Assembly (NCBI GenBank): GCA_947479755.1
Contig: CANKAM010000004.1
Span: forward strand, 62,001 to 126,000
DNA length: 64,000 bases
Direction: 5' to 3'
Origin: Bacteroidota bacterium
GTDB lineage: Bacteria; Bacteroidota; Bacteroidia; SXHM01
How positions within the stretch are numbered: the stretch's first letter is position 1; every line of letters begins with the position of its first letter. A program made the position numbers and the translations under genes. A model generated the notes under the pieces. It had not been told where the DNA came from and did no database searches. It worked only from the letters and a program-made list of their open reading frames with translations. Positions 1 to 64,000 of this stretch are shown here, one piece after another.

Positions 1-69
1 TCACCGGGCGGAAAACCCGTTATCATCAAATTATCACTTGACGATTTAGAAAAGAAATTTCAGAAATGA
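1..69 (+). CDS. mutL: DNA mismatch repair protein MutL, C-terminal end (partial)
   Basis: Only the last 22 codons lie in the window, ending at TGA 67-69. The peptide carries a Pro-Gly-Gly-Lys-Pro turn followed by a hydrophobic strand and a DLEKKF helix. This matches the position and pattern of the CPHGRP...EKMF tail of MutL, the C-terminal dimerisation/endonuclease domain of the mismatch-repair nicking protein. The next gene starts inside its last codons (ATG at 66), so the two are translationally coupled. A mutL followed by rhomboid genes is a gene order I associate with Bacteroidota. The assignment rests on a short tail plus context, so it is moderate. Confidence 0.55.
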   Translation, partial: SPGGKPVIIKLSLDDLEKKFQK

Positions 70-806
70 GTTATCAACAATATCGCCCTTCGGGGTTCAG
101 CATACTTCCTCCAGTTGTAAAAAATCTACTGATTATTAATGGCTTATTTTTCTTAGCCACTATTACACTTACTCAATTTGATTTAATTGAAATGCTGGGA
201 TTGCATCCATTCGAGTCGCAGTTATTTAAACCATATCAATTAGTTACGCACTTCTTCATGCATGGTGGGTTTATGCACATTTTCTCGAACATGCTTGCGC
301 TGTGGATGTTTGGAAACGCACTTGAAAATTACTGGGGCGGCAAACGTTTTCTCATTTATTATTTGTTCACAGGATTAGGCGCTGCAGCACTGCACCTTGG
401 AATAATTGAATTCCAAATACACAGCCTATTATCAGACATTTCTCCTGAAAATGTTTCTATTGTAATGAATGACGGAGCAGGAATTTTGGAAGGGTTTCAA
501 AATTATACCGACCCACAAATGGCAAAACTGAATATGCTGCTTAACACTTCAACGGTTGGAGCTTCAGGCGCTGTTTTTGGTGTCTTGCTTGCATTCGGAA
601 TGATGTTCCCTAACACAATAATCTATGTTTATTTTGCGTTACCAATCAAAGCAAAATACTTTGTAATGCTTTACGGTGCTTTTGAGCTTTACTCAGGAAT
701 ACAAAATAATCCGAGTGATAATGTTGCACACTTTGCACATATCGGAGGTATGATTTTTGGTTATTTCCTTATCCGCTTCTGGAACAAAAACCGACATACC
801 TTTTAG
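66..806 (+). CDS. Rhomboid family intramembrane serine protease (first of a pair)
   Basis: A 246-residue polytopic inner-membrane protein with about six transmembrane helices. It carries the rhomboid Ser-His dyad: GASG with the nucleophile Ser167 in one helix and AHFAHIGG with His225 in a later one. The upstream helix has the usual His-rich signature (HFFMHGGFMHIFSN, His66/His71/Asn75) that forms the oxyanion site. Rhomboids cleave transmembrane segments of substrate proteins within the bilayer; the substrate here is unknown. The start overlaps the preceding mutL stop, and the next gene, also a rhomboid, begins three bases after this stop, so all three are probably one transcript. Fold and active site are clear. 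Confidence 0.93.
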   Translation: MSYQQYRPSGFSILPPVVKNLLIINGLFFLATITLTQFDLIEMLGLHPFESQLFKPYQLVTHFFMHGGFMHIFSNMLALWMFGNALENYWGGKRFLIYYLFTGLGAAALHLGIIEFQIHSLLSDISPENVSIVMNDGAGILEGFQNYTDPQMAKLNMLLNTSTVGASGAVFGVLLAFGMMFPNTIIYVYFALPIKAKYFVMLYGAFELYSGIQNNPSDNVAHFAHIGGMIFGYFLIRFWNKNRHTF

Positions 807-809
807 TGC

Positions 810-1718
810 ATGAGTTCCTTTGCTGATGATATAAAATCACCTTTCAGAACGGGAAACAGTGTCGGGCAATTGCTCGTCATCAACATTTCCGTTTTTCTTG
901 CACTGGTAATTTTTCAGTTCATCTTAACCATTTCCGGTTTTCCACCGGATGAAAGTTCTTCTATTTTTCATAGCGTAGTGAGTTGGATTGCTGTGCCTAT
1001 GCATTTTAATGAATTGCTTTACAAACCATGGACTTTTTTCACGTATATGTTTGTACATTACAGCCTGTGGCACATCTTCGGAAATATGTTAATGCTGTTT
1101 GTTTTCGGAAAGATCTTTCAGGAATATGCAAGCAGTAAAAGAGTTTTTGCAGTTTATATGTATGGTGCTTTAATAGGAGCTTTATTGGCATTGATTACCT
1201 ATCAATTTATTCCAACATTTAAATTGCATGCTCCTGCGGATTTTATGGTGGGCGCAAGTGCAGGGGTTATGGCTATTGTACTTGCTGCTGCAACGCTGGT
1301 TCCTGATTATGTCTTACACCTTCTTCTTATCGGTCCTGTAAGATTGAAATACATTGCACTGTTTGTAGTAGTGCTGGATATGATTGGAGTAACTTATTTC
1401 GATAATGCTGGTGGCCATCTTTCACATCTTGGCGGTGCATTATTCGGTTATGTATTTGTCGCACAAATGAAAAAGGGAAAAGATTTATCATCAGGGTTTA
1501 ACAGTTTTATTTTTCGTCTGAAACAATTATTTCAAAGAAAGTCTAAAATAAAAGTTGTTCACAAGCGTTCTATAAGTGACGAAGAGTATAACCTAAAACG
1601 AAAAATAAGACAAGAAGAAATAGATGAAATATTAGACAAGATTTCATCTTCGGGTTATGAAAGTCTGACTAAAAAAGAAAAAGAAATTCTGTTTAAAGCG
1701 AGTAATGAAAACAAGTAA
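810..1718 (+). CDS. Rhomboid family intramembrane serine protease with C-terminal extension
   Basis: A second rhomboid, 302 residues. The catalytic Ser150 sits in VGASAG and His206 in GGHLSHLGG; the loop helix has FVHYSLWHIFGNM. After the membrane core (about residues 20-220) there is a basic linker and an 80-residue cytosolic tail rich in charged residues, ending with a predicted helix pair (EEIDEILDKISSSGYESL followed by TKKEKEILFKAS). That tail is typical of one Bacteroidota rhomboid subfamily (I believe DUF6576) and is absent from the first copy. The two copies are not recent duplicates because sequence identity by eye is low. The following gene begins directly after this stop (TAA then ATG), indicating an operon. 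Confidence 0.92.
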   Translation: MSSFADDIKSPFRTGNSVGQLLVINISVFLALVIFQFILTISGFPPDESSSIFHSVVSWIAVPMHFNELLYKPWTFFTYMFVHYSLWHIFGNMLMLFVFGKIFQEYASSKRVFAVYMYGALIGALLALITYQFIPTFKLHAPADFMVGASAGVMAIVLAAATLVPDYVLHLLLIGPVRLKYIALFVVVLDMIGVTYFDNAGGHLSHLGGALFGYVFVAQMKKGKDLSSGFNSFIFRLKQLFQRKSKIKVVHKRSISDEEYNLKRKIRQEEIDEILDKISSSGYESLTKKEKEILFKASNENK

Positions 1719-2822
1719 ATGAAAAATCTGTCGCTCTTTAACAAGATTGTTTTTTTCTTCAACCTTCTCGCTGAATTTGCACTGCTACTCTCCTATCTCG
1801 CATCATTTATTAGTCCTGAAAAGGCTTGGTATCTCGCATTTTTCGGGTTGGCTTATCCGTTTATCCTTATCATAAATATACTGTTTGTTATTTACTGGGC
1901 GGTGCAAATTAAATTGCAGTTTCTCGTTTCACTGATCACGATTGCAATCGGTTATCAATTTATTCTCGCGTCTTACAGTTTTGGAAACAAAGAACAAACA
2001 ACCGGTGAAAATGCAATCAAGGTTTTAAGTTACAATGTTCGCCTGTTTGATCTTTACAACTGGAGTGGAAACACCGGCACACGCGATAAGATTATGACTT
2101 TATTCAAAGAAGAAAAACCTCAAATCCTCTGTATCCAGGAATTTTTTCATGACAACACCGGGTATTTTCCTACTATCAATTCTGTCAAAGAAATCGATGG
2201 GATAAAAAGATACTATTTCCATGATTATGTAAGCATGAATGATACCGCCTGGTGGGGTATTGCATTATTTACTTCCTTTCCTATTGTTGATAAAGGCGTA
2301 ATAGAATTTGAAAAAAGTCATGGCAACCTTTGTATTTATGTTGACCTGAAAATAAATGACGACACCATCCGTGTTTATAATGCTCACCTACAATCTATAA
2401 AGTTTAAGCCCGAAGATTATCAGACAATGGAGCAAATTGAAAACTATAAAAATGAAAATAATCTTTCTCTTATTTCAGGTAAACGAATTATCTGGCGGTT
2501 AAAAGAAGCCTTTGAAAAACGGGCTAAACAGGTTGATATAATTTCAGAACATGTTAAAGATTGTCCTTACGAAGTGTTAATTTGCGGTGATTTCAATGAC
2601 ACTCCGGCTTCATACACCTATCATAACTTAACCAAAGATCTTGATGATGCTTTCCTTGAAAGTGGTAATGGTTTCGGAAATACATACATCGGAAAAGCAC
2701 CTTCTTTCCGAATTGACTATATCCTTCACAGCCCGGCAATCACCTCATCAGGGTTCAGAGTTTTACCCGAAAAACTTTCTGACCATCACGCTGTGAGTTG
2801 TTTTATTGAATTGAATGATTAA
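1719..2822 (+). CDS. Membrane-anchored endonuclease/exonuclease/phosphatase family protein
   Basis: A 367-residue protein. Residues 1-90 contain three hydrophobic segments, so it is anchored in the inner membrane. Residues 100-365 form an EEP (DNase I/AP-endonuclease-like) hydrolase domain. The ordered motifs are visible: SYNVRLFD (metal site), CIQEF (Glu ligand), NAHLQS, CGDFNDTP (the Asp/Asn catalytic pair), RIDYIL and SDHHAV (the terminal catalytic His). Family members hydrolyse phosphodiesters in nucleic acids or lipids; the substrate cannot be told from sequence. It follows two rhomboids without a gap, a common arrangement in the phylum. Confidence 0.88.
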   Translation: MKNLSLFNKIVFFFNLLAEFALLLSYLASFISPEKAWYLAFFGLAYPFILIINILFVIYWAVQIKLQFLVSLITIAIGYQFILASYSFGNKEQTTGENAIKVLSYNVRLFDLYNWSGNTGTRDKIMTLFKEEKPQILCIQEFFHDNTGYFPTINSVKEIDGIKRYYFHDYVSMNDTAWWGIALFTSFPIVDKGVIEFEKSHGNLCIYVDLKINDDTIRVYNAHLQSIKFKPEDYQTMEQIENYKNENNLSLISGKRIIWRLKEAFEKRAKQVDIISEHVKDCPYEVLICGDFNDTPASYTYHNLTKDLDDAFLESGNGFGNTYIGKAPSFRIDYILHSPAITSSGFRVLPEKLSDHHAVSCFIELND

Positions 2823-2872
2823 CCGATTATTTTTTTGATTTATTTCACACCATAAATTTAAAGACAAAAAAC

Positions 2873-4180
2873 GTGAGCAAATTTGAAATAACCGGTGGTC
2901 TTCGTCTAAAAGGCGAATTAGTTCCGCAAGGCGCAAAAAACGAAGCATTGCAGGTTATCTGCGCTGTTCTTCTTACTCCCGAAAAAGTTACCATCAGCAA
3001 TATACCTGACATCAGGGATGTGAACAAGCTCATTGAATTACTCGCTGCGCTTGGTGTGAAAGTGGAGAAAACAGGACACGAAGAATTCACTTTTCAGGCA
3101 GATACTGTTGATTTAGAATTTCTAAACTCCGACAATTTCAAAAAACTAGCTTCAGGTTTGAGAGGCTCAATTATGATTGTTGGTCCTCTACTAGCACGTT
3201 TTGGCAAAGGATATATTCCAAGTCCGGGTGGCGATAAAATAGGGCGCAGAAGATTAGATACCCACTTTATCGGTTTCCAAAATCTGGGAGCAAAATTCAT
3301 TTACGACTCTGCCACTAAATTTTATAAAGTAGAGGCTAACAAGCTGCAGGGCTGTTATATGCTTTTAGATGAAGCTTCTGTGACAGGAACTGCTAATATT
3401 GTGATGGCTGCGGCAATGGCAAAAGGAACAACCACCATTTACAATGCCGCCTGCGAGCCATACGTGCAGCAACTCTGCAAAATGCTGAACAGCATGGGCG
3501 CTAAAATTTCAGGTATAGGTTCTAATATGCTTACTGTAGAGGGCGTAGATTCGATGACCGGCTGCAAACACCGCCTGCTTCCCGATATGGTTGAAATAGG
3601 CAGTTTCATTGGTCTTGCCGCCATGACACAAAGCGAAATCACTATCAAAAATGTTGGCTACGAACACCTCGGAATTATTCCTGACACATTCAAACGACTG
3701 GGAATAAAATTGGAACGCAGGGGCGATGATATTTATATTCCTGCGCAGGAACACTATGAGATTGATACGTTTATTGACGGTTCCATTCTTACTGTTGCCG
3801 ATGCAATCTGGCCGGGTTTTACGCCTGACTTAATCAGTATTGTTCTTGTTGTGGCAACTCAGGCAAAAGGCAGTGTTCTTATTCACCAGAAAATGTTTGA
3901 GAGCCGTTTGTTCTTTGTGGATAAACTGATTGACATGGGCGCACAGATTATTCTATGCGACCCGCACCGTGCAACTGTAATTGGTATGGACAAAAAACAT
4001 TCCCTAAAAGGAATTGAAATGACTTCGCCTGATATACGCGCAGGAAATGCACTATTGATTGCTGCACTTTCTGCTAAAGGAAAAAGCACTATTCACAACA
4101 TTGAGCAGATTGACCGCGGCTACCAGCATATTGATGAAAGACTGAATAAAATCGGGGCAAACATTGTAAGAATAGATTAA
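2873..4180 (+). CDS. murA: UDP-N-acetylglucosamine 1-carboxyvinyltransferase, Asp-type
   Basis: This enzyme transfers enolpyruvate from PEP to UDP-GlcNAc, the first committed step of peptidoglycan synthesis in the cytosol. The 435 residues match the family length and the EPSP-synthase-like fold. Lys22-Asn23 in QGAKNEAL are the conserved catalytic pair. The loop that usually reads PGGCxIGxRP here reads PSPGGDKIGRRRLD, so the Cys that forms an adduct with fosfomycin is Asp121. The same exchange is known in naturally fosfomycin-insensitive MurA enzymes such as those of mycobacteria and chlamydiae. The start is GTG; no in-frame ATG lies upstream. It stands 50 bases after the previous gene and may be on its own transcript. 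Confidence 0.95.
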   Translation: MSKFEITGGLRLKGELVPQGAKNEALQVICAVLLTPEKVTISNIPDIRDVNKLIELLAALGVKVEKTGHEEFTFQADTVDLEFLNSDNFKKLASGLRGSIMIVGPLLARFGKGYIPSPGGDKIGRRRLDTHFIGFQNLGAKFIYDSATKFYKVEANKLQGCYMLLDEASVTGTANIVMAAAMAKGTTTIYNAACEPYVQQLCKMLNSMGAKISGIGSNMLTVEGVDSMTGCKHRLLPDMVEIGSFIGLAAMTQSEITIKNVGYEHLGIIPDTFKRLGIKLERRGDDIYIPAQEHYEIDTFIDGSILTVADAIWPGFTPDLISIVLVVATQAKGSVLIHQKMFESRLFFVDKLIDMGAQIILCDPHRATVIGMDKKHSLKGIEMTSPDIRAGNALLIAALSAKGKSTIHNIEQIDRGYQHIDERLNKIGANIVRID

Positions 4181-4204
4181 AACTTTTTGGGCAACATTAT
4201 TGTT

Positions 4205-4212
4205 TAACTTTG
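4205..4212 (+). promoter_or_regulatory. Bacteroidota -7 promoter element (TAnnTTTG)
   Basis: TAACTTTG followed by C, with a TTTTTG 15 bases upstream as a possible -33 element (a little closer than usual). It lies 20 bases before the chosen ATG of the thioredoxin gene. This supports the ATG at 4233 rather than the upstream TTG at 4200, which would fall before the transcription start. Confidence 0.55.
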
Positions 4213-4232
4213 CAAAACATAAAAAACTAAAC

Positions 4233-4775
4233 ATGAACAAATCACTTTTTCTTTCATTTATTACTCTTATTATTTTTCAGGCTGGAACTTATGCTCAAAC
4301 CGGAGCAACTGCAACCTCACCTAAAATTGGATTAGCTGTAGGCGACATTGCTCCCGAACTTAAATTCAAAAATCCTGAAGGTGTTGAAATGGCACTTTCA
4401 TCTTTAAAAGGTAAAATTGTATTGATTGACTTTTGGGCTTCGTGGTGCCGCCCTTGCCGTATGGAAAATCCTAATGTAGTTGCAGCTTACAACAAATATA
4501 AAGATGCAAACTTTACACGTGGAAAAGGCTTTACTGTTTTTGGTGTATCACTTGACCAGAATGGTCAGGGTTGGAAAAATGCAATTATTCAGGATGGCTT
4601 GATTTGGGATACACATGTAAGTGATTTAATGGGCTGGAATTCTGCAGCTGCTGCCATGTACGGTGTTCGCGGAATCCCTACCAACTGGCTCATTGACGGC
4701 AAAGGAATTATCATTGGGCAAAACCTGCGTGGTCCTGCTTTGGAACAAGCGATTGACCAGATTATCGCCAAATAA
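4233..4775 (+). CDS. TlpA-like periplasmic thioredoxin-fold protein
   Basis: A 180-residue secreted thiol-disulfide oxidoreductase. The N-terminus is a signal peptide ending near TYAQ, followed by a short linker and a TlpA/ResA-like thioredoxin domain. The active site is FWASWCRPCR (CxxC), and the cis-Pro loop is RGIPTNWLID. Proteins of this type reduce disulfides or maintain cytochrome and lipoprotein thiols in the periplasm; the partner is unknown. I start it at the ATG 4233 because a promoter element sits just before and the signal peptide begins there; an in-frame TTG at 4200 would add 11 residues. A strong terminator follows, so it is monocistronic. Confidence 0.9.
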   Translation: MNKSLFLSFITLIIFQAGTYAQTGATATSPKIGLAVGDIAPELKFKNPEGVEMALSSLKGKIVLIDFWASWCRPCRMENPNVVAAYNKYKDANFTRGKGFTVFGVSLDQNGQGWKNAIIQDGLIWDTHVSDLMGWNSAAAAMYGVRGIPTNWLIDGKGIIIGQNLRGPALEQAIDQIIAK

Positions 4776-4809
4776 TTAAGCGTTAGAGCCTGTTTAATAT
4801 ATTTTAAGT

Positions 4810-4836
4810 CAAAGGCAGGCGGTTCGCCTGCCTTTG
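4810..4836 (+). terminator. Intrinsic terminator after the thioredoxin gene
   Basis: A perfect 12-bp stem (CAAAGGCAGGCG / CGCCTGCCTTTG) with a 3-base loop, followed by TTATTTTTG. It lies 35 bases after the TlpA-like stop codon. The promoter element for grpE starts within the T-rich tail, so the two signals are packed together. Confidence 0.8.
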
Positions 4837-4837
4837 T

Positions 4838-4845
4838 TATTTTTG
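4838..4845 (+). promoter_or_regulatory. -7 promoter element of grpE-dnaJ
   Basis: TATTTTTG followed by CGCC, immediately downstream of the terminator hairpin and 94 bases before the grpE start. I see no CIRCE inverted repeat (the HrcA operator) between here and grpE, so heat control by HrcA is not supported by the sequence. Confidence 0.45.
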
Positions 4846-4939
4846 CGCCTCAATAAAAAATAACGCTGCCAATTTGTCTTAAAACACTTGATGGCAGGCT
4901 ATTTGAAAGGGCAGATTTCACAATTATAATTCAAAAAAG

Positions 4940-5512
4940 ATGACACCGGAAGACAATAAAACAGAAATTCAGGAAAATGAAAATTTACCCCAAGAAACTG
5001 CTGCTGAAGAAAATCAACCTACTGAACAGGAAAACATAATACCGATTACCGAAGCGATTGAAAATATTGAGAAGCAACTCAATGCCAAAGTTGAAGAGTT
5101 GAATGATAAATATATCCGTCTTTATTCAGAGTTTGATAATTACCGCAAACGCACGCAAAAAGAGAAAATTGAACTTCACAAAACTGCAGGAGAAGATATC
5201 TTCAAAATTCTTCTTCCTGTTTTAGATGACTTTGAACGTGCGATGATTGCAATGAATGAATCGAAAGATATTACTGCAGTCAAAGAAGGCGTGGAATTAA
5301 TTTTCAACAAACTGAGAAACGGCCTTCAACAGAAAGGCCTGGCAGCAATGGAAAGCAAAGGACAGGCTTTTGATGCCGATATTCACGAAGCAATAACCAA
5401 TATTCCCGCACCAAGTGAAGATTTGAAAGGCAAAGTGGTTGAAGAACTTGAAAAAGGATATTCACTGAACGGAAAGGTTATTCGTTTCGCAAAAGTTATT
5501 GTAGGAAATTAA
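4940..5512 (+). CDS. grpE: GrpE, nucleotide exchange factor for DnaK
   Basis: A 190-residue cytosolic co-chaperone that releases ADP from DnaK. It has an acidic, disordered N-terminus rich in Glu/Gln (1-40), a long coiled-coil dimerisation helix (about 45-95, including [14 protein letters not shown]), and a C-terminal beta domain with the family patterns [11 protein letters not shown] and [17 protein letters not shown]. It is 10 bases ahead of dnaJ, as in many bacteria, although dnaK itself is not in the window. Length and motifs are typical. Confidence 0.96.
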
Positions 5513-5522
5513 AATTAAGCGA

Positions 5523-6683
5523 ATGGCTAAAAAAGATTTTTACGAAATATTAGGGGTTGCTCGCAATGCGGACGAAGCAGAAATAAAAAAAGCTTACCGC
5601 AAAATGGCATTGAAATATCACCCAGACAAAAATCCGGGTGATAAGGCATCGGAAGACAAGTTCAAGGAAGCTGCTGAAGCGTATGAAATTTTAAGCGCCA
5701 AAGACAAACGCAGTCGTTACGACCAATTTGGCCATGCCGGAATGGGAAATAATGGTGGCGGACATGGCGGTTTCAGTGGTGGTGGAATGAACATGGAAGA
5801 TATTTTCAGCCAGTTTGGTGACATTTTCGGGGGCGGCAGTTTTGGTGGCGGTTTTGGAAGAGGCTCTGGTGGCGGTGGAAGAAGAGTAAACCGTGGCACC
5901 AATCTTCGTGTTAAGGTGAAACTTAATCTTGAGGAAATTGCTAACGGAGCTCAGAAAAAAATAAAGGTTAATAAATACATTTCGTGTACTGGCTGCAAAG
6001 GAACTGGCGCTGAAAATGCTTCAGGGTTTTCAAATTGCACTACCTGTCACGGTTCAGGACAAGTTACAAGAGTAACAGATACCATTCTGGGCAGAATGCA
6101 AACGACTACAACCTGTCCTCATTGCGGTGGTGAAGGAAAAACCATCAAAAACAAATGCAACACTTGTTTTGGTGACGGCATTGTGAAGGGCGATGAAGTA
6201 ATTGAAATAAATATTCCGGCAGGTGTGAGTGATGAAATGCAGCTTTCCATGAATGGAAAAGGTAATGCAGCTGCTCGTGGCGGAATTGCAGGTGATTTAA
6301 TTATCGCCATTGAAGAAGAACCGCATGAACAGTTGAAACGCGATGGAATTAATCTGCACTTCGATTTGCATATAAGTTTTATTGATGCTGCTTTGGGAAC
6401 AAGTATTGAAGTGCCTACCATTGATGGGAAAGCACGCATAAAAATTGAGCCCGGAACGCAAGGTGGAAAAGTATTGCGCCTGCGCGACAAAGGATTGCCG
6501 GACATCAATAACACAAGACATAAAGGAGATATATTGGTTGACATCAACGTATGGACACCAAAAAATTTAAGTGCCGAAGAGCGGACCCAACTTGAAAAAC
6601 TCCGTAGCTCCGAAAACTTTAAACCAAAACCGGATAAAAACGACAAGAGTTTTTTTGAGAAAATGAAAGATTACTTTCATTGA
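5523..6683 (+). CDS. dnaJ: DnaJ, Hsp40 co-chaperone
   Basis: A 386-residue chaperone that delivers unfolded clients to DnaK and stimulates its ATPase. It has a J domain at residues 1-70 with the His33-Pro34-Asp35 motif, a Gly/Phe-rich linker (about 75-125, unusually rich in GGG runs), four CxxCxGxG zinc-binding repeats (about 155-220: [32 protein letters not shown]), and two beta-sandwich client-binding domains. It forms an operon with grpE and is followed by a strong terminator. Confidence 0.97.
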
Positions 6684-6696
6684 TTAAATAAAATAC

Positions 6697-6724
6697 TCCC
6701 TCGCTTATTGCGGGGGATTTTTTT
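6697..6724 (+). terminator. Intrinsic terminator of grpE-dnaJ
   Basis: An 8-bp stem (TCCCTCGC / GCGGGGGA, one G-T pair) with loop TTATT, directly followed by TTTTTTT. It lies 13 bases after the dnaJ stop codon. Confidence 0.85.
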
Positions 6725-6757
6725 GTTACTTAGTATCAGATTTAATATCAGAAATTC

Positions 6758-7693
6758 ATGGAGATTTTTAAAGCAGAAAATATTACCAAGCGCTTTGCAA
6801 CGCATCTTGCATTGGATGATGTGAGCATCAGCGTGAGAGAAAACAGCATTTTTGGTTTACTCGGTCCGAATGGTGCTGGAAAAACCACGCTCATCAGAAT
6901 GATTACGCAAATCACAGCGCCTGATAGCGGAAATCTTTTTTTTCATGGAAGAAAGCTCATTCCTGCTGATACCGAAAAAATTGGTTACCTGCCGGAAGAG
7001 CGCGGCTTGTATAAAAAGATGGAAGTGGGCGAGCAAGCTCTCTATCTTGCACAGTTGAAAGGTTTGAGCCGTAAAGATGCACTTGCAAAATTGAAATACT
7101 GGTTTGAAAAATTTGAAATAGAAAGCTGGTGGAAAAAGAAAGTGGAAGAACTATCAAAAGGTATGGCGCAGAAAGTTCAGTTCATCGTTACCATTCTGCA
7201 CGAACCGGAACTACTCATACTGGATGAGCCATTCAGCGGATTTGACCCTATTAATACGAATATCATTAAAGAAGAAATCCTACGTCTGAAAAAAAATGGA
7301 ACAACCATTATTTTCTCAACACACAACATGGGTTCAGTGGAAGAATTGTGTGATGATATTGCACTGATTAATCAATCGCAAAAAATATTGGATGGCTCTG
7401 TTTCTGAAATCCGGTCGGCTTATAAAAATAATATCTGGGAAGTTGCCTATCTTGATCAAAGTGGAAGCGGATTGCAGCTTCCCGAAGGTTTTGACTTACT
7501 TGCCACCGAAGAGGAAGACGGCAAAAAAATGGCGAGAGTAAAAATCGGAAATCACAATTCAAACGAGTTGCTATCTGCACTTATTCCTCATGTAAGTATC
7601 GTTTCATTTAAAGAAGAAATTCCTACGATGAATGATATTTTTATTCAGAAAGTGAACGAAATGAACGCTTCAAAAAAACTTGCTAATGCATAA
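6758..7693 (+). CDS. ABC transporter ATP-binding protein (NatA/ABC-2 type)
   Basis: A 311-residue cytosolic ATPase of an ABC-2 exporter. Walker A is GPNGAGKTT (36-44), the signature is LSKGMAQK near 131, Walker B is LLILDEPFSGFDP near 150, and the H-loop is FSTHNM. An extra C-terminal domain (about 215-311) is of the kind found in NatA-like ATPases (DUF4162). Its partner permease starts inside its last codons, so the two form one exporter. The substrate cannot be deduced; NatAB homologues export sodium, others lipids or antibiotics. Confidence 0.9.
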   Translation: MEIFKAENITKRFATHLALDDVSISVRENSIFGLLGPNGAGKTTLIRMITQITAPDSGNLFFHGRKLIPADTEKIGYLPEERGLYKKMEVGEQALYLAQLKGLSRKDALAKLKYWFEKFEIESWWKKKVEELSKGMAQKVQFIVTILHEPELLILDEPFSGFDPINTNIIKEEILRLKKNGTTIIFSTHNMGSVEELCDDIALINQSQKILDGSVSEIRSAYKNNIWEVAYLDQSGSGLQLPEGFDLLATEEEDGKKMARVKIGNHNSNELLSALIPHVSIVSFKEEIPTMNDIFIQKVNEMNASKKLANA

Positions 7694-9023
7694 AATATTA
7701 CTCATCATAAAACGCGAATACCTTACACGGGTAAAACAAAAGTCATTCATCATCATGACTATTCTTGGCCCGCTGCTTATGGGCGCATTGTTTGTAGTAC
7801 CTATTTGGGTTGCAACACAGGAAGATGAAAAAACAGATGTACTGGTGGTGGATGAAAGTCATTTATTTGACACCAGTTTCCCAGACAAAGAAAATATGAA
7901 ATTCCATTTTGTGAAAGACATGGCAATTACAGAAGCCGAGAAGCAATTGGAAGAAGATTATTATTCTGCGGTGCTTTACATTCCACAGAATATCATCAAC
8001 AGCAATGGCGCAGAAATAATTTACAAAAAACAACCAGGCTTCAACACCATTTTGTTTATTGAAACCTCTATTGAAAATGAACTTGAAGGTCTGAAATTAT
8101 CAGAAGCCGGAATTGATAAAAAAACACTTGCTGCAGCTAAAACCGACATTAAAATGCGGAAGAGCAAATATGAAAGCGGAGTGAAAGAAAGTAAGAATAC
8201 AGAGTTGAGCATGGTGGTTGGAATGTTGGGCGGTGTATTGATTTATTTTTTCATTTTCCTTTACGGGGCTCAGGTTATGCGCGGTGTTATTGAAGAAAAA
8301 TCTAGCAGAATTGTAGAAGTAATTATTTCTTCTGTAAAACCATTTCAACTAATGATGGGAAAAATTATCGGTATCGCCATGGTGGGATTAACACAGTTTT
8401 TACTTTGGATAATATTAACTACAACTATTGTTTCTGCCGCAAAAGGATTTTTGGGTGTAGATAAAAGTACATTGCCGACACCTGTTCCGATGGAACAAAC
8501 ATTGAATGGGCAACAATCACCTCTACAACCAAATCTACCTGCAAATCAAACTGACAGCGAAGACATGGACGAACTCTGGAAAAGCATTGACAAAATCAAT
8601 TTCCCTTTGCTGATTGGCGTATTTATCTTCTATTTTATTGGCGGGTATTTGCTTTACGGAGCGTTGTTTGCCGCTGTTGGTTCAGCGGTTGACAATGAAG
8701 CCGACACACAGCAATTCATGTTGCCTATTACCATTCCGCTCATTCTTTCATTTGTAATGGCGCAGTTTGTTATGAATAATCCAGAAGGTCCTATGGCGTT
8801 CTGGCTTTCTATAATTCCATTTACATCGCCAATAATTATGATGGTGCGCCTGCCTTTCGGGATACCTTATCCTTACACAGATTTATGGATTTCAATGGCG
8901 TTGTTGGTTGTCGGTTTTATTGCAACCACCTGGTTTGCTGGAAAAATTTACCGAACGGGAATTTTGATGTATGGCAAAAAAGTGAACTACAAAGAATTAT
9001 GGAAATGGATTCGTTATCACTAA
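7686..9023 (+). CDS. ABC-2 type transporter permease (NatB-like)
   Basis: A 445-residue integral membrane protein. One helix lies near residues 20-40, then a periplasmic domain of about 130 residues, then five or six helices in the second half, with EEKSSRIVEVIISSVKP in the conserved loop that docks on the ATPase. The ATG at 7686 overlaps the stop of the ATPase gene by 8 bases, indicating translational coupling. A TTG two codons further up is the only alternative start. A Pro/Gln-rich stretch (about 262-290) between helices is low complexity and probably extracytoplasmic. Confidence 0.88.
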   Translation: MHKILLIIKREYLTRVKQKSFIIMTILGPLLMGALFVVPIWVATQEDEKTDVLVVDESHLFDTSFPDKENMKFHFVKDMAITEAEKQLEEDYYSAVLYIPQNIINSNGAEIIYKKQPGFNTILFIETSIENELEGLKLSEAGIDKKTLAAAKTDIKMRKSKYESGVKESKNTELSMVVGMLGGVLIYFFIFLYGAQVMRGVIEEKSSRIVEVIISSVKPFQLMMGKIIGIAMVGLTQFLLWIILTTTIVSAAKGFLGVDKSTLPTPVPMEQTLNGQQSPLQPNLPANQTDSEDMDELWKSIDKINFPLLIGVFIFYFIGGYLLYGALFAAVGSAVDNEADTQQFMLPITIPLILSFVMAQFVMNNPEGPMAFWLSIIPFTSPIIMMVRLPFGIPYPYTDLWISMALLVVGFIATTWFAGKIYRTGILMYGKKVNYKELWKWIRYH

Positions 9024-9033
9024 GATAAAACTT

Positions 9034-9963
9034 GTGCGGATTGCAATCATAGATTTAGGCACGAATACTTTTAACCTGTTGGTGGCGGAAATTGCTGCCA
9101 ATCATTCTTACAAAATTATTTTCAACACCAAGATTGCAGTAAAATTGGGTGAAGGAGGAATTAATACCAATACCATTGCTCCTCTTCCATTTCAGCGCGG
9201 AGTTGATGCAATGAAAGCGCACAATGAAACGCTTAAGCGATATGCAACCGAAAAGATTTTTGCCTTTGCTACTTCAGCTGTGCGTAGTGCAAAAAACGGA
9301 AATAAATTTGTTACTGAAATTAAAAAGCAAACAAGCATTGAAGTAATTGTAATAACAGGAGAAAAAGAAGCAGAACTAATTTACGCAGGTGTGCGTCAGG
9401 CTTTGGATATAGGCACAGAAAAAGCTTTGGTAATGGATATTGGCGGAGGAAGTACTGAGTTTATCATCTGCAACAATGAACAGATTTTTTGGAAGCATAG
9501 TTTTGATTTGGGCGTTTCGCGCATGTATGAATTCTTCAAACATTCTGAACCAATTACAGCGGATGAAATTTTGAAAATAGATACTTATTTCAGCGAGAAA
9601 TTACAACCGCTTTTTAAAGCAGTGGAGCAACATCCTATTGACACGCTGATTGGTTCTTCAGGCTCGTTTGATACTTTTGCAGAAATGATTTTTTGCAGAT
9701 TTCACAAAAACGAAACTCTTGCCAATAAAACTTCTTATGAGTTCAGGCTGGAAGATTTTCAAAAAATCCACAATCTGATTATCCGATCAAACCTTGAGGA
9801 ACGCTACAAGATGGAAGGACTGATTGAGATGCGTGTGGATATGGTTGTTTTGGCATCGCTCTTTACAAATTTTATTCTGCATGAACTTAAATTGACTAAA
9901 ATGCGTCTTTCAACTTATGCACTGAAAGAAGGCGTGCTATCAGAAATAACAAAAACGATATGA
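9034..9963 (+). CDS. Ppx/GppA-type phosphatase (exopolyphosphatase family)
   Basis: A 309-residue protein of the ASKHA superfamily. The N-terminal phosphate loop DLGTNTFNLLVAE, the second phosphate motif MDIGGGSTEFI and the adenosine-type motif GSSGSFDTFAEM are all present. This length corresponds to the short form without the C-terminal HD domain of E. coli Ppx. Family members hydrolyse inorganic polyphosphate or (p)ppGpp; which one applies is not visible. The start is GTG, 10 bases after the permease stop. Its stop overlaps the start of the response regulator (ATGA), so both proteins are probably made from one mRNA. Confidence 0.88.
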   Translation: MRIAIIDLGTNTFNLLVAEIAANHSYKIIFNTKIAVKLGEGGINTNTIAPLPFQRGVDAMKAHNETLKRYATEKIFAFATSAVRSAKNGNKFVTEIKKQTSIEVIVITGEKEAELIYAGVRQALDIGTEKALVMDIGGGSTEFIICNNEQIFWKHSFDLGVSRMYEFFKHSEPITADEILKIDTYFSEKLQPLFKAVEQHPIDTLIGSSGSFDTFAEMIFCRFHKNETLANKTSYEFRLEDFQKIHNLIIRSNLEERYKMEGLIEMRVDMVVLASLFTNFILHELKLTKMRLSTYALKEGVLSEITKTI

Positions 9964-11126
9964 AACGAATTTTAATCATAGACGATGAAAATAGTATCCG
10001 CAGAACACTGCGCGATATTCTGGAAAATGAAGGTTACGCCATTGACGATGCACCTGATGGTTTAGAAGGACTGAAGTTGGTTAAATCCAATCATTATGAT
10101 GTGATACTTTGCGACATCAAAATGCCCAAAATGGACGGATTGGAAGTTTTAGATAAAATACTTGAAACTAATTCTGATGTGCCGGTTGTGATGATTTCAG
10201 GGCACGGTAACATTGACACTGCTGTAGATGCTATTCGTAAAGGTGCTTACGATTACATTTCAAAACCGCCTGATTTAAATCGGTTACTTGTTACAATCCG
10301 CAATGCATTTGAGAAATCAAACTTAGTTACGGAGACAAAAATTCTGAAAAAGAAAGTCAGCAAGAAATACGAAATGATTGGAGAATCAGGTTCTATCAAA
10401 AAAATTCACGAGATGATCAGTCGTGTTGCACCAACTGATGCGCGCGTTTTAATTACCGGAGAAAACGGAACGGGAAAAGAATTAGTTGCTCACGCTATTC
10501 ATGAAAACAGCCAGCGTTCCTCAGCACCTTTGATTGAAGTGAACTGCGCAGCTATTCCATCAGAGTTAATTGAAAGCGAATTGTTCGGGCACGAAAAAGG
10601 AGCCTTCACTTCTGCCATCCGCCAGAAAAAAGGAAACTTTGAATTAGCAGATGGCGGGACTTTGTTTCTGGATGAAATTGGCGACATGAGCCTTTCAGCG
10701 CAGGCAAAGGTTTTACGCGCTTTACAGGAAAGCAAAATTACCCGTGTTGGAGGCGATAAAGAAATAAATGTGAACGTGCGCGTGATTGCAGCCACCAACA
10801 AAAACCTGAAAAAGGAAATTGAAAAAGGAAATTTCCGAGAAGATTTATACCATCGTTTGGGTGTTATACTTATTCATGTTCCATCGCTGAACGAGCGCAA
10901 AGATGATATCCCAACTCTGGCAAAACATTTTCTGCAACAGATATGCAGCGAATACGGAATGCCGCAAAAAGAATTTGCACCCGATGCGCTGAAAGCACTG
11001 CAAACTATTGACTGGACAGGTAATATCCGCGAGCTGAGAAATGTGGTGGAACGCCTTATTATTCTCTGCGATAAAAAGATATCAGCTGCTGATGTGACTA
11101 TGTATGTGAAAGCACACAAAGCCTGA
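9960..11126 (+). CDS. Sigma-54-type response regulator lacking a DNA-binding domain
   Basis: A 388-residue two-domain regulator. Residues 1-120 form a receiver domain with acidic Asp8/Asp9, phosphoacceptor Asp52 (CDIKMPKMDG) and Lys102. Residues 140-365 are an AAA+ domain: Walker A GENGTGKE (167-174), GAFTSA (214-219) in place of the sigma-54-contacting GAFTGA, Walker B GTLFLDEIGD, and NIRELRN. The protein ends about 15 residues after the AAA+ helical lid, so the usual Fis-type helix-turn-helix is missing. NtrC-family proteins usually exceed 440 residues. No sensor kinase is adjacent. It may act without sequence-specific DNA binding or through a partner. Confidence 0.92.
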   Translation: MKRILIIDDENSIRRTLRDILENEGYAIDDAPDGLEGLKLVKSNHYDVILCDIKMPKMDGLEVLDKILETNSDVPVVMISGHGNIDTAVDAIRKGAYDYISKPPDLNRLLVTIRNAFEKSNLVTETKILKKKVSKKYEMIGESGSIKKIHEMISRVAPTDARVLITGENGTGKELVAHAIHENSQRSSAPLIEVNCAAIPSELIESELFGHEKGAFTSAIRQKKGNFELADGGTLFLDEIGDMSLSAQAKVLRALQESKITRVGGDKEINVNVRVIAATNKNLKKEIEKGNFREDLYHRLGVILIHVPSLNERKDDIPTLAKHFLQQICSEYGMPQKEFAPDALKALQTIDWTGNIRELRNVVERLIILCDKKISAADVTMYVKAHKA

Positions 11127-11133
11127 TTTCACG

Positions 11134-11991
11134 TTGAGCAAAGCAATTCTTTACATGCTCATCAGCACATTGGCATTTTCATTAATGAATTTGCTCGTGA
11201 AATTTTTGCCAACTATTCCGCCACATGAACTCATCTTTTTCCGCTCACTAGTTTCTATTATTCTCAGCATTTCTTCTATACATTATTATGGATTAAATCC
11301 GTTCGGAAATAATAAAAAGTCATTGTTCCTGCGCGGATTTATCGGACTTATTTCTTTGTCCATTTACTTTTCAACTTTGCAGGCTATTCCACTTGGAACG
11401 GCTGTAACACTACAAAACCTCAGTCCTGTTTTCACTGCCATTTTTGCCATGATTTTTTTGGGAGAAAAACTAAAACCGCTGCAATGGTTGTTCTTTGCCG
11501 TATCATTTACAGGCGTTGCATTTATCAAAGGGTTTGACGAGCGCATCAGTCTTTTCTGGCTTTCATTAGGAGTTGCATCGGCTATGTTTTCAGGACTTGC
11601 GTATTCAGTGGTAAGAAAATTGAGAGACACCGACCACCCTATCGTTGTGGTGTTTTATTTCCCCCTGGTTTCGCTGCCGTTTGCGGCAATAGCGTGTCTG
11701 TTTCAGTGGGTATCTCCTACTCCGCTTGATTTATTTTTCCTTGTGTTGATGGGTATTTGTGTACAGGTCGGACAACTATACATGACCAAAGCCCTGCATG
11801 CCGAAACCACAGGCAAAGTGATGATTCTCCAATACCTGAGCGTTGTTTATGCACTTGCATTTGGTTGGGGTTTCTTTGGCGAAACGCACGGCTGGCTTGC
11901 TGTTCTCGGCATAGCGTTAGTTGTTACCGGTGTTTTGCTGAATATTCTTTACAGTAAAAGACAAGATGCAAAAACTATTGCCTCCACTTGA
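11134..11991 (+). CDS. DMT-superfamily (EamA) transporter
   Basis: A 285-residue inner-membrane protein of ten hydrophobic segments arranged as two EamA repeats. The first repeat ends near IFLGEKLKPLQW and the second at GWGFFGETHGWLAVLGI, the paired Glu-containing motif of drug/metabolite exporters. The start is a TTG 7 bases after the preceding stop; the next in-frame ATG is seven codons later. The substrate is unknown. The last 17 bases overlap, tail to tail, with the thioredoxin-fold gene on the other strand. Confidence 0.87.
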   Translation: MSKAILYMLISTLAFSLMNLLVKFLPTIPPHELIFFRSLVSIILSISSIHYYGLNPFGNNKKSLFLRGFIGLISLSIYFSTLQAIPLGTAVTLQNLSPVFTAIFAMIFLGEKLKPLQWLFFAVSFTGVAFIKGFDERISLFWLSLGVASAMFSGLAYSVVRKLRDTDHPIVVVFYFPLVSLPFAAIACLFQWVSPTPLDLFFLVLMGICVQVGQLYMTKALHAETTGKVMILQYLSVVYALAFGWGFFGETHGWLAVLGIALVVTGVLLNILYSKRQDAKTIAST

Positions 11992-12532
11992 TGTTGCAGC
12001 CGATACTCACTTTCTGGTCAGCACTCACAGGCTTAGCGGCAAGAATATTATCCAATGCTTCGCGAATATCTTTTCCGGTAACAGGCTTGCCGTTGGATGG
12101 ACGCGAATCATCTAACTGACCACGATAAACACATTTAAGTTCTCTGTCAAAAATACTGAAGTCGGGTGTGCAGGCAGCAGAATATGCACGGGCTACATCC
12201 TGTGTTTCATCATACAAATATGGAAAGGGAAGACTTTTTACTGCCGCAAACTCTTTCATCATTTCCGGTCCATCCTGCGGGTATTTAACAACATCGTTGG
12301 AGCTGATTGCAATAAAGGAAACACCTTTAGGAATATAATCGTTTGCAATTCTTACCAACTCATCTATTACATGCACTACAAAAGGGCAATGATTACAGAT
12401 GAACATGATGACAGTTGCTTTGTCTGATTTCAGTTCATCAAGCGATATTACTTTTCCTGAAACTGTATCCGGCAAAGAAAATGCAGGGGCTGGGAAGCCG
12501 AGGGGAATTAAGGTTGTGGGGGTTTGGGCCAT
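11975..12532 (-). CDS. Thioredoxin-fold (AhpC/TSA-like) protein with CNHCPF motif
   Basis: A 185-residue cytosolic protein with no signal peptide. It has a peroxiredoxin-type N-terminus (PAFSLPDTVSGKVISL) and a Cys46-Asn-His-Cys49 pair followed by PFV, which defines a bacterial subgroup of thioredoxin-like proteins of unknown substrate. CTPDFSIFD supplies the cis-Pro loop. The gene overlaps the DMT transporter 3' end by 17 bases on the opposite strand. A 2OG-Fe oxygenase lies 12 bases upstream on the same strand, so the two may share a transcript. Confidence 0.85.
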   Translation of the reverse strand: MAQTPTTLIPLGFPAPAFSLPDTVSGKVISLDELKSDKATVIMFICNHCPFVVHVIDELVRIANDYIPKGVSFIAISSNDVVKYPQDGPEMMKEFAAVKSLPFPYLYDETQDVARAYSAACTPDFSIFDRELKCVYRGQLDDSRPSNGKPVTGKDIREALDNILAAKPVSADQKVSIGCNIKWRQ

Positions 12533-12544
12533 TTCTCTAATTTA

Positions 12545-13144
12545 TTAATTTTTCATCCATCCTGTAATACTATATCGCTCCTTCTTTGTCGGTAATACTT
12601 CATGCTCAATTTCATCGCTTTTAAAACAAACCAGTCGTCCGAAAACTGGAATAACATCCATGAATTTTTCATTGTTGTATATGCGGAGTTGCCCACCATC
12701 ATTCTCAGTCCATTCTTGGTTCAAGTAAAGCACACACGAAATGGTGCGACCTGAATCACGCTGAAAACGATCAAGATGTTTTTTATAAAAACTTCCTTCG
12801 GGATAAACTGCAAAATGAAATTCCATTTCTTTCAGTCCCAGAAAAAAATAGCGGTTCAGAAACTGTTTCAGTTCCTCCATTTGTATCCAAAATTGCTTTT
12901 GCAGTTCAGATAGGTTGTCTTCATCCAACCAATGCACGAAATCACTTCGAATTTCTGAAACCACTTTATGCTCCGCACCTTTGCCTATGCCTGCCTGTTT
13001 AAATTGACCGCTTTTAAAAAGAAGCATTTCCTCTTTTAACAATTCCTGTAAAAAATCAGTTATAAAAAAATCATCGGTAATAGCCCAGCCGTTTTCGGCA
13101 AGGCTATCGGCTAATTCAGAGAGTATAGTTTCGGGTGATTTCAT
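12545..13144 (-). CDS. 2-oxoglutarate/Fe(II)-dependent oxygenase (prolyl 4-hydroxylase-like)
   Basis: A 199-residue protein with the double-stranded beta-helix signature. The iron ligands are His123 and Asp125 (KKHLDRF) and His181 (IEHEVLPT); Arg190 (KKERYSITGW) is placed to bind the 2-oxoglutarate carboxylate. The strand motifs ISCVLYLNQEW and DGGQLRIY are those of the P4HC family. The substrate is unknown; relatives hydroxylate proline in proteins such as EF-Tu or ribosomal proteins. The start lies one base from a short repeat of the GCAAAG-rich family. Confidence 0.88.
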   Translation of the reverse strand: MKSPETILSELADSLAENGWAITDDFFITDFLQELLKEEMLLFKSGQFKQAGIGKGAEHKVVSEIRSDFVHWLDEDNLSELQKQFWIQMEELKQFLNRYFFLGLKEMEFHFAVYPEGSFYKKHLDRFQRDSGRTISCVLYLNQEWTENDGGQLRIYNNEKFMDVIPVFGRLVCFKSDEIEHEVLPTKKERYSITGWMKN

Positions 13145-13145
13145 T

Positions 13146-13182
13146 TTACCGCAAAGGCACTAAGGCGCAAAGTTGCACAAAG
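13146..13182. repeat. GCAAAG-rich intergenic repeat, copy 1
   Basis: TTACCGCAAAGGCACTAAGG followed by CGCAAAGTTGCACAAAG. The first 25 bases match the copy at 48313-48337 with one mismatch; looser copies are at 18953-18982 and, inverted, at 23053-23093. It sits directly in front of the oxygenase start codon. Confidence 0.7.
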
Positions 13183-13233
13183 AAATTTATTAACAACAAC
13201 TAAAGAGAAAACAGCTTTCATTATTTTTAGGGT

Positions 13234-14301
13234 ATGGAAAACGAAGACAAATACTTTAAAGGCAGAGGCGCTCAACTCAACACTGCCAACCGTTTTCTGA
13301 AACAGGAATATGTGCAGGAACATATTGAAGCCTTGGACGAAGAATTTTTAGGTGATGAGCGCACCAAGTTATTTTTTGAACATCCTAAAAAGATTATCAA
13401 TAAAGTGGAAAGCCCTGATATTCCGGGGTTATATTCACTCAATCCCTATCAGGGTTGTGAGCATGGCTGCATTTATTGCTATGCACGCAATGCTCATCAA
13501 TACTGGGGTTTTAGTGCCGGCTTGGACTTTGAACGAAAGATTATTGTAAAACCCGATGCTGCCAAATTGCTGCGCGAGGCATTTGAGAAAAAGGGTTGGA
13601 TACCCAGCCCGGTAATGGTTTCGGGCAATACCGACTGTTACCAACCGATTGAAAAAAAGCTGAAAATAACCCGTCAGTTGCTAGAGGTTTTTCTTGAATA
13701 CCGCAACCCGATTGCTATGATAACAAAGAACAGTCTTATTCTGCGTGACACTGATTTGCTGAGCGAATTGGCAAAACATAAATTAGTTCACGTAATGGTT
13801 TCTATCACTTCGCTGAAAGAAGAGTTGCGATTAAAAATGGAGCCACGCACGGCTTCTGCAAAAAAGCGGTTGAACGTATTGAACCAATTATCAAAAGCAG
13901 GTATACCCTGCGGAGTAATGACTGCTCCCATTATTCCTGGCTTAAACAGCATGGAAATTCCTTCTATTATTAAACAGGCTGCCGACAACGGTGCTGTAAA
14001 TGCGGGCTATACTATCGTGCGCCTCAACGGTTCCATTGGTGAAATTTTCACCAACTGGATTCACAAAAACTTTCCTGACAGAGCAGAGAAAGTGCTGCAT
14101 CAAATTCAGGATTGCCATGGCGGACAACTGAACGACAGCCGCTACAGCACACGCATAAAAGGCGAAGGAGAAATTGCAGAATCAATTAAGCAGATATTTG
14201 TGAATTCAGTAAAACGCTACATGAAAGGTCATTATTCCGAAGAATTAAATACTGCTGATTTCCGCAGGCCGGGCGAAGCAAAGCAATTGGAATTGTTTTG
14301 A
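13234..14301 (+). CDS. PA0069-type radical SAM protein
   Basis: A 355-residue protein with the radical SAM cluster Cys75-x3-Cys79-x2-Cys82 in GCEHGCIYCYAR, followed by NAHQYWGFSAGLDFE, a pattern characteristic of the family named after PA0069 and related to spore photoproduct lyase. Other family patterns are VSGNTDCYQPIE, ITKNSLILRD and MTAPIIPGLN. It should bind a [4Fe-4S] cluster and generate a 5'-deoxyadenosyl radical; the substrate is unknown. The start ATG follows a TATTTTTA box by only four bases, suggesting a nearly leaderless mRNA. Confidence 0.9.
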   Translation: MENEDKYFKGRGAQLNTANRFLKQEYVQEHIEALDEEFLGDERTKLFFEHPKKIINKVESPDIPGLYSLNPYQGCEHGCIYCYARNAHQYWGFSAGLDFERKIIVKPDAAKLLREAFEKKGWIPSPVMVSGNTDCYQPIEKKLKITRQLLEVFLEYRNPIAMITKNSLILRDTDLLSELAKHKLVHVMVSITSLKEELRLKMEPRTASAKKRLNVLNQLSKAGIPCGVMTAPIIPGLNSMEIPSIIKQAADNGAVNAGYTIVRLNGSIGEIFTNWIHKNFPDRAEKVLHQIQDCHGGQLNDSRYSTRIKGEGEIAESIKQIFVNSVKRYMKGHYSEELNTADFRRPGEAKQLELF

Positions 14302-14331
14302 TATTTTCGCGCACGAAAAAAAACTAACAAC

Positions 14332-15246
14332 ATGAAACGAAACCTAATTCTACTCTTCACTTTAGCTCTTTATACCTCAGCATTCGCAACATTGAAAAGC
14401 GACACGCTCACTTTTACCGTTAAAGCTCTTTCTGGCGGCAAACCGCTGTCTTATGCCAGTTTTGAAATAAAACAAAACACACAGTTTATCTTCACCGGAG
14501 TTACGGATGCGAATGGAACTTACAAAGTAAGTATTCCCGCATTACGCGATGCGTTAACACCTGTTGAAATTATTTTCAAGGAGAAAAGCCATGAGACTTT
14601 TACGCTTAGGAATGTAAGTCTTGCTGCAGGAAAAACGTATGAGGCAAACATGAAATCGTTGCTTTCCGCTGCCACAAAAACAAACGAAGAACAAGCCAAA
14701 GTTGTAAAATCTCAAGAAAAAGAAAACGAGAAATTAGAGAAGAAAAGTGAAGATCTGGAAAAAGATTTGAAAAAGGCAGAGAAAGAAACGGCACAGGCAG
14801 AAAAGGAAGCAAAAACAGCAGAGAAAGCCACCAAACAAGCCGAAAAAGAAAAGAAAGAAGCCGAGAAAAAAACCAAAGCCGCAGAGAAAGAACTGAAGAA
14901 AAAAGAAAAGGAAGAAGCTGCGCGTGCTAAGACACAAGGCAAAATTGACAAGCTGGCAGACAAAAAGCTAAACGTTGCCGAAGATGTTGCTAAGTTAGAA
15001 GTGAAGCAGAAAAAGCTCGACAAAAAAAGCAGCAAGATTGACAAATCCGAAGCCAAGCTGAACAAGAAAATTGCAAAAGGTAAAATGACACCTGCCGAGG
15101 TTGAAGCCGAAAAAGCCGACATCATGGCTCAGCGTGCTAGCCTCCTGGAAGACAAGAGCAAAATTACCAAAAAGAAAGAAGAATACAACTTGGAGTTGCA
15201 AGAACTTGATAAGAAAGAAAACAAGTTAGAGAAGAAGCTTAATTAA
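14332..15246 (+). CDS. Secreted Lys/Glu-rich coiled-coil protein, unknown function
   Basis: A 304-residue protein I do not recognise. It has a signal peptide (MKRNLILLFTLALYTSAFA) and a beta-rich domain at residues 22-110 resembling a carboxypeptidase-regulatory-like Ig fold (FTGVTDANGTYKVSIPALRD). From about 115 to the end it is almost entirely charged helix made of Lys, Glu and Ala with heptad spacing (repeated KAEKE/KEAEKK units), a long coiled coil. Such a rod could link cell-envelope layers or span the periplasm. Long antisense ORFs here are a by-product of the low-complexity sequence. The OstA-like gene follows closely but has its own promoter. Confidence 0.75.
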   Translation: MKRNLILLFTLALYTSAFATLKSDTLTFTVKALSGGKPLSYASFEIKQNTQFIFTGVTDANGTYKVSIPALRDALTPVEIIFKEKSHETFTLRNVSLAAGKTYEANMKSLLSAATKTNEEQAKVVKSQEKENEKLEKKSEDLEKDLKKAEKETAQAEKEAKTAEKATKQAEKEKKEAEKKTKAAEKELKKKEKEEAARAKTQGKIDKLADKKLNVAEDVAKLEVKQKKLDKKSSKIDKSEAKLNKKIAKGKMTPAEVEAEKADIMAQRASLLEDKSKITKKKEEYNLELQELDKKENKLEKKLN

Positions 15247-15287
15247 TCTTTGCCAAACTTAGCTCATCAGCTATTCGTGCGATTAGC

Positions 15288-15295
15288 TAATTTTG
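15288..15295 (+). promoter_or_regulatory. -7 promoter element directly before the OstA-like gene
   Basis: TAATTTTG followed by CCCGT and then ATG at 15301. With the transcription start about 7 bases past the element, the mRNA would begin at or within one or two bases of the start codon, so the transcript looks leaderless. Confidence 0.55.
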
Positions 15296-15300
15296 CCCGT

Positions 15301-16803
15301 ATGCGCTTTGTAGGTTTTCTGTTTTTTGTTTCCCTGGCAGTAAATGCCTTTGCACAAGATGCCCCACGCAAAATAGAACTGCTGCATGCCAACGAGCTTC
15401 AGTATGATGAGCGCCAAACAGGTAAGGTGCGCAGGCTACTAGGTGATGTACAGTTCAAACACGATGATGCCCTTATGTTTTGCGACAGCGCTTGGCTTTA
15501 CAGCGAAACCAATACTATGGATGCCTTCAGCCACGTACACATCAAGCAGGGTGATACCTTAGACCTCTACGGTGATAAGCTCAACTACAACGGAAACACC
15601 AAAGTAGCCGTAGTTACGGGCAATGTGGTGCTTATTGACAAAGAAATAAAACTCACCACCGACCGCCTTACCTACGACCACGCAAGCGGCATCAGCAACT
15701 ATACCACAGGTGGAAAAATAGTACAGAAAGAAGACACACTTACCAGCATCTTCGGCTATTATTATTCTGGCGAAAAGATGCTGCACTTCCGCAAAAACGT
15801 GGTGCTGGTAAACCCAAAATACACTATCAACTGCGATACGCTAAAGTTTAAGACCACTACCGAAGTGGCTTACTTCCTTGGCCCTACCGTAATTGTAAGC
15901 GATGAAAACACCATCTATTGCGAGAACGGGTGGTACGACACCCGCAACGATGTTTCGCAGTTTAATCAACATGCAAAAATTACTTCCAAAGAACAAACCA
16001 TAACGGGCGACAGCATTTATTACGACCGCGCAATTGGTTTCGGCAAAGCCATCAACAACATCATTTTGCGCGATACCGTGCAGGAAGTTGTTATAAACGG
16101 TGATTACGGAGAGTTTTTTCGCAGTGATGAAAAAACCATTGTAACCGGAAAAGCTCTGATGAAACAAAACCTGAGTGGTGACACACTTTACCTTCATGCC
16201 GATACATTGAAAACTACCTTAGATACCATTTCAGAAAAACGGACGCTCTTCGCTTATCACAAAGCGAAATTCTTTAAAAGCGATTTTCAGGGTATGTGCG
16301 ACTCACTAGTTTATTCCTACAAAGACTCGGCAATCAGCATGTATTACCTCCCCATACTCTGGAACGACAGCAATCAGTTGACCGCTGATACTACCTTTCT
16401 GCAAATGGCAAACGGCAAAATGCACGAAATGCGCATGCGCAACAATGCCTTTATTATTTCAAGTGAGGACACTGCCCACTACAACCAGATAAAAGGCAAA
16501 AACATGAACGGCTTTTTTGAGAACAGCAAACTCTACAAAGTGCGCGTTATAGGTAACGGACAAACCATTTATTATGCGCATGAAGACGACAAACCTTTGG
16601 AAAATGTAAACAAAGCCGAAAGCAGCGACATGCTGATTTTTGTGGATAGCAGTAAAGTAAAATCTATCACCTTCATCACCAAACCCGATGCTACACTTTA
16701 TCCTCTGAAAGAAGTAGCCAAAGAAGAGTTGAAACTCAAAGATTTTTCGTGGAAGAACATTTTGCGGCCGAGAAGAATTGAGGACGTATTTAAGTGGGAG
16801 TAG
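15301..16803 (+). CDS. OstA-like protein (LptA/OstA-fold, LPS transport related)
   Basis: A 500-residue secreted protein with signal peptide (MRFVGFLFFVSLAVNAFAQ). It is followed by repeated short beta strands of the LptA/OstA jelly-roll type, including LLGDVQFKHDDALMFCDSA, LYGDKLNYNGNTKVAVVTGN, and further units to about residue 420. In LPS-containing bacteria these domains form the periplasmic bridge that carries LPS to the outer membrane. The Bacteroidota protein is larger than E. coli LptA, and its exact place in the bridge is not established. I use the ATG at 15301 because the promoter element and signal peptide fix it; the ORF itself is open from a TTG at 15250. Confidence 0.82.
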   Translation: MRFVGFLFFVSLAVNAFAQDAPRKIELLHANELQYDERQTGKVRRLLGDVQFKHDDALMFCDSAWLYSETNTMDAFSHVHIKQGDTLDLYGDKLNYNGNTKVAVVTGNVVLIDKEIKLTTDRLTYDHASGISNYTTGGKIVQKEDTLTSIFGYYYSGEKMLHFRKNVVLVNPKYTINCDTLKFKTTTEVAYFLGPTVIVSDENTIYCENGWYDTRNDVSQFNQHAKITSKEQTITGDSIYYDRAIGFGKAINNIILRDTVQEVVINGDYGEFFRSDEKTIVTGKALMKQNLSGDTLYLHADTLKTTLDTISEKRTLFAYHKAKFFKSDFQGMCDSLVYSYKDSAISMYYLPILWNDSNQLTADTTFLQMANGKMHEMRMRNNAFIISSEDTAHYNQIKGKNMNGFFENSKLYKVRVIGNGQTIYYAHEDDKPLENVNKAESSDMLIFVDSSKVKSITFITKPDATLYPLKEVAKEELKLKDFSWKNILRPRRIEDVFKWE

Positions 16804-16809
16804 GCTACA

Positions 16810-16913
16810 CGTCATTGCGAGGGTTTTTCACCCGAAGCAATCTCACTTTATCGTCATTAGTAAATATAACAAGAGATTGCTTCGCCCCGCGAAAAGCGCT
16901 ACTCGCAATGACG
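16810..16913. repeat. REPIN-like inverted repeat doublet, family A
   Basis: CGTCATTGCGAG (16810-16821) and GAAGCAATCTC (16834-16844) recur inverted as GAGATTGCTTC (16873-16883) and CTCGCAATGACG (16902-16913). The whole 104 bp therefore folds into one long hairpin with an internal loop. It fills exactly the gap between two convergent stop codons (OstA-like and PorT). CGTCATTGCGAG-type repeats are widespread in bacterial genomes. Confidence 0.85.
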
Positions 16914-16914
16914 A

Positions 16915-17661
16915 TTACTCAAAATGAAACGACAGCAAAAACGCCATTGAATTCAGCTTGTTGATACTTTGCGTGTAAATGGTTTCGTCTTTAACCAACA
17001 GGTTATTCATTCCGAAGGAGACTTTCAACTCCGGTGAGAATTTGAAATACTGCATATATAAATCAAACCCAACACCTAACTCATAGGCATAGTCAATGCG
17101 GTTGAGTTTTACCACTACCTCGTTATCACCCGTTTTAATTTTAGATTGTGAAGCCATATCCATTATAAACTTACCTCCGCCCAATATATAAACCCTCCAG
17201 TTGCCATCGTTAATCCGCACCGATTTAAACTTGAGTGAAAGCGGAAATTCCAGTAAAACCGACTCTAACTTTTGTTCTTCACTGCGTTCTACCGGCTGAC
17301 CAAGTGTATCCAACGTACTCAGCGTATACTTCAATCTGCGATCGGCAAAAGAAAGATCAGGAATAAAGCGCAGGTTAAAGTGCTGCCCTATTCTAAGGTC
17401 GGTAATAATACCAAGGTTAAAGCCTACCTGTGGCAGCGGGTCAATTACAAATACTGAATCAAACTGCTGAATATTGTCAACATTGCGCACCCTAAACGTG
17501 GTGCTGTTTACTCCCAATGTAAACCCGAAATGCAGGCGCTGACGATCGTATTTTGGTAAACGCTTTTGTGGGTCGCCTGCAAATCTTCGTGTAAAAATCT
17601 GCGCGCTGCTTTGCTCTGGCACAAGGCAAAGAAATAGCAGTGCAGATAATGCAATCCGCAT
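16915..17661 (-). CDS. porT: PorT/SprT family protein, type IX secretion
   Basis: A 248-residue outer-membrane beta-barrel-type protein with signal peptide (MRIALSALLFLCLVPEQSSAQ). The mature part is an alternating amphipathic pattern typical of eight-stranded porin-like barrels, ending in an aromatic residue (LLSFHFE). Position directly downstream of ubiE is the characteristic location of porT/sprT in Bacteroidota. PorT is needed for T9SS function in Porphyromonas, with a role in the outer membrane that is not fully defined. I start at the ATG 17661, where the signal peptide begins; the ORF is open to an ATG at 17721 that would overlap ubiE by 23 bases. Confidence 0.75.
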   Translation of the reverse strand: MRIALSALLFLCLVPEQSSAQIFTRRFAGDPQKRLPKYDRQRLHFGFTLGVNSTTFRVRNVDNIQQFDSVFVIDPLPQVGFNLGIITDLRIGQHFNLRFIPDLSFADRRLKYTLSTLDTLGQPVERSEEQKLESVLLEFPLSLKFKSVRINDGNWRVYILGGGKFIMDMASQSKIKTGDNEVVVKLNRIDYAYELGVGFDLYMQYFKFSPELKVSFGMNNLLVKDETIYTQSINKLNSMAFLLSFHFE

Positions 17662-17698
17662 AAACGTAAGAACACTCAGGTGTGAGGTTATACTTTGT

Positions 17699-18424
17699 TT
17701 AACCTGTTTTTTTACCCACATAAATTGTTGCTATACCAAAAGTAAGTGGTTTCATCTTGGTAGCGCTAAATCCTGTTTTAATTAAAAGCCGGGTAAAGTT
17801 TTCTCCATCAGGGAATGATTTTACAGATTCTGGTAAATAGGTATATGCCGAATTATCTTTTGATATTATCTTTCCAAAGAAAGGTAATATGCTGTTGAAG
17901 TAGAAGTTATACAGTTGCTTCACGGGGAATGTTTCGGGTTTCGAGAATTCAAGGACCACAAATGTGCCTCCGGGTTTAAGCACCCGGTAAATATCTGCAA
18001 GTCCTTTTTCAAGGTTTTCGAAGTTGCGCACACCAAAAGCAACGGTAACAGCATCAAAATTATTGTCCGCGAACAAAAGTTTTTCTGAATCGCCTAACTG
18101 AAGTTCAATTTTATCTTCCAGCTTTTTATTTTTTATTTTCTGTTTTCCAACGGCAAGCATCCCTTCTGAAATGTCTACCCCTGTTACTTTATCGGGGTTC
18201 AGGCTCAGTGCTTCAATAGCTAAATCGCCTGTTCCGGTAGCTATATCCAGAATGTTTTTAGGCTTTACATCTTTCAAAAAGGCAATGGCCTTCTTTCTCC
18301 ACAACACATCAATTCCCAGCGAAAGAAAATGATTCAGAAAATCGTAGCGGGGCGAAATGTTGTTGAACATCTCAGCCACCTGCTCTTTTTTACTGGCTTC
18401 GGTTTTATAGGGAGTAACGGTCAT
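17699..18424 (-). CDS. ubiE: Demethylmenaquinone methyltransferase
   Basis: A 241-residue class I SAM methyltransferase that adds the last methyl group in menaquinone synthesis (MenG/UbiE). SAM motif I is [16 protein letters not shown]; the family signature blocks [31 protein letters not shown] and [15 protein letters not shown] are all present. Menaquinone is the expected quinone for this phylum. It has its own upstream -7 element and is followed by porT on the same strand. Confidence 0.95.
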
Positions 18425-18441
18425 TTTTTTGAAAGGGAGCG

Positions 18442-18449
18442 CAAAGATA
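18442..18449 (-). promoter_or_regulatory. -7 promoter element of ubiE-porT
   Basis: On the minus strand this reads TATCTTTG followed by CGC, 17 bases before the ubiE start codon. No clear -33 TTTG at normal distance is visible. Confidence 0.5.
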
Positions 18450-18494
18450 GGAAAGAAACAGGCAAGTAGGAATTAGTAATGAGCAGAAATCAAA

Positions 18495-18947
18495 TCACTC
18501 TTTCGCTTTGCTATCTATGATTATAGTAACCGGCCCATCATTAACAAGACTCACCTTCATATCAGCACCAAACTCACCGGTTTGTATGGGCTTGCCGAGC
18601 TCTTTTTCCAGTTGTTTTATAAATGCTTGGTAAAGCGGAATGGCAACTTCAGGGCGAGCTGCTTTGATATAGGAAGGTCGGTTTCCTTTTTTGGTAGAAG
18701 CATGCAATGTAAACTGGCTGATAAGTAAAATATCTCCTCCACTTTCCTGCACACTTAGGTTCATCACTCCGTTTTCATCTCCAAAAATCCTTAGGCGGCA
18801 TATTTTTCCGCAAAGCCATTCACTATCTTCTGCTGTGTCGGCTTCTTCAATGCCCAGCAAAACTAAAAGTCCGTTGTTTATCTGACCCTTAATTATGTCT
18901 TCAATTTTTACAGATGCTTCGGATACGCGCTGAATTACTGCTTTCAT
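18495..18947 (-). CDS. dtd: D-aminoacyl-tRNA deacylase
   Basis: A 150-residue cytosolic enzyme that hydrolyses D-amino acids mischarged on tRNA. Both family signatures are intact: SQFTLHAS and NDGPVTIII, the latter carrying the Gly-Pro dipeptide that gates chirality. Length matches the family. A GCAAAG-type repeat lies directly before the start codon and a terminator from the upstream gene precedes it. Confidence 0.96.
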   Translation of the reverse strand: MKAVIQRVSEASVKIEDIIKGQINNGLLVLLGIEEADTAEDSEWLCGKICRLRIFGDENGVMNLSVQESGGDILLISQFTLHASTKKGNRPSYIKAARPEVAIPLYQAFIKQLEKELGKPIQTGEFGADMKVSLVNDGPVTIIIDSKAKE

Positions 18948-18952
18948 TTATT

Positions 18953-18982
18953 TCCCACAAAGACACAAAGAACGCAAAGTTT
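18953..18982. repeat. GCAAAG-rich intergenic repeat, copy 2
   Basis: TCCCACAAAGACACAAAGAA then CGCAAAGTTT. It is degenerate relative to copies 1 and 4 but has the same spacing of CAAAG/GCAAAG words, and again lies immediately 5' to a start codon (dtd). Confidence 0.5.
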
Positions 18983-18997
18983 GAATTTTTACGCAAT

Positions 18998-19030
18998 AAA
19001 AAAGCCTCCCGATGTTCGAGAGGCTTTTTT
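18998..19030 (-). terminator. Bidirectional-type terminator after the DUF4476 gene
   Basis: AAAAAAGCCTC and GAGGCTTTTTT flank a short loop with an inner GA/TC pair. On the minus strand it follows the stop of the gene at 19047-19733 by 17 bases and precedes the dtd leader. Confidence 0.75.
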
Positions 19031-19046
19031 ATAGTTAGTCTAAGAC

Positions 19047-19733
19047 TTACATATGGCTGATATATTGGTCTAATTCTGCTACACTGCTGGAGAACCAGAA
19101 CGCATTGTTTACAATGTAGTAGTTCTGCTTATCAACTGTATTTGCGAAAGCCATTTTAGCTAATTCCAGTTTTGAACTTTCAAAGCTGAACAGTTGCATC
19201 AGCTCTGCTACCTGGGCAGCAGTAAGGCTATTCATGCTGATGGCTTGCCTTGCCACCTGCAGTTTACCGCTGTCGAACCACTGATTATTGATGGTGCTTT
19301 TCAGCTGACCAAAAGCATTAGGGTGCATACCTATTGGCATTGGCTCGTAGTAACCCGCAGGAGGTGTTCCGCAATGATCGGGAGTGTAAGTATTAACGGG
19401 AGCAAAAGGTCTCCAGCTGATCTGCAATCTGTTAAAGCGGTCGATAAGAGCCGAAACTTCGGCACCTGCAGGTATTTCAATACCACCGTTGTAAATTATT
19501 TTTTTCTGAAATCCCCAGTGGGTAGGTATAATTTTAGTAACGAGTAAAGGGTAACGACCGGGAGCAACCTGATTAAGGGTAAAACTGTTGCCGTTATTAC
19601 CAAGAAACTGGTTGTTGAAGATAACCTCATAATTTGCGCGGTCGGCAATGTTGATGTTAAGATTTGAGAAGTGATTGGCTTTAAGCGACAGTGTGCTGAA
19701 ACCGATGATAAGGGTAAGTATTACATTTTTCAT
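19047..19733 (-). CDS. Secreted DUF4476 domain protein
   Basis: A 228-residue protein with a signal peptide (MKNVILTLIIGFSTLSLKA). Residues 25-110 form a beta-rich domain that resembles other small Bacteroidota envelope domains (YEVIFNNQFLGNNGNSF). Residues 135-228 form a helical domain matching the DUF4476 pattern: FDSGKLQVARQAIS, LTAAQVAELMQLFSFESSKL and a final aspartate-anchored FWFSSSVAELDQYI. The function of DUF4476 is unknown. The gene has its own terminator and faces a divergent secreted protein. Confidence 0.75.
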   Translation of the reverse strand: MKNVILTLIIGFSTLSLKANHFSNLNINIADRANYEVIFNNQFLGNNGNSFTLNQVAPGRYPLLVTKIIPTHWGFQKKIIYNGGIEIPAGAEVSALIDRFNRLQISWRPFAPVNTYTPDHCGTPPAGYYEPMPIGMHPNAFGQLKSTINNQWFDSGKLQVARQAISMNSLTAAQVAELMQLFSFESSKLELAKMAFANTVDKQNYYIVNNAFWFSSSVAELDQYISHM

Positions 19734-19869
19734 TTTAACCTCCGTTTTTAAGTTTGGTTAGCACAAAACCAATTTCGTGCCAAACTCTGAAAACGCCTGT
19801 TAATCGATGAAAGAGCAACCTTTTATAATTCCATCCGTTTGAAACAGCACAAACATAAAGTTTACTACC

Positions 19870-20493
19870 ATGAAGAACTTAGTTGCCCTAGTCGTTTTAA
19901 CAGCAGTTTTTACTGCTGCATCGGCACAAAACAAAAGCAAATCAACAGCTATCAGTTATACTAAAGTTACACCCGGCAAAGGGGTTGGCGAATTAGTGCT
20001 GGGCATATCTATCGAAAAAGCAATTGAACTGTTAGGGCTTCCTGAAAAATCACGCAGCTATGAGCAGGAACAGAACGAAGAAGTGGTAAAATTCGGCAAA
20101 AACGTAAGTCAGGAGTTGTGTTACAATACCCACTACGACCGTGTTTTTAAATACAAAAACGATTGCGAGGCAACCATTGAATATCCTGTTTACAAACTTT
20201 ATTTCCGTAACAACCAGTTAGTGTATATGGTGCTTACCTCTTACGGGTATGACGATGCGCTTTACAGCAAATTTACTGCAGGCAACAACATCAGCTTCCA
20301 CAGCTCGGGACAAAAAATAAAAACAGGAATGGGGCATCCCGAAATAATGCAGGAAAAATACGTTGGTGAATACCTGTATCTGCAAAGCGGCATTGATTTT
20401 CTTACCGAAAACAACGAAATGCGCGCCATGTTTATCTACGACCCTGTTGAAAACGAAGTAGCACAGGCTATTAAGCAGCAGTCGGGGTATTAA
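19870..20493 (+). CDS. Secreted protein of unknown function
   Basis: A 207-residue protein that I do not recognise. It has a signal peptide ending near ASAQN, then a compact alpha/beta domain with the hydrophobic, turn-rich pattern GVGELVLGISIEKAIELLGLPEK near residue 40. That pattern resembles the N-terminal helix of domains that bind peptides or small ligands in the periplasm. Two cysteines (in QELCYN and KNDCEA) could form a disulfide. It is monocistronic, ending 18 bases before a clear terminator. Confidence 0.7.
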   Translation: MKNLVALVVLTAVFTAASAQNKSKSTAISYTKVTPGKGVGELVLGISIEKAIELLGLPEKSRSYEQEQNEEVVKFGKNVSQELCYNTHYDRVFKYKNDCEATIEYPVYKLYFRNNQLVYMVLTSYGYDDALYSKFTAGNNISFHSSGQKIKTGMGHPEIMQEKYVGEYLYLQSGIDFLTENNEMRAMFIYDPVENEVAQAIKQQSGY

Positions 20494-20511
20494 AACGATA
20501 ACTTCTAAAAC

Positions 20512-20540
20512 AAAAAAGCCTCACATGTTGAGGCTTTTTT
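20512..20540 (+). terminator. Intrinsic terminator
   Basis: A6-GCCTCA, loop CATGT, TGAGGC-T6. It follows the secreted protein gene ending at 20493. Its arms are nearly identical to those of the terminator at 18998-19030 (GCCTC/GAGGC with A6/T6). Confidence 0.85.
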
Positions 20541-20599
20541 GTTTTTAAGCCATGTATATAATTGACTGAAATTTATTTTCACCTGAGAACTAAATTTCC

Positions 20600-20607
20600 T
20601 AAATTTG
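20600..20607 (+). promoter_or_regulatory. -7 promoter element
   Basis: TAAATTTG followed by TTACCC, 17 bases before the ATG at 20625. It decides the start of the next gene: the longer reading (from 20562) would begin upstream of the transcription start. Confidence 0.5.
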
Positions 20608-20624
20608 TTACCCAAACCACTACT

Positions 20625-21299
20625 ATGCACAAATACCTGCTGATTATTTTTGCTTGTCTGCTCGTTGTTACAGCACCCCTAAAAGCGCTTTGTCAGGAGA
20701 CTGAAGCACCGGCTAAATACACCAGCCAGATTGGGGTAAACACTACCTTCTTCTTTAAGCAGTTTCTTAATTTCTCGGATAACAATACCATTGCCGTTAG
20801 CCCTTATGTGCTTACGTATAAATTGATTTCTCCCCGCAATCATGCTTTCCGCATGGGGGTGGGCGGCACCTTCAGCAACAAAACCGAAACCTTCGACAAC
20901 ACAGGACAATTTCCGCGCGAAACCAATGCCTACTCACTTGATTTCAGTGCAGGATATGAATACCGCATGCCCTTGTCAGACCGCTGGCTCTGCTTCTTTG
21001 GTGCCGATGCCGTTACCGATTTAGTGTCAAGCAAAGTAATTGCCACCGACCCTTCTGACGAAGTAACCACCATTACCAAAACCACTGAATACGGTGGCGC
21101 CATGGTGGTAGGCATACAGTTTAATATCTCCAAACGCATCAGCCTTTTTACCGAAACATCGGTTCAGTTCACCAACAGCAAATCATCGTTTGAATCTAAG
21201 TTCCTTAATAATCCCGGGTTTAACTCTAAACAGGTAACCCGCGAAACAAGTGTTAACTTTGTATTGCCCACATCACTTTTCCTTGCTATAAATCTATAA
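20625..21299 (+). CDS. Predicted outer-membrane beta-barrel protein
   Basis: A 224-residue protein with a signal peptide (MHKYLLIIFACLLVVTAPLKALCQ) and a run of alternating hydrophobic/polar strands, for example AFRMGVGGTF, YSLDFSAGYEYRMPL and AMVVGIQFNISKRISLFTE. It ends in a hydrophobic strand (SLFLAINL) as barrels do. No named family is recognisable. I choose the ATG at 20625 because of the promoter element just before it and because the signal peptide begins there. The cytochrome peroxidase gene follows 18 bases later and may be co-transcribed. Confidence 0.75.
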   Translation: MHKYLLIIFACLLVVTAPLKALCQETEAPAKYTSQIGVNTTFFFKQFLNFSDNNTIAVSPYVLTYKLISPRNHAFRMGVGGTFSNKTETFDNTGQFPRETNAYSLDFSAGYEYRMPLSDRWLCFFGADAVTDLVSSKVIATDPSDEVTTITKTTEYGGAMVVGIQFNISKRISLFTETSVQFTNSKSSFESKFLNNPGFNSKQVTRETSVNFVLPTSLFLAINL

Positions 21300-21317
21300 A
21301 TCATCATCTCTGAAATC

Positions 21318-22508
21318 ATGGCAAAAAAAATCAACCTCCTTCTTCTTTCAGCAGTAGTGTTGCTGCTGGTGTTAAATGCCTGCCGCAAAGAAACTCCGGT
21401 AACGGGTGCTTCTACTCCTACCCTTCCCGAAGTGCCTTACAATTATGTGAACCATACTTTTTTAAACGGCAACGACCCCTTCTTTAATCAACCCGAAAAC
21501 AACCGGATAACCAACGAAGGAGCAACATTGGGAAGAGTATTATTTTACGATGCTAAACTTTCTTTAAACAATACGGTAGCCTGCGCCACCTGCCACAAAC
21601 AGAACTTTGCCTTTGCCGATAACACAAAAGGAAGCATCGGCTTTGAAAGCAAAACAACACCACGCAACTCACCTGCCATTATTAATGCAGGCATGAGCAG
21701 CGGTTATTTCTGGGATATAAGAGCAACCACGCTGGAAGAACAGGTGTTGATGCCCGTTAAAAATCACGTAGAGATGGGTCTGGAGAACATGGATAACCTT
21801 GAAATAAAACTCAGAAAACAGGATTACTATGCTCCGCTTTTTGAAGATGCTTTCGGCACAACAGAGATAAGCCGTGAGCGTATTGCTATGGCACTGTCGC
21901 AGTTTCTGCGATCTATGGTTTCGTACCGCTCAAAATACGATGCAGGCCTTGCCGCTAATTTCGAAAACTTCAGCGCACTTGAAAAAATGGGTAAAGATTT
22001 ATTCTTCAGCTGGGATATGACTTGCCAGGGTTGCCACAGCGGTGATAATTTCAACGGGTGGGGAACATCAGCTGCCAACATTGGTCTGGACGACAACTAT
22101 ACCGACAACGGCATGGGTGATTTACTGGTAAATCAGGATGCTTCATTTGATGGTTTATTCAAAGTGCCCTCACTGCGCAATGTGGCGGTAACAGCTCCTT
22201 ACATGCACGATGGCCGTTTTATTTCGTTGGAAGATGTAATAGAACACTACAACACAGGCGTTAAAAAACACCGCAACCTTGATTACCGCTTAACCGAAGG
22301 TGGTGGTTTTTTCTTCCTTGAAGGTGATGGCGGAGGAAACGGTATCCCTGTTATTGATCCTTTGCCAGGTGGCTCTGATTTTGGCAACCCGAGAAAACTA
22401 AACCTTACCGAAACTCAGAAACGTTCATTGGTTGCTTTTATGCAAACTCTTACGGATTATGAGCTGATGCGTGACCCTAAGTTTTCGAATCCGTTTACGG
22501 CAAATTAG
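21318..22508 (+). CDS. Di-haem cytochrome c peroxidase (MauG/CcpA family) lipoprotein
   Basis: A 396-residue periplasmic lipoprotein with lipobox Cys22 (LVLNAC). It carries two c-type haem sites: Cys89-x2-Cys92-His93 (CATCHKQNFAFAD) and Cys236-x2-Cys239-His240 (CQGCHSGDNF). The family motif NSPAIINAG and the distal sequence APYMHDGRFISLEDVIEHY are present. These enzymes reduce hydrogen peroxide with electrons from a small c-type cytochrome; some members (MauG-like) oxidise proteins instead. A REPIN-like element follows the stop. Confidence 0.93.
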   Translation: MAKKINLLLLSAVVLLLVLNACRKETPVTGASTPTLPEVPYNYVNHTFLNGNDPFFNQPENNRITNEGATLGRVLFYDAKLSLNNTVACATCHKQNFAFADNTKGSIGFESKTTPRNSPAIINAGMSSGYFWDIRATTLEEQVLMPVKNHVEMGLENMDNLEIKLRKQDYYAPLFEDAFGTTEISRERIAMALSQFLRSMVSYRSKYDAGLAANFENFSALEKMGKDLFFSWDMTCQGCHSGDNFNGWGTSAANIGLDDNYTDNGMGDLLVNQDASFDGLFKVPSLRNVAVTAPYMHDGRFISLEDVIEHYNTGVKKHRNLDYRLTEGGGFFFLEGDGGGNGIPVIDPLPGGSDFGNPRKLNLTETQKRSLVAFMQTLTDYELMRDPKFSNPFTAN

Positions 22509-22516
22509 GCTCTACT

Positions 22517-22613
22517 CGTCATGCTGAACTTGTTTCAGCATCTGCGCAATGTCTGGGGGATATTGAGCCAGCCTGTGCTGATGATAAGACACTGAAACAA
22601 GTTCAGGGTGACG
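22517..22613. repeat. REPIN-like inverted repeat doublet, family B, copy 1
   Basis: Left hairpin ATGCTGAA-N5-TTCAGCAT (22521-22541) and right hairpin ACACTGAA-N5-TTCAGGGT (22589-22609) are separated by 47 bases. The outer ends CGTCA...TGACG and the loops CTTGT/ACAAG are inverted relative to each other, so the doublet also folds as one long hairpin. It lies between convergent stop codons. Confidence 0.85.
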
Positions 22614-22618
22614 GACAG

Positions 22619-22996
22619 CTAGTCCCCTGCCAGCCTCAAACTAAACCTAAACCCCAGCAACCCTATTCGGAAAGTAAGTTCATTCCATTTTATCTTCAGC
22701 AGAAAAACAAGAATAGAAAACCTTCCAAACTGCCTGAAATTATTGCTCAGGTAATCGCACTGTAACCATAACTTCAAAAAAGGAAGAAGAATGGCAAACT
22801 CCCCTTTATAGCTGTCAAAGCCCGTTCTGAAATACTTACCAAGTCTAAAATCGGCAATATGCTGAATGCCGTATGCATTTTTGTTTTCGGTACTTTTAAT
22901 GGAAGAAACACGTGCTACATACCGAATGATAAAAGGAATATTAAGATTGGCATACACCTTATCATTATGCAGTTCAAACCCAAGCCGCAAAGGCAT
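22619..22996 (-). CDS. Possible remnant of an outer-membrane beta-barrel protein
   Basis: A 125-residue reading frame with no signal peptide. It contains barrel-like strands (VYANLNIPFIIRYVARVSS, ADFRLGKYFRTGFDSY) and a final strand FRIGLLGFRFSLRLAGD, as if it were the C-terminal part of a larger barrel. The frame stays open further upstream only through a repeat (23053-23093) and into the opposite-strand nnr gene. It is bracketed by two repeat elements. I regard it as either a small uncharacterised gene or a truncated remnant left after repeat-associated rearrangement. Confidence 0.35.
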   Translation of the reverse strand: MPLRLGFELHNDKVYANLNIPFIIRYVARVSSIKSTENKNAYGIQHIADFRLGKYFRTGFDSYKGEFAILLPFLKLWLQCDYLSNNFRQFGRFSILVFLLKIKWNELTFRIGLLGFRFSLRLAGD

Positions 22997-23052
22997 TTCA
23001 GCAGTAGCCCTTCTTTTCTCAAAAAGGGTTAAATGATAAACTGTACTACTTG

Positions 23053-23093
23053 CTTTGCGAACTTTGCGCATTCTTTGCGAACTTTGCGGTAAA
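23053..23093. repeat. GCAAAG-rich intergenic repeat, copy 3 (inverted)
   Basis: CTTTGCGAACTTTGCG, CATT, then CTTTGCGAACTTTGCGGTAAA: a 16-base unit repeated twice in tandem. On the minus strand it begins TTTACCGCAAAG, as copies 1 and 4 do. It ends nine bases before the nnr start codon. Confidence 0.7.
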
Positions 23094-23101
23094 AGTAACA
23101 A

Positions 23102-24640
23102 ATGAAAATCCTGTCCACTTCTCAAATCCGCGAAGCCGATGCTTATACCATAGCGCACGAGACCATCGCCTCCATTGATTTGATGGAGCGGGCGGCAAGT
23201 GCCTGTGCAAATTGGATTGCAGAACGATATTCAGACGGTGCTGCGTTTTACATCTTTTGCGGAACAGGCAACAATGGCGGTGACGGATTAGCTATTGCAC
23301 GCATTCTTAACAGTACCAAATACTATAATATTAAGGTGTTTGTTATCCGCCATAGCGATAAAACCTCACCTGATTTCTCAACCAATCTGTCACGATTAGC
23401 TAAAAGCAAAAACATTGACATCACAGATATTTCAGATACTTCACAACTACCCGAAATACCTGAAAACATTGTTGTAATTGATGCTTTGCTCGGCAGTGGT
23501 TTATCCAAATCCTTAACAGGTTTGCTTGCCGATGTTGTTGAACACATCAACAAGTCCCAGGCAGCAATCATTATTTCAATAGACATCCCAACAGGGCTTT
23601 TTGCAGAAGACAATTCCGCTAATACCGGTAAAGTAATTCAGGCTGATTACACACTAACATTTGAATTGCCGAAACTTGCTTTTCTCTTCCCTGAAAATGC
23701 TCCATTTGTTGGCGAATGGCAGGTATTACCGATTGGATTGAGCAAAGAATTTATTGCACAAACAGCAACCGATTATCATTACATCACAGAAGAAAATATT
23801 TTACCTCTTCTGAAAAAGAGAAATAAATTTTCGCACAAAGGAACCTACGGTCATGCCCTGATTATTGCAGGCAGCAAAGGCAAGATGGGTGCAGCCGTAA
23901 TGGCTGCCAAAAGTGCATTGCGTGCAGGTGCAGGATTAGCCAGTGCTCATATTCCTAATTGCGGCTACACGGTGTTACAATCTACTGTCCCAGAAGCCAT
24001 GTGCGAAACAGATGCAAACGAAACACATATTTCAGGAAGAATAAAAATAGGGAGCTGCAATGCAGTTGCAGTTGGTCCCGGCATCGGCAATGATCCTGAC
24101 ACAGTTAGAGCATTGAAACTATTGATACAGGATACCACCATAAACATGGTGTATGATGCCGATGCACTCAACATGATTGCTGAAAATAAAACATGGTTTG
24201 CGTTTATGCGTGGCGGAAGTATTCTTACTCCGCATCCAAAAGAGTTTGAACGTCTCTTTGGTAAGAGCGACAACAGTTTTGAACGTTTAAAACTGCAACG
24301 CGAAATGGCTATGAAATATGGCTTTTACATTGTTTTAAAAGGTGCGCATACAAGCATTGCATTCCCTGACGGAAGCGTTTATTTCAATTCAACCGGCAAT
24401 CCCGGAATGGCAACCGGTGGCAGCGGTGATGTGCTTACCGGCATTATCTGCGGTCTTCTTGCACAAGGCTACAAACCGCATGAAGCAAGTCTGGTAGGTG
24501 TTTACTTACACGGAGTTGCAGGCGACATTGCAGCAGAAAAAATGAGTGAAGAGGGGATGACGGCAATGGATATTATTGATGGGATGGGAGAAGCGTGGAA
24601 GAGGGTAGGTAGTAAAAACATAGGCAGCTTGTCGCACTGA
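23102..24640 (+). CDS. nnr: Bifunctional NAD(P)HX epimerase / ADP-dependent dehydratase
   Basis: A 512-residue fusion that repairs hydrated NADH/NADPH. Residues 1-215 are the YjeF_N epimerase domain with the GTGNNGGDGL loop. Residues 225-505 are the ribokinase-like dehydratase with HKGTYGHALIIAGS, DADALNMI, LTPHPKEFERL and the catalytic GGSGDVLTGIICGLLAQG. The start ATG follows the GCAAAG repeat. The 3' end runs into the left REP hairpin of the GIY-YIG gene: the hairpin begins six bases before the nnr stop codon ends. Confidence 0.95.
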   Translation: MKILSTSQIREADAYTIAHETIASIDLMERAASACANWIAERYSDGAAFYIFCGTGNNGGDGLAIARILNSTKYYNIKVFVIRHSDKTSPDFSTNLSRLAKSKNIDITDISDTSQLPEIPENIVVIDALLGSGLSKSLTGLLADVVEHINKSQAAIIISIDIPTGLFAEDNSANTGKVIQADYTLTFELPKLAFLFPENAPFVGEWQVLPIGLSKEFIAQTATDYHYITEENILPLLKKRNKFSHKGTYGHALIIAGSKGKMGAAVMAAKSALRAGAGLASAHIPNCGYTVLQSTVPEAMCETDANETHISGRIKIGSCNAVAVGPGIGNDPDTVRALKLLIQDTTINMVYDADALNMIAENKTWFAFMRGGSILTPHPKEFERLFGKSDNSFERLKLQREMAMKYGFYIVLKGAHTSIAFPDGSVYFNSTGNPGMATGGSGDVLTGIICGLLAQGYKPHEASLVGVYLHGVAGDIAAEKMSEEGMTAMDIIDGMGEAWKRVGSKNIGSLSH

Positions 24641-24654
24641 GCCTGTCGAAGTGC
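24634..24654 (+). repeat. REP-like hairpin, family C, copy 1 (left of GIY-YIG gene)
   Basis: GCACT, loop GAGCCTGTCGA, AGTGC, preceded by GTC. It overlaps the nnr stop codon and lies nine bases before the GIY-YIG ATG. An inverted copy and a same-orientation copy are on the other side of that gene (24961-25010). The core CTGAGCCTGTCGAAG is a variant of the widespread CTGAGCTTGTCGAAG repeat. Confidence 0.8.
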
Positions 24655-24662
24655 TATTAATT

Positions 24663-24983
24663 ATGAAACAAATGTTTGCTTACATCCTTGAATGTTCTGA
24701 CAAATCCTATTACACAGGAGTTACAAATGATGTTGAAAGAAGAGTTGCGGAACATAATGAAGGAACAGATAAAGAAAGTTACACATTTAAAAGGCGACCT
24801 GTAAAGCTTTTATTTCATACTGTTTTTAATGATCCATTACAGGCAATCCAATTTGAAAAACAATTAAAAGGCTGGTCAAGGAAAAAGAAGGAAGCAATTA
24901 TTAATGGTAACTGGGATTTATTACCTGACCTCTCAAAATCTAAAACTCCGATTAATAAAGACCCTTCGACAAGCTCAGGGTGA
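24663..24983 (+). CDS. GIY-YIG single-domain nuclease, REP-flanked
   Basis: A 106-residue UvrC/YhbQ-type GIY-YIG endonuclease domain with nothing attached. The first strand is AYILEC (Tyr7) and the second SYYTG (Tyr17, Gly19); catalytic Arg27 is in NDVERRVAEHNEG and the metal-binding Glu65 is in AIQFEKQLKGW. I start at ATG 24663; a GTG at 24651 lies inside the left REP hairpin. The last eight codons (KDPSTSSG) and the stop are contributed by the right REP hairpin. Family members cut DNA in repair, restriction or homing. The gene's position between inverted REPs suggests a link to those repeats. Confidence 0.88.
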   Translation: MKQMFAYILECSDKSYYTGVTNDVERRVAEHNEGTDKESYTFKRRPVKLLFHTVFNDPLQAIQFEKQLKGWSRKKKEAIINGNWDLLPDLSKSKTPINKDPSTSSG

Positions 24984-25010
24984 CGTGGTCAGGCTGAGCC
25001 TGTCTAAGCC
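24961..25010 (-). repeat. REP-like hairpins, family C, copies 2 (inverted) and 3
   Basis: Copy 2 is ACCCT, loop TCGACAAGCTC, AGGGT, then GAC (24961-24984), inverted relative to copy 1. Copy 3 is GTCA-GGCT, loop GAGCCTGTCTA, AGCC (to 25010), in the same orientation as copy 1. Copies 2 and 3 are eight bases apart and point away from each other. They lie between the convergent stops of the GIY-YIG and aminotransferase genes; copy 2 contains the GIY-YIG stop. Confidence 0.82.
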
Positions 25011-25017
25011 AGTTCCT

Positions 25018-25848
25018 CTAAGCATTCAGCAAAGCAACAAACTCCTTCGCCTTTTCGTTCCCAAATGTTTTGCCTTCACAACTCCCCACCCAACGAATAC
25101 CGCGCGAAGCGCTGGTGAGCCAGAGTTCATCGGCAGTTTTAAGAAAGCTTTCTTCTATAGTTGTTTCTTTCAATTCAATACCTGCTTGTTTAGCAACGGA
25201 AAGCATTACCATTCGCATCACGCCATCTAAACAGGCCTCGGAAAGAAGAGGCGTATAAATCACATTGTCCTTCACCACAAAAACATTGGCGTTGCTGCCT
25301 TCCGCAATCCGTCCGGCATCATTTAACAAAATGCAATCATCCAGTTTTTGTTCTTTGGTAAATTCCGAAGCAAGGACATACAACAAAGCATTACCGCTTT
25401 TCAGTTCCGACAATTTATTAAACGGCTTTTTAATTTCTCTAAAAACACCAATAGCAATTCCTTCTTCATTCAAAACATATTCAGTATCAAAAATGGCTTC
25501 CGCCTCTAAAATCCACGAAGCAGCATTGCTTTCACTTTGATAAAACCCTGAACCATCACGATAAAATGTAAGTCTTGCCCTACCACCCTGCTCTATTCCG
25601 TTTGCATTTGACAGTTGCTCCACTGCAGAAGAAAAATAGTCAGCAGTAAAATGCTCAGGCTTCTGCATCTTCAATGCTGCTAGAGTTTTATCTAATCGTT
25701 TGCAGTGCTCCTCAACAAACAAAGCCTTGCCATTTTTAATGCGAATTGATTCAAAGAATGAATCACCATAACGGAACGCACGGTGTGCATGACTGAACAA
25801 TAAAGTTCCCGTTGGCAGAAGGTTTCCGTTATGTAAAATATAAGTCAT
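25018..25848 (-). CDS. Class IV aminotransferase (BCAT / aminodeoxychorismate lyase-like)
   Basis: A 276-residue PLP enzyme of fold type IV. FSHAHRAFRYGDSFFESIRI is the typical N-terminal block, the PLP lysine is expected in LSELKSGNALLY, and NDAGRIAEGSNANVF is the second cofactor block. In Bacteroidota such proteins are annotated either as branched-chain aminotransferase or as PabC (4-amino-4-deoxychorismate lyase, folate pathway); I cannot decide between them. The ATG at 25848 is preferred to a TTG three codons upstream. It is alone on this strand, convergent with the GIY-YIG gene. Confidence 0.85.
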   Translation of the reverse strand: MTYILHNGNLLPTGTLLFSHAHRAFRYGDSFFESIRIKNGKALFVEEHCKRLDKTLAALKMQKPEHFTADYFSSAVEQLSNANGIEQGGRARLTFYRDGSGFYQSESNAASWILEAEAIFDTEYVLNEEGIAIGVFREIKKPFNKLSELKSGNALLYVLASEFTKEQKLDDCILLNDAGRIAEGSNANVFVVKDNVIYTPLLSEACLDGVMRMVMLSVAKQAGIELKETTIEESFLKTADELWLTSASRGIRWVGSCEGKTFGNEKAKEFVALLNA

Positions 25849-25908
25849 CTGCTGCAATAATACGGCTTTTGAATTTTACCTATTTTCGCAACCACTAAAC
25901 AAGACAAA

Positions 25909-27297
25909 ATGAACTACGATTTAATAGTGATTGGAAGCGGACCCGGAGGATATGTAGCTGCTATCCGCGCATCACAACTCGGACTAAAAACCGCTATAGT
26001 TGAAAAATCAGAATTGGGTGGCGTTTGCCTCAACTGGGGTTGTATACCTACAAAAGCATTGCTGAAAAGCGCACAGGTTTTTGAATACCTGAACCATGCC
26101 GCTGATTACGGAATTAAAGTTACCGGAGGTGAAGCAGATTTAACTGCAATGGTAACCCGCAGTCGCGGTGTTGCCGATGGTATGAGCAAAGGCGTTCAAT
26201 TTCTTTTAAAGAAAAACAAGATTGATGTTATTCAGGGCTTCGGTAAAATAAAGGCAGCAAAAAAAGTAGAAGTAAAAGCCGCTGACGGAACAACCGCTAT
26301 TTATGAAGCAACCAGTATTATTGTTGCAGTTGGCGCACGCACACGTGAATTGCCAAATTTAAAACAAGATGGCAAAAAAATCATCGGCTACCGCGAAGCA
26401 ATGGTTTTAGATAAGAAGCCAAATTCAATGGTGGTGGTAGGTTCAGGTGCTATTGGTGTTGAGTTTGCTTATTTCTACAAAGCAATTGGTGTGGATGTAA
26501 CCGTTGTTGAGTTTCTGCCCAATATAGTTCCTGTAGAGGATGAAGAAGTTTCAAAACAATTAGCACGCTCCTTCAAAAAAGCAGGTATAAAAATCATGAC
26601 TGATTCATCTGTAGAATCAGTGGATACAAGTGGAAAAACCTGTAAGGTAAAAGTGAAAACCAAGAAAGGTGTTGAAGAACTGGAAGCAGATATTGTGTTA
26701 AGTGCAGTTGGAATTGCCGCTAACCTTGAAGGCATCGGATTAGAGGATGTCGGTGTTGCCACTGATAAAGGAAAAATCTTAGTCAACAAATATTACCAGA
26801 CTAATATACCGGGCATTTATGCAATAGGTGATTGCGTTCCCGGACAAGCATTGGCACACGTTGCCAGCGCAGAAGGAATTATTTGTGTGGAGAAAATTGC
26901 AGGACATAATCCCGAACAACTGGATTATAACAACATTCCGGGTTGTACCTATTGTCAGCCCGAAATTGCCTCAGTTGGCTACACCGAGAAAGCAGCTACA
27001 GAAGCCGGTTATGAATTAAAGATTGGCAAATTCCCGTTCACTGCTTCAGGCAAAGCCAAAGCAGGAGGCAATGCAGATGGTTTTGTGAAACTGATATTTG
27101 ATGCTAAGTATGGTGAGTTATTAGGCGCACATCTTATTGGCGCTAACGTAACGGAAATGATTGCAGAACTGGTTCATGCCCGCAAACTTGAAACAACCGG
27201 ACATGAATTGATAAAAACCGTTCACCCTCACCCTTCCATGAGTGAAGCAATTATGGAAGCTGCTGCTGCTGCTTACGGAGAAGTGATACATCTCTAA
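25909..27297 (+). CDS. lpdA: Dihydrolipoyl dehydrogenase (E3)
   Basis: A 462-residue flavoprotein disulfide reductase that reoxidises dihydrolipoamide in 2-oxoacid dehydrogenase and glycine cleavage complexes. FAD-binding GSGPGGYVAAIRA, redox disulfide Cys40/Cys45 (GGVCLNWGCIPTKA), NAD-binding VVGSGAIGVEFAYFY, the second FAD block GIYAIGDC and the catalytic HPHPSMSEA near the C-terminus are all present. A TATTTTCG box 20 bases upstream resembles a promoter with one mismatch. The next gene, asnB, begins directly after the stop. Confidence 0.96.
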   Translation: MNYDLIVIGSGPGGYVAAIRASQLGLKTAIVEKSELGGVCLNWGCIPTKALLKSAQVFEYLNHAADYGIKVTGGEADLTAMVTRSRGVADGMSKGVQFLLKKNKIDVIQGFGKIKAAKKVEVKAADGTTAIYEATSIIVAVGARTRELPNLKQDGKKIIGYREAMVLDKKPNSMVVVGSGAIGVEFAYFYKAIGVDVTVVEFLPNIVPVEDEEVSKQLARSFKKAGIKIMTDSSVESVDTSGKTCKVKVKTKKGVEELEADIVLSAVGIAANLEGIGLEDVGVATDKGKILVNKYYQTNIPGIYAIGDCVPGQALAHVASAEGIICVEKIAGHNPEQLDYNNIPGCTYCQPEIASVGYTEKAATEAGYELKIGKFPFTASGKAKAGGNADGFVKLIFDAKYGELLGAHLIGANVTEMIAELVHARKLETTGHELIKTVHPHPSMSEAIMEAAAAAYGEVIHL

Positions 27298-29178
27298 ATG
27301 TGCGGAATTACAGGTGTAATCGCGTTCACTGAAAAAGGAAAAGAAAGCTTTTCTCTTCTTGGCGATTCGCTGAAAACACTTGCCCTTCGCGGACCTGACG
27401 GTGAAGGAAAATACATTCACAACACTGTTGCGTTAGGACACAGAAGGCTTGCTATCATTGACACAAGCGCTATTGCTAACCAGCCGTTTACAGATGCAAT
27501 GGGAAGATACACCATCATTTTCAACGGTGAGTTTTTCAACTTTAAAGAACATCGTGATAAAGTAAAAGACTATCCATTGCGCTCTACAAGTGACACCGAA
27601 GTTTTGCTTTACCTTTTTATCAAATACGGTGCTGCATGCTTGGAATTTATAAATGGTTTTTTTGCTCTCGCTATTTACGATAATGTAGAAGAAAAAACCT
27701 TTATCGCCCGTGACAGGATGGGGATAAAACCCTTACTGATTTACAAAGACGAAAACAAACTGCTGTTTGCTTCTGAAATGAAAGCACTGATGGCTTTCGG
27801 CATTCCCCGTGAAATGGATGAAACATCATTGTGGCAATACATTCAGTTTAATTATATACCATCACCAAATTCCATTTTCAGAAATGTAAAAAAGATGGAA
27901 GCGGGAACTTTTATGGAAATACATAATGGTGAAATACGGACAAAAAGATATTACACTATTCCTGAACAACCACCTGTAAACCCTGAAAAAGATTACGAAA
28001 AAGCAAAACAAAAACTGGAAGAATTATTGGATAATTCTGTTCAGAAAAGATTAATTTCTGATGTCCCGCTTGGGGCTTTTCTGAGCGGCGGAATCGATTC
28101 ATCAGTTATCGTGGCGTTGGCTTCACGACACACCAAACACCTGAATACTTTTTCAATCGGCTACAAAGACGAGCCACTGTTTGACGAAACAAAATATGCT
28201 GAAGTCGTGGCGAAGAAGTTTAACACCAATCACACTGTTTTCAAACTCAGCAATGACGATTTGTTTGAAAATCTTCACAACGTTCTGGATTATATTGACG
28301 AACCTTTTGCTGATTCATCAGCACTGGCAGTTAATATCCTGAGTATGCAGACTCGCAAACATGTAACCGTTGCGCTTTCCGGTGATGGTGCTGACGAGAT
28401 GTTTGGCGGCTACAACAAACATGCGGCAGAAATCAGAGTGAGAAAAAAAGGATTGGTAGAAACTGCTGTAAAAACATTAAATCCTTTATGGAATTCTCTT
28501 CCGAAATCGCGCAACTCAGCATTTGGAAATAAAGTGCGCCAACTTCAAAAATTTGGTGAAGGATTAAATCTTTCGGAAAAAGAACGCTATTGGAAATGGG
28601 CATCGTGGTATGATGGAGAAGGGGCTGGTAAGTTTCTCGCAAAGGCGCAAAAGCTCGAAGAGTATGAAAATAGAAAGAATGAAATACTAAAAGGTATTAA
28701 AGCCAATGGTGATTTCAATGAAGTTCTTTATACTGATACGCATTTGGTTTTACAAGGTGATATGCTGACTAAAGTTGATTTGATGAGCATGGCAAACAGC
28801 CTTGAAGTTCGTGTTCCATTTTTGGATTACACAGTTGTTGATTTCGCTTTCTCATTGCCTTCCGAATTCAAAATAAATTCTCAAACAGGAAAACGAATTC
28901 TGAAAGAAGCATTCAGAAAAGAATTGCCCAAAGAGCTTTTCAATCGTGGGAAACAGGGCTTTGAAGTTCCTTTATTGAAATGGTTCCGAACAGGTTTAAA
29001 ATCAATGATAATTGATGACCTGCTCAATAAAGATTTTATACAAGAGCAGGGGATTTTCAATCCTGCTGAAATTGAAAATCTGAAACATAAATTATTTTCA
29101 AATGACTCTGGTGATGCTGCTACACTTACCTGGAACATCTTGGTTTTTCAGCACTGGTGGAAAAAATATATGGCTTAG
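27298..29178 (+). CDS. asnB: Asparagine synthase (glutamine-hydrolysing) family amidotransferase
   Basis: A 626-residue enzyme. The N-terminal Ntn glutaminase domain starts with the nucleophile Cys2 (MCGITG) and has RGPDGEGKY, IFNGEFFNF and DTEVLLYLF. The C-terminal synthetase has the PP-loop FLSGGIDSSVIVALAS near residue 263 and SGDGADEMFGGYNKH. It directly follows lpdA without a gap but precedes polysaccharide genes. AsnB-like proteins in O-antigen and capsule clusters can amidate uronic sugars rather than aspartate, so either role is possible. Confidence 0.92.
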   Translation: MCGITGVIAFTEKGKESFSLLGDSLKTLALRGPDGEGKYIHNTVALGHRRLAIIDTSAIANQPFTDAMGRYTIIFNGEFFNFKEHRDKVKDYPLRSTSDTEVLLYLFIKYGAACLEFINGFFALAIYDNVEEKTFIARDRMGIKPLLIYKDENKLLFASEMKALMAFGIPREMDETSLWQYIQFNYIPSPNSIFRNVKKMEAGTFMEIHNGEIRTKRYYTIPEQPPVNPEKDYEKAKQKLEELLDNSVQKRLISDVPLGAFLSGGIDSSVIVALASRHTKHLNTFSIGYKDEPLFDETKYAEVVAKKFNTNHTVFKLSNDDLFENLHNVLDYIDEPFADSSALAVNILSMQTRKHVTVALSGDGADEMFGGYNKHAAEIRVRKKGLVETAVKTLNPLWNSLPKSRNSAFGNKVRQLQKFGEGLNLSEKERYWKWASWYDGEGAGKFLAKAQKLEEYENRKNEILKGIKANGDFNEVLYTDTHLVLQGDMLTKVDLMSMANSLEVRVPFLDYTVVDFAFSLPSEFKINSQTGKRILKEAFRKELPKELFNRGKQGFEVPLLKWFRTGLKSMIIDDLLNKDFIQEQGIFNPAEIENLKHKLFSNDSGDAATLTWNILVFQHWWKKYMA

Positions 29179-29223
29179 ATTTTTCAAATATTCTTACATT
29201 TAAGCCTCTGTGAACTAAGATTT

Positions 29224-30444
29224 ATGCCGAAAATTTTACGCATTGCCAACCGTTTCAATCTTGGCGGACCTACTTACAATGTTGCTTACCTGACTAAATA
29301 TATTTCTCCTGAGTTTGAAACGCTTTTAGTTGGCGGAGAAAAAGACGATAGCGAAGAAGGCTCGGAACATATTTTGGAAGATTTAGGAATAAAACCTCTG
29401 ATTATTCCTGAAATGAAACGGGAAATAGATGTGAAAGAAGACCGTGCAGCATACCTGAAGTTAAAACAAATCATCAAAGAATTCAAGCCTGATATTGTTC
29501 ACACACATGCTTCAAAAGCAGGAACATTAGGTCGGCTGGCAGCATTCAGCATGAATGTTCCGGTGGTAGTTCATACTTTTCATGGACATGTTTTTCATTC
29601 CTATTTCGGAAAACTGAAAACTGAATTTTATAAAAATGTGGAGCGCTATCTTGCGCTGAGAAGTTCAAAAATAATTGCCATAAGCGAAAAACAGAAAGAA
29701 GAGCTTGCATTGATACATAAAATCTGCCCATCTAAAAAAATTGAAGTTATTCCGCTAGGGTTTGACCTTAATAAGTTCAATGAAAACAAAGAGGAAAATC
29801 GCAAAAAATTCAGAACAAAATACAAAGTTGCGGATGATGAAATTGTGATTTCTATTGTCGGCAGAATAGTTCCTGTTAAAAACCATGAACTGTTTTTGAA
29901 AACAATAAAAAATGCAAAAGACAAAACTTCAAAGAAAATCAGAGCGTTTGTAGTTGGAGATGGAGAAGACAGGCAAAAAACAGAAAACTTTGCAATTGGG
30001 TTAGGACTTGATATTGCCGACTGGCCTCAGTCAGAAAAGATTGCAACCGTAACCTTCACTAGCTGGATAAAGGATGTGGAATTAGTTACAGCAGGTTCAG
30101 ATATAATAGCAATGACTTCTTTAAATGAAGGTACGCCCGTAAGTCTAATTGAAGCTCAGGCTGCTGGCAAACCAATAGTTACAACCAATGTAGGAGGCAT
30201 AGAAAACATTACCATTCCGGGAGTTACTGCGCTGCTGTCAGAACGGAATGATATATCAAAACTCTCCGAGAACCTATTAAAACTCATTGAAGATGATACC
30301 CTTCGTTCAACCATGAGTGAAAAAGGCTGGGGATTTGTGAAAGAAAAATACCATTACACCCGCCTGACAAAAGATATGGAAAACCTGTATTTTTCTCTTC
30401 TTGCCAGGCATAACAGTAAACGTACCTCGTTTACTAAAAAATGA
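29224..30444 (+). CDS. Glycosyltransferase family 4
   Basis: A 406-residue GT-B enzyme, cytosolic or membrane-associated. The N-terminal acceptor domain has the glycine-rich NRFNLGGPTYNVAYL. The donor domain has SIVGRIVPVKNHELFLK, and TSLNEGTPVSLIEAQAAGKPIVTTNVGG, the E-x7-E motif of GT4 that binds the nucleotide sugar. Position before Wza/Wzc-like genes suggests it builds a surface polysaccharide. Sugar specificity is not visible. Confidence 0.9.
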   Translation: MPKILRIANRFNLGGPTYNVAYLTKYISPEFETLLVGGEKDDSEEGSEHILEDLGIKPLIIPEMKREIDVKEDRAAYLKLKQIIKEFKPDIVHTHASKAGTLGRLAAFSMNVPVVVHTFHGHVFHSYFGKLKTEFYKNVERYLALRSSKIIAISEKQKEELALIHKICPSKKIEVIPLGFDLNKFNENKEENRKKFRTKYKVADDEIVISIVGRIVPVKNHELFLKTIKNAKDKTSKKIRAFVVGDGEDRQKTENFAIGLGLDIADWPQSEKIATVTFTSWIKDVELVTAGSDIIAMTSLNEGTPVSLIEAQAAGKPIVTTNVGGIENITIPGVTALLSERNDISKLSENLLKLIEDDTLRSTMSEKGWGFVKEKYHYTRLTKDMENLYFSLLARHNSKRTSFTKK

Positions 30445-30452
30445 TATTTTTG
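30445..30452 (+). promoter_or_regulatory. -7 promoter element of the polysaccharide export genes
   Basis: TATTTTTG, overlapping the stop of the GT4 gene and 24 bases before the ATG of the Wza-like gene. It suggests that export genes can be transcribed separately from asnB-GT4. Confidence 0.45.
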
Positions 30453-30476
30453 TGAACTTTTGTTGAAAACAAAGTA

Positions 30477-31259
30477 ATGCGGGCAAGATTTATTTTATTT
30501 CTCATAATAGTTGCAGGGTTAACTTCCTGCAAACTCATCAATCGTGACAGGATGTTGCAAACCGATGAAAACTATCCGTATGCACAGTTTTCAGATAAAA
30601 TTGACCGCGAATACAAGATTTCACCGAATGATATTATTACATTCCAACTATTCGCAAATGATGGATTTCAGCTAATTAACATAGGTGGGGGCTCATCAGC
30701 AGGCAGTGGTGGACAATCTCAAGGTAATCAAGGACAACAAAGCGGAGGTGGCGGAACATATACAGTAGAATACGATGGCTTTATTAAACTCCCTGTTGTA
30801 GGAAGAACTTATGTCAAGGGTTTAACTGTAAGGCAAATGGAAATGATGCTGGAAGAGTTGTTTGCCGAGTATTATCATAAACCATTTGTTATGCTCAAGG
30901 TAAATAACAGGCGAGTAATGGTTTTTGCTGGCGGAAATTCAAAAGTTGTTACACTTATGAATGACAACACTACACTTTTTGAAGTGCTAGCTACCATTGG
31001 AGGGATGCCAGAAAACGGCAAAGCTGACCAGATAAAAATTATAAGAGGTGACCTCAAAAATCCTGAAGTTTACATGATTAATCTCTCAACCCTAGAAGGA
31101 ATAAAAAACTATGATTTGGTAATGCAGGGAAATGATATCATTTACATCGAAACCAGGAAAGACTCCATTACAAAAACGATTGCCTTACTTGGTCCATATC
31201 TGACTTTAATAAGTACAGCCCTTCTTATTTATGGCTTAGCAACATCATTTGGAAAATAA
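30477..31259 (+). CDS. Wza-like polysaccharide export lipoprotein
   Basis: A 260-residue outer-membrane lipoprotein with lipobox Cys18 (AGLTSCKL). The Poly_export domain begins at YKISPNDIITFQLF and is followed by an SLBB-type domain (GGNSKVVTLMNDNTTLFEVLATIGG). A C-terminal hydrophobic segment (IALLGPYLTLISTALLIYGL) could be membrane-inserted, which is typical of the Bacteroidota form. Between strands of the first domain is a low-complexity Gly/Gln/Ser insertion (about residues 66-97). It is three bases ahead of the Wzc-like gene; the pair should form the export machinery. Confidence 0.9.
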   Translation: MRARFILFLIIVAGLTSCKLINRDRMLQTDENYPYAQFSDKIDREYKISPNDIITFQLFANDGFQLINIGGGSSAGSGGQSQGNQGQQSGGGGTYTVEYDGFIKLPVVGRTYVKGLTVRQMEMMLEELFAEYYHKPFVMLKVNNRRVMVFAGGNSKVVTLMNDNTTLFEVLATIGGMPENGKADQIKIIRGDLKNPEVYMINLSTLEGIKNYDLVMQGNDIIYIETRKDSITKTIALLGPYLTLISTALLIYGLATSFGK

Positions 31260-31262
31260 TAT

Positions 31263-33725
31263 ATGGCAGTAAAAAAAATATCGCCAATAAATGATGATTT
31301 TGATCTTGGGTTACTTGTCAGTACCGCAAAGAAAAGCATTATATGGTCTCTCCTATTCTTTGCTTTCTGTGCGCTTATAGCCTTCGTTTACCTCCGTTAT
31401 ACACAACCTGAGTACAAAGCAAGTTCTATCATTCAACTTGGTTTTGATGACAATGCAGGAAAAATACTCCAAACCACAAATATCTACCAAGAGTATAACT
31501 ATAAAGATATTGAGTTATTGCGATCACCAGTATTTATTCAGCGAACATTATCAACACTTCCACTTGATATCGGATATTTCACAAAAGGCACTGTTCTAAG
31601 TTCTGAACAATATAAAAACTCAGCTTATAAAGTAGAATATATAATTATTAGTTCAGAAATATATAATATCCCAGTAACTATTGAATTTATAGATAAGACA
31701 AAAGCTACAATTTCTTATACAATCGGGAACAATCAACTAAGCAAGGATTTTTTGTTATCAGATACACTTATTACCGAACACGCAAAATTCAAAGTTATTA
31801 TTGAGGAATATAAGAAATTAGATGCACAGAAACAGGAATCAAATAACCAATTCTTTTTCACCATTTACGATCCGGGATCAATTGTCCCTAGATACTTAAG
31901 CCAACTCGAGATTAATATCTTAAATGAAAAAGCCCGCACTATTCAGATAACAACAAAAGATAATAATGCAAAAAAAGCATCTGATATAGCTAACGCTATA
32001 GGTTCTGAGTTTTTGATTTTTGATAAAGAAAAAAAAGGTGAAAGCGCAGACAATGTGATTATTTTTATTGACAACCAACTTGGAATGGTATATGATCGTT
32101 TATATGAAACTGAAAATGAAATTCAAGACTTTAAAGATCGCTACAACATTAAATCTGACGATATAAAGAGTTTTGATTTAAGACCACTTCCCGATTTCAT
32201 GAGTCGCATCGAAAGTTTTGAAGAAGACTTGATTAAATTCGAATACAATCTTAACATTTACAATAAAATTGAATCTGAAGTTGCATCAAATAATAGTCTT
32301 GATGTATATAGCCTTGTATCACTTATAGCCGGTGCAGATAATGACGGGGTTGTTTCTGCGCAACTGAATTCACTGCAGTCATTACTCTTAGAAAGAGAAC
32401 AAATACAATATATTGTCACAAAAAACAGTGAGCAAATCCGTTCCCTTGATTACAAGATAGCTATTCAGAAAAAATTGCTTTCCGAAAGCCTTTCTGCTTC
32501 AAAAAACAGAATTAAAGAAAAAATTAATGAACTCAAATCAAAGATAAAAGAATACGAAAAAAACATTATTCCAGTCAGACAAGATGGGAAACCCGAATAT
32601 AATGAAATTGAACTTGCCCGACTGCAAAGAATATATCAGATAAACGAGAATTTTTATAATAATCTTGTTACTAAAAAAGCAGAATTTGCTATTTCAAGAG
32701 CCGGTTATGTTTCCAATAACATCATTCTTGAAACAGCAAAAACACCTACCAATCCTGTTTCCCCAAACACAAATCTTGTAATTTATTTATTCATTGCAGG
32801 AGGGATTGTATTAAGTATCGGTTTGATAATTGTAAGATACATATTGCACAATGACATAGTTTCTCTCAATGACATTCAACGTCACACTTCTGCTCCGATA
32901 CTTGGTATTGTTCCTAAATACACAAAAGATATTCCAGTATCTCAATTGCTAGTTGATAAAAGCCCTAAATCAATGATTTCAGAAGCTTTCCGTTCAATAA
33001 GAACTAACCTTCAATTTATTTCCAATGAAAAAGGTGCAAAAATTATATCCGTAACTTCAACAATTTCAGGAGAAGGAAAAACTTTTGTAGCTATTAATTT
33101 AGGTGGTATTCTAGCTTTTGCGGGAAACAAAGTTGTAATTATTGACTTGGATATGCGTAAACCAAAAATTCACGTTGGTTTTGGTGTCGCCAATACAAAG
33201 GGCATGAGCACCATTCTTATTAATCAGACCACTGCGGAAGAATGTATTCAAAAAAGCACCCTTGATAATTTAGATTTTATAACAGCAGGTCCAATTCCAC
33301 CAAATCCATCAGAGTTGATTATCAGTCAGGAAATGGACAATCTTCTTGAACACCTGAAAACTATTTATGATATTGTGATTATTGATAACCCACCTGTTGG
33401 TATTGTAACAGATGGTATACCAAATATGCAGAAATCAGATTATCCGCTTTATATTGTTCGCTCTCAATATTCAAAACGTCAATTCATTGAGAATATCAAT
33501 CATATAATTGAGGAGAATAAAATTAAAAAACTTTCTATAGTTCTAAATGGCGTTGACATGGAAAGAGGTAGATATGGCTATGGTGGCTATGGATACGGAG
33601 GATATGGTTATGGATACGGTTATGGATACGGTTATGGATACGGTTATGGTTATTACGAGGAAGATAGCGAAAAAAAGGAAGGTGGCATTTTAGACATATT
33701 AAAAAGAAAAGAACAAAAGAAATGA
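31263..33725 (+). CDS. Wzc-like tyrosine autokinase for polysaccharide export
   Basis: An 820-residue inner-membrane protein. The N-terminal Wzz domain has a first membrane helix near residues 27-50, and a long periplasmic coiled coil lies at about 240-470. A second helix near 505-530 leads to a cytosolic BY-kinase domain with Walker A SGEGKT (602-607), Walker A' VVIIDLDMRKPK and Walker B IVIIDNPPVGI. The tail (about 765-798) has fourteen tyrosines alternating with glycine, the autophosphorylation cluster. The gene is visibly A/T-rich compared with its surroundings (13 G/C in the 60 bases from 31621), common for capsule genes. Its stop overlaps the rfbC start. Confidence 0.94.
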   Translation: MAVKKISPINDDFDLGLLVSTAKKSIIWSLLFFAFCALIAFVYLRYTQPEYKASSIIQLGFDDNAGKILQTTNIYQEYNYKDIELLRSPVFIQRTLSTLPLDIGYFTKGTVLSSEQYKNSAYKVEYIIISSEIYNIPVTIEFIDKTKATISYTIGNNQLSKDFLLSDTLITEHAKFKVIIEEYKKLDAQKQESNNQFFFTIYDPGSIVPRYLSQLEINILNEKARTIQITTKDNNAKKASDIANAIGSEFLIFDKEKKGESADNVIIFIDNQLGMVYDRLYETENEIQDFKDRYNIKSDDIKSFDLRPLPDFMSRIESFEEDLIKFEYNLNIYNKIESEVASNNSLDVYSLVSLIAGADNDGVVSAQLNSLQSLLLEREQIQYIVTKNSEQIRSLDYKIAIQKKLLSESLSASKNRIKEKINELKSKIKEYEKNIIPVRQDGKPEYNEIELARLQRIYQINENFYNNLVTKKAEFAISRAGYVSNNIILETAKTPTNPVSPNTNLVIYLFIAGGIVLSIGLIIVRYILHNDIVSLNDIQRHTSAPILGIVPKYTKDIPVSQLLVDKSPKSMISEAFRSIRTNLQFISNEKGAKIISVTSTISGEGKTFVAINLGGILAFAGNKVVIIDLDMRKPKIHVGFGVANTKGMSTILINQTTAEECIQKSTLDNLDFITAGPIPPNPSELIISQEMDNLLEHLKTIYDIVIIDNPPVGIVTDGIPNMQKSDYPLYIVRSQYSKRQFIENINHIIEENKIKKLSIVLNGVDMERGRYGYGGYGYGGYGYGYGYGYGYGYGYGYYEEDSEKKEGGILDILKRKEQKK
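33600..33647 (+). repeat. 12-bp tandem repeat encoding Gly-Tyr-Gly-Tyr
   Basis: Three perfect copies of GGATACGGTTAT (33612-33647) preceded by one copy with a single change. The unit is a multiple of three, so slippage would change the number of tyrosines without breaking the frame. Confidence 0.9.
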
Positions 33726-34264
33726 CAATTCGCGAGACAGGAATTGATGGCCTGTTACATCTAATTCCAAAAGTTTTTGAAGATGCAAGAGGATATTTTT
33801 TAGAGGCTTATAACAAACAAGTCTTTAGTGATTTAGGCATTAATGCAACCTTTGTTCAGGATAACCTTTCAAAATCCGATAAAAACGTACTGCGTGGGCT
33901 TCATTTTCAAAATCCACCGCATGCTCAGGGAAAATTAGTAAGTGTTATTTGTGGTGCTGTTTTGGATGTTGCTGTTGACATTAGAAAGGATTCTGTTACA
34001 TATGGAAAATACTATGCTGCTGAACTATCCGAGAAGAATAAACACATCTTGTGGATACCTCCCGGTTTTGCGCATGGCTTTGTTACATTGGAAGACAATA
34101 CAATCTTTTCTTACAAATGCTCGGGGCTGTATAATAAATCAGCAGAAGATTCAATATTATGGAACGATCCCGATTTGAATATCAACTGGGGAATAGCAAA
34201 TCCAAAACTATCTGAAAAAGACCAAAATAGCCAAAGTTTTAAAGACTTTCATTCAAAATTTTAG
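33722..34264 (+). CDS. rfbC: dTDP-4-dehydrorhamnose 3,5-epimerase
   Basis: A 180-residue cupin enzyme of dTDP-L-rhamnose synthesis. The family blocks are LIPKVFEDARGYFLEAY, FVQDNLSKSDKNVLRGLHFQ (catalytic His), and ILWIPPGFAHGFVTLED with the active-site region. rfbA, rfbB and rfbD are not in the window, so the rest of the pathway must be encoded elsewhere. It overlaps the wzc-like stop by four bases (ATGA). Confidence 0.95.
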   Translation: MTIRETGIDGLLHLIPKVFEDARGYFLEAYNKQVFSDLGINATFVQDNLSKSDKNVLRGLHFQNPPHAQGKLVSVICGAVLDVAVDIRKDSVTYGKYYAAELSEKNKHILWIPPGFAHGFVTLEDNTIFSYKCSGLYNKSAEDSILWNDPDLNINWGIANPKLSEKDQNSQSFKDFHSKF

Positions 34265-34266
34265 CT

Positions 34267-34274
34267 TACTTTTG
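34267..34274 (+). promoter_or_regulatory. -7 promoter element of the WecA/MraY-like gene
   Basis: TACTTTTG followed by CAGCC, just after the rfbC stop and 20 bases before the TTG start of the next gene. Confidence 0.5.
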
Positions 34275-34294
34275 CAGCCTCAAATTTTTAAGGC

Positions 34295-35389
34295 TTGGAA
34301 AAAGGGACATACTACTTAATAGTTTACATAGGTTTTTTCATCACAACCTTCCTGTTTTCGTTTCTTATAAACGGCTTATTCCTGAAATTTTCAAGAACAC
34401 TTGGAATACGAAGCAATGAAAGTAGAGATATACGATGGAGTTCTACAACCAAGCCAGCGTTTGGAGGCATTTCATTTTATATAATCTTTCTGCTTTCAGT
34501 TGCGTCTCATGCTATTTTTTTTCAATCAAATGCATTTCTTGACTTGCAACTGATTGGTGTGCTTACCGCCTGCACACTTGGCTTTATTGTTGGGCTTGCC
34601 GATGACGCATACAACACAAAACCTTTTCTTAAATTTTTTGCGCAGGTTACCTGTGCAGCCATTCTTATCGTTACCGGGACCTACATAAATTTTTTTCCGT
34701 GGGATTGGGTAAATTATCTGCTTACTGCATTTTGGGTTATAGGTTTAATGAACTCTATTAATATGCTTGATAACATGGATGGGATAACCACCAGTGTTTC
34801 CATTTCCGTTGTTCTTTCTGCTATTTTTATGTTGATTACCAATAGTGATTATTCAAATATCCACTTCATTATTCTTATTGGGGTTTTATCTGCATTACTT
34901 GGGTTTTTGTATTTCAATTGGAATCCTTCAAAAATGTATATGGGAGATACGGGGAGTCAGTTTCTGGGTGTTTTCCTAGCTGCAATGGGAATTATTTACT
35001 TCTGGAATGTTTATGCTGTTGATGGAGATATTGCTACCAACCCTAAAATTCAAACTAAGCAATTGATTATTCCTATGCTGGTTTTTATCATTCCTATTAT
35101 TGATACTACAACAGTTGTAATTAATCGTTTATTAAAAGGCCAGTCGCCATTTGTAGGCGGGAAAGACCATACGACTCATCACGTTTCTTATCTTGGCTTC
35201 AGCGACAGTCAGGTGGCCTGGATTTATTTTGACCTTTCATTATTTTCATTGTTATTACTTATTATTATTGAGAAATACATCCTTCACTGGGGGTATATGC
35301 ACTTTTTAATTTTCTTTACTTATTTCCTTGTCTTATTTACTGCATTCTACTCCACCACAAGGATAAATCGCAAAAAAGAACAGAATTGA
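34295..35389 (+). CDS. WecA/MraY-family polyprenyl-phosphate glycosyl-1-phosphate transferase
   Basis: A 364-residue protein with about ten membrane helices. It transfers a sugar phosphate from a nucleotide sugar to undecaprenyl phosphate, the first membrane step of a polysaccharide. The catalytic Asp-Asp motif GLADDAYNTKP, the NMLDNMDGITT loop, the metal-binding YMGDTGSQFLG and the HHVSYLGFSDSQV loop are visible. The HH-type loop fits the WecA/TagO group rather than MraY. The start is TTG, supported by the promoter element 20 bases before. The next gene starts inside its stop (TTGA). Confidence 0.9.
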   Translation: MEKGTYYLIVYIGFFITTFLFSFLINGLFLKFSRTLGIRSNESRDIRWSSTTKPAFGGISFYIIFLLSVASHAIFFQSNAFLDLQLIGVLTACTLGFIVGLADDAYNTKPFLKFFAQVTCAAILIVTGTYINFFPWDWVNYLLTAFWVIGLMNSINMLDNMDGITTSVSISVVLSAIFMLITNSDYSNIHFIILIGVLSALLGFLYFNWNPSKMYMGDTGSQFLGVFLAAMGIIYFWNVYAVDGDIATNPKIQTKQLIIPMLVFIIPIIDTTTVVINRLLKGQSPFVGGKDHTTHHVSYLGFSDSQVAWIYFDLSLFSLLLLIIIEKYILHWGYMHFLIFFTYFLVLFTAFYSTTRINRKKEQN

Positions 35390-36441
35390 ATTTATTTTTA
35401 ACCCGTTGCCTGATTTTTTTGCGCAGCAAGCGATTCTATACGCTTGCTGTTTTGCTGCTGATTATTACAGGAGCAAGGTTATTTATTTTTTCAATTACTA
35501 AAAAAGAAGATGATGAAAATTATCATCGCTATTTTCAGGATAATTATAAAATATTTAGCATTAAAATTCCCGAGAATCTCAGTTTCGCAAATGAGTCTGT
35601 GCCACTTCATGATTTTGATTTTCACGAACGTATTGACCGTGAATTGACTGTAAATACTTACTGGCAAAGCAATACATCTTTTTTCCACAAACGTGCCCAC
35701 CGTTGGTTTCCGGTGATTGAACCAATTCTCAAAAAGAACGGAATTCCTGATGACTTTAAATACCTGGCACTGATTGAAAGCGGACTGACTAACATTGTTT
35801 CTCCTGCAGGAGCAACAGGCTTCTGGCAGCTGATGGAAGAGCCTGCAAAAAAATATGGTTTACAAATTGACAAGGAAGTAGACGAACGCTACAATGTAGA
35901 AAAATCAACGGAAGCAGCGTGTAAATATCTGCATGAAGCGTATTCTATTTTTGGCAACTGGACCATGGCTGCGGCCAGCTACAATATGGGAATGAACGGA
36001 GCGCAGCGCCAATTGGAAAAACAGAAAGTAAACAACTACTACGATTTGCTTTTGGGGGAAGAAACTTCGCGTTATCTATTCCGCATACTTGCTGCCAAAT
36101 GCATTATGGAACACCCACAGGATTATGGCTTTTATCTGCGTAAAAAGGATTTATACCCACCGTTTAAAACGCAAGAAATAATATTGGATACTGCTGTTGT
36201 TGATTTCACTGATTATGCAATTGCAAATAAAGTAAATTACAAAATTCTGAAAATGTTCAATCCTTGGTTGCGCCAAAGTTTCCTCACTAACAAAGAGCGA
36301 AAAAAATACACTATCAAACTTCCTGTTGAAGGCTATACCGATTTTGAGAAATTACTGAACAGCGATGAAGGGCGTGCGATTGATACAGTTTATAGTATTT
36401 CCATTCCTGCCGATACTATTCCTGTAATCAACAACAGGTAA
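35386..36441 (+). CDS. Membrane-anchored lytic transglycosylase (SLT family)
   Basis: A 351-residue protein with one N-terminal membrane helix (about 18-36) and a periplasmic SLT domain (about 100-260). The catalytic Glu131 is in LALIESGLTN, followed by SPAGATGFWQLM and AAASYNMGMNGAQR. It cleaves the glycan backbone of peptidoglycan with formation of an anhydro-muramyl end. The end of the protein (KKYTIKLPVEGYTDFEKL) resembles a degenerate LysM-like tail. The start is a TTG overlapping the previous stop. Confidence 0.9.
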   Translation: MNLFLTRCLIFLRSKRFYTLAVLLLIITGARLFIFSITKKEDDENYHRYFQDNYKIFSIKIPENLSFANESVPLHDFDFHERIDRELTVNTYWQSNTSFFHKRAHRWFPVIEPILKKNGIPDDFKYLALIESGLTNIVSPAGATGFWQLMEEPAKKYGLQIDKEVDERYNVEKSTEAACKYLHEAYSIFGNWTMAAASYNMGMNGAQRQLEKQKVNNYYDLLLGEETSRYLFRILAAKCIMEHPQDYGFYLRKKDLYPPFKTQEIILDTAVVDFTDYAIANKVNYKILKMFNPWLRQSFLTNKERKKYTIKLPVEGYTDFEKLLNSDEGRAIDTVYSISIPADTIPVINNR

Positions 36442-36456
36442 TATCCGATTAAATTT

Positions 36457-39312
36457 ATGATTGAAACCGACAACGAGCAGATAGAGATTTACGGTGCGCG
36501 GGAACACAATCTGAAGAATATTGACGTAATTATTCCTCGCAATAAACTTGTTGTAATAACAGGTTTGAGTGGTAGCGGAAAATCATCGCTTGCTTTTGAC
36601 ACAATTTATGCTGAAGGCCAGCGCAGATATATTGAAAGTTTTTCTGCTTATGCACGCCAATTTTTAGGTTCTCTGGAACGACCTGATGTGGATAAGATTA
36701 ACGGGCTAAGTCCTGTTATTTCCATTGAGCAAAAAACCACCAACAAAAACCCGCGCTCAACAGTTGGAACAATTACCGAGATTTATGATTTCATGCGTTT
36801 GCTTTTTGCACGCGCTGCCGATGCATATTCGTACATAACCAATGAGCGAATGGTGAAATACACCGATGAGGAAATCCTCACGCTAATTCTTAAAAATTTC
36901 AACGGTAAAAAAATAGCATTGCTTGCACCTGTGGTAAAGGGAAGAAAAGGTCATTACCGCGAATTGTTTGAACAATTACTGAAACAAGGTTTTACTAAGG
37001 TGCGCGTAGACGGAGAAGTTCTGGAACTCAACAGTAAGATAAAAATTGACCGCTACAAAACGCACGACATTGAAATTGTTGTTGACAGAATTGAGGCAAA
37101 CGAAGCTTCGCGACAGCGCTTGTCACAGAGTATGCAGACTGCAATGAAGCATGGAAAAGGCTCGCTCATGGTGATGGACAGCGACACTTCAGTTATCCGT
37201 TTTTTTAGTCGTAATCTGATGTGTCCTACTTCGGGTATTGCCTATGATGATCCTGCGCCAAATATGTTTTCGTTCAACTCGCCTTACGGTGCATGCCCGC
37301 GATGCAACGGGCTGGGAACGGTAAGTGAAATTGATGCCAACAAAATTATTCCTGACAAAAAACTGAGCATCAAAAAAGGCGCACTTGTCCCTCTTGGCGA
37401 ATATAAAGACAATTGGATTTTCAGACAGATTGAAGCAATTGGTGAGAAATACAATTTCAAACTTACCGACCCTGTTTCAGATATTTCAGATGATGCCATC
37501 AATGTTATTTTGTATGGCAGCAGCGAAGTTTTTAAAGTACGAGAAAGCGCCTATGGCAGCAGCGGAACAGGCTACTCACTTTCTTTTGAAGGAATTGTAA
37601 ATTTTATTGCCCGACAAAACAATGACGAGCAAAAATCAAAGTCGTTGGAGAACTGGATCACAAGTTTTCTGGAAAAGAAACCGTGTCCGAAATGCCACGG
37701 CAGCAGACTTAAACAAGAGTCACTTTATTTCAGAATTGTAGAAAAAAATATTTACGAACTGGCTTGCATGGACATTCAAATGCTAAACGATTGGTTCAGT
37801 GCCGTAGATGAAAAACTAAGCAAAAAACAATTGGTTATAGCCACCGAAGTTTTAAAAGAAATACGCACTCGCATTGAATTTCTATTGGGTGTTGGCTTGG
37901 ATTATCTTACGCTTAACCGCAGCACTCGCAGTCTTTCAGGTGGTGAGGCACAGCGTATTCGTTTGGCAACTCAGATTGGTTCGGCTTTGGTTGGCGTACT
38001 TTATATTTTGGATGAACCCAGCATCGGCTTGCATCAGCGCGACAACCGCAAACTGATCACAGCCCTAAAAAATCTGCGCGACAGCGGAAACTCGGTGATT
38101 GTGGTAGAACACGATAAAGACATGATTCTTGCTGCCGACCATGTCATAGATATTGGTCCGGGTGCAGGAATTCACGGAGGAAGAATTATTGGCGAAGGGA
38201 GTTTTTTAAAATCTAAAAACAGTTTTAAAATTCCACCAAATACAATCAGCTCAACCATAGATTACATCACAGGTAAAAGACAAATTGAAATTCCTGCCAA
38301 ACGCAGAAAGGGAAACGGGAAATCACTTACTATTAAAGGTGCGTCAGGAAACAATTTAAAAAATGTAACAGTAGAATTTCCGTTAGGAAAGTTCATTTGT
38401 GTTACAGGCGTTTCAGGAAGTGGAAAATCTTCATTGATTAACGAAACTGTTTTTCCTGTGCTAAGCAATTATTTCTACCGCAGCAGTCTGCGACCTCTTG
38501 AACACAAAAGTGTTGAAGGAATAAAAAACATCGACAAAGTAATTGCTATTGACCAAAGTCCTATTGGGCGCACAACACGCAGCAATCCTGCAACCTACAC
38601 CAGTGTTTTCAGTGACATACGTAATCTGTTTGCTCAACTTCCGGAAGCACAAATTCGCGGCTACAAACCGGGGCGTTTTTCATTCAATGTTCCGGGCGGA
38701 AGATGCGAAACCTGTATGGGCGGTGGAGTACGCACAATAGAAATGAATTTCCTGCCTGATGTTTATGTGCATTGCGAAACCTGCAACGGTAAAAAATACA
38801 ACCGCGAAACGCTGGAAGTCCGCTACAAAGGCAAAAGTATTTACGATGTACTAAACCTGGACATTGATTCAGCAGTTGAATTTTTTGAAAGCATTCCAAG
38901 TATCGTTGGCAAAATAAGAACCATGCAAAATGTAGGACTTGGTTATATCACGTTGGGCCAAAGCAGTGTAACCCTTTCGGGTGGCGAAGCGCAACGCATA
39001 AAGCTTGCAACAGAACTTAGTAAACGCGATACAGGAAATACGTTTTACATTCTTGACGAACCAACCACGGGTTTACATTTTGAAGACATTCGCGTGTTGC
39101 TGCAAGCACTGAATTCATTAGTAGAAAAAGGCAACACTGTTGTTGTAATTGAACACAACCTTGACATTATAAAAGTTGCTGACCACATAATTGACCTTGG
39201 TCCCGAAGGTGGTGAACGTGGCGGAAAAATTCTTTGTGAAGGCACACCCGAACAAGTGGCAAAAGCCAAGAACAGCTTTACTGCTGAATTTCTTAAAGAA
39301 GAGTTGAATTAA
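36457..39312 (+). CDS. uvrA: Excinuclease ABC subunit A
   Basis: A 951-residue DNA damage sensor of nucleotide excision repair, full length. It has two ABC ATPase modules, each with an inserted zinc module. The first Walker A is [20 protein letters not shown], with zinc CxxC motifs CPRCNG and CPKCHG and signature [17 protein letters not shown]. The second Walker A is [14 protein letters not shown], with [14 protein letters not shown] and [15 protein letters not shown]. The UvrB-binding and DNA-binding regions are in place. It starts 15 bases after the transglycosylase. Confidence 0.98.
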
Positions 39313-39657
39313 TGGATGTCTGTTCTAATATTCTTAACTCGTTAACTGCCGTTAATCGAGTATATCAAACTATATGTATGCATATTGAGTTAAACAACTC
39401 AAATGAAAAAAATTGTCCTTACATATTTTAATATCATGTACACTTTAGTAGAGACATTTTTATCCAACGCAAACTATTATCTACTGCTTGCGTTTAGCAC
39501 TATCGTGCTGTTGCAGATGTTCGACTATTAATTCTATCCTGAAGGTTAGTCAGGCATTAGTTTTACCACTCATCGCATCACCTCCTATTTGGTATTTAAA
39601 AAAATATAACTTTACACGGCTAAAAAAATAACAATTTCTTAATTAATCAATAACATT
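39313..39657. other. 345-bp intergenic region after uvrA
   Basis: This region is A/T-rich with no recognised gene. It holds an inverted repeat (AACGCAA ... TTGCGTT, about 39469-39496), a short hairpin AGCAC-TATC-GTGCT near 39498-39511, a possible 31-codon ORF, and a likely promoter (TTTG, 15 bases, TAACTTTA at 39588-39614) 43 bases before the hydrolase start. No terminator for uvrA is obvious. The combination of hairpins with a conserved-looking spacing could be a small RNA, but nothing decides it. Confidence 0.6.
39436..39531 (+). CDS. Possible 31-residue hydrophobic small protein
   Basis: An ORF from ATG to TAA encoding a peptide with a central hydrophobic stretch (NYYLLLAFSTIVLLQMF) long enough to cross a membrane once, with acidic residues at both ends. 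There is no recognisable family, ribosome-binding site or promoter element of its own. I list it only because of the single-helix pattern; chance is a good alternative in an A/T-rich region. Confidence 0.18.
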   Translation: MYTLVETFLSNANYYLLLAFSTIVLLQMFDY

Positions 39658-40893
39658 ATGAATAAAAAATTTTACTCGTTTTTTGCAACACTATTGCTTG
39701 CAACTATTATCACACCTGCGTTTGCGCAATTAGATTGTTCAGATGGAAGGTATTATAACCGCACTTATTTCAGTGCGTTTGACACTACCGATAACATTCT
39801 TTTTGGGTCGGGCCCGGCAGTTGGTAATGGACAAACCCAACTACTTAAAATGTGTGTATTTGAACCTCAGGGCGACCAATTGGCTAAACGCCCGTTGATT
39901 GTTTTCACTTTTGGAGGAAGTTTTGTTACCGGAGAGCGCACACAGGTTTATGCCATGTGCGAAGAGTTTGTTAAAATGGGTTATGTTGTTGCAGCTACTG
40001 ATTACCGCGTTGGGTTTTTCTTCCCGAGCGAAGTAACTACTACACAAGCTGTAGTGCGCGGAATGCACGACATGAAAGCTGCCGTCCGCTACTTTTATAA
40101 AGATGCACAAACCGTTAATGAATTTAACATTGACACTAACTACATTATTGTTGGCGGTGTTTCTGCAGGTGCAATTTGCGCCATTCAAACAGCTTACCTG
40201 CGCGACAACAGCGAAATTCCATCCTACCTTTTAAACGATACAGCAGGAATGGGAGGAGTTGAGGGGTTGAGCGGAAATCCTGGATTTTCATCTAAAGTTG
40301 TAGGTGTAATTGGTTTCAGCGGTACTATCGGAGACACTGCCTGGATTAATGCCGATGAAGCTCCAATTGTGTGCTTACACGATTTGGGCGATCAAACTGT
40401 ACCATACGCAACTGGCCCAATTGCTGTTGGTGGCTTCCCCACAGGCTTAACTGCTCACGGATCAGGAACTATTATTGTAAAAACCGACATACTGAATATT
40501 CCTAATGCACTAAAAACCTACCCCGGAAACGGACACGTAGCTTACCTGCAAGGAACGCAACAAGAGTGGGACGAAGCTGTTGATTTCACCAAAGAATTTG
40601 TTGCTGATTTGGTTTGCGGAAACGCATCTTTGTCTGTTAATGAAACACTAAACGAAAAAGCAGTAAGCATTTACCCTAACCCATCAAACGGAGCATTTAC
40701 CATTACATTTGCCAATGCTGCAAAACAAAACTTTACAGGAACTGTAACAGATGTGATGGGAAGAAAAGTGAAAACGTTCAGCACTAACTCTGAGAAAGTA
40801 AATCTGGATTGCATTGACCTTACAGCAGGAATTTATTCTGTTACTGTTAGCAATGCAACTCAGCGTTTTACAGGGAACGTAATCGTTAAATAA
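39658..40893 (+). CDS. T9SS-sorted alpha/beta hydrolase
   Basis: A 411-residue secreted enzyme. The signal peptide ends at PAFAQ, then an esterase-type alpha/beta hydrolase domain (about 55-315) has the oxyanion region TFGGSFVTGE, nucleophile Ser169 in GGVSAGA and the acid/His region LHDLGDQTVPYATGP with GNGHVAY. Residues 335-411 form a type A C-terminal sorting domain (VSIYPNPSNGAFTI ... DLTAGIYSVTVSN ... GNVIVK), the signal for export by the type IX system and attachment by PorU. Natural substrate unknown; the fold suggests ester hydrolysis. Confidence 0.92.
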   Translation: MNKKFYSFFATLLLATIITPAFAQLDCSDGRYYNRTYFSAFDTTDNILFGSGPAVGNGQTQLLKMCVFEPQGDQLAKRPLIVFTFGGSFVTGERTQVYAMCEEFVKMGYVVAATDYRVGFFFPSEVTTTQAVVRGMHDMKAAVRYFYKDAQTVNEFNIDTNYIIVGGVSAGAICAIQTAYLRDNSEIPSYLLNDTAGMGGVEGLSGNPGFSSKVVGVIGFSGTIGDTAWINADEAPIVCLHDLGDQTVPYATGPIAVGGFPTGLTAHGSGTIIVKTDILNIPNALKTYPGNGHVAYLQGTQQEWDEAVDFTKEFVADLVCGNASLSVNETLNEKAVSIYPNPSNGAFTITFANAAKQNFTGTVTDVMGRKVKTFSTNSEKVNLDCIDLTAGIYSVTVSNATQRFTGNVIVK

Positions 40894-40909
40894 TAAGATT
40901 TGACTTTAG

Positions 40910-40949
40910 TAAATAAAAAGGCTGGCGAATTCGCCAGCCTTTTTATTTA
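40910..40949. terminator. Perfect 40-bp palindrome, bidirectional terminator
   Basis: Two perfect 20-base arms with the centre at GGCGAA|TTCGCC, flanked by AAAAA and TTTTT. It lies 16 bases after the hydrolase stop and 8 bases after the end of the convergent FAD oxidoreductase, so it can serve both transcripts. Confidence 0.9.
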
Positions 40950-40957
40950 TATAAACT

Positions 40958-42091
40958 CTACAAAGTTATCATCTCAGCAGCCTCTTTTCCACTGAGTGTT
41001 CCCAATGCAACTCCCATTCCTCCCATGCGCACCGCGCAATAAATATTGGGGGCAACCTGTTTAATAATGGTGTCCTTCTCCGCTCCTACACCCATAATTC
41101 CGCTCCAGCGTTGTTCAATTTTACAAGTAGTTCCTGGAATTATAACAGTGTTCAGTATTTCTTCTAATCGCTGCTGCACTTTTTCGGTTAACCCAAACTC
41201 TGTAGTTTCTTCTGTTTTAAAATCAAGGTTGCGGCCTCCGCCAAACAAAATGCGATTACCAACATTGCGGAAATAGTAATAACCTTTATCGTAATGGAAA
41301 ACTCCGTTCAGTTTTAAATCCTCAATCGGCTCTGTAATCAACACTTGAGCGCGAGCAGGTTTTACATCTAATTCAGGCAGCAACTGTTTAGCAAAACCAT
41401 TAGTAGCTGCAAGTATTTTTTTTGTTTTCAGTTCAAGATTAGTATTACAGCTTAGCACAACTTCACTTGTTCTTGAGGCGAAATCATTCACTTCTATTCC
41501 ATTAAGGATAATAACACCCAACGACTGAACAAGCCTCAACAGTTCAGCCATCATTTGCCCTGTGTTTACCTGTCCTTCAGCAGTGCTTTCAATTATGTGT
41601 TCCACATTGGAAAAACCGAACGTAGTAATTTTTTCATCCGCTTTACGGAAGCATTTATTAATTCCTGTGGTTTTAAAAATCTGTTCGTTCAGGTAATCTA
41701 ATTTGCTTGCACACTCTTCGTAAAGAGCAGCATCTTCTTTTCCGAAAATTTCAAAGCCTCCGGTTTGAAGAAAACCGATGTTTGTATCGCCAAGATTTTC
41801 GCGCAGCAACTTTAGTCCCTGAAAACGTTTGCCAACCAATGAGAAAACTTTTTCTTCAGAATTAGTTTTCAAATCATCCAATAATTCCGATGGACTTCCG
41901 AAACAGGCAAAACCTGCATTCTTAGTGCTTGCTCCAGTTGGAATAATTCCGCGTTCCAGAATTACAACTTTAAGTTCAGGATTATTTTTCTTTAAGTAAT
42001 ACGCAGAAGAAAGTCCTACAATACCGCTACCAATAATGCAGACATCAATGTGGTTAAAGAAAGTTTCGTTTTCCCAGAAGCTAAAGTTCAT
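40958..42091 (-). CDS. FAD-dependent oxidoreductase (DAO family)
   Basis: A 377-residue flavoprotein of the D-amino-acid oxidase fold. The dinucleotide motif is CIIGSGIVGLSSAYYLKK, the second FAD strand VVILERGIIPTGASTKNAGFAC, and the end has the third FAD contact GGMGVALGTLSGKEAAE. It would oxidise an amine or amino acid. The electron acceptor and substrate are unknown. It follows apaG by 10 bases on the same strand and is probably co-transcribed. Confidence 0.88.
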   Translation of the reverse strand: MNFSFWENETFFNHIDVCIIGSGIVGLSSAYYLKKNNPELKVVILERGIIPTGASTKNAGFACFGSPSELLDDLKTNSEEKVFSLVGKRFQGLKLLRENLGDTNIGFLQTGGFEIFGKEDAALYEECASKLDYLNEQIFKTTGINKCFRKADEKITTFGFSNVEHIIESTAEGQVNTGQMMAELLRLVQSLGVIILNGIEVNDFASRTSEVVLSCNTNLELKTKKILAATNGFAKQLLPELDVKPARAQVLITEPIEDLKLNGVFHYDKGYYYFRNVGNRILFGGGRNLDFKTEETTEFGLTEKVQQRLEEILNTVIIPGTTCKIEQRWSGIMGVGAEKDTIIKQVAPNIYCAVRMGGMGVALGTLSGKEAAEMITL

Positions 42092-42101
42092 GGGCGATAA
42101 A

Positions 42102-42488
42102 TCAATTCAGCATGAAAGGAACCGCCAACTCAAACTCCGGTATTTCAACACGTAATTTTTTATTGTCGGGAACGCGAACCATGTTGTAATAACCACTCAT
42201 TCTGCCTATTGTTGTTTTCAGATTACAGGCCGATTCATAGTTATAATATTCTCCCGGATGCAGAATGGGTTGTTTGCCAACAACACCTTCGCCATCTACT
42301 GTTGTGAGTTCTCCGTTGGAATCAAAAATATCCCAATGGCGACTTAAAAGCTGCACAGGAAAATCATTTGTGTTTTCGATAGTGATTTTATAAGTAAAAA
42401 CGAAGTTGCCGCTGTCCACATCAGAATAGCGCTCTTCGTAGCCTGTTTCTACTGTTATTCTTACTCCGTCTGTTATCTGATTAACCAT
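42102..42488 (-). CDS. apaG: ApaG (DUF525) protein
   Basis: A 128-residue protein of fibronectin-III-like fold. The DUF525 blocks are intact: FVFTYKITIENTNDFPVQLLSRHWDI and GVVGKQPILHPGEYYNYESAC. ApaG proteins are linked to magnesium/cobalt homeostasis in enterobacteria, but their biochemical role is unsettled. A TATACTTG box (one mismatch to TAnnTTTG) lies 20 bases before the start on the minus strand. Confidence 0.93.
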   Translation of the reverse strand: MVNQITDGVRITVETGYEERYSDVDSGNFVFTYKITIENTNDFPVQLLSRHWDIFDSNGELTTVDGEGVVGKQPILHPGEYYNYESACNLKTTIGRMSGYYNMVRVPDNKKLRVEIPEFELAVPFMLN

Positions 42489-42602
42489 GTTGTTAGTTTT
42501 GAACGATGCAAGTATAGTGATTCAATTATATGAACGTAAAAAATGTTAAACTATTTTATTCAATAAATTAAGTTTCCACAAATAACTTATTCTGCAAAAA
42601 AT

Positions 42603-43907
42603 TTAAAAATCACGCAAAGAATTCAGAGATTTTGCTGCAATGACGCGGTCATAATACTGTCCCGCTTCACGGTGATATATGAAAAGTGTATAATTCTGCC
42701 CTGCCTGAGCGTGTGTACCTTCTATAATGCTTTCGTCAGCAATTGCCAGACTGTCATTTTCAGGCATGAAAACATACTCGTAATCATACCAGCCTTGTTT
42801 TAAGAATGCATTGGTTTCGTACTGTTTCTCTTCTGTATTATAAGTCATTTTAAATTCGGGCTTGCATTGCCAGTCACTCAATGCCCCGAAAACATATAAT
42901 GAACCGGGTTGTGAAACTTTATCACTTTTCAAGCGAAAAAAGATGCGAGCATAGTCAGGCTCTATATCATCATCATTGGCTTCCTGCATACTGATGTAGT
43001 ATTGTCCGTTAATATCTGCCATGCTTTGATAGCGTAAGGAACTGCGTCTTTCATCCGGAAAAAGATAAACACTATAGCCATTGTATTCCGTTTCCAGATT
43101 TTGAATTCTGTCGCTGAGAAAACGAATACTACGAAAATCAAAATGCCTGAATTCATTTCCTGCCATAAATGTATTCTTGTCTTCATAATCGTAAATCAAC
43201 AAATTATCTTGTACAAACAAAGGCTGCAAACCGCTGCAGGCATTATCCCATCTGCCGTTTTGTGTGATTGCAATTTTTACATCCGTAAAAGCATTATCAA
43301 TTTTAAATCCTTTGGTGTTAATGGAGAAATCAATTTCGTGACGATACCTGCTGTCGCTTAAAATCGTTGCTTTCTTCACATGCGCATCAATGCCAACTAA
43401 GTTTTCATACACTACAAATCGCCTTGTGAGAACAATGTTTTCTTTATCAAAATCTTCATATACCATCAAGAGATAATTTCCCGACTTGGTTATTTTTGTA
43501 TTTTCATTAGGAACAACACAAGCATAGTGTGTGTAGGTTTGAATGGTGTTAAGCGAATATGCATAAGAATTCAACGGATTTTCCCAGAAGCCACTGATAT
43601 ATTGCGCTGTGCTTAGATTAGAAGGCGTCCAATCAGCATTGCATTGAACAACTCCATACGTGTAATTTTTGTAGCCTCCGTCAAGATCATCAAAATCCAG
43701 TCGCACTACTTCTTCACTATTCAAGGCTATAAAAGGGTACGAAAGCTTCTCGTTGTTATTCTCAAGCAATACGCTTTTAATGTTTTCTTTATAAATATAA
43801 TTCTCGTAGCGCAGCTGGCTGTCCGAAAAATAGTCGTCTTCATCTTGTGCAAGAGTGCATATACTCATAGCAAAAATGGAAAGAAGAATAAGTGTGAACG
43901 TTTTCAA
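42603..43907 (-). CDS. Type IX secretion system plug protein (DUF5103)
   Basis: A 435-residue secreted protein with a signal peptide (MKTFTLILLSIFAMSICTLAQ, start TTG). Its body matches DUF5103 from beginning to end: LRYENYIYKENIKSVLL, LDFDDLDGGYKNYTYGVVQC, NPLNSYAYSLNTIQTYTHY and PGSLYVFGALSDWQCKPEF. In Flavobacterium the family member closes the SprA translocon pore as a plug. I choose the TTG 43907 because a promoter element sits upstream; the ORF runs open to 43985, which would overlap the divergent gene. Confidence 0.85.
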   Translation of the reverse strand: MKTFTLILLSIFAMSICTLAQDEDDYFSDSQLRYENYIYKENIKSVLLENNNEKLSYPFIALNSEEVVRLDFDDLDGGYKNYTYGVVQCNADWTPSNLSTAQYISGFWENPLNSYAYSLNTIQTYTHYACVVPNENTKITKSGNYLLMVYEDFDKENIVLTRRFVVYENLVGIDAHVKKATILSDSRYRHEIDFSINTKGFKIDNAFTDVKIAITQNGRWDNACSGLQPLFVQDNLLIYDYEDKNTFMAGNEFRHFDFRSIRFLSDRIQNLETEYNGYSVYLFPDERRSSLRYQSMADINGQYYISMQEANDDDIEPDYARIFFRLKSDKVSQPGSLYVFGALSDWQCKPEFKMTYNTEEKQYETNAFLKQGWYDYEYVFMPENDSLAIADESIIEGTHAQAGQNYTLFIYHREAGQYYDRVIAAKSLNSLRDF

Positions 43908-43936
43908 ATCAGTAATTTCTGTTTTTATAGGGTGAG

Positions 43937-43944
43937 CAAAGATA
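43937..43944 (-). promoter_or_regulatory. -7 promoter element of the T9SS plug gene
   Basis: On the minus strand this is TATCTTTG followed by CTCACC, 29 bases before the TTG start. It is only 5 bases away from the oppositely oriented element at 43950, so the two polymerases would compete. Confidence 0.55.
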
Positions 43945-43949
43945 ATCCT

Positions 43950-43957
43950 TACTTTTG
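43950..43957 (+). promoter_or_regulatory. -7 promoter element of the His-rich/TonB receptor genes
   Basis: TACTTTTG followed by CAACCC, 7 bases before the TTG start of the His-rich protein. The mRNA would begin at or next to the start codon. Confidence 0.55.
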
Positions 43958-43964
43958 CAACCCA

Positions 43965-44291
43965 TTGAAAGCATATAACAAACATATCGCCTTATTTCTG
44001 TTAGCAGTTCTTTCGGCATTTATCGTGCCTAAAGAACTGGTACATGCGTTTTATGGTCACACCGACACCATTCATGCATTTCATCAATCAGACAGCGATG
44101 CGCCTGTAATAGAAAATGAACACGAACACTGTGAGATACTCAACTTCAATGCTCCGCTTTATTTTTTCACGGTAAACTTTTTTTCTGCCGGTGAACAATT
44201 TTCAACTGTTCAACTTTCAGAAAACTGTCAAAGCTTTTTTAGTTCTCTTGATTTCAGGCTTTTTTCTCTTCGCGGTCCGCCCGCCTGCTGA
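43965..44291 (+). CDS. Small His-rich secreted protein, possible metal-binding partner
   Basis: A 108-residue protein with a signal-anchor-like N-terminus (KHIALFLLAVLSAFIV). The mature part is rich in His, Asp and Glu: HAFYGHTDTIHAFHQ and ENEHEHCEI. It ends in a basic Arg-Gly-Pro-Pro tail. The frame is open further upstream, but the promoter at 43950-43957 makes the TTG at 43965 the most likely start. Its His clusters, and its place before a TonB-dependent receptor, suggest metal binding; this is inference, and I know no characterised member. Confidence 0.6.
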   Translation: MKAYNKHIALFLLAVLSAFIVPKELVHAFYGHTDTIHAFHQSDSDAPVIENEHEHCEILNFNAPLYFFTVNFFSAGEQFSTVQLSENCQSFFSSLDFRLFSLRGPPAC

Positions 44292-44369
44292 GTTTACATT
44301 TTCTCAACTAAAGAATAATTGCGTCACAGGCGTAATTTATTCTTGAAATCCATCTTATTATTTATAAAA

Positions 44370-46754
44370 ATGAAGAACTTATTTTCTATTCTATTGCTTT
44401 TATGCACCAGTTTTATGGTGCATGCACAAAACACCCTCAGCGGCAAAATTTCAGCAAAAGGAACAAACGAATTGCTTGCAGGGGCCACTGTATATTTCGC
44501 AGATTTAAAGAAAGGTACAACAACAGACGAAAGCGGAACGTATGTTGTGCGTAATCTTCCCGAGGGAAAATACCTTGTGGAAATTAAATTTCTTGGCTAC
44601 TCATCTCAAGTTCTGAAAGTTGATATCAGAGGCAATACGGGTTTAGATGCTGAATTGGAGGAAGCCCATGTAGAAATTCATGAACTGGTTGTTACCGGTG
44701 TTTCGCATGCCACCGAAGTAAGGCAAAATCCTGTGCCCTCATCCATAGTTCCTAAATCTGTTTTACTTGAAAATAGCTCATCTAATCTTATTGATGCAAT
44801 TGCAAAGCAGCCAGGCATCAGTCAGGTTACAACAGGTGCAGCTGTTTCAAAACCTGTTATCCGCGGGCTGGGTTATAACCGTGTAATCACATTAAATAAT
44901 GGCTTGCGGCAGGAAGGCCAGCAGTGGGGCGATGAACACGGAATTGAAATTGACGAGTATTCGGTGGACAGAACCGAAATAATAAAAGGTCCGGGAAGTC
45001 TGATGTATGGCTCGGACGGCATGGCGGGAGTAATTAATTTCATTGCGCCAAAACCAGTTGATGACGGAAAGATAATCGGCAACATTCAATCAAATTATCA
45101 AACCAACAATGGTTTAATCGGCAACTCTGTTATGCTTGCCGGAAACAGCAAAGGCTTTGACTGGCTGGCACGTGCGAGCAAAAAAGATGCACGTGCGTAT
45201 TCCAATGCTTATGATGGCAAAGTATTTAACTCGGGCTTTAATGAGTTTGATTACAATGCCATGGTTGGACTGAACAAAAAATGGGGCTATACGCATCTTA
45301 CCTGGAGTTCATTTAATCAGCATGTAGGAATGGTGGAAGGCGAGCGTGACAGCACTGGAGCATTCATAAAACAGATTGCAGTTAACGACACAACCGTTGA
45401 AGAAACGCTTGCCTCCTCATCTGATCTGAAGAGCTATTCGTTAGCTGTTCCCAAACAATTTATAACACATAACCGGCTTGCTTCGCAGAGTTATTTCATT
45501 ATCGGAAGATCGCGGCTGGCACTTAATTTTTCGTGGCAGCAAAATCGCAGACGGGAATATGGAAATGTACTTGACCCCGAAGAATACGAATTGTACTTTC
45601 TGCTCAACACTTACACTTATGATGTAAAATATTTTCTACCCGAAATGGCGGGGTTTGAAACTACCATCGGGTTGAACGGTATGCAGCAAAGCAACAAGAA
45701 CAAGGGAGATGAATTTATTATTCCTGAGTATTCTTTGTTTGACTATGGCTTATTTGCCGTTACCAAAAAATTAATTGGCAAATTCAGTTTCAGTGGTGGA
45801 GCGCGGTTTGATCAACGCTTCTTTAATTCCCAATCACTGGTTGTTGATTCGGCAGAGAAATTCAAATCCATTACACGCAGTTTTTCTACTGTTGCAGCAA
45901 GTTTGGGAGCAACCTATGCTGTAACTGATGGCTTGTTGTTAAAACTAAATGTATCGCGCGGATTTCGTGCGCCAAACGCTTCTGAACTTGCTTCCAACGG
46001 AAAGCACGAAGGCACCCTGCGCTATGAATACGGCAACAGCAACCTAAAAGCAGAAACAAGTTTACAGGTTGATTTAGGCGTAAACTTTTCATCAGAACAC
46101 CTTTCGGTTGACCTTTCTCTTTTCCGCAATTCAATTCAAAACTTCATTTATGTGCAACGCATTTCCAGTATGCTGGGTGGCGACAGCATTGTTGATATTA
46201 ACGACCCCGTTCCTACTTATCAATACAGGCAGGGCAATGCAGTGCTCACAGGGGGCGAGTTATTAGTTGACATTCACCCGCACCCGCTGGACTGGTTGCA
46301 CTTTGAAAACTCGTTTTCGTATGTGGAAGGTATTAATCAGGGGAGATCAGACAGCGCGAAATACCTGCCGTTTATTCCGCCTGCTCATTATCAGAGTGAA
46401 CTTCGTGCAAATTTTGGCAAGCATTGGAAGACATTTAAAAACACTTACCTGAAAGCGCAGTTTGATTATTATTTCGCGCAGAAAAAAGTATTGCTTGAGA
46501 ACAACACCGAAACACCTTCGCAGGCTTATTACCTGATTAATGTCGGTGCAGGAACCGATGTAGTTTCTAAAAAAGGCAACACCTTATTCTCGCTTTATTT
46601 TTCGGTTAACAATCTGCTGAATACTACTTATCAGAACCACCTGAGCCGCATACGCTATGCTTCAGAAAACGCTGCAACCGGAAGAGTTGGTGTATTAAAT
46701 ATGGGACGTAACTTCAGTATAAAACTGGTTATTCCGCTGAACATAAAAAAGTAA
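44370..46754 (+). CDS. TonB-dependent receptor with CarboxypepD_reg-like N-terminus
   Basis: A 794-residue outer-membrane receptor. The signal peptide ends at MVHAQ, a carboxypeptidase-regulatory-like domain covers about 22-105 (GTTTDESGTYVVRNLPEGKY), and the plug covers about 110-225 (VTGVSHATEVRQNPVPSSIV, IIKGPGSLMYGSDGMAGVINF). The rest is a 22-strand-type barrel ending in an aromatic/hydrophobic strand (NFSIKLVIPL). The plug includes QEGQQWGDEHGIEID, found in a receptor group I associate with metal-related uptake; the ligand is not proven. I start at ATG 44370, where the signal peptide begins, rather than 44319. Confidence 0.9.
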   Translation: MKNLFSILLLLCTSFMVHAQNTLSGKISAKGTNELLAGATVYFADLKKGTTTDESGTYVVRNLPEGKYLVEIKFLGYSSQVLKVDIRGNTGLDAELEEAHVEIHELVVTGVSHATEVRQNPVPSSIVPKSVLLENSSSNLIDAIAKQPGISQVTTGAAVSKPVIRGLGYNRVITLNNGLRQEGQQWGDEHGIEIDEYSVDRTEIIKGPGSLMYGSDGMAGVINFIAPKPVDDGKIIGNIQSNYQTNNGLIGNSVMLAGNSKGFDWLARASKKDARAYSNAYDGKVFNSGFNEFDYNAMVGLNKKWGYTHLTWSSFNQHVGMVEGERDSTGAFIKQIAVNDTTVEETLASSSDLKSYSLAVPKQFITHNRLASQSYFIIGRSRLALNFSWQQNRRREYGNVLDPEEYELYFLLNTYTYDVKYFLPEMAGFETTIGLNGMQQSNKNKGDEFIIPEYSLFDYGLFAVTKKLIGKFSFSGGARFDQRFFNSQSLVVDSAEKFKSITRSFSTVAASLGATYAVTDGLLLKLNVSRGFRAPNASELASNGKHEGTLRYEYGNSNLKAETSLQVDLGVNFSSEHLSVDLSLFRNSIQNFIYVQRISSMLGGDSIVDINDPVPTYQYRQGNAVLTGGELLVDIHPHPLDWLHFENSFSYVEGINQGRSDSAKYLPFIPPAHYQSELRANFGKHWKTFKNTYLKAQFDYYFAQKKVLLENNTETPSQAYYLINVGAGTDVVSKKGNTLFSLYFSVNNLLNTTYQNHLSRIRYASENAATGRVGVLNMGRNFSIKLVIPLNIKK

Positions 46755-46769
46755 CCTAGCGCAGATTAT

Positions 46770-47174
46770 ATGCAGAAATATCTCCTCGTTTTCGTTACTG
46801 CTTTTATATTTGTTTCGCTCTTCTCGTGCAGCAAAACAGATACTACCAAACCAACAGCTGAATTACTTTCCCCCGCTGATGCCGATACGTTTTTCATCAC
46901 CGATACTATTCTATTTCGTGCGGCATTCAGTGATAACGAAGAGCTGAACCAGTACCGCATGGAAATGAAAAATGATTTCACGGAAATTACCGACTCTCTG
47001 TCGGCATGGAAGTTTGTAGTGGTTGATGCCCTTTCAGGAACACAAGACACGGTTAGCAGAGAATTGATAATTCCCGACACTATTTACAGTGGCAATTACC
47101 TGCTTATTTTAAAATGTGCTGATGCTGACGGAAACGAGGCTGCTGGTGATACTGCGCGAATAGTAATTGAGTAG
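46770..47174 (+). CDS. DUF4625-like lipoprotein
   Basis: A 134-residue lipoprotein with lipobox Cys (LFSCSKTD) and one Ig-like domain (ELLSPADADTFFITDTILFRAAFSDNEELNQYRMEM). The pattern fits DUF4625, a surface/envelope domain of unknown function often found beside TonB receptors in this phylum. It starts 15 bases after the receptor stop, so it belongs to the same transcript. It ends two bases before the stop of the convergent lipoprotein gene. Confidence 0.7.
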   Translation: MQKYLLVFVTAFIFVSLFSCSKTDTTKPTAELLSPADADTFFITDTILFRAAFSDNEELNQYRMEMKNDFTEITDSLSAWKFVVVDALSGTQDTVSRELIIPDTIYSGNYLLILKCADADGNEAAGDTARIVIE

Positions 47175-47176
47175 CG

Positions 47177-47716
47177 TTATTTCAAAAACTCTACGCGGAT
47201 GTCATCTGACAAAACGGGGAACTTTCCGGTATTCCAGATATAGGCAGTTACCGTATAATCTTTTGATGTTTTCATTTGAGGAAACTCAACTTCAGAAATA
47301 ACCTCTGTCCATTCATCGGTTTTCTTTACAAAACCTTTTATTGGTTTTGATGCCCATAAAATATTCTTTCCGGCAGAATCGAGTGCTACTACAAGACCTG
47401 CATCTGAACGAATATCGGTTACATTTACCCATATACTTGCCTTAACTTTTTTAACCGGTTGTTCGGCAAGGTCGCTCAGGTTTATTCTGAAACCGAATCC
47501 GTACTGAAATACCGAATCGGTTTTTGAAATGTATTGGCCCGAGTGAGCAAGTCCTTTTACAATGGATTCTTCATTATTCTTTCCGCCCGTCCAGCCTTTT
47601 ACGTTTTCAAGGTCATTAAAAAACTCCAGTTCATTTTTTTTGTCCTTTGCACACGAGGCGAAAAGAATTACTGAAACTAAAAGTAGGGTGTAAAAAGGGT
47701 TGATGCGATTTTTCAT
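47177..47716 (-). CDS. Lipoprotein of unknown function with jelly-roll-like domain
   Basis: A 179-residue lipoprotein with lipobox Cys (ILFASCAKDK). The mature part is beta-rich and looks like a carbohydrate-binding-module-type sandwich (YGFGFRINLSDL, KVKASIWVNVTDIRSDAG, EWTEVISEVEFPQ). No family name can be given from sequence alone. The minus-strand -7 element upstream is a good match. The gap to the next convergent gene is only two bases, so the two 3' ends have no room for a separate terminator. Confidence 0.7.
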   Translation of the reverse strand: MKNRINPFYTLLLVSVILFASCAKDKKNELEFFNDLENVKGWTGGKNNEESIVKGLAHSGQYISKTDSVFQYGFGFRINLSDLAEQPVKKVKASIWVNVTDIRSDAGLVVALDSAGKNILWASKPIKGFVKKTDEWTEVISEVEFPQMKTSKDYTVTAYIWNTGKFPVLSDDIRVEFLK

Positions 47717-47738
47717 TTTTCTGTTATTTTTGAGTTGG

Positions 47739-47746
47739 CAAACTTA
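47739..47746 (-). promoter_or_regulatory. -7 promoter element of the lipoprotein gene
   Basis: On the minus strand this is TAAGTTTG followed by CCAAC, 22 bases before the lipoprotein start codon. Confidence 0.5.
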
Positions 47747-47785
47747 GTGTATTTACAAAAAGCAGAAAATTAATAATTGAATTAC

Positions 47786-47793
47786 TATATTTG
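47786..47793 (+). promoter_or_regulatory. -7 promoter element of the Mpo1-like gene
   Basis: TATATTTG followed by CTTTAAC, 35 bases before the ATG of the Mpo1-like gene. It is divergent from the element at 47739. Confidence 0.5.
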
Positions 47794-47828
47794 CTTTAAC
47801 ATTACTGGTCAAACATTTTAAACCCTTT

Positions 47829-48308
47829 ATGAAAACAATCAATACCTGGCTTGAAGAATATGGCGAAAGTCATAAAAACCCTACTAACAAAATGGTTCAT
47901 TGGATTTGCGTACCAACAATCTTCTTTAGTATAGTTGGACTTGTTTGGGAAATACCCTTTCCTTGGCAAGACTTTACCATTTGGGGATTTCATCCCAACT
48001 GGGCTATAATTACGCTACTTCTTGTTTTTGTTTATTATCTTACTCTCTCTATTCCTATTGCTTTAGGTATGTTTATTTTCGGAAGTGGCTGCCTGGCCTT
48101 GCTTAATGTTATTGACCACTCAAAAGAAGGCAACTTCCCTATTTGGATATTAAGCATTAGTCTTTTTACAGTTGCCTGGATTGGCCAGTTCTGGGGGCAC
48201 AGTGTGGAGGGCAAAAAACCTTCGTTCCTGAAAGACCTGCAGTTCCTGATGATTGGCCCTGCCTGGTTGATGAGTTTTATTTATCAGAAACTGGGAATTA
48301 AATATTAG
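47829..48308 (+). CDS. Mpo1-like (DUF962) 2-hydroxy fatty acid dioxygenase family protein
   Basis: A 159-residue membrane protein with four hydrophobic helices. The family pattern is HKNPTNKMVHWICVPTIFF, with His15 and His24, and later WIGQFWGHSVEGKKP. Yeast Mpo1 is an iron-dependent dioxygenase that shortens 2-hydroxy fatty acids during phytosphingosine breakdown, and the same conserved histidines are present. Some Bacteroidota make sphingolipids, which would give it a role, but nothing here proves that. Confidence 0.85.
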   Translation: MKTINTWLEEYGESHKNPTNKMVHWICVPTIFFSIVGLVWEIPFPWQDFTIWGFHPNWAIITLLLVFVYYLTLSIPIALGMFIFGSGCLALLNVIDHSKEGNFPIWILSISLFTVAWIGQFWGHSVEGKKPSFLKDLQFLMIGPAWLMSFIYQKLGIKY

Positions 48309-48312
48309 TTTT

Positions 48313-48337
48313 TTACCGCAAAGGCGCTAAGGCGCAA
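48313..48337. repeat. GCAAAG-rich intergenic repeat, copy 4
   Basis: TTACCGCAAAGGCGCTAAGG then CGCAA. It matches copy 1 (13146-13170) in 24 of 25 bases although the two are 35 kb apart. It lies between the Mpo1-like stop and the aldehyde dehydrogenase start. Confidence 0.75.
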
Positions 48338-48378
48338 TGTTTATTACATCTTAAATCTTACTTATTACATCCAAGCCC

Positions 48379-49794
48379 ATGTCAACCCTAACAGCCGAAC
48401 CCGAAGTAAAAACTACCTCAGCCATGAAAACAATTGTAAGCAAACAGCGCGAGTTTTTTAACACGGGCGTTACCAAAAGCGAAAGCTTCCGCAGGGAGCA
48501 ACTTACGAAGTTGAAGAATGCGATTATCAAGTATGAGAAAGAACTATTGGCTGCCCTCAAAAGTGACCTGAACAAGTCAGAAATGGAAGCCTTTGCTACC
48601 GAAATAGGTATCAGCATTGCCGATATTGATTACAACCTGAAACGCCTGAGCAAATGGATGAAACCAGAGCGTGTTTCTACTCCTCTGTTCTTTCTTCCGG
48701 GCAGCAGTTGGTTGTATAAAGAGCCTTATGGCGTTTCGTTGATTATCGGTCCGTGGAACTACCCTTTCAAAAACACTGTTGGCCCTTTGATTGGCGCTAT
48801 CAGTGCAGGAAACACCATGATTATCAAACCTTCTGAATTGTCGTCTGCTACTTCTGCAGTGCTTAACAAACTGGTGAGCGAAACCTTTGACCCGCGCTAC
48901 ATGAAAGTGATTGAAGGCGGTGCTGCCGAAACTACCGAACTGATTAAAGAACGTTTTGATTATATCCTTTTCACAGGCGGAACTGAGATTGGCCGCATCA
49001 TTTATCAGGCGGCTGCCAAACACCTTACTCCCGTTACCTTGGAGCTGGGCGGAAAAAGCCCTTGCATAGTAGATGCCGACACCGATTTGGATGTTACCGT
49101 TAAGCGTATTGCATGGGGTAAATTTGTGAATGCCGGACAAACCTGCATTGCTCCCGATTACATTCTCATCAACAAAAAGATAAAGCCAGCCTTCATTGAA
49201 AAGATGAAGCAAACCATTACCGAATTTTATGGTGCCGACCCTAAGGCAAGCCCCGATTTTCCGCGCATCATAAGCGACAGACATTTTGAGCGCGTAAAAA
49301 AACTGATTGACGGTGATGTGGTAGCAGGCGGACAAACCGATGCTTCGCAGAAATACATTGCGCCTACCATTATTGATAATGTTACGCCCGACCAGAAAGT
49401 GATGCAGGAAGAAATCTTCGGCCCTATTGTACCTTTAATGGAATACGATACTCTTGACCAGGCTATTGCTTTTATCAATAAAGGCGAGAAACCATTGGCT
49501 CTTTATGTGTTCAGCAATAGCAAAGCTTTCAGCGAACGTATTATTAACGAAACCTCTTCGGGAGCGGTGTTGGTAAATGATGTAATGCTGCATGCCGGAC
49601 ACCCGGGACTGCCTTTTGGCGGGGTGGGCAACAGCGGAACAGGTGCCTACAACGGCAAGTTCGGTTTCGATACCTTCTCGCACACCAAACCGGCTCTTAA
49701 ACGCCCGTTTATGTTTGATGTGAAGCAGAAGTACGCCCCCTACACCACCGGCAACGTGAACTTTATCAAGTTTGCGATAAGGAAACTGCTGTAG
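48379..49794 (+). CDS. Aldehyde dehydrogenase family protein (class 3-like)
   Basis: A 471-residue NAD(P)-dependent enzyme oxidising aldehydes to acids. The coenzyme loop is GPWNYPF and FTGGTEIG; the catalytic Glu is in LELGGKSPC and the nucleophile Cys in NAGQTCIAPDY. EEIFGPIVPLM is the conserved substrate-side motif. The ending (PFMFDVKQKYAPY..FAIRKLL) resembles the membrane-facing tail of class 3 fatty-aldehyde dehydrogenases. Proximity to the Mpo1-like gene, which yields aldehyde-level products from hydroxy fatty acids, suggests a joint lipid-degradation role; this is inference. Confidence 0.92.
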   Translation: MSTLTAEPEVKTTSAMKTIVSKQREFFNTGVTKSESFRREQLTKLKNAIIKYEKELLAALKSDLNKSEMEAFATEIGISIADIDYNLKRLSKWMKPERVSTPLFFLPGSSWLYKEPYGVSLIIGPWNYPFKNTVGPLIGAISAGNTMIIKPSELSSATSAVLNKLVSETFDPRYMKVIEGGAAETTELIKERFDYILFTGGTEIGRIIYQAAAKHLTPVTLELGGKSPCIVDADTDLDVTVKRIAWGKFVNAGQTCIAPDYILINKKIKPAFIEKMKQTITEFYGADPKASPDFPRIISDRHFERVKKLIDGDVVAGGQTDASQKYIAPTIIDNVTPDQKVMQEEIFGPIVPLMEYDTLDQAIAFINKGEKPLALYVFSNSKAFSERIINETSSGAVLVNDVMLHAGHPGLPFGGVGNSGTGAYNGKFGFDTFSHTKPALKRPFMFDVKQKYAPYTTGNVNFIKFAIRKLL

Positions 49795-49839
49795 AACTTT
49801 TTTACCACATGAAAGATATGTACGGAGTGCTCTGATGCT

Positions 49840-49965
49840 ATCACCAGAGAGCGCGATGTTATTACCAGAAACCGTGGTGTTATCACAACAGTACGTGATA
49901 CAATCACCAAAGAGCGCGATGTTATCACGAGAAACCGTGGTGTTATCACCACAGTACGTGTTGCA
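49840..49965. repeat. Six 21-bp tandem units with 63-bp higher-order period
   Basis: The units begin ATCACC or a close variant and alternate in three types A-B-C-A-B-C. Type A has AGAGCGCGATGTT, type B AGAAACCGTGGTGTT, type C ACAGTACGTG. Unit junctions form short hairpins such as GTGGTG-TTAT-CACCAC and GTGAT-ACA-ATCAC. It fills the gap between the convergent aldehyde dehydrogenase and PorU2 genes. Because 21 is divisible by three, frames on both strands stay open. Confidence 0.9.
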
Positions 49966-49989
49966 AGAATGATATTTTAGAGTGGTTGA

Positions 49990-52900
49990 CTACCTCATCA
50001 AAAACATCTTCCCGAAGTTCTTGCGGATATATTTATCGGCACCCGAGTTGCGGTGCTCAATATCCTGTCCGCCTATGTAGGCAGTAACGGTGTAGAGATA
50101 CACCCCGTTGGCAAGCTGGTCGCCATACTCGTCTTTTCCGTTCCAGGCATACTGGGTTATGTTGCGCCCGATGTTAATAGGCCCCAGTTCATCGGTAGTA
50201 ATTTCGCGCACCACTTTACCCGTGATGGTCATAATCTGTATCTTGAAATAATCGGGAATCACCGAGCCGGTGAGCACAAACACAAAGCGCGTGGAAGTGC
50301 TGAACGGGTTAGGATAATTCAGCACCTCGGTAATGGTGCTGCGGTTGATAACCTCAAACGAAATGGTGTATTCAAACGAGCCAGAAGCGTTGTTGCTCTT
50401 GTCGCTTCCCTGAACAATGAGTTTGTAAACGCCATCCAGGGTAAACTCGCCCGGAAACTCAATTCTGCATTTGTTTTCGGGAGCCGAAGCCGGGAAAAAC
50501 TGCATGGTATTAAAGCCATCGAAGTAAATGCGTTCAGGCACCGAAGTATTGGGTTTTACAACATACACCCTGATTTTAGAAGTATCGGTAACCTCATTCA
50601 TTAACAGATATTGGTTCTCGTCATCAAGGTTCATTATTATTTGTGGCTTGGCCGAAACAATATCGCCATCCAGAATGTGGATACCATCAAACGTAACATC
50701 CAGAATAGGATTAATGCGGTCGCCACTGGTACTGAACTGAACATAGCCGATGTTATTGAAATGGTATTGCTCCAGCTGGTCGGGGTTGCCTAATGAATCA
50801 TACGGGTTAACCTCTACCCACAGTTTATTGGTGCCCACAAAATCGGCAGTAGGAACGTGAATGGTATCAATCAACACCCCGTCAATCAACAAAGGCGCCT
50901 GGCGCGGATAAGGAACAATAACCGAACTATTATCCTGTTTCTGCACCCAGTATTTTACCAGCAGGCTGTCCATATCATAGTCGCTGATGTTTTCAATGGC
51001 GGTCATAAACACAACATCCTGAAACTGCTCCACCACCGAACTCGGGAAGTAATACCCGATGTTAGGATTTAATGCCGCCTCAGGAACCTGGTCGTAAATA
51101 ATCTGCCAGCGCTCTAACTGAACAGGAGTGCGGGTGGTATCATCCTGTGTAAAGGCCTGCAATTTCATGTAAGGAAACTCAAGGTCATCAATAATGCCTG
51201 TAAGCGAAAGACTGTCGGGGTTTGTAGAAGGGTAAATCAGATAATCCGAAAGCACCTCTTCTTCTGTACCATTCTGGCGCACACCAATAATGGAAACATT
51301 CATGGTGTCATCCGAAGGTATCTCACTCGGATGGCGATCCCAATACATCCAGTTCCAGCCTGCCGATGGGCCGATGAGTGGGGTGGTGATGGTGCCTTTG
51401 TTGTAGGTGCCACCCATTTGAGCACTGAAATCAATTACATCTGTAGGAGTTTGACCCACGATTAACTGAGCAGTTGATGTGTCACCTTTTTTGCAAAAGA
51501 AAACCCAAGGAAGATTCAAAGGAATGTTTTCAATTTCAGTAAAACCAAGACTATGAAAAGTATTAACTACATCTGTGGGCCAAGTAACAAATGTGCCCGA
51601 AGCCGGATAACCGTAAACATTAACTGGGTTAACCAACCATGAATACATAAGAATATATGCACTATCAGGAACAGAATTATTTACACCTTGATTATTAAGG
51701 AAGTTATTCATATTGGTCATCGATGTTGAATTATTCTGCAACCAGTAAAAATGTTTACCGGGTCTGCTCCTTCCACAACTTCCATTTGAATTTAGTTGGT
51801 TAAAATGATTTTGCTGATTAGCTAACCAATTACAACTGCCGGCAGGGTCATCTCCAGGTGTTTCAAGGGGCTCTAAGGTATTAGGGTCTATTACCGCAAT
51901 AATAACTTGTGATTGGAATATCATAGTTGCAGAGAAGCCACCAATATTACAATCAGGGTCACCACCACCACAAGCAATATAATCTTCAACTTCAGAATCA
52001 ATTTTATATAGAACCGAATACCCTTCATCCAAATTAGCTACCCATCCTTTATTATGGACAGAGATTGTTTTCGGTGTATTAATAAAATCAAACCTTCTGA
52101 AAGGGCGGTTATGATTTACAAACTGATATTTATCTCCCTCATAATTTGCCGTATCCGGCTTAAACTGGAAGAAGTGCGACTGCCCCCACCCGTATTTATC
52201 AGTAATATACTGGAAGGAACTTTCTCGCCATTTAAACACAGTTGAGTCAACCGAAGCGCGCCAGAAATACACCGTGCTATCGGGCATATTAGCAAGCAAA
52301 GTTGGAGTCCAGTTTACCACTCCCCCGCTTTGGGTAATGGTAGTTTGCTGCATCAGCGGGCTATTGAAACGGTCGGTGGTATCTAACTGCAAACGATACG
52401 TGCGCACCGGTGCAAACGGGTTGCCCGTTGAGGCTTTCAGCGTAATGCCTTGCTCGCCCATAATCGCAAACTTGTAAGGATAAACCGGAATAATGTCGGG
52501 CGACTGCACCACAAAATTCATGTTATTGATAAAGTTATTCTGCTCCGATAATTCATCAATCACAGGGAAAGGTCCGTCATCTATATGCACGTAAAGCTGA
52601 TTTATTCCAATACCAAAAATCTGGTTGGTTGCAAAGCGAACAGTCAACGTGTCTTTAAAGAAAATGGGCGCAAATGTTTTGGTAATGCTGCCACCATCAA
52701 TGCCGCCCGGGTAGGTGCGTCTTACATAAAGCGTAAGGGTATCTCCGTAAGTTCTTCCCAGATTATTAACTATGATATTTATATCAAACGAATCCAGTTC
52801 TGTTGTAACGGTAATTGGTGTGCCGTTGCCGTCAGGATTGGTGAAATAAACATTGGGTTCAGAAATAGCAAGATCGGGCAGCGGATGTGTGTTGATACGA

Positions 52901-55161
52901 ATACCAGGATCGCCATGCAAAGTAGCTTGCATCACTGCAAAGTTGTAAAGATAATTTCCGGCTACCTGCACATCGGCTACGGTTTGTTTCATCACCCTGC
53001 CAATGGTACGGTGGTAATTTTTGTAACCAAGGTTTGTATAAAGACTGTCGCCATACCGCGCTAAAGCACCTACAACAGCATCACCCACCGAAGCAAGAAA
53101 ACCGATTGCCCCGCGATCCTGAGCAAGCACCCAGGGCTCGCTCATACTTAAACTCGCACCCGGTACATTGTGTATATCACCCGAAAGACAAGAGTTTCCG
53201 AAAATGAAAGGATATTTACCTTCGTTGTCGTATGTACTTACATCATCCGTGTTCACATCAAACCCTCCACCCGAACCATGCCCGAAAAAGGTCATTAACG
53301 AAACACCATCCTCAATCAATTCACGAATAGAATCAGATTGTGTAATCTGGAAAGGTTGTGAATTGGTTTTCGAAAATTTCTGAACCCATGCACCGTAGAG
53401 TGAGTCTTCAATAATTTCTTCAAACACATCTACATAATAGCAGAGCAATTCATTTTCCGCACCATCGGCCCCACCGCAAAAATGCAGCACGCGCTTTTTC
53501 CATTCGTCAGGTTCAGCGCCTTCATACTCCACTACTTTATCTAAATAGTCCTGTGCCTGTTCAGGGGTTCGTGCCGCCAATCTGCCAACAGGAATAGCAG
53601 GCTCGTACAGGTTACCGCCCAAGCCTGCAGTAAATAACATATCAGCAGGACGAAAGCCGAATGTTGGAATAAGACAGGCAGCATAATTTGCTGCGTTGAA
53701 TCTGCATTGATAGGAATAAATTCCTTTTCCGTAAAGAAATAAATGCTGCAATGAATCGGGTCCCCACTCCTGATAAGCATAATCAGCAAAATGCCGGATT
53801 GCCATAGGACTTTTACGAACACCGTGTCCGAACTGGTCATAGATTTCGTCAATGTCAAACAACTCGGCATTGTAGCCGCTTTGGTTACGGTATATTTTGT
53901 AGTTCTGCCCTTCTGTCCAAAGTGTATTATGCGTGATGATATAGAAGTTAGGAGGAACTAAATAGTTCGTGATGTCAAGGAAGTAACCATCCTGATTATG
54001 TCCGCAGGGTTTTAATAACGGAATGGAGTTAATTGAAATCTGCGCATCGCTGGTGAGGTAACATTCTTTTTCGTTACCTGCATTCGGAACAAGCGCAGCA
54101 GTTGCACTTCCGTTGGTGAATAAGGCAATGCGTTTGTTATTAGTTAGGTCAAACAATCTTCCGGTTGTTCCTTGCAGATTAAAGCCGGTGAGATTTAAAA
54201 GTGTTTTAGTTTCACCCAAAATTGAATTATCCGGAACAAACATTTTAGGGTACGTTGCTCCGCTAACGTTCATGCTATGAGGATAGCGCAACGAAGCATA
54301 CGCAGCAACATGAGTTGTTCCGCTAAGACTTGAAAATACAACATTGGTTGAGCCATTTGAAATGTTTGATGAAGCAACCTGCTTGTTATAGCTCTTAGTG
54401 AAAAAACCAGAGTATGTGGTGTCATACGAAAATGAACCAACGCTGATACGCATGTTGTGTGTGGCATCAGCAAGTCCTATTACATTGCCTTTAACCTTTG
54501 CATTAGGGCCGGTTGTAGCAGAAGGTGTACTCACAGTTGCTGTAAACGAGCCAGCAAAACCTGCACTGTAATAACCTTCACCGGCAGTATATTGGGGACT
54601 GGTTTCACCATTTACAATAGGATAGGTTTTACCAAATAGATAAGCACCGTTATTGGTGTAATAAATGGAGTTCTCCTTCATGAAATAGGTAGCCGGAGTT
54701 ATGCCGGTTATATTCGCGTCAATCACATTCTGAAAACGCAAACCTGCTGTATTACCCCACGAGAAAAAATAAAATGCAGTATCATTAAACAAGCTGCAGT
54801 AAGGATTTCCGTGGTTTTCGGGGACATCATAAACCTCACGGTCAAAATAGCCATCGTTGCGTTGCGCGTGAAATTCAATGTAATCAGCCGAATCTAAACT
54901 GCCGTCTTGTCCGCCTACAACATAAATGGGGATTTCCTGTCCGCGACCGTACATTTGAATTTTATCCAAACCGTTTTGATTAATATCGCCTACAGAAATT
55001 CCACTGTTTATAAGCGCAGTATAGGTAATGCGGTAAACGCCATCCTGTAAAACAGGAAATTTATAATACGGCTGATTGTAATTAATCCAAGAGTTGGTGT
55101 ACTGCGCAGAGGCAGTAAAAGGTAAGAGCAGAAATAATAAGGTGCGTAAAAGTCCCCTCAT
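49990..55161 (-). CDS. porU2: PorU2-type C25 sortase-like protein of the type IX system
   Basis: A 1723-residue secreted protein; the signal peptide ends at TASAQ. It has a C25 (gingipain-type) cysteine peptidase domain in its first half, with catalytic His628 (FFGHGSGGG) and Cys658 (FGNSCLSGD). Several Ig-like domains follow, with a region at about residues 1075-1235 that resembles an ILEI-type domain, and a final FlgD-like Ig domain (VLNYPNPFSTSTRFVF ... NGVYLYTVTAY). PorU cleaves sorting domains and attaches cargo. The long form with a PorV-like neighbour is named PorU2. The upstream porV2 stop directly abuts its start codon. Confidence 0.88.
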   Translation of the reverse strand: MRGLLRTLLFLLLPFTASAQYTNSWINYNQPYYKFPVLQDGVYRITYTALINSGISVGDINQNGLDKIQMYGRGQEIPIYVVGGQDGSLDSADYIEFHAQRNDGYFDREVYDVPENHGNPYCSLFNDTAFYFFSWGNTAGLRFQNVIDANITGITPATYFMKENSIYYTNNGAYLFGKTYPIVNGETSPQYTAGEGYYSAGFAGSFTATVSTPSATTGPNAKVKGNVIGLADATHNMRISVGSFSYDTTYSGFFTKSYNKQVASSNISNGSTNVVFSSLSGTTHVAAYASLRYPHSMNVSGATYPKMFVPDNSILGETKTLLNLTGFNLQGTTGRLFDLTNNKRIALFTNGSATAALVPNAGNEKECYLTSDAQISINSIPLLKPCGHNQDGYFLDITNYLVPPNFYIITHNTLWTEGQNYKIYRNQSGYNAELFDIDEIYDQFGHGVRKSPMAIRHFADYAYQEWGPDSLQHLFLYGKGIYSYQCRFNAANYAACLIPTFGFRPADMLFTAGLGGNLYEPAIPVGRLAARTPEQAQDYLDKVVEYEGAEPDEWKKRVLHFCGGADGAENELLCYYVDVFEEIIEDSLYGAWVQKFSKTNSQPFQITQSDSIRELIEDGVSLMTFFGHGSGGGFDVNTDDVSTYDNEGKYPFIFGNSCLSGDIHNVPGASLSMSEPWVLAQDRGAIGFLASVGDAVVGALARYGDSLYTNLGYKNYHRTIGRVMKQTVADVQVAGNYLYNFAVMQATLHGDPGIRINTHPLPDLAISEPNVYFTNPDGNGTPITVTTELDSFDINIIVNNLGRTYGDTLTLYVRRTYPGGIDGGSITKTFAPIFFKDTLTVRFATNQIFGIGINQLYVHIDDGPFPVIDELSEQNNFINNMNFVVQSPDIIPVYPYKFAIMGEQGITLKASTGNPFAPVRTYRLQLDTTDRFNSPLMQQTTITQSGGVVNWTPTLLANMPDSTVYFWRASVDSTVFKWRESSFQYITDKYGWGQSHFFQFKPDTANYEGDKYQFVNHNRPFRRFDFINTPKTISVHNKGWVANLDEGYSVLYKIDSEVEDYIACGGGDPDCNIGGFSATMIFQSQVIIAVIDPNTLEPLETPGDDPAGSCNWLANQQNHFNQLNSNGSCGRSRPGKHFYWLQNNSTSMTNMNNFLNNQGVNNSVPDSAYILMYSWLVNPVNVYGYPASGTFVTWPTDVVNTFHSLGFTEIENIPLNLPWVFFCKKGDTSTAQLIVGQTPTDVIDFSAQMGGTYNKGTITTPLIGPSAGWNWMYWDRHPSEIPSDDTMNVSIIGVRQNGTEEEVLSDYLIYPSTNPDSLSLTGIIDDLEFPYMKLQAFTQDDTTRTPVQLERWQIIYDQVPEAALNPNIGYYFPSSVVEQFQDVVFMTAIENISDYDMDSLLVKYWVQKQDNSSVIVPYPRQAPLLIDGVLIDTIHVPTADFVGTNKLWVEVNPYDSLGNPDQLEQYHFNNIGYVQFSTSGDRINPILDVTFDGIHILDGDIVSAKPQIIMNLDDENQYLLMNEVTDTSKIRVYVVKPNTSVPERIYFDGFNTMQFFPASAPENKCRIEFPGEFTLDGVYKLIVQGSDKSNNASGSFEYTISFEVINRSTITEVLNYPNPFSTSTRFVFVLTGSVIPDYFKIQIMTITGKVVREITTDELGPINIGRNITQYAWNGKDEYGDQLANGVYLYTVTAYIGGQDIEHRNSGADKYIRKNFGKMFLMR

Positions 55162-56244
55162 TTATTTTTCCTTTTTTGTGAAATCAAATCTTAGCGAAAA
55201 CACATTCGAAAGCAGACCAACACTCTGGCCCACATTTGACAATGCATAATCAATGGTAAAGTTTTTTATACGGATACCAACGCCAATGTTAGGTTGAATG
55301 GAAGTAACCTTTTTACCGTCAATATCCAATGTTTGCTGAATATTGGCAACGCCACCGCGTACAAAAATAAAATCTGAATATGCTAATTGAAGTCCGAATT
55401 TAGGGTCTATGCTAACCGGATCTCCACCGATAGCAACATTGCGCCTTCCATCAAAGGTAAAATCAAAATTCGCTTCTACATACGTTGTAATTTTCTTGTA
55501 AATAGTAAATTGTTTTCCAACACCAAGCACCAATTTAGGCAGCGTTACTTCTAATGAATTGGTAGGTATTTCGTTATTATTTTTGATAAAACTGTTAATC
55601 ATTGCTGAATCTAAATCATAAGACCATGCATTGAAAGTGGATGTAATATCTCTTCCCATAGCAGCAAACTTCCATGTTCCTCGTTGATACTGCCCTCCAA
55701 CATCTAATCCAAAACCAAATGCTTTCCCAAAATCACCTACGTGACGGTAAATAATCTTTGCATTTGCTCCGTAGCTAAGCCCTTCTATCTTTGATTTACG
55801 TGCATACGAAATAATAAATGCATAATCCGCAGCCGTAAACGAAGTAATTCGGTTGTAATCAATTTGTCCGTTGTTATCAATAAGCTGAGTGGTATTAGGA
55901 ATATCATCCACACCAAAACGGATAACACTAAAACCAAGAGTACTTTCAGGATTAATTTTAGCTGCAACGCCAAGATAATCGTATTTCGCAATTCCTGCAA
56001 AATACTCGCTGTGCATCAATCCCACCTGAAAATTGTTTTTAATCTGCGATAATCCGGCAGGATTCCAATAACCTGAAGTTACATCATTGCTTTGCGCAAT
56101 GTATGCACCCGACATACCAAGCGCACGCGCACCTACTCCAATAGCAAGAAATTCGTTACTGTATTTGGGTGCCTGTGCAAATACCGACAGGGAAGTAATT
56201 GATAATAATAGAGCAAAGATTGCAGAGCGAAAATTATATGTCAT
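55162..56244 (-). CDS. porV2: PorV2-type outer-membrane protein of the type IX system
   Basis: A 360-residue outer-membrane beta barrel of the PorV/PorQ family (FadL-like). A signal peptide ends near VFAQ, followed by the family start LAIGVGARALGMSGAYIAQSN and GYWNPAGLSQIKN, and a barrel ending in LRFDF. PorV carries T9SS cargo to PorU at the cell surface. Direct fusion of the two genes in one operon (no intergenic base) suggests PorV2 and PorU2 work as a pair. Confidence 0.85.
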   Translation of the reverse strand: MTYNFRSAIFALLLSITSLSVFAQAPKYSNEFLAIGVGARALGMSGAYIAQSNDVTSGYWNPAGLSQIKNNFQVGLMHSEYFAGIAKYDYLGVAAKINPESTLGFSVIRFGVDDIPNTTQLIDNNGQIDYNRITSFTAADYAFIISYARKSKIEGLSYGANAKIIYRHVGDFGKAFGFGLDVGGQYQRGTWKFAAMGRDITSTFNAWSYDLDSAMINSFIKNNNEIPTNSLEVTLPKLVLGVGKQFTIYKKITTYVEANFDFTFDGRRNVAIGGDPVSIDPKFGLQLAYSDFIFVRGGVANIQQTLDIDGKKVTSIQPNIGVGIRIKNFTIDYALSNVGQSVGLLSNVFSLRFDFTKKEK

Positions 56245-56434
56245 AACTTTAAATAGAGTGTGAATTTATAGATTTATTTTGAAAGCGTCAAAATCGTAAA
56301 CGAGGCTTTTGATTTATTATTGTGCAGACCGGAAAATTTATTTTTACTTTGGGTTTGATAATGGAACACTTATATCGAGTATTTTGTTGATATCCGTCAT
56401 TAAATTCTTGTAAATCCGCGTTCTATCCTCCTTT

Positions 56435-57610
56435 ATGGACTTAAGCAAAAAACGATACTTCGAAAACCTTGACGCACTGCGTTTCGTGTCGTTTTTCTTT
56501 ATTTTTTTCGGTCATGCTTTGGACACCGAAAGCGAGATACTGAAACAGGATGAGGTTTACGGTTGGGTAAAGCACTACATCTATATTTTTGGAAAGACTG
56601 GTTTCAGTTTTGCCTTTGTTCTCTCCAGCTATATCAATACGTGGGTAATTCTTGAAGAACGCAACAACAGCGGAAAGTTCAGCCCGGTTATGTATTATGT
56701 AAGGCGTGCCTTGCGTATTTGGCCTCTTTATTTTCTGACACTTTTAATCGGTTTTGTGTTAGTACCTTTTGCAAAAGATATACTGAACGAGCCTTTTACA
56801 GAAACTGCAAACCCTATTTATTTCATTTTCTTCGTTGGCAATTTCTACCTTATTGAACATGGGTTCACGCAATCGCCCATCATCAGTGTATTGTGGAGCG
56901 TTTCGGTAGAAGAGCAGTTCTATATTTTCTGGCCTTTTTTGCTGTTGCTTTTCAGCTTCAGAATTAAATGGTTGTTTCCGTTGCTGATGATTGTCTTTGC
57001 GGCATCAACTTTTTATCTGTTTGGTGTGCGTGAAAATGATCAATATGTCTTATGGTACCATACACTTTTCTTGTTGGGCGATATTGCAATGGGAGCTTTG
57101 TTTGCATTTATCTCTTTCCAAGCCTCACCCCTAACCCATCTCCGAGGGAGAGGTGAACGAGTTTGCCGCTTCCTTGAAAATATTAGTAAGAAACAGATAG
57201 CAATCATTTACATTCTATTCTGGATTTGTCTTATTTTTTACAAACCTATTTTTGAAAACAATCTATTGCCGGGCGTTGTAAACCTGATTATTGAAAAGAT
57301 TGTATTTGCCCTGCTGCTCGCCTTCTTCATCTTTGAACAAAACTTCTGCAAAAACTCATGGATAAAATTCGGAAGGCTTAAGCTATTCAGCTTTCTGGGT
57401 TTAATTTCTTACGGTCTTTTCTGCTTCCACGAAATAGGAATTCTGATTGGTGGAAGAGTTTTGGAATTGCTGAATTTACAGGATAATGTCGGCTGGTTTT
57501 TACTTATAAAACCTGCGGTGGCATTAATTATTATAATTCCTGCGGCTTATTTAAGCTATTATTACTTTGAGCTGAAGTTCTTGAATCTGAAGAAGTACTT
57601 TTATTCTTAA
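56435..57610 (+). CDS. Acyltransferase family 3 (OafA/YrhL-like) with an in-frame palindrome
   Basis: A 391-residue inner-membrane O-acyltransferase with about ten helices. NLDALRFVSFFFIFFGHAL includes the conserved Arg16 and His27 of the family; SVEEQFYIFWP is the second hallmark. It would acetylate a sugar of a surface polysaccharide or peptidoglycan. Residues 230-242 (ASPLTHLRGRGER), in a loop between helices, are encoded by a palindromic intergenic-type repeat (57123-57156), so the loop is probably tolerant of insertion. Confidence 0.88.
   Translation: MDLSKKRYFENLDALRFVSFFFIFFGHALDTESEILKQDEVYGWVKHYIYIFGKTGFSFAFVLSSYINTWVILEERNNSGKFSPVMYYVRRALRIWPLYFLTLLIGFVLVPFAKDILNEPFTETANPIYFIFFVGNFYLIEHGFTQSPIISVLWSVSVEEQFYIFWPFLLLLFSFRIKWLFPLLMIVFAASTFYLFGVRENDQYVLWYHTLFLLGDIAMGALFAFISFQASPLTHLRGRGERVCRFLENISKKQIAIIYILFWICLIFYKPIFENNLLPGVVNLIIEKIVFALLLAFFIFEQNFCKNSWIKFGRLKLFSFLGLISYGLFCFHEIGILIGGRVLELLNLQDNVGWFLLIKPAVALIIIIPAAYLSYYYFELKFLNLKKYFYS
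57123..57156 (+). repeat. Palindromic repeat inside the acyltransferase gene
   Basis: CCTCACCCCTAACCC followed by TCTCC-GAG-GGAGA hairpin and GGTGA. The CCTCACCCC...TCTCCGAGGGAGAGG motif is a common bacterial dispersed repeat normally found between genes. Here it is in frame and in the coding strand orientation. Confidence 0.7.
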
Positions 57611-57617
57611 TGCCTCT

Positions 57618-57679
57618 CCTCATGCTGAATTTATTTCAGCATCTTAATAATGAGACCCTGAAACAAGTTCAGGGTGACG
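57618..57679. repeat. REPIN-like inverted repeat doublet, family B, copy 2
   Basis: Left hairpin ATGCTGAA-N5-TTCAGCAT (57622-57642) and right hairpin ACCCTGAA-N5-TTCAGGGT (57655-57675), 12 bases apart and in inverted orientation. It has the same architecture as copy 1 (22517-22613) with a shorter spacer. It lies between convergent stops. Confidence 0.85.
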
Positions 57680-57680
57680 G

Positions 57681-58031
57681 CTAATCCAAACCCAGTTCCT
57701 TCATAGGATCCCAATAGAGTTTGTCAAAGTTTTTCACTTTGTCTTTCACCACTTTTATTCCTTCCTTTTCAAGCAATTGCTTCATCATATCGGGATGCCC
57801 GAAATTGTGTTTTCCTGTGAGCAGTCCGTTGCGATTTACCACACGGTGTGCAGGAACTTTCGGCTTCTGTGAACCGGCATTATTCATTGCCCAGCCTACC
57901 ATGCGAGAGCTTTTACCTGTTCCCAAGTAACGTGCAATTGCTCCGTAAGATGTAACTCTTCCTTTAGGAATTAATCGGGTAACAGCATAAACATCTTCAA
58001 AAAATGATTGGTGCTTTTGGGTATCAGCCAT
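57681..58031 (-). CDS. Alkyltransferase-like protein (ATL; MGMT fold without Cys)
   Basis: A 116-residue DNA-binding protein of the MGMT C-terminal fold. It has the helix-turn-helix and arginine-finger region SSRMVGWAMNNAG, but the methyl-acceptor motif PCHR is PAHRVV here: Ala61 replaces the acceptor Cys. ATL proteins bind O6-alkylguanine without repairing it and hand the lesion to nucleotide excision repair; uvrA is in this window. It overlaps trmB by 8 bases on the same strand. Confidence 0.9.
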   Translation of the reverse strand: MADTQKHQSFFEDVYAVTRLIPKGRVTSYGAIARYLGTGKSSRMVGWAMNNAGSQKPKVPAHRVVNRNGLLTGKHNFGHPDMMKQLLEKEGIKVVKDKVKNFDKLYWDPMKELGLD

Positions 58032-58731
58032 TTTGCAATGCAGAAATTTTGAAACTAAGATAGTTAATCTTCAAACCCTGCTCCAAAAACATTTTTTCGT
58101 AATAGGTTTTTATCTGCAAGAGTTCTGCATTCTTGCTGATGTAAGCAACCTCTGCTTTTTCAATTGATTTGTACAAATCAGCAGTGGCGGCAAGTAGTTC
58201 AAGTTTCAATTCCTGAGCTACTTCCTTTGAATAATCATACAAAGGAAAATTATCTGTCTTAAGATTTACAATTCCTCCCGGCTTCAGAATATTCGCGTAT
58301 CGTTTCAGAAAAACAGGCGAAGTCAAACGTTTACGCTCTCGTGTTTTTTGTGGTTGCGGGTCGGGGAAAGTTACCCAGATTTCATCCACTTCACCTAGGG
58401 CAAAAACCTTCTCAATGTGGTCAATGCGTGTACGGACAAAAGCCACATTGTTCATTTTGTTATCAAAGGCTGTTTTGCTTCCGCGCCATAATCGTGCGCC
58501 CTTTATATCAACTCCAATAAAATTCTTATCAGCGAATCTTTCTGCAAGTCCAACGGTGTATTCGCCTTTACCGCAACCTAACTCCAGAACAAGAGGATTA
58601 TCGTTTTTGAAATATTCTTTATGCCATTTCCCTTTCAGACTAAAGTCTTCGGAATTATGCAAAGAAGGCAATTGAAAAACATTGGGAAATGTTCCAATTT
58701 CAGCAAATTTTTCGAGCTTTCCTTTTGACAT
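58024..58731 (-). CDS. trmB: tRNA (guanine-46-N7)-methyltransferase
   Basis: A 235-residue SAM-dependent enzyme. SAM motif I is LVLELGCGKGEYTVGLAE; the TrmB signature blocks NFIGVDIKGARLWRG, IWVTFPDPQPQKTRERKRL and LKPGGIVNLKTDN are intact. The substrate is G46 in the variable loop of tRNAs. It starts 60 bases downstream of the RNase E/G gene, with an inverted repeat in between. Confidence 0.96.
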   Translation of the reverse strand: MSKGKLEKFAEIGTFPNVFQLPSLHNSEDFSLKGKWHKEYFKNDNPLVLELGCGKGEYTVGLAERFADKNFIGVDIKGARLWRGSKTAFDNKMNNVAFVRTRIDHIEKVFALGEVDEIWVTFPDPQPQKTRERKRLTSPVFLKRYANILKPGGIVNLKTDNFPLYDYSKEVAQELKLELLAATADLYKSIEKAEVAYISKNAELLQIKTYYEKMFLEQGLKINYLSFKISALQNG

Positions 58732-58738
58732 TTATTTA

Positions 58739-58799
58739 GTGATTTACGATTTGGCGATTTAGTGATTTCAATCACCAAATCACTAATTCACCAAATCAC
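58739..58799. repeat. GATTT-unit inverted repeat between trmB and rng
   Basis: Left arm units GTGATTTACGATTTGGC and GATTTAGTGATTT are mirrored by AATCACCAAATCACTAATT and CACCAAATCAC around a TC centre. Each arm is about 30 bases and consists of 9-10-base GATTT-containing sub-units. The last bases of the right arm supply the stop codon of the rng gene. Confidence 0.7.
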
Positions 58800-60346
58800 A
58801 ATTTGATTTCTTCTCCCGCAGCATTCAGAAAATGATATTCCAGGAAGTGATAAGCATTTGAACTTTCCACTTTAATTTTCTTCTTGTATTTGCGTTGCCA
58901 TTTCCAGCGGATAGAAAATATCCCTTTGGTCAAATAAGCTTCAACATAAGGATGAACGCTGATGGTAACCATTTGCTCATTCTGCTCCTGTAAAATAAAA
59001 CGCATGTTGTTTTCTATTTCATCCGTGAAAAGAACAGTTGCCGCTATCTCTCCGGTTCCTCCGCAGGCAGGGCATTTTTCAACCGTTTCAATATTCATTT
59101 CTGGGCGCACACGCTGACGTGTTATTTGCACCAAGCCGAATTTTGTAGGAGGAAGAATGTTATGTTTTGCCTTATCATCCTTCATTTCGTCACGCATCTT
59201 CTCAAAAAGAAGTTTGCGGTTGTCGGCTTTATGAAGGTCAATAAAATCTACAACTATAATACCTCCCATATCACGTAAACGCAATTGGCGTGCAATTTCT
59301 TTTGCAGCTTCCAGGTTGCAATCAAGAGCATTAGTTTCCTGATCATTATCGGATTTTGCTCGATGCCCGCTGTTTACGTCAATTACGTGCAAGGCTTCGG
59401 TATGTTCAATCACCAAGTAAGCACCGCTCTTGAATGTTACCGTTTTTCCGAAAGAAGCTTTTATCTGTTTTTCAATTCCGAAATGCTCAAAAATTGAAGA
59501 CTTGCCCGAGTATAATTTGGCAATACTTTCTTTTTCCGGAGCTTTAGCGTGAAGGTAACTTTTCACTTCCTCCAAAACTTTCGAGTCGTCAGTATAGATG
59601 TTGTTAAAATCAGGATTCAGAATATCGCGTAGCAAAGCTGATGTACGGTCAAGCTCTCCCAAAACTCTTTGCGGAGCATTTGCTTTTTTTAATTGCTCAA
59701 AGCAAGTATTCCATTTAATCATCAGATCCTTCATGTCGGCATCCAATTCTTCTACCTTTTTATGTTCGGCAACTGTACGGATAATAACACCGAAATTTTT
59801 AGGCTTAATATCGCTGATGATTTTTTTCAAGCGGTCTCTTTCTTCCGAACTCTTAATTTTCTGCGAAACAGAAACTTTGTCGTTGAAAGGAAGAAGAACA
59901 ATGTATCGCCCTGCAATTGAAATTTCAGAAGTTATGCGCGGACCTTTTGTTGAAATAGGTTCTTTGGCAACCTGCACCAAAATCTGCTGACCACTTTTTA
60001 CAATGTCATCAATTTTCCCGCCTTTGTTAATGTCTTTCTCAGGGCGCACATAATCCAGCCTTGAACTGTTTTGCTTTCCCGACTGAACCTGTTGGGTAAA
60101 CTTGACGAACGAATTCATCTGCGGCCCTAAATCCAGATAATGCAGAAATGCATCTTTTTCGTAGCCAATATTTACAAACGCGGCATTCAGTCCGGGCATA
60201 ATTTTCTTCACCTTACCAAGGTAAATATCGCCCACAGAAAAATTGTTGCTGCTGCGCTGCTTATGCAACTCAACAAGCTGTTTGTCTTTCAGCAAAGCTA
60301 TTACAGCTTCAGACGAAGACGATGATATTACAAGATCGTAATTCAC
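58796..60346 (-). CDS. rng: Ribonuclease E/G family protein
   Basis: A 516-residue endoribonuclease, cytosolic. An S1-like RNA-binding domain lies near residues 35-130 (GDIYLGKVKKIMPGLNAAFVNIG). The catalytic domain has HVIDVNSGHR and GGIIVVDFIDL, holding the metal-binding Asp residues, followed by the zinc link CPACGGTGE. The length corresponds to RNase G with no long degradosome scaffold. The start is GTG. Upstream are two hairpins (60371-60428) that may act as a leader. Confidence 0.94.
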   Translation of the reverse strand: MNYDLVISSSSSEAVIALLKDKQLVELHKQRSSNNFSVGDIYLGKVKKIMPGLNAAFVNIGYEKDAFLHYLDLGPQMNSFVKFTQQVQSGKQNSSRLDYVRPEKDINKGGKIDDIVKSGQQILVQVAKEPISTKGPRITSEISIAGRYIVLLPFNDKVSVSQKIKSSEERDRLKKIISDIKPKNFGVIIRTVAEHKKVEELDADMKDLMIKWNTCFEQLKKANAPQRVLGELDRTSALLRDILNPDFNNIYTDDSKVLEEVKSYLHAKAPEKESIAKLYSGKSSIFEHFGIEKQIKASFGKTVTFKSGAYLVIEHTEALHVIDVNSGHRAKSDNDQETNALDCNLEAAKEIARQLRLRDMGGIIVVDFIDLHKADNRKLLFEKMRDEMKDDKAKHNILPPTKFGLVQITRQRVRPEMNIETVEKCPACGGTGEIAATVLFTDEIENNMRFILQEQNEQMVTISVHPYVEAYLTKGIFSIRWKWQRKYKKKIKVESSNAYHFLEYHFLNAAGEEIKL

Positions 60347-60370
60347 GGAATAAGATTAAATGAGTAAATA

Positions 60371-60410
60371 CACTCTTCCCTGTGTGCAGAGTATGCAACA
60401 GAGAAGAGTG
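60371..60410 (-). promoter_or_regulatory. Hairpin in the leader of the RNase E/G gene
   Basis: A 40-base hairpin. Its outer stem is CACTCTTC/GAAGAGTG, its inner pairs are CTGT/ACAG and TGCA/TGCA, and its loop is GAGTA. It lies 24 bases before the rng start codon in the transcribed (minus) strand. It has no U tract, so it is not a typical terminator. Confidence 0.55.
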
Positions 60411-60411
60411 T

Positions 60412-60428
60412 GCGGGGAAATCCCCTGC
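60412..60428 (-). promoter_or_regulatory. Second small hairpin between the COX24-like gene and rng
   Basis: GC-GGGG-AAAT-CCCC-GC, with a bulged T. It sits directly beside the 40-base hairpin, so the leader contains two adjacent stems between the 31-residue gene and rng. Confidence 0.45.
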
Positions 60429-60444
60429 CAGCGTAAATTACAGA

Positions 60445-60540
60445 CTATTTACCTTTCTTCTTATGTCTGTTTTTTCTCAAACGTTTTTTACGTTTGTGGG
60501 TGGCCATTTTATGCCTTTTTCTTTTTTTACCGCTTGGCAT
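60445..60540 (-). CDS. 31-residue COX24/AURKAIP1-like basic protein (bS22/mS38-type)
   Basis: A 31-codon gene below common ORF length limits. The peptide MPSGKKRKRHKMATHKRK plus KRLRKNRHKKKGK is almost entirely Lys, Arg and His. It matches the short COX24 motif shared by mitochondrial small-subunit protein mS38 and the bacterial ribosomal protein bS22 seen in mycobacteria. A ribosomal role is therefore likely. This gene, rng and HU occur together in Bacteroidota as I recall, which supports it being real. Confidence 0.8.
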   Translation of the reverse strand: MPSGKKRKRHKMATHKRKKRLRKNRHKKKGK

Positions 60541-60606
60541 GCTATTATTTTTTTAATTGTTAAACATTTGCCTCACATTGCTGCTTGGCGTTAAATTTCT
60601 TTGTGC

Positions 60607-61449
60607 TTATTTACTTTTAAGTTCATTAATGTATTTATCCACCTCAACAACAAGCACAGGATCGCTGAGTTTGGATTTATACACCTCAAGATTTTTTATT
60701 GCCTCTTTATTGTTTCCCATTTTCTCATAAGTGTCGGCAATATAAAGGTTCACTTCTATAAACTCGGATTTTACTCTTTTTACGGTTTCAAAGCGGGCAA
60801 GCGCTTTGTCGAACTGACCGCTTTGAATGGCGAAATAACCGAGGTTAAGCTGGGCATTAATGTGTGTTGAATCTTTCGCAACTACTTCACGCAGCAAGCC
60901 AATTCCTTTCATAGGTGGCTGTCCGGTAAGTCCTGCGCTTTCAACTAAAGAAACTCCGAGACCTGCTTTAGCATCCAGGTTTCCAGGTTCTAATTGCAAC
61001 GTTTTTTCAAAAGCTGCTGTGGCGCTTTCATACAATTGCTTTTTCTGTGCTTCGTCTTTTACAAAACGGGTTGCCATCATATACCTGTCGGCAGCAGCAT
61101 ACCAATCACTTGCTTTGCCGCTGGCTTCAGCCAAATTCTCGCTTACAACAGCTGAAGCTGTTGGTTTACGATTGTCGTCCCAAAGTTTTACAAGTGAATC
61201 AAGTAACTGAATTTTCTGCTCCTTATTACGGGCAGCAGCAGCAAGATTTTCAAGTTGTGCAACCGCTTCTGATTCTGGACCAGATGTCAGCTTTTTAGCT
61301 TCTGAAAGAAAGTCAATTTTTCCAACCACTGCGGCTTCTTCATGCTTATGTTCAGCAGAATCTTTAGCAGGCACTTTGTCGGCAAAGTAAATTACCGCGC
61401 CAAGCGCAGCTACGCTTGTCAATGCTACTATTTGCCACTTGGTTGTCAA
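60607..61449 (-). CDS. Membrane-anchored tetratricopeptide repeat protein
   Basis: A 280-residue protein anchored by one N-terminal helix (IVALTSVAALGAVIYFA), with TTG start. The rest is helical. Residues 120-280 contain TPR-type repeats, for example AFEKTLQLEPGNLDAKAGLGVSLVE, NAQLNLGYFAIQSGQFDKALARFE and VNLYIADTYEKMGNNKEAIKNLE. TPR domains scaffold protein complexes. It lies directly before the rng/COX24 genes on the same strand, after HU. Confidence 0.85.
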   Translation of the reverse strand: MTTKWQIVALTSVAALGAVIYFADKVPAKDSAEHKHEEAAVVGKIDFLSEAKKLTSGPESEAVAQLENLAAAARNKEQKIQLLDSLVKLWDDNRKPTASAVVSENLAEASGKASDWYAAADRYMMATRFVKDEAQKKQLYESATAAFEKTLQLEPGNLDAKAGLGVSLVESAGLTGQPPMKGIGLLREVVAKDSTHINAQLNLGYFAIQSGQFDKALARFETVKRVKSEFIEVNLYIADTYEKMGNNKEAIKNLEVYKSKLSDPVLVVEVDKYINELKSK

Positions 61450-61499
61450 CTCTAAATCTTATATACTAACGCTAGGTTAAATGAATTTAAAAAGGGGAA

Positions 61500-61796
61500 T
61501 TATTTTCCTGTTACTTTAACGTTTTTCTTCACTTTATCAGCAAAAGTTTTTGCCGGTTTAAATGCAGGGATATAATGCTCAGGAATAATAACTGTAGTGT
61601 TTTTAGAGATAATTCTGCCTGTTTTTTGTGCTCTTTTCTTTACAATAAAGCTGCCGAAACCTCTGAGGTAAACATTTGTTCCGCCTGTCATAGAAGTTCT
61701 AACAGATTTCATAAATGCTTCAACCACTGTTTGAACTGTTGCTTTCTCAATATTTGTTTTACCTGCAATCTCGTTTACAATCTCTGCTTTAGTCAT
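61500..61796 (-). CDS. hup: HU family DNA-binding protein
   Basis: A 98-residue nucleoid protein that bends DNA. The DNABII pattern MTKAEIVNEIAGKTNI, the dimer helix KATVQTVVEAFMKSV and the arm GSFIVKKRAQKTGRII are present. The C-terminus has a lysine-rich tail (KTFADKVKKNVKVTGK) longer than in E. coli HU. It has a good -7 promoter element upstream and a short gap to the downstream gene. Confidence 0.95.
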   Translation of the reverse strand: MTKAEIVNEIAGKTNIEKATVQTVVEAFMKSVRTSMTGGTNVYLRGFGSFIVKKRAQKTGRIISKNTTVIIPEHYIPAFKPAKTFADKVKKNVKVTGK

Positions 61797-61852
61797 ACGT
61801 TTGTTGTTGTGTTTTAATTAATTATGTTGTGTGAGTGATTTTTTAAGGGCTG

Positions 61853-61860
61853 CAAAGGTA
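61853..61860 (-). promoter_or_regulatory. -7 promoter element of the HU gene
   Basis: On the minus strand this reads TACCTTTG followed by CAGCCC, 56 bases before the HU start codon. The leader is A/T-rich and contains TTAATTAATT. Confidence 0.55.
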
Positions 61861-61932
61861 TTTATTATTTTGAAATACCGAAATGTTGTTTTTGCCACAG
61901 ATTCACAGATTTAAATACTTTCGCATCCCCTT

Positions 61933-62997
61933 ATGCCTCCCAAAAAACAAGACACCTCTGCCTTTGGCAAAACCCTTATAAAATGGTACAACGCCAATAA
62001 GCGCGACCTTCCCTGGCGCAATACCAAAGACCCTTATCTTATCTGGCTTTCGGAAATTATTTTGCAGCAAACACGCGTTGATCAGGGAATGCCTTATTAT
62101 ATAGCCTTCGCGAAAAACTTTCCGGATGTGAAAAGCCTTGCAAAAGCAGATGAAAACAAAGTATTAAAACTGTGGCAGGGGCTTGGCTATTATTCCAGAG
62201 CAAGAAACCTGCATACTACAGCAAAACAGGTTACCGAAATCCACAAAGGAAAATTCCCTGCCGATTACAATGAATTGCTTAAACTGAAAGGTGTGGGAGC
62301 TTACACCGCAGCAGCCATTGCTTCATTAGCGTTTGAACTTCCGCATGCGGTGGTAGATGGTAATGTTTACCGCCTGCTTTCGCGCTACTTTGGAATTAAA
62401 GATGCTATTGACAGCACCGAAGGCAAAAAGAAATTTTCAAAACTTGCCAATCAATTAATTGACGAGAAAAATCCCGGCTCATACAATCAGGCGGTGATGG
62501 AATTCGGAGCTATTCAATGCAAGCCTGTAAATCCTGATTGCACCATTTGTCCGCTGCAAAACTCATGTTATGCTTTTGCTGAAAAACAGATTGATAAACT
62601 TCCTGTAAAAGCCAAGAAAATAGCTGTAAGAGCAAGGCATTTCAATTACCTGGTTATTCAGTATAAAAATACCGTTTATCTTAACCAACGCACCGAGAAA
62701 GACATCTGGAAAGGCCTGTATGATTTCCCCTTAATAGAAACAAAAGACAAAGCCACTGAAACCGAAATTTTAAGTTCATCTGAATTGAAAATAATTTTGG
62801 AGAAAAACAAGTTTCATGTACGTTCCGTTTCAAAATCCTACAAACATATTTTGTCGCATCAGCACCTTCATGCACGTTTTATTGAAATTGAAATTCAGAA
62901 GCCTTTAAAGAATAAAAACCTGATAAAAGCAAACCTTAACAAACTGGAGAATTTTGCTTTGCCACGTTTGGTTGAACGCTATATTAATGAGCGTTAA
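61933..62997 (+). CDS. mutY: A/G-specific adenine DNA glycosylase
   Basis: A 354-residue base-excision repair enzyme that removes adenine opposite 8-oxoguanine. Catalytic Glu41 is in LSEIILQQTRVDQG and catalytic Asp in VVDGNVYRLLSRYF. The HhH motif is KLKGVGAYTAAAIAS. The iron-sulfur loop has Cys-x6-Cys-x2-Cys-x5-Cys (CKPVNPDCTICPLQNSC). The C-terminal NUDIX-like domain (from about 225) recognises 8-oxoG. A TACTTTCG box lies 10 bases before the start. ssb and gldE follow, the known order in gliding Bacteroidota. Confidence 0.96.
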   Translation: MPPKKQDTSAFGKTLIKWYNANKRDLPWRNTKDPYLIWLSEIILQQTRVDQGMPYYIAFAKNFPDVKSLAKADENKVLKLWQGLGYYSRARNLHTTAKQVTEIHKGKFPADYNELLKLKGVGAYTAAAIASLAFELPHAVVDGNVYRLLSRYFGIKDAIDSTEGKKKFSKLANQLIDEKNPGSYNQAVMEFGAIQCKPVNPDCTICPLQNSCYAFAEKQIDKLPVKAKKIAVRARHFNYLVIQYKNTVYLNQRTEKDIWKGLYDFPLIETKDKATETEILSSSELKIILEKNKFHVRSVSKSYKHILSHQHLHARFIEIEIQKPLKNKNLIKANLNKLENFALPRLVERYINER

Positions 62998-63020
62998 TTG
63001 CAAATTATTTAAATTTAACG

Positions 63021-63028
63021 TAGGTTTG
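63021..63028 (+). promoter_or_regulatory. -7 promoter element of ssb-gldE
   Basis: TAGGTTTG followed by TTGGC, 23 bases before the ssb start. It suggests ssb and gldE can be transcribed apart from mutY. Confidence 0.5.
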
Positions 63029-63051
63029 TTGGCAGTTCAAAAAACAAAATC

Positions 63052-63486
63052 ATGGCAAGCGTAAACAAAGTTATTCTAATCGGAAATCTGGGTAAAGACC
63101 CTGAAGTCCGCTATCTGGAAGGCGGAGTAACCAAGGTAAATTTTCCTCTTGCAACGTCAGAAAGTTACAAAGAAAAGAGCGGAAACAAGATTGAACATAC
63201 CGAGTGGCATAACATCATTTTATGGCGCGGACTTGCTGAAGTTGCCGAGAAATACCTAAAAAAGGGCAACTCTGTTTTTATTGAAGGCAAAATTAAAACC
63301 CGCACATGGGAAGATAAAGACGGCATCAAAAGATACAGCACCGAAATTATTGCTGATAATATGACCTTGCTTGGAGGCAAGCAATCCGGTGAAGTTCATA
63401 CACAGAATACAACTGTTAACTGTGTGCCTGAAACTGCGCCAAAACCAACATCTTCAGGCAACACCACTGACGATCTTCCATTTTAA
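63052..63486 (+). CDS. ssb: Single-stranded DNA-binding protein
   Basis: A 144-residue OB-fold protein. The N-terminal block MASVNKVILIGNLGKDPEVRY and the body WHNIILWRGLAEVAEKYLKKG are canonical. A short low-complexity linker leads to the acidic tail DDLPF that recruits repair and replication proteins. It is 15 bases ahead of gldE. Confidence 0.97.
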   Translation: MASVNKVILIGNLGKDPEVRYLEGGVTKVNFPLATSESYKEKSGNKIEHTEWHNIILWRGLAEVAEKYLKKGNSVFIEGKIKTRTWEDKDGIKRYSTEIIADNMTLLGGKQSGEVHTQNTTVNCVPETAPKPTSSGNTTDDLPF

Positions 63487-63501
63487 ATTCACAGAAAGAA
63501 C

Positions 63502-64000
63502 TTGGACGACCCCGGAGCTGCTCATCAACTAATTATTTTTCTGTTTTCGGTTCCACCGGAATCAATTTTCGGTTTAACCGCAAGTGCAATCGGAATTATC
63601 ATTTTCCTTTACATCTCAGCACTAATGTCAGGCGCTGAAGTTGCATTCTTTTCATTAAAAAAAGAACAACGCGAACGTCTTGCCATCTCAGAATCAAGGA
63701 AAGAAGTTTTAGTTGCTGAACTTCTGAAATATCCTAAAAGGTTATTGGCAACAATGCTTATTGCGCTCAACTTTGTCAACATCGGGATTGTAATTTTATC
63801 GGAATATATTATTTCAATTTTTTTAGTTCCGGGGGCAGAAATGACAATACTGGGCTGGATTATGCAGGTGCTGGTGATTACGTTTATTATCCTGCTTTTT
63901 GGCGAGGTAATGCCTAAAATTTATGCTAATCATTTTTCAGAACGACTTGCAATTTCAATGGCTTATCCGATGTTGTTTATCCGCAATTTTTTCTGGTGGA
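63502..64000 (+). CDS. gldE: GldE, gliding motility-associated CorC/HlyC-like protein (partial)
   Basis: The first 166 residues of a protein that continues past the window. It contains a DUF21/CNNM-type membrane domain with three or four helices: FGLTASAIGIIIFLYISALM, VAFFSLKKEQRE, and FGEVMPKIYANHFSERLAI, the hallmark of the CorC/HlyC group. Its place after mutY-ssb is the known location of gldE, whose product is linked to gliding and T9SS function in Flavobacterium. The start is TTG. Confidence 0.85.
   Translation, partial: MDDPGAAHQLIIFLFSVPPESIFGLTASAIGIIIFLYISALMSGAEVAFFSLKKEQRERLAISESRKEVLVAELLKYPKRLLATMLIALNFVNIGIVILSEYIISIFLVPGAEMTILGWIMQVLVITFIILLFGEVMPKIYANHFSERLAISMAYPMLFIRNFFWW

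Follow-up and report, generated by a model that had tools for sequence, protein, structure and literature searches.

The gene for a RAYT (TnpA-REP) nuclease occurs, in the REPtron, as a single copy between inverted, multi-copy REPs, and the protein and its repeats vary together. The locus that we describe here has the same layout and shows the same co-variation. The resemblance does not extend to the enzyme or to the tag: RAYTs have the HUH fold and a chemistry unrelated to that of GIY-YIG nucleases, and their REPs are tagged by GTAG, whereas the tag here is GTC. A second system, Ssn, was reportedly described by Chenal et al. in Nature Communications in 2025 as a family of site-specific nucleases that act on single strands and consist of one GIY-YIG domain; the Ssn enzyme of Neisseria meningitidis is said to act on genomic repeats and to modulate natural transformation, and its homologues to cut sequences of their own. 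The third point of comparison is a class of repeats. CGTC-tagged REPs have an unpaired (C/T)GTC tag at one end, a stem of 8–9 bp and a loop of 4–5 bases, and most, but not all, of their tails fit CCA (PMC3733652). Neisseria dRS3 repeats are listed among them, as CGTC-1. These REPs 'apparently lack a dedicated transposase'; no RAYT was found with such repeats at its flanks, and GIY-YIG genes go unmentioned (Di Nocera et al. 2013, PMC3733652).

The window, the whole stretch of 64,000 nucleotides of Bacteroidota DNA that was analysed, contains a GIY-YIG nuclease gene at positions 24663–24983 of the forward strand. It starts with ATG and encodes 106 amino acids, comprising a single GIY-YIG domain of ~100 residues with the catalytic residues intact. 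PF01541 (GIY-YIG) matches the protein with an E value of 9.5e-18 and is its sole domain match in a profile search, the HUH tyrosine (Y1) transposase domain being absent. Y7, Y17, G19, R27, H31 and E65 are invariant among the 32 relatives compared, and the AlphaFold2 model has the GIY-YIG fold (mean pLDDT 87.5). By sequence and fold together, the closest solved structures are the UPF0213 proteins 1zg2 and 1ywl, for which we know of no role or link to repeats; Slx1 is also among the closest folds to the model. PADLOC gave no match for the gene, and a defence role was rejected on that ground. To the left lies nnr (NAD(P)H-hydrate epimerase/dehydratase; 23102–24640, forward strand), and to the right, convergent with the nuclease gene, a class IV aminotransferase gene (25018–25857, reverse strand). 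Directly upstream of nnr, at 23053–23088, are two identical 16-base direct repeats, CTTTGCGAACTTTGCG, 20 bases apart.

The nuclease gene is bounded by palindromes. The motif CTGAGCnTGTCGAAG occurs at 24637–24651 (forward), inverted at 24964–24978 (reverse), and once more, with one mismatch, at 24994–25008 (forward); dinucleotide shuffles of the window had 0.24 matches on average and, in 100 shuffles, never as many as three. The initial annotation had placed a 106-residue GIY-YIG gene between inverted hairpins, with a third copy oriented as the first, and this arrangement is confirmed. The left palindrome (24631–24654, forward) consists of a GTC tag (24631–24633) directed away from the nuclease gene, the stem GCACT/AGTGC (24634–24638/24650–24654), the core GAG...CGA and the loop CCTGT; as had been noticed earlier, it covers the stop codon of nnr (TGA, 24638–24640). 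The right palindrome (24961–24984, reverse; tag GTC 24982–24984) has the stem ACCCT/AGGGT and the loop CTTGT, and its stretch from 24961 to 24981 contributes most of an Asp codon, the residues P-S-T-S-S-G that follow, and the TGA of the nuclease gene. It does, then, supply the stop codon as first proposed, but the eight terminal residues credited to it are in fact seven codons plus the stop. Ends encoded by the repeat (PSTGSG or PSTSSG) occur also in two Nitrospinota relatives, and of 44 bracketed relatives 13 have the downstream copy overlapping the ORF end or directly adjoining it, so that a gene end supplied by the repeat is a recurrent detail. The third palindrome (24988–25011, forward) stands head-to-head with the right one, their tags three bases apart; it has CTA where CGA is expected, and a sister species keeps the intact CGA.

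The repeat unit is thus GTC, a variable 5-bp stem, GAG, the loop CnTGT, CGA, and the returning strand of the stem. Three of the five stem pairs are free and covary; GAG and CGA pair only if sheared G-A pairs are counted, and the loop has five bases. Its own genome contains 40 exact copies, and none of a reversed control pattern. GTC, which lies outside the search motif, stands at the same place before it in all 30 copies whose flanks were read, preceded by T in 67% of them. Covariation was assessed within the genome, in place of an earlier count across phyla that took in 12 repeats only: the three free stem positions are 87% Watson–Crick, whereas 5000 shuffles gave at most 63%. Single hairpins are weak (DNA folding, −2.6 to −4.7 kcal/mol) and not clearly better than shuffles, and support for the folded form therefore comes from the stem covariation. 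Exact pairs of repeats are oriented head-to-head in eight cases and tail-to-tail in three. No match to Rfam was found, and an Rfam RNA was rejected as the identity of the repeat. The same genome also contains 136 copies of a sister repeat type with the core CTGAACTTGTTTCAG; a dimer of this type, tags outward and with no gene inside, occupies 22517–22613 of the window.

CGTC-tagged REPs share with the window repeat the unpaired GTC tag, short stem and 5-base loop, the predominance of head-to-head dimers and the lack of association with RAYTs. They differ in having a plain 8–9 bp stem, where the window repeat has a 5-bp Watson–Crick stem and the GAG/CGA core, and in having a CCA tail, itself no strict criterion, where that of the window repeat is T-rich. 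Because the unpaired GTC tag is invariant and the stem covaries, the window palindromes fit the CGTC-tagged REP superfamily.

Palindromes of this general kind accompany related genes far beyond the window. Public genomes, scanned with the protein family after repeat-encoded tails had been left out of the query, yielded 80 loci distributed over many phyla. Of the 76 relatives that could be scored, 45 lie between GTCA-headed inverted repeats, as do 10 of the 1009 other ORFs in these loci (odds ratio 145, Fisher p 3e-49); the absence of such an enrichment would, according to the initial annotation, have refuted its proposal. The tags point outward at 35 of the 45 bracketed loci and inward at 10. 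A first hairpin scanner, which required an 8-base stem after the tag and was superseded by inverted-repeat scoring, detected 18 of 75 loci (24%, versus 0.7%). Since the bracketed relatives come from more than a dozen bacterial phyla, the earlier idea of an analogous, non-RAYT REP system survives as to the nuclease dedicated to repeats and the REPtron-like layout, but not as to its confinement to Bacteroidota. At two further loci (L036, G000:C16:37375-37590; L047, G004:C21:3863-4069), GIY-YIG genes of another subfamily adjoin tRNA-Leu and tRNA-Met genes, and on its far side each has a direct repeat, 32–34 bases long, of a portion of the tRNA; these look like insertions targeted to tRNA genes.

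Protein and repeat also correspond in kind. Within the genus, the closest homologues are each flanked by their own palindrome type (CTGAGCGTAGTCGAAG in G002, TTCGAGCGTAGTCGAGAA in G006), and CTGAACTTGTTTCAG palindromes flank GIY-YIG relatives in G005 and others. Protein identity and repeat similarity correlate even across phyla (r 0.195, a value reached by 1 of 2000 permutations), and the window repeat type goes with its protein clade in Nitrospinota, Nitrospirota, Ignavibacteriota and Bacteroidota. Were the palindromes terminators between convergent genes, and bracketing a matter of where small genes land, one would expect sites such as that of the window and several others, which are convergent or 3′-intergenic and contain a palindrome of one type or another. 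That reading would leave unexplained why related genes are favoured over other ORFs, why the repeats on the two sides are of matching type, and why clade and repeat type go together across phyla; the enrichment and the clade link disfavour terminators, and we consider them very unlikely.

RAYT-type Y1 transposase domains are present in 7/7 genomes of the genus, and the repeats might for that reason be taken for ordinary, RAYT-mobilised REPs to which the GIY-YIG gene is adjacent by chance. In the genus, however, a PF01797 search matched 15 loci, and these repeats occur near none of them; Di Nocera et al. 2013 (PMC3733652) likewise saw no RAYT with CGTC repeats at its flanks; and it is at GIY-YIG genes that the repeats are enriched, 145-fold by odds. 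RAYT mobilization is disfavoured accordingly, and we give it almost no credence.

The family of enzymes that the window protein most resembles is presumably Ssn, to which we take its relatives to belong as well. As with Ssn, a small protein with one GIY-YIG domain is paired with a repeat of which the genome has many copies, and the candidate cognate sequence is repeated in the genome and adjoins the gene, a feature that Ssn is also said to have. One relative (L049, G002:C43:285-518) is bracketed by dRS3-like palindromes, CGTCATTCCC...GGGAAT (ATTCCC/GGGAAT), although it sits on a GC-rich contig of 3.6 kb that is possibly a contaminant. The window gene is best read as a new member of the Ssn kind with its cognate repeat. 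Ssn nucleases are reported to cut single-stranded rather than double-stranded DNA, at a specific site; for the window protein such cleavage is predicted. What is new here is the link to CGTC REPs, the matching of repeat and protein across phyla, and the turnover of the repeats considered below.

Copy number follows the gene. Equal abundance without the gene was the second refuting outcome named by the initial annotation, but the repeat is more abundant where the gene is present: in a sample of 198 Bacteroidota genomes, not phylogenetically independent, at least three copies of the window repeat occur in 16 of 40 genomes with the clade versus 18 of 158 without it (p 8e-5, shared ancestry ignored). 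Where the protein is at least 60% identical, all four other genomes carry the window repeat (7–46 copies), and the sister repeat reaches three copies in only one of the four. In the Bacteroidota sample, the window and sister types are found together no more often than chance would predict. The looser clade correlates weakly with the sister repeat too (odds ratio 3.3), so that part of the copy-number signal is general. Fewer than three exact copies are present in 24 of the 40 genomes with the clade, and four genomes (G105, G128, G136 and G184) have 25–42 copies without an intact clade gene; in G128 a repeat copy adjoins one side of a broken GIY-YIG gene. Among the genomes of the 50 loci that were fetched, copy number was not decisive, because these hold several GIY-YIG genes of different type. 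Another genome (G210:C18:37967-39150) contains a pair of GIY-YIG copies that score identically, are separated by 908 bp and are interspersed with repeats of the window type; the gene–repeat unit has probably been duplicated in tandem there.

Comparison of orthologous sites reveals how the repeats come and go. Among congeneric species, the junction between nnr and the aminotransferase gene holds the gene unit in two, nothing in one, a gene-less CTGAAC-type dimer in another and a gene-less CTGAGCGTAG-type dimer in yet another. In G001 (L140) the junction is occupied by CCACAGAGCCACGAAGACACAGAG, an inverted repeat unrelated to the others; palindromes of several kinds are thus attracted to this site or kept there. 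Seven further repeat sites were compared with G004, few genomes being compared by site. The same repeat is shared at one (L013); at L020 a dimer of ~73 bp is absent from a clean empty site; at L005 the dimer is absent within a diverged intergenic stretch; L009, L015 and L019 have another GTCA-headed repeat type at the orthologous site, and L024 has unrelated sequence. The DNA flanking the turned-over sites is mostly about 88–97% identical. Given this mixture of occupied, replaced and empty sites, the repeats are gained and lost quickly between congeneric species. The mobility suggested by the initial annotation is supported to this extent, that turnover is seen between species; that the nuclease causes it is our inference.

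Turnover of this kind might also be expected if palindrome, gene and palindrome were a selfish element moving as one unit, of which the gene-less dimers were shortened copies. The outward tags at most loci accord with this, as do the outward, gene-less dimers at the nnr/aminotransferase site in two sister species, another sister being empty, and the clean absence of the ~73-bp dimer at an orthologous site. Yet the window's own genome has no dispersed identical copies bearing the gene, the one other genome with two equal-scoring copies has them close together, and no clear target-site duplication accompanies the one clean empty site, L020. We regard such an element as unlikely.

The explanation that we favour, and think likely, is that the gene encodes a single-domain, sequence-specific GIY-YIG nuclease, that the bracketing palindrome, with its GTC tag, variable stem of 5 bp, GAG...CGA core and CnTGT loop, is the cognate site of this nuclease, and that nicking of this site in single-stranded DNA drives turnover of the repeats. 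The enzyme would bind the palindrome as folded single-stranded DNA, in replication gaps or in DNA imported by transformation, and would nick it near the tag; repair or recombination of the nicked strand could then lead to gain, loss or exchange of repeats. Judged from sequence, the CGTC REP class, reported in 2013 to be without a dedicated partner, very probably has one in this enzyme, and mobilization of the repeats by the enzyme is plausible. It is also quite possible, if somewhat less so, that the nuclease recognizes the repeats without moving them, acting on single-stranded DNA, whether incoming or gapped, and thereby tuning recombination or natural transformation, while the repeats are spread by unrelated copying or kept as marks for recombination or uptake. 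The reported action of N. meningitidis Ssn on genome repeats, and its modulation of natural transformation, speak for this, and so does the gene itself, which occurs at the same locus in two species and, unlike a transposon, has no dispersed close copies in its own genome. A nuclease that does not move repeats would, however, require separate explanations for copy number following the gene and for site turnover between close species. Our favoured explanation, of a nuclease whose nick drives turnover, can be carried further, and we do so tentatively: GIY-YIG nucleases may be the missing mobilizers of CGTC REPs, a second and unrelated system of REP transposition spread over many phyla, in which the unit with the gene would be autonomous and the gene-less dimers dependent on it.

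These findings name a candidate enzyme for the CGTC-tagged REPs, and they offer a rule by which protein clade can be matched to the core and loop of a repeat. The sister genomes, with their occupied, replaced and empty sites, make the relation between enzyme and repeat testable at the bench, and enzyme–repeat pairs from across the phyla would constitute a catalogue of sequence-specific single-strand cutters.
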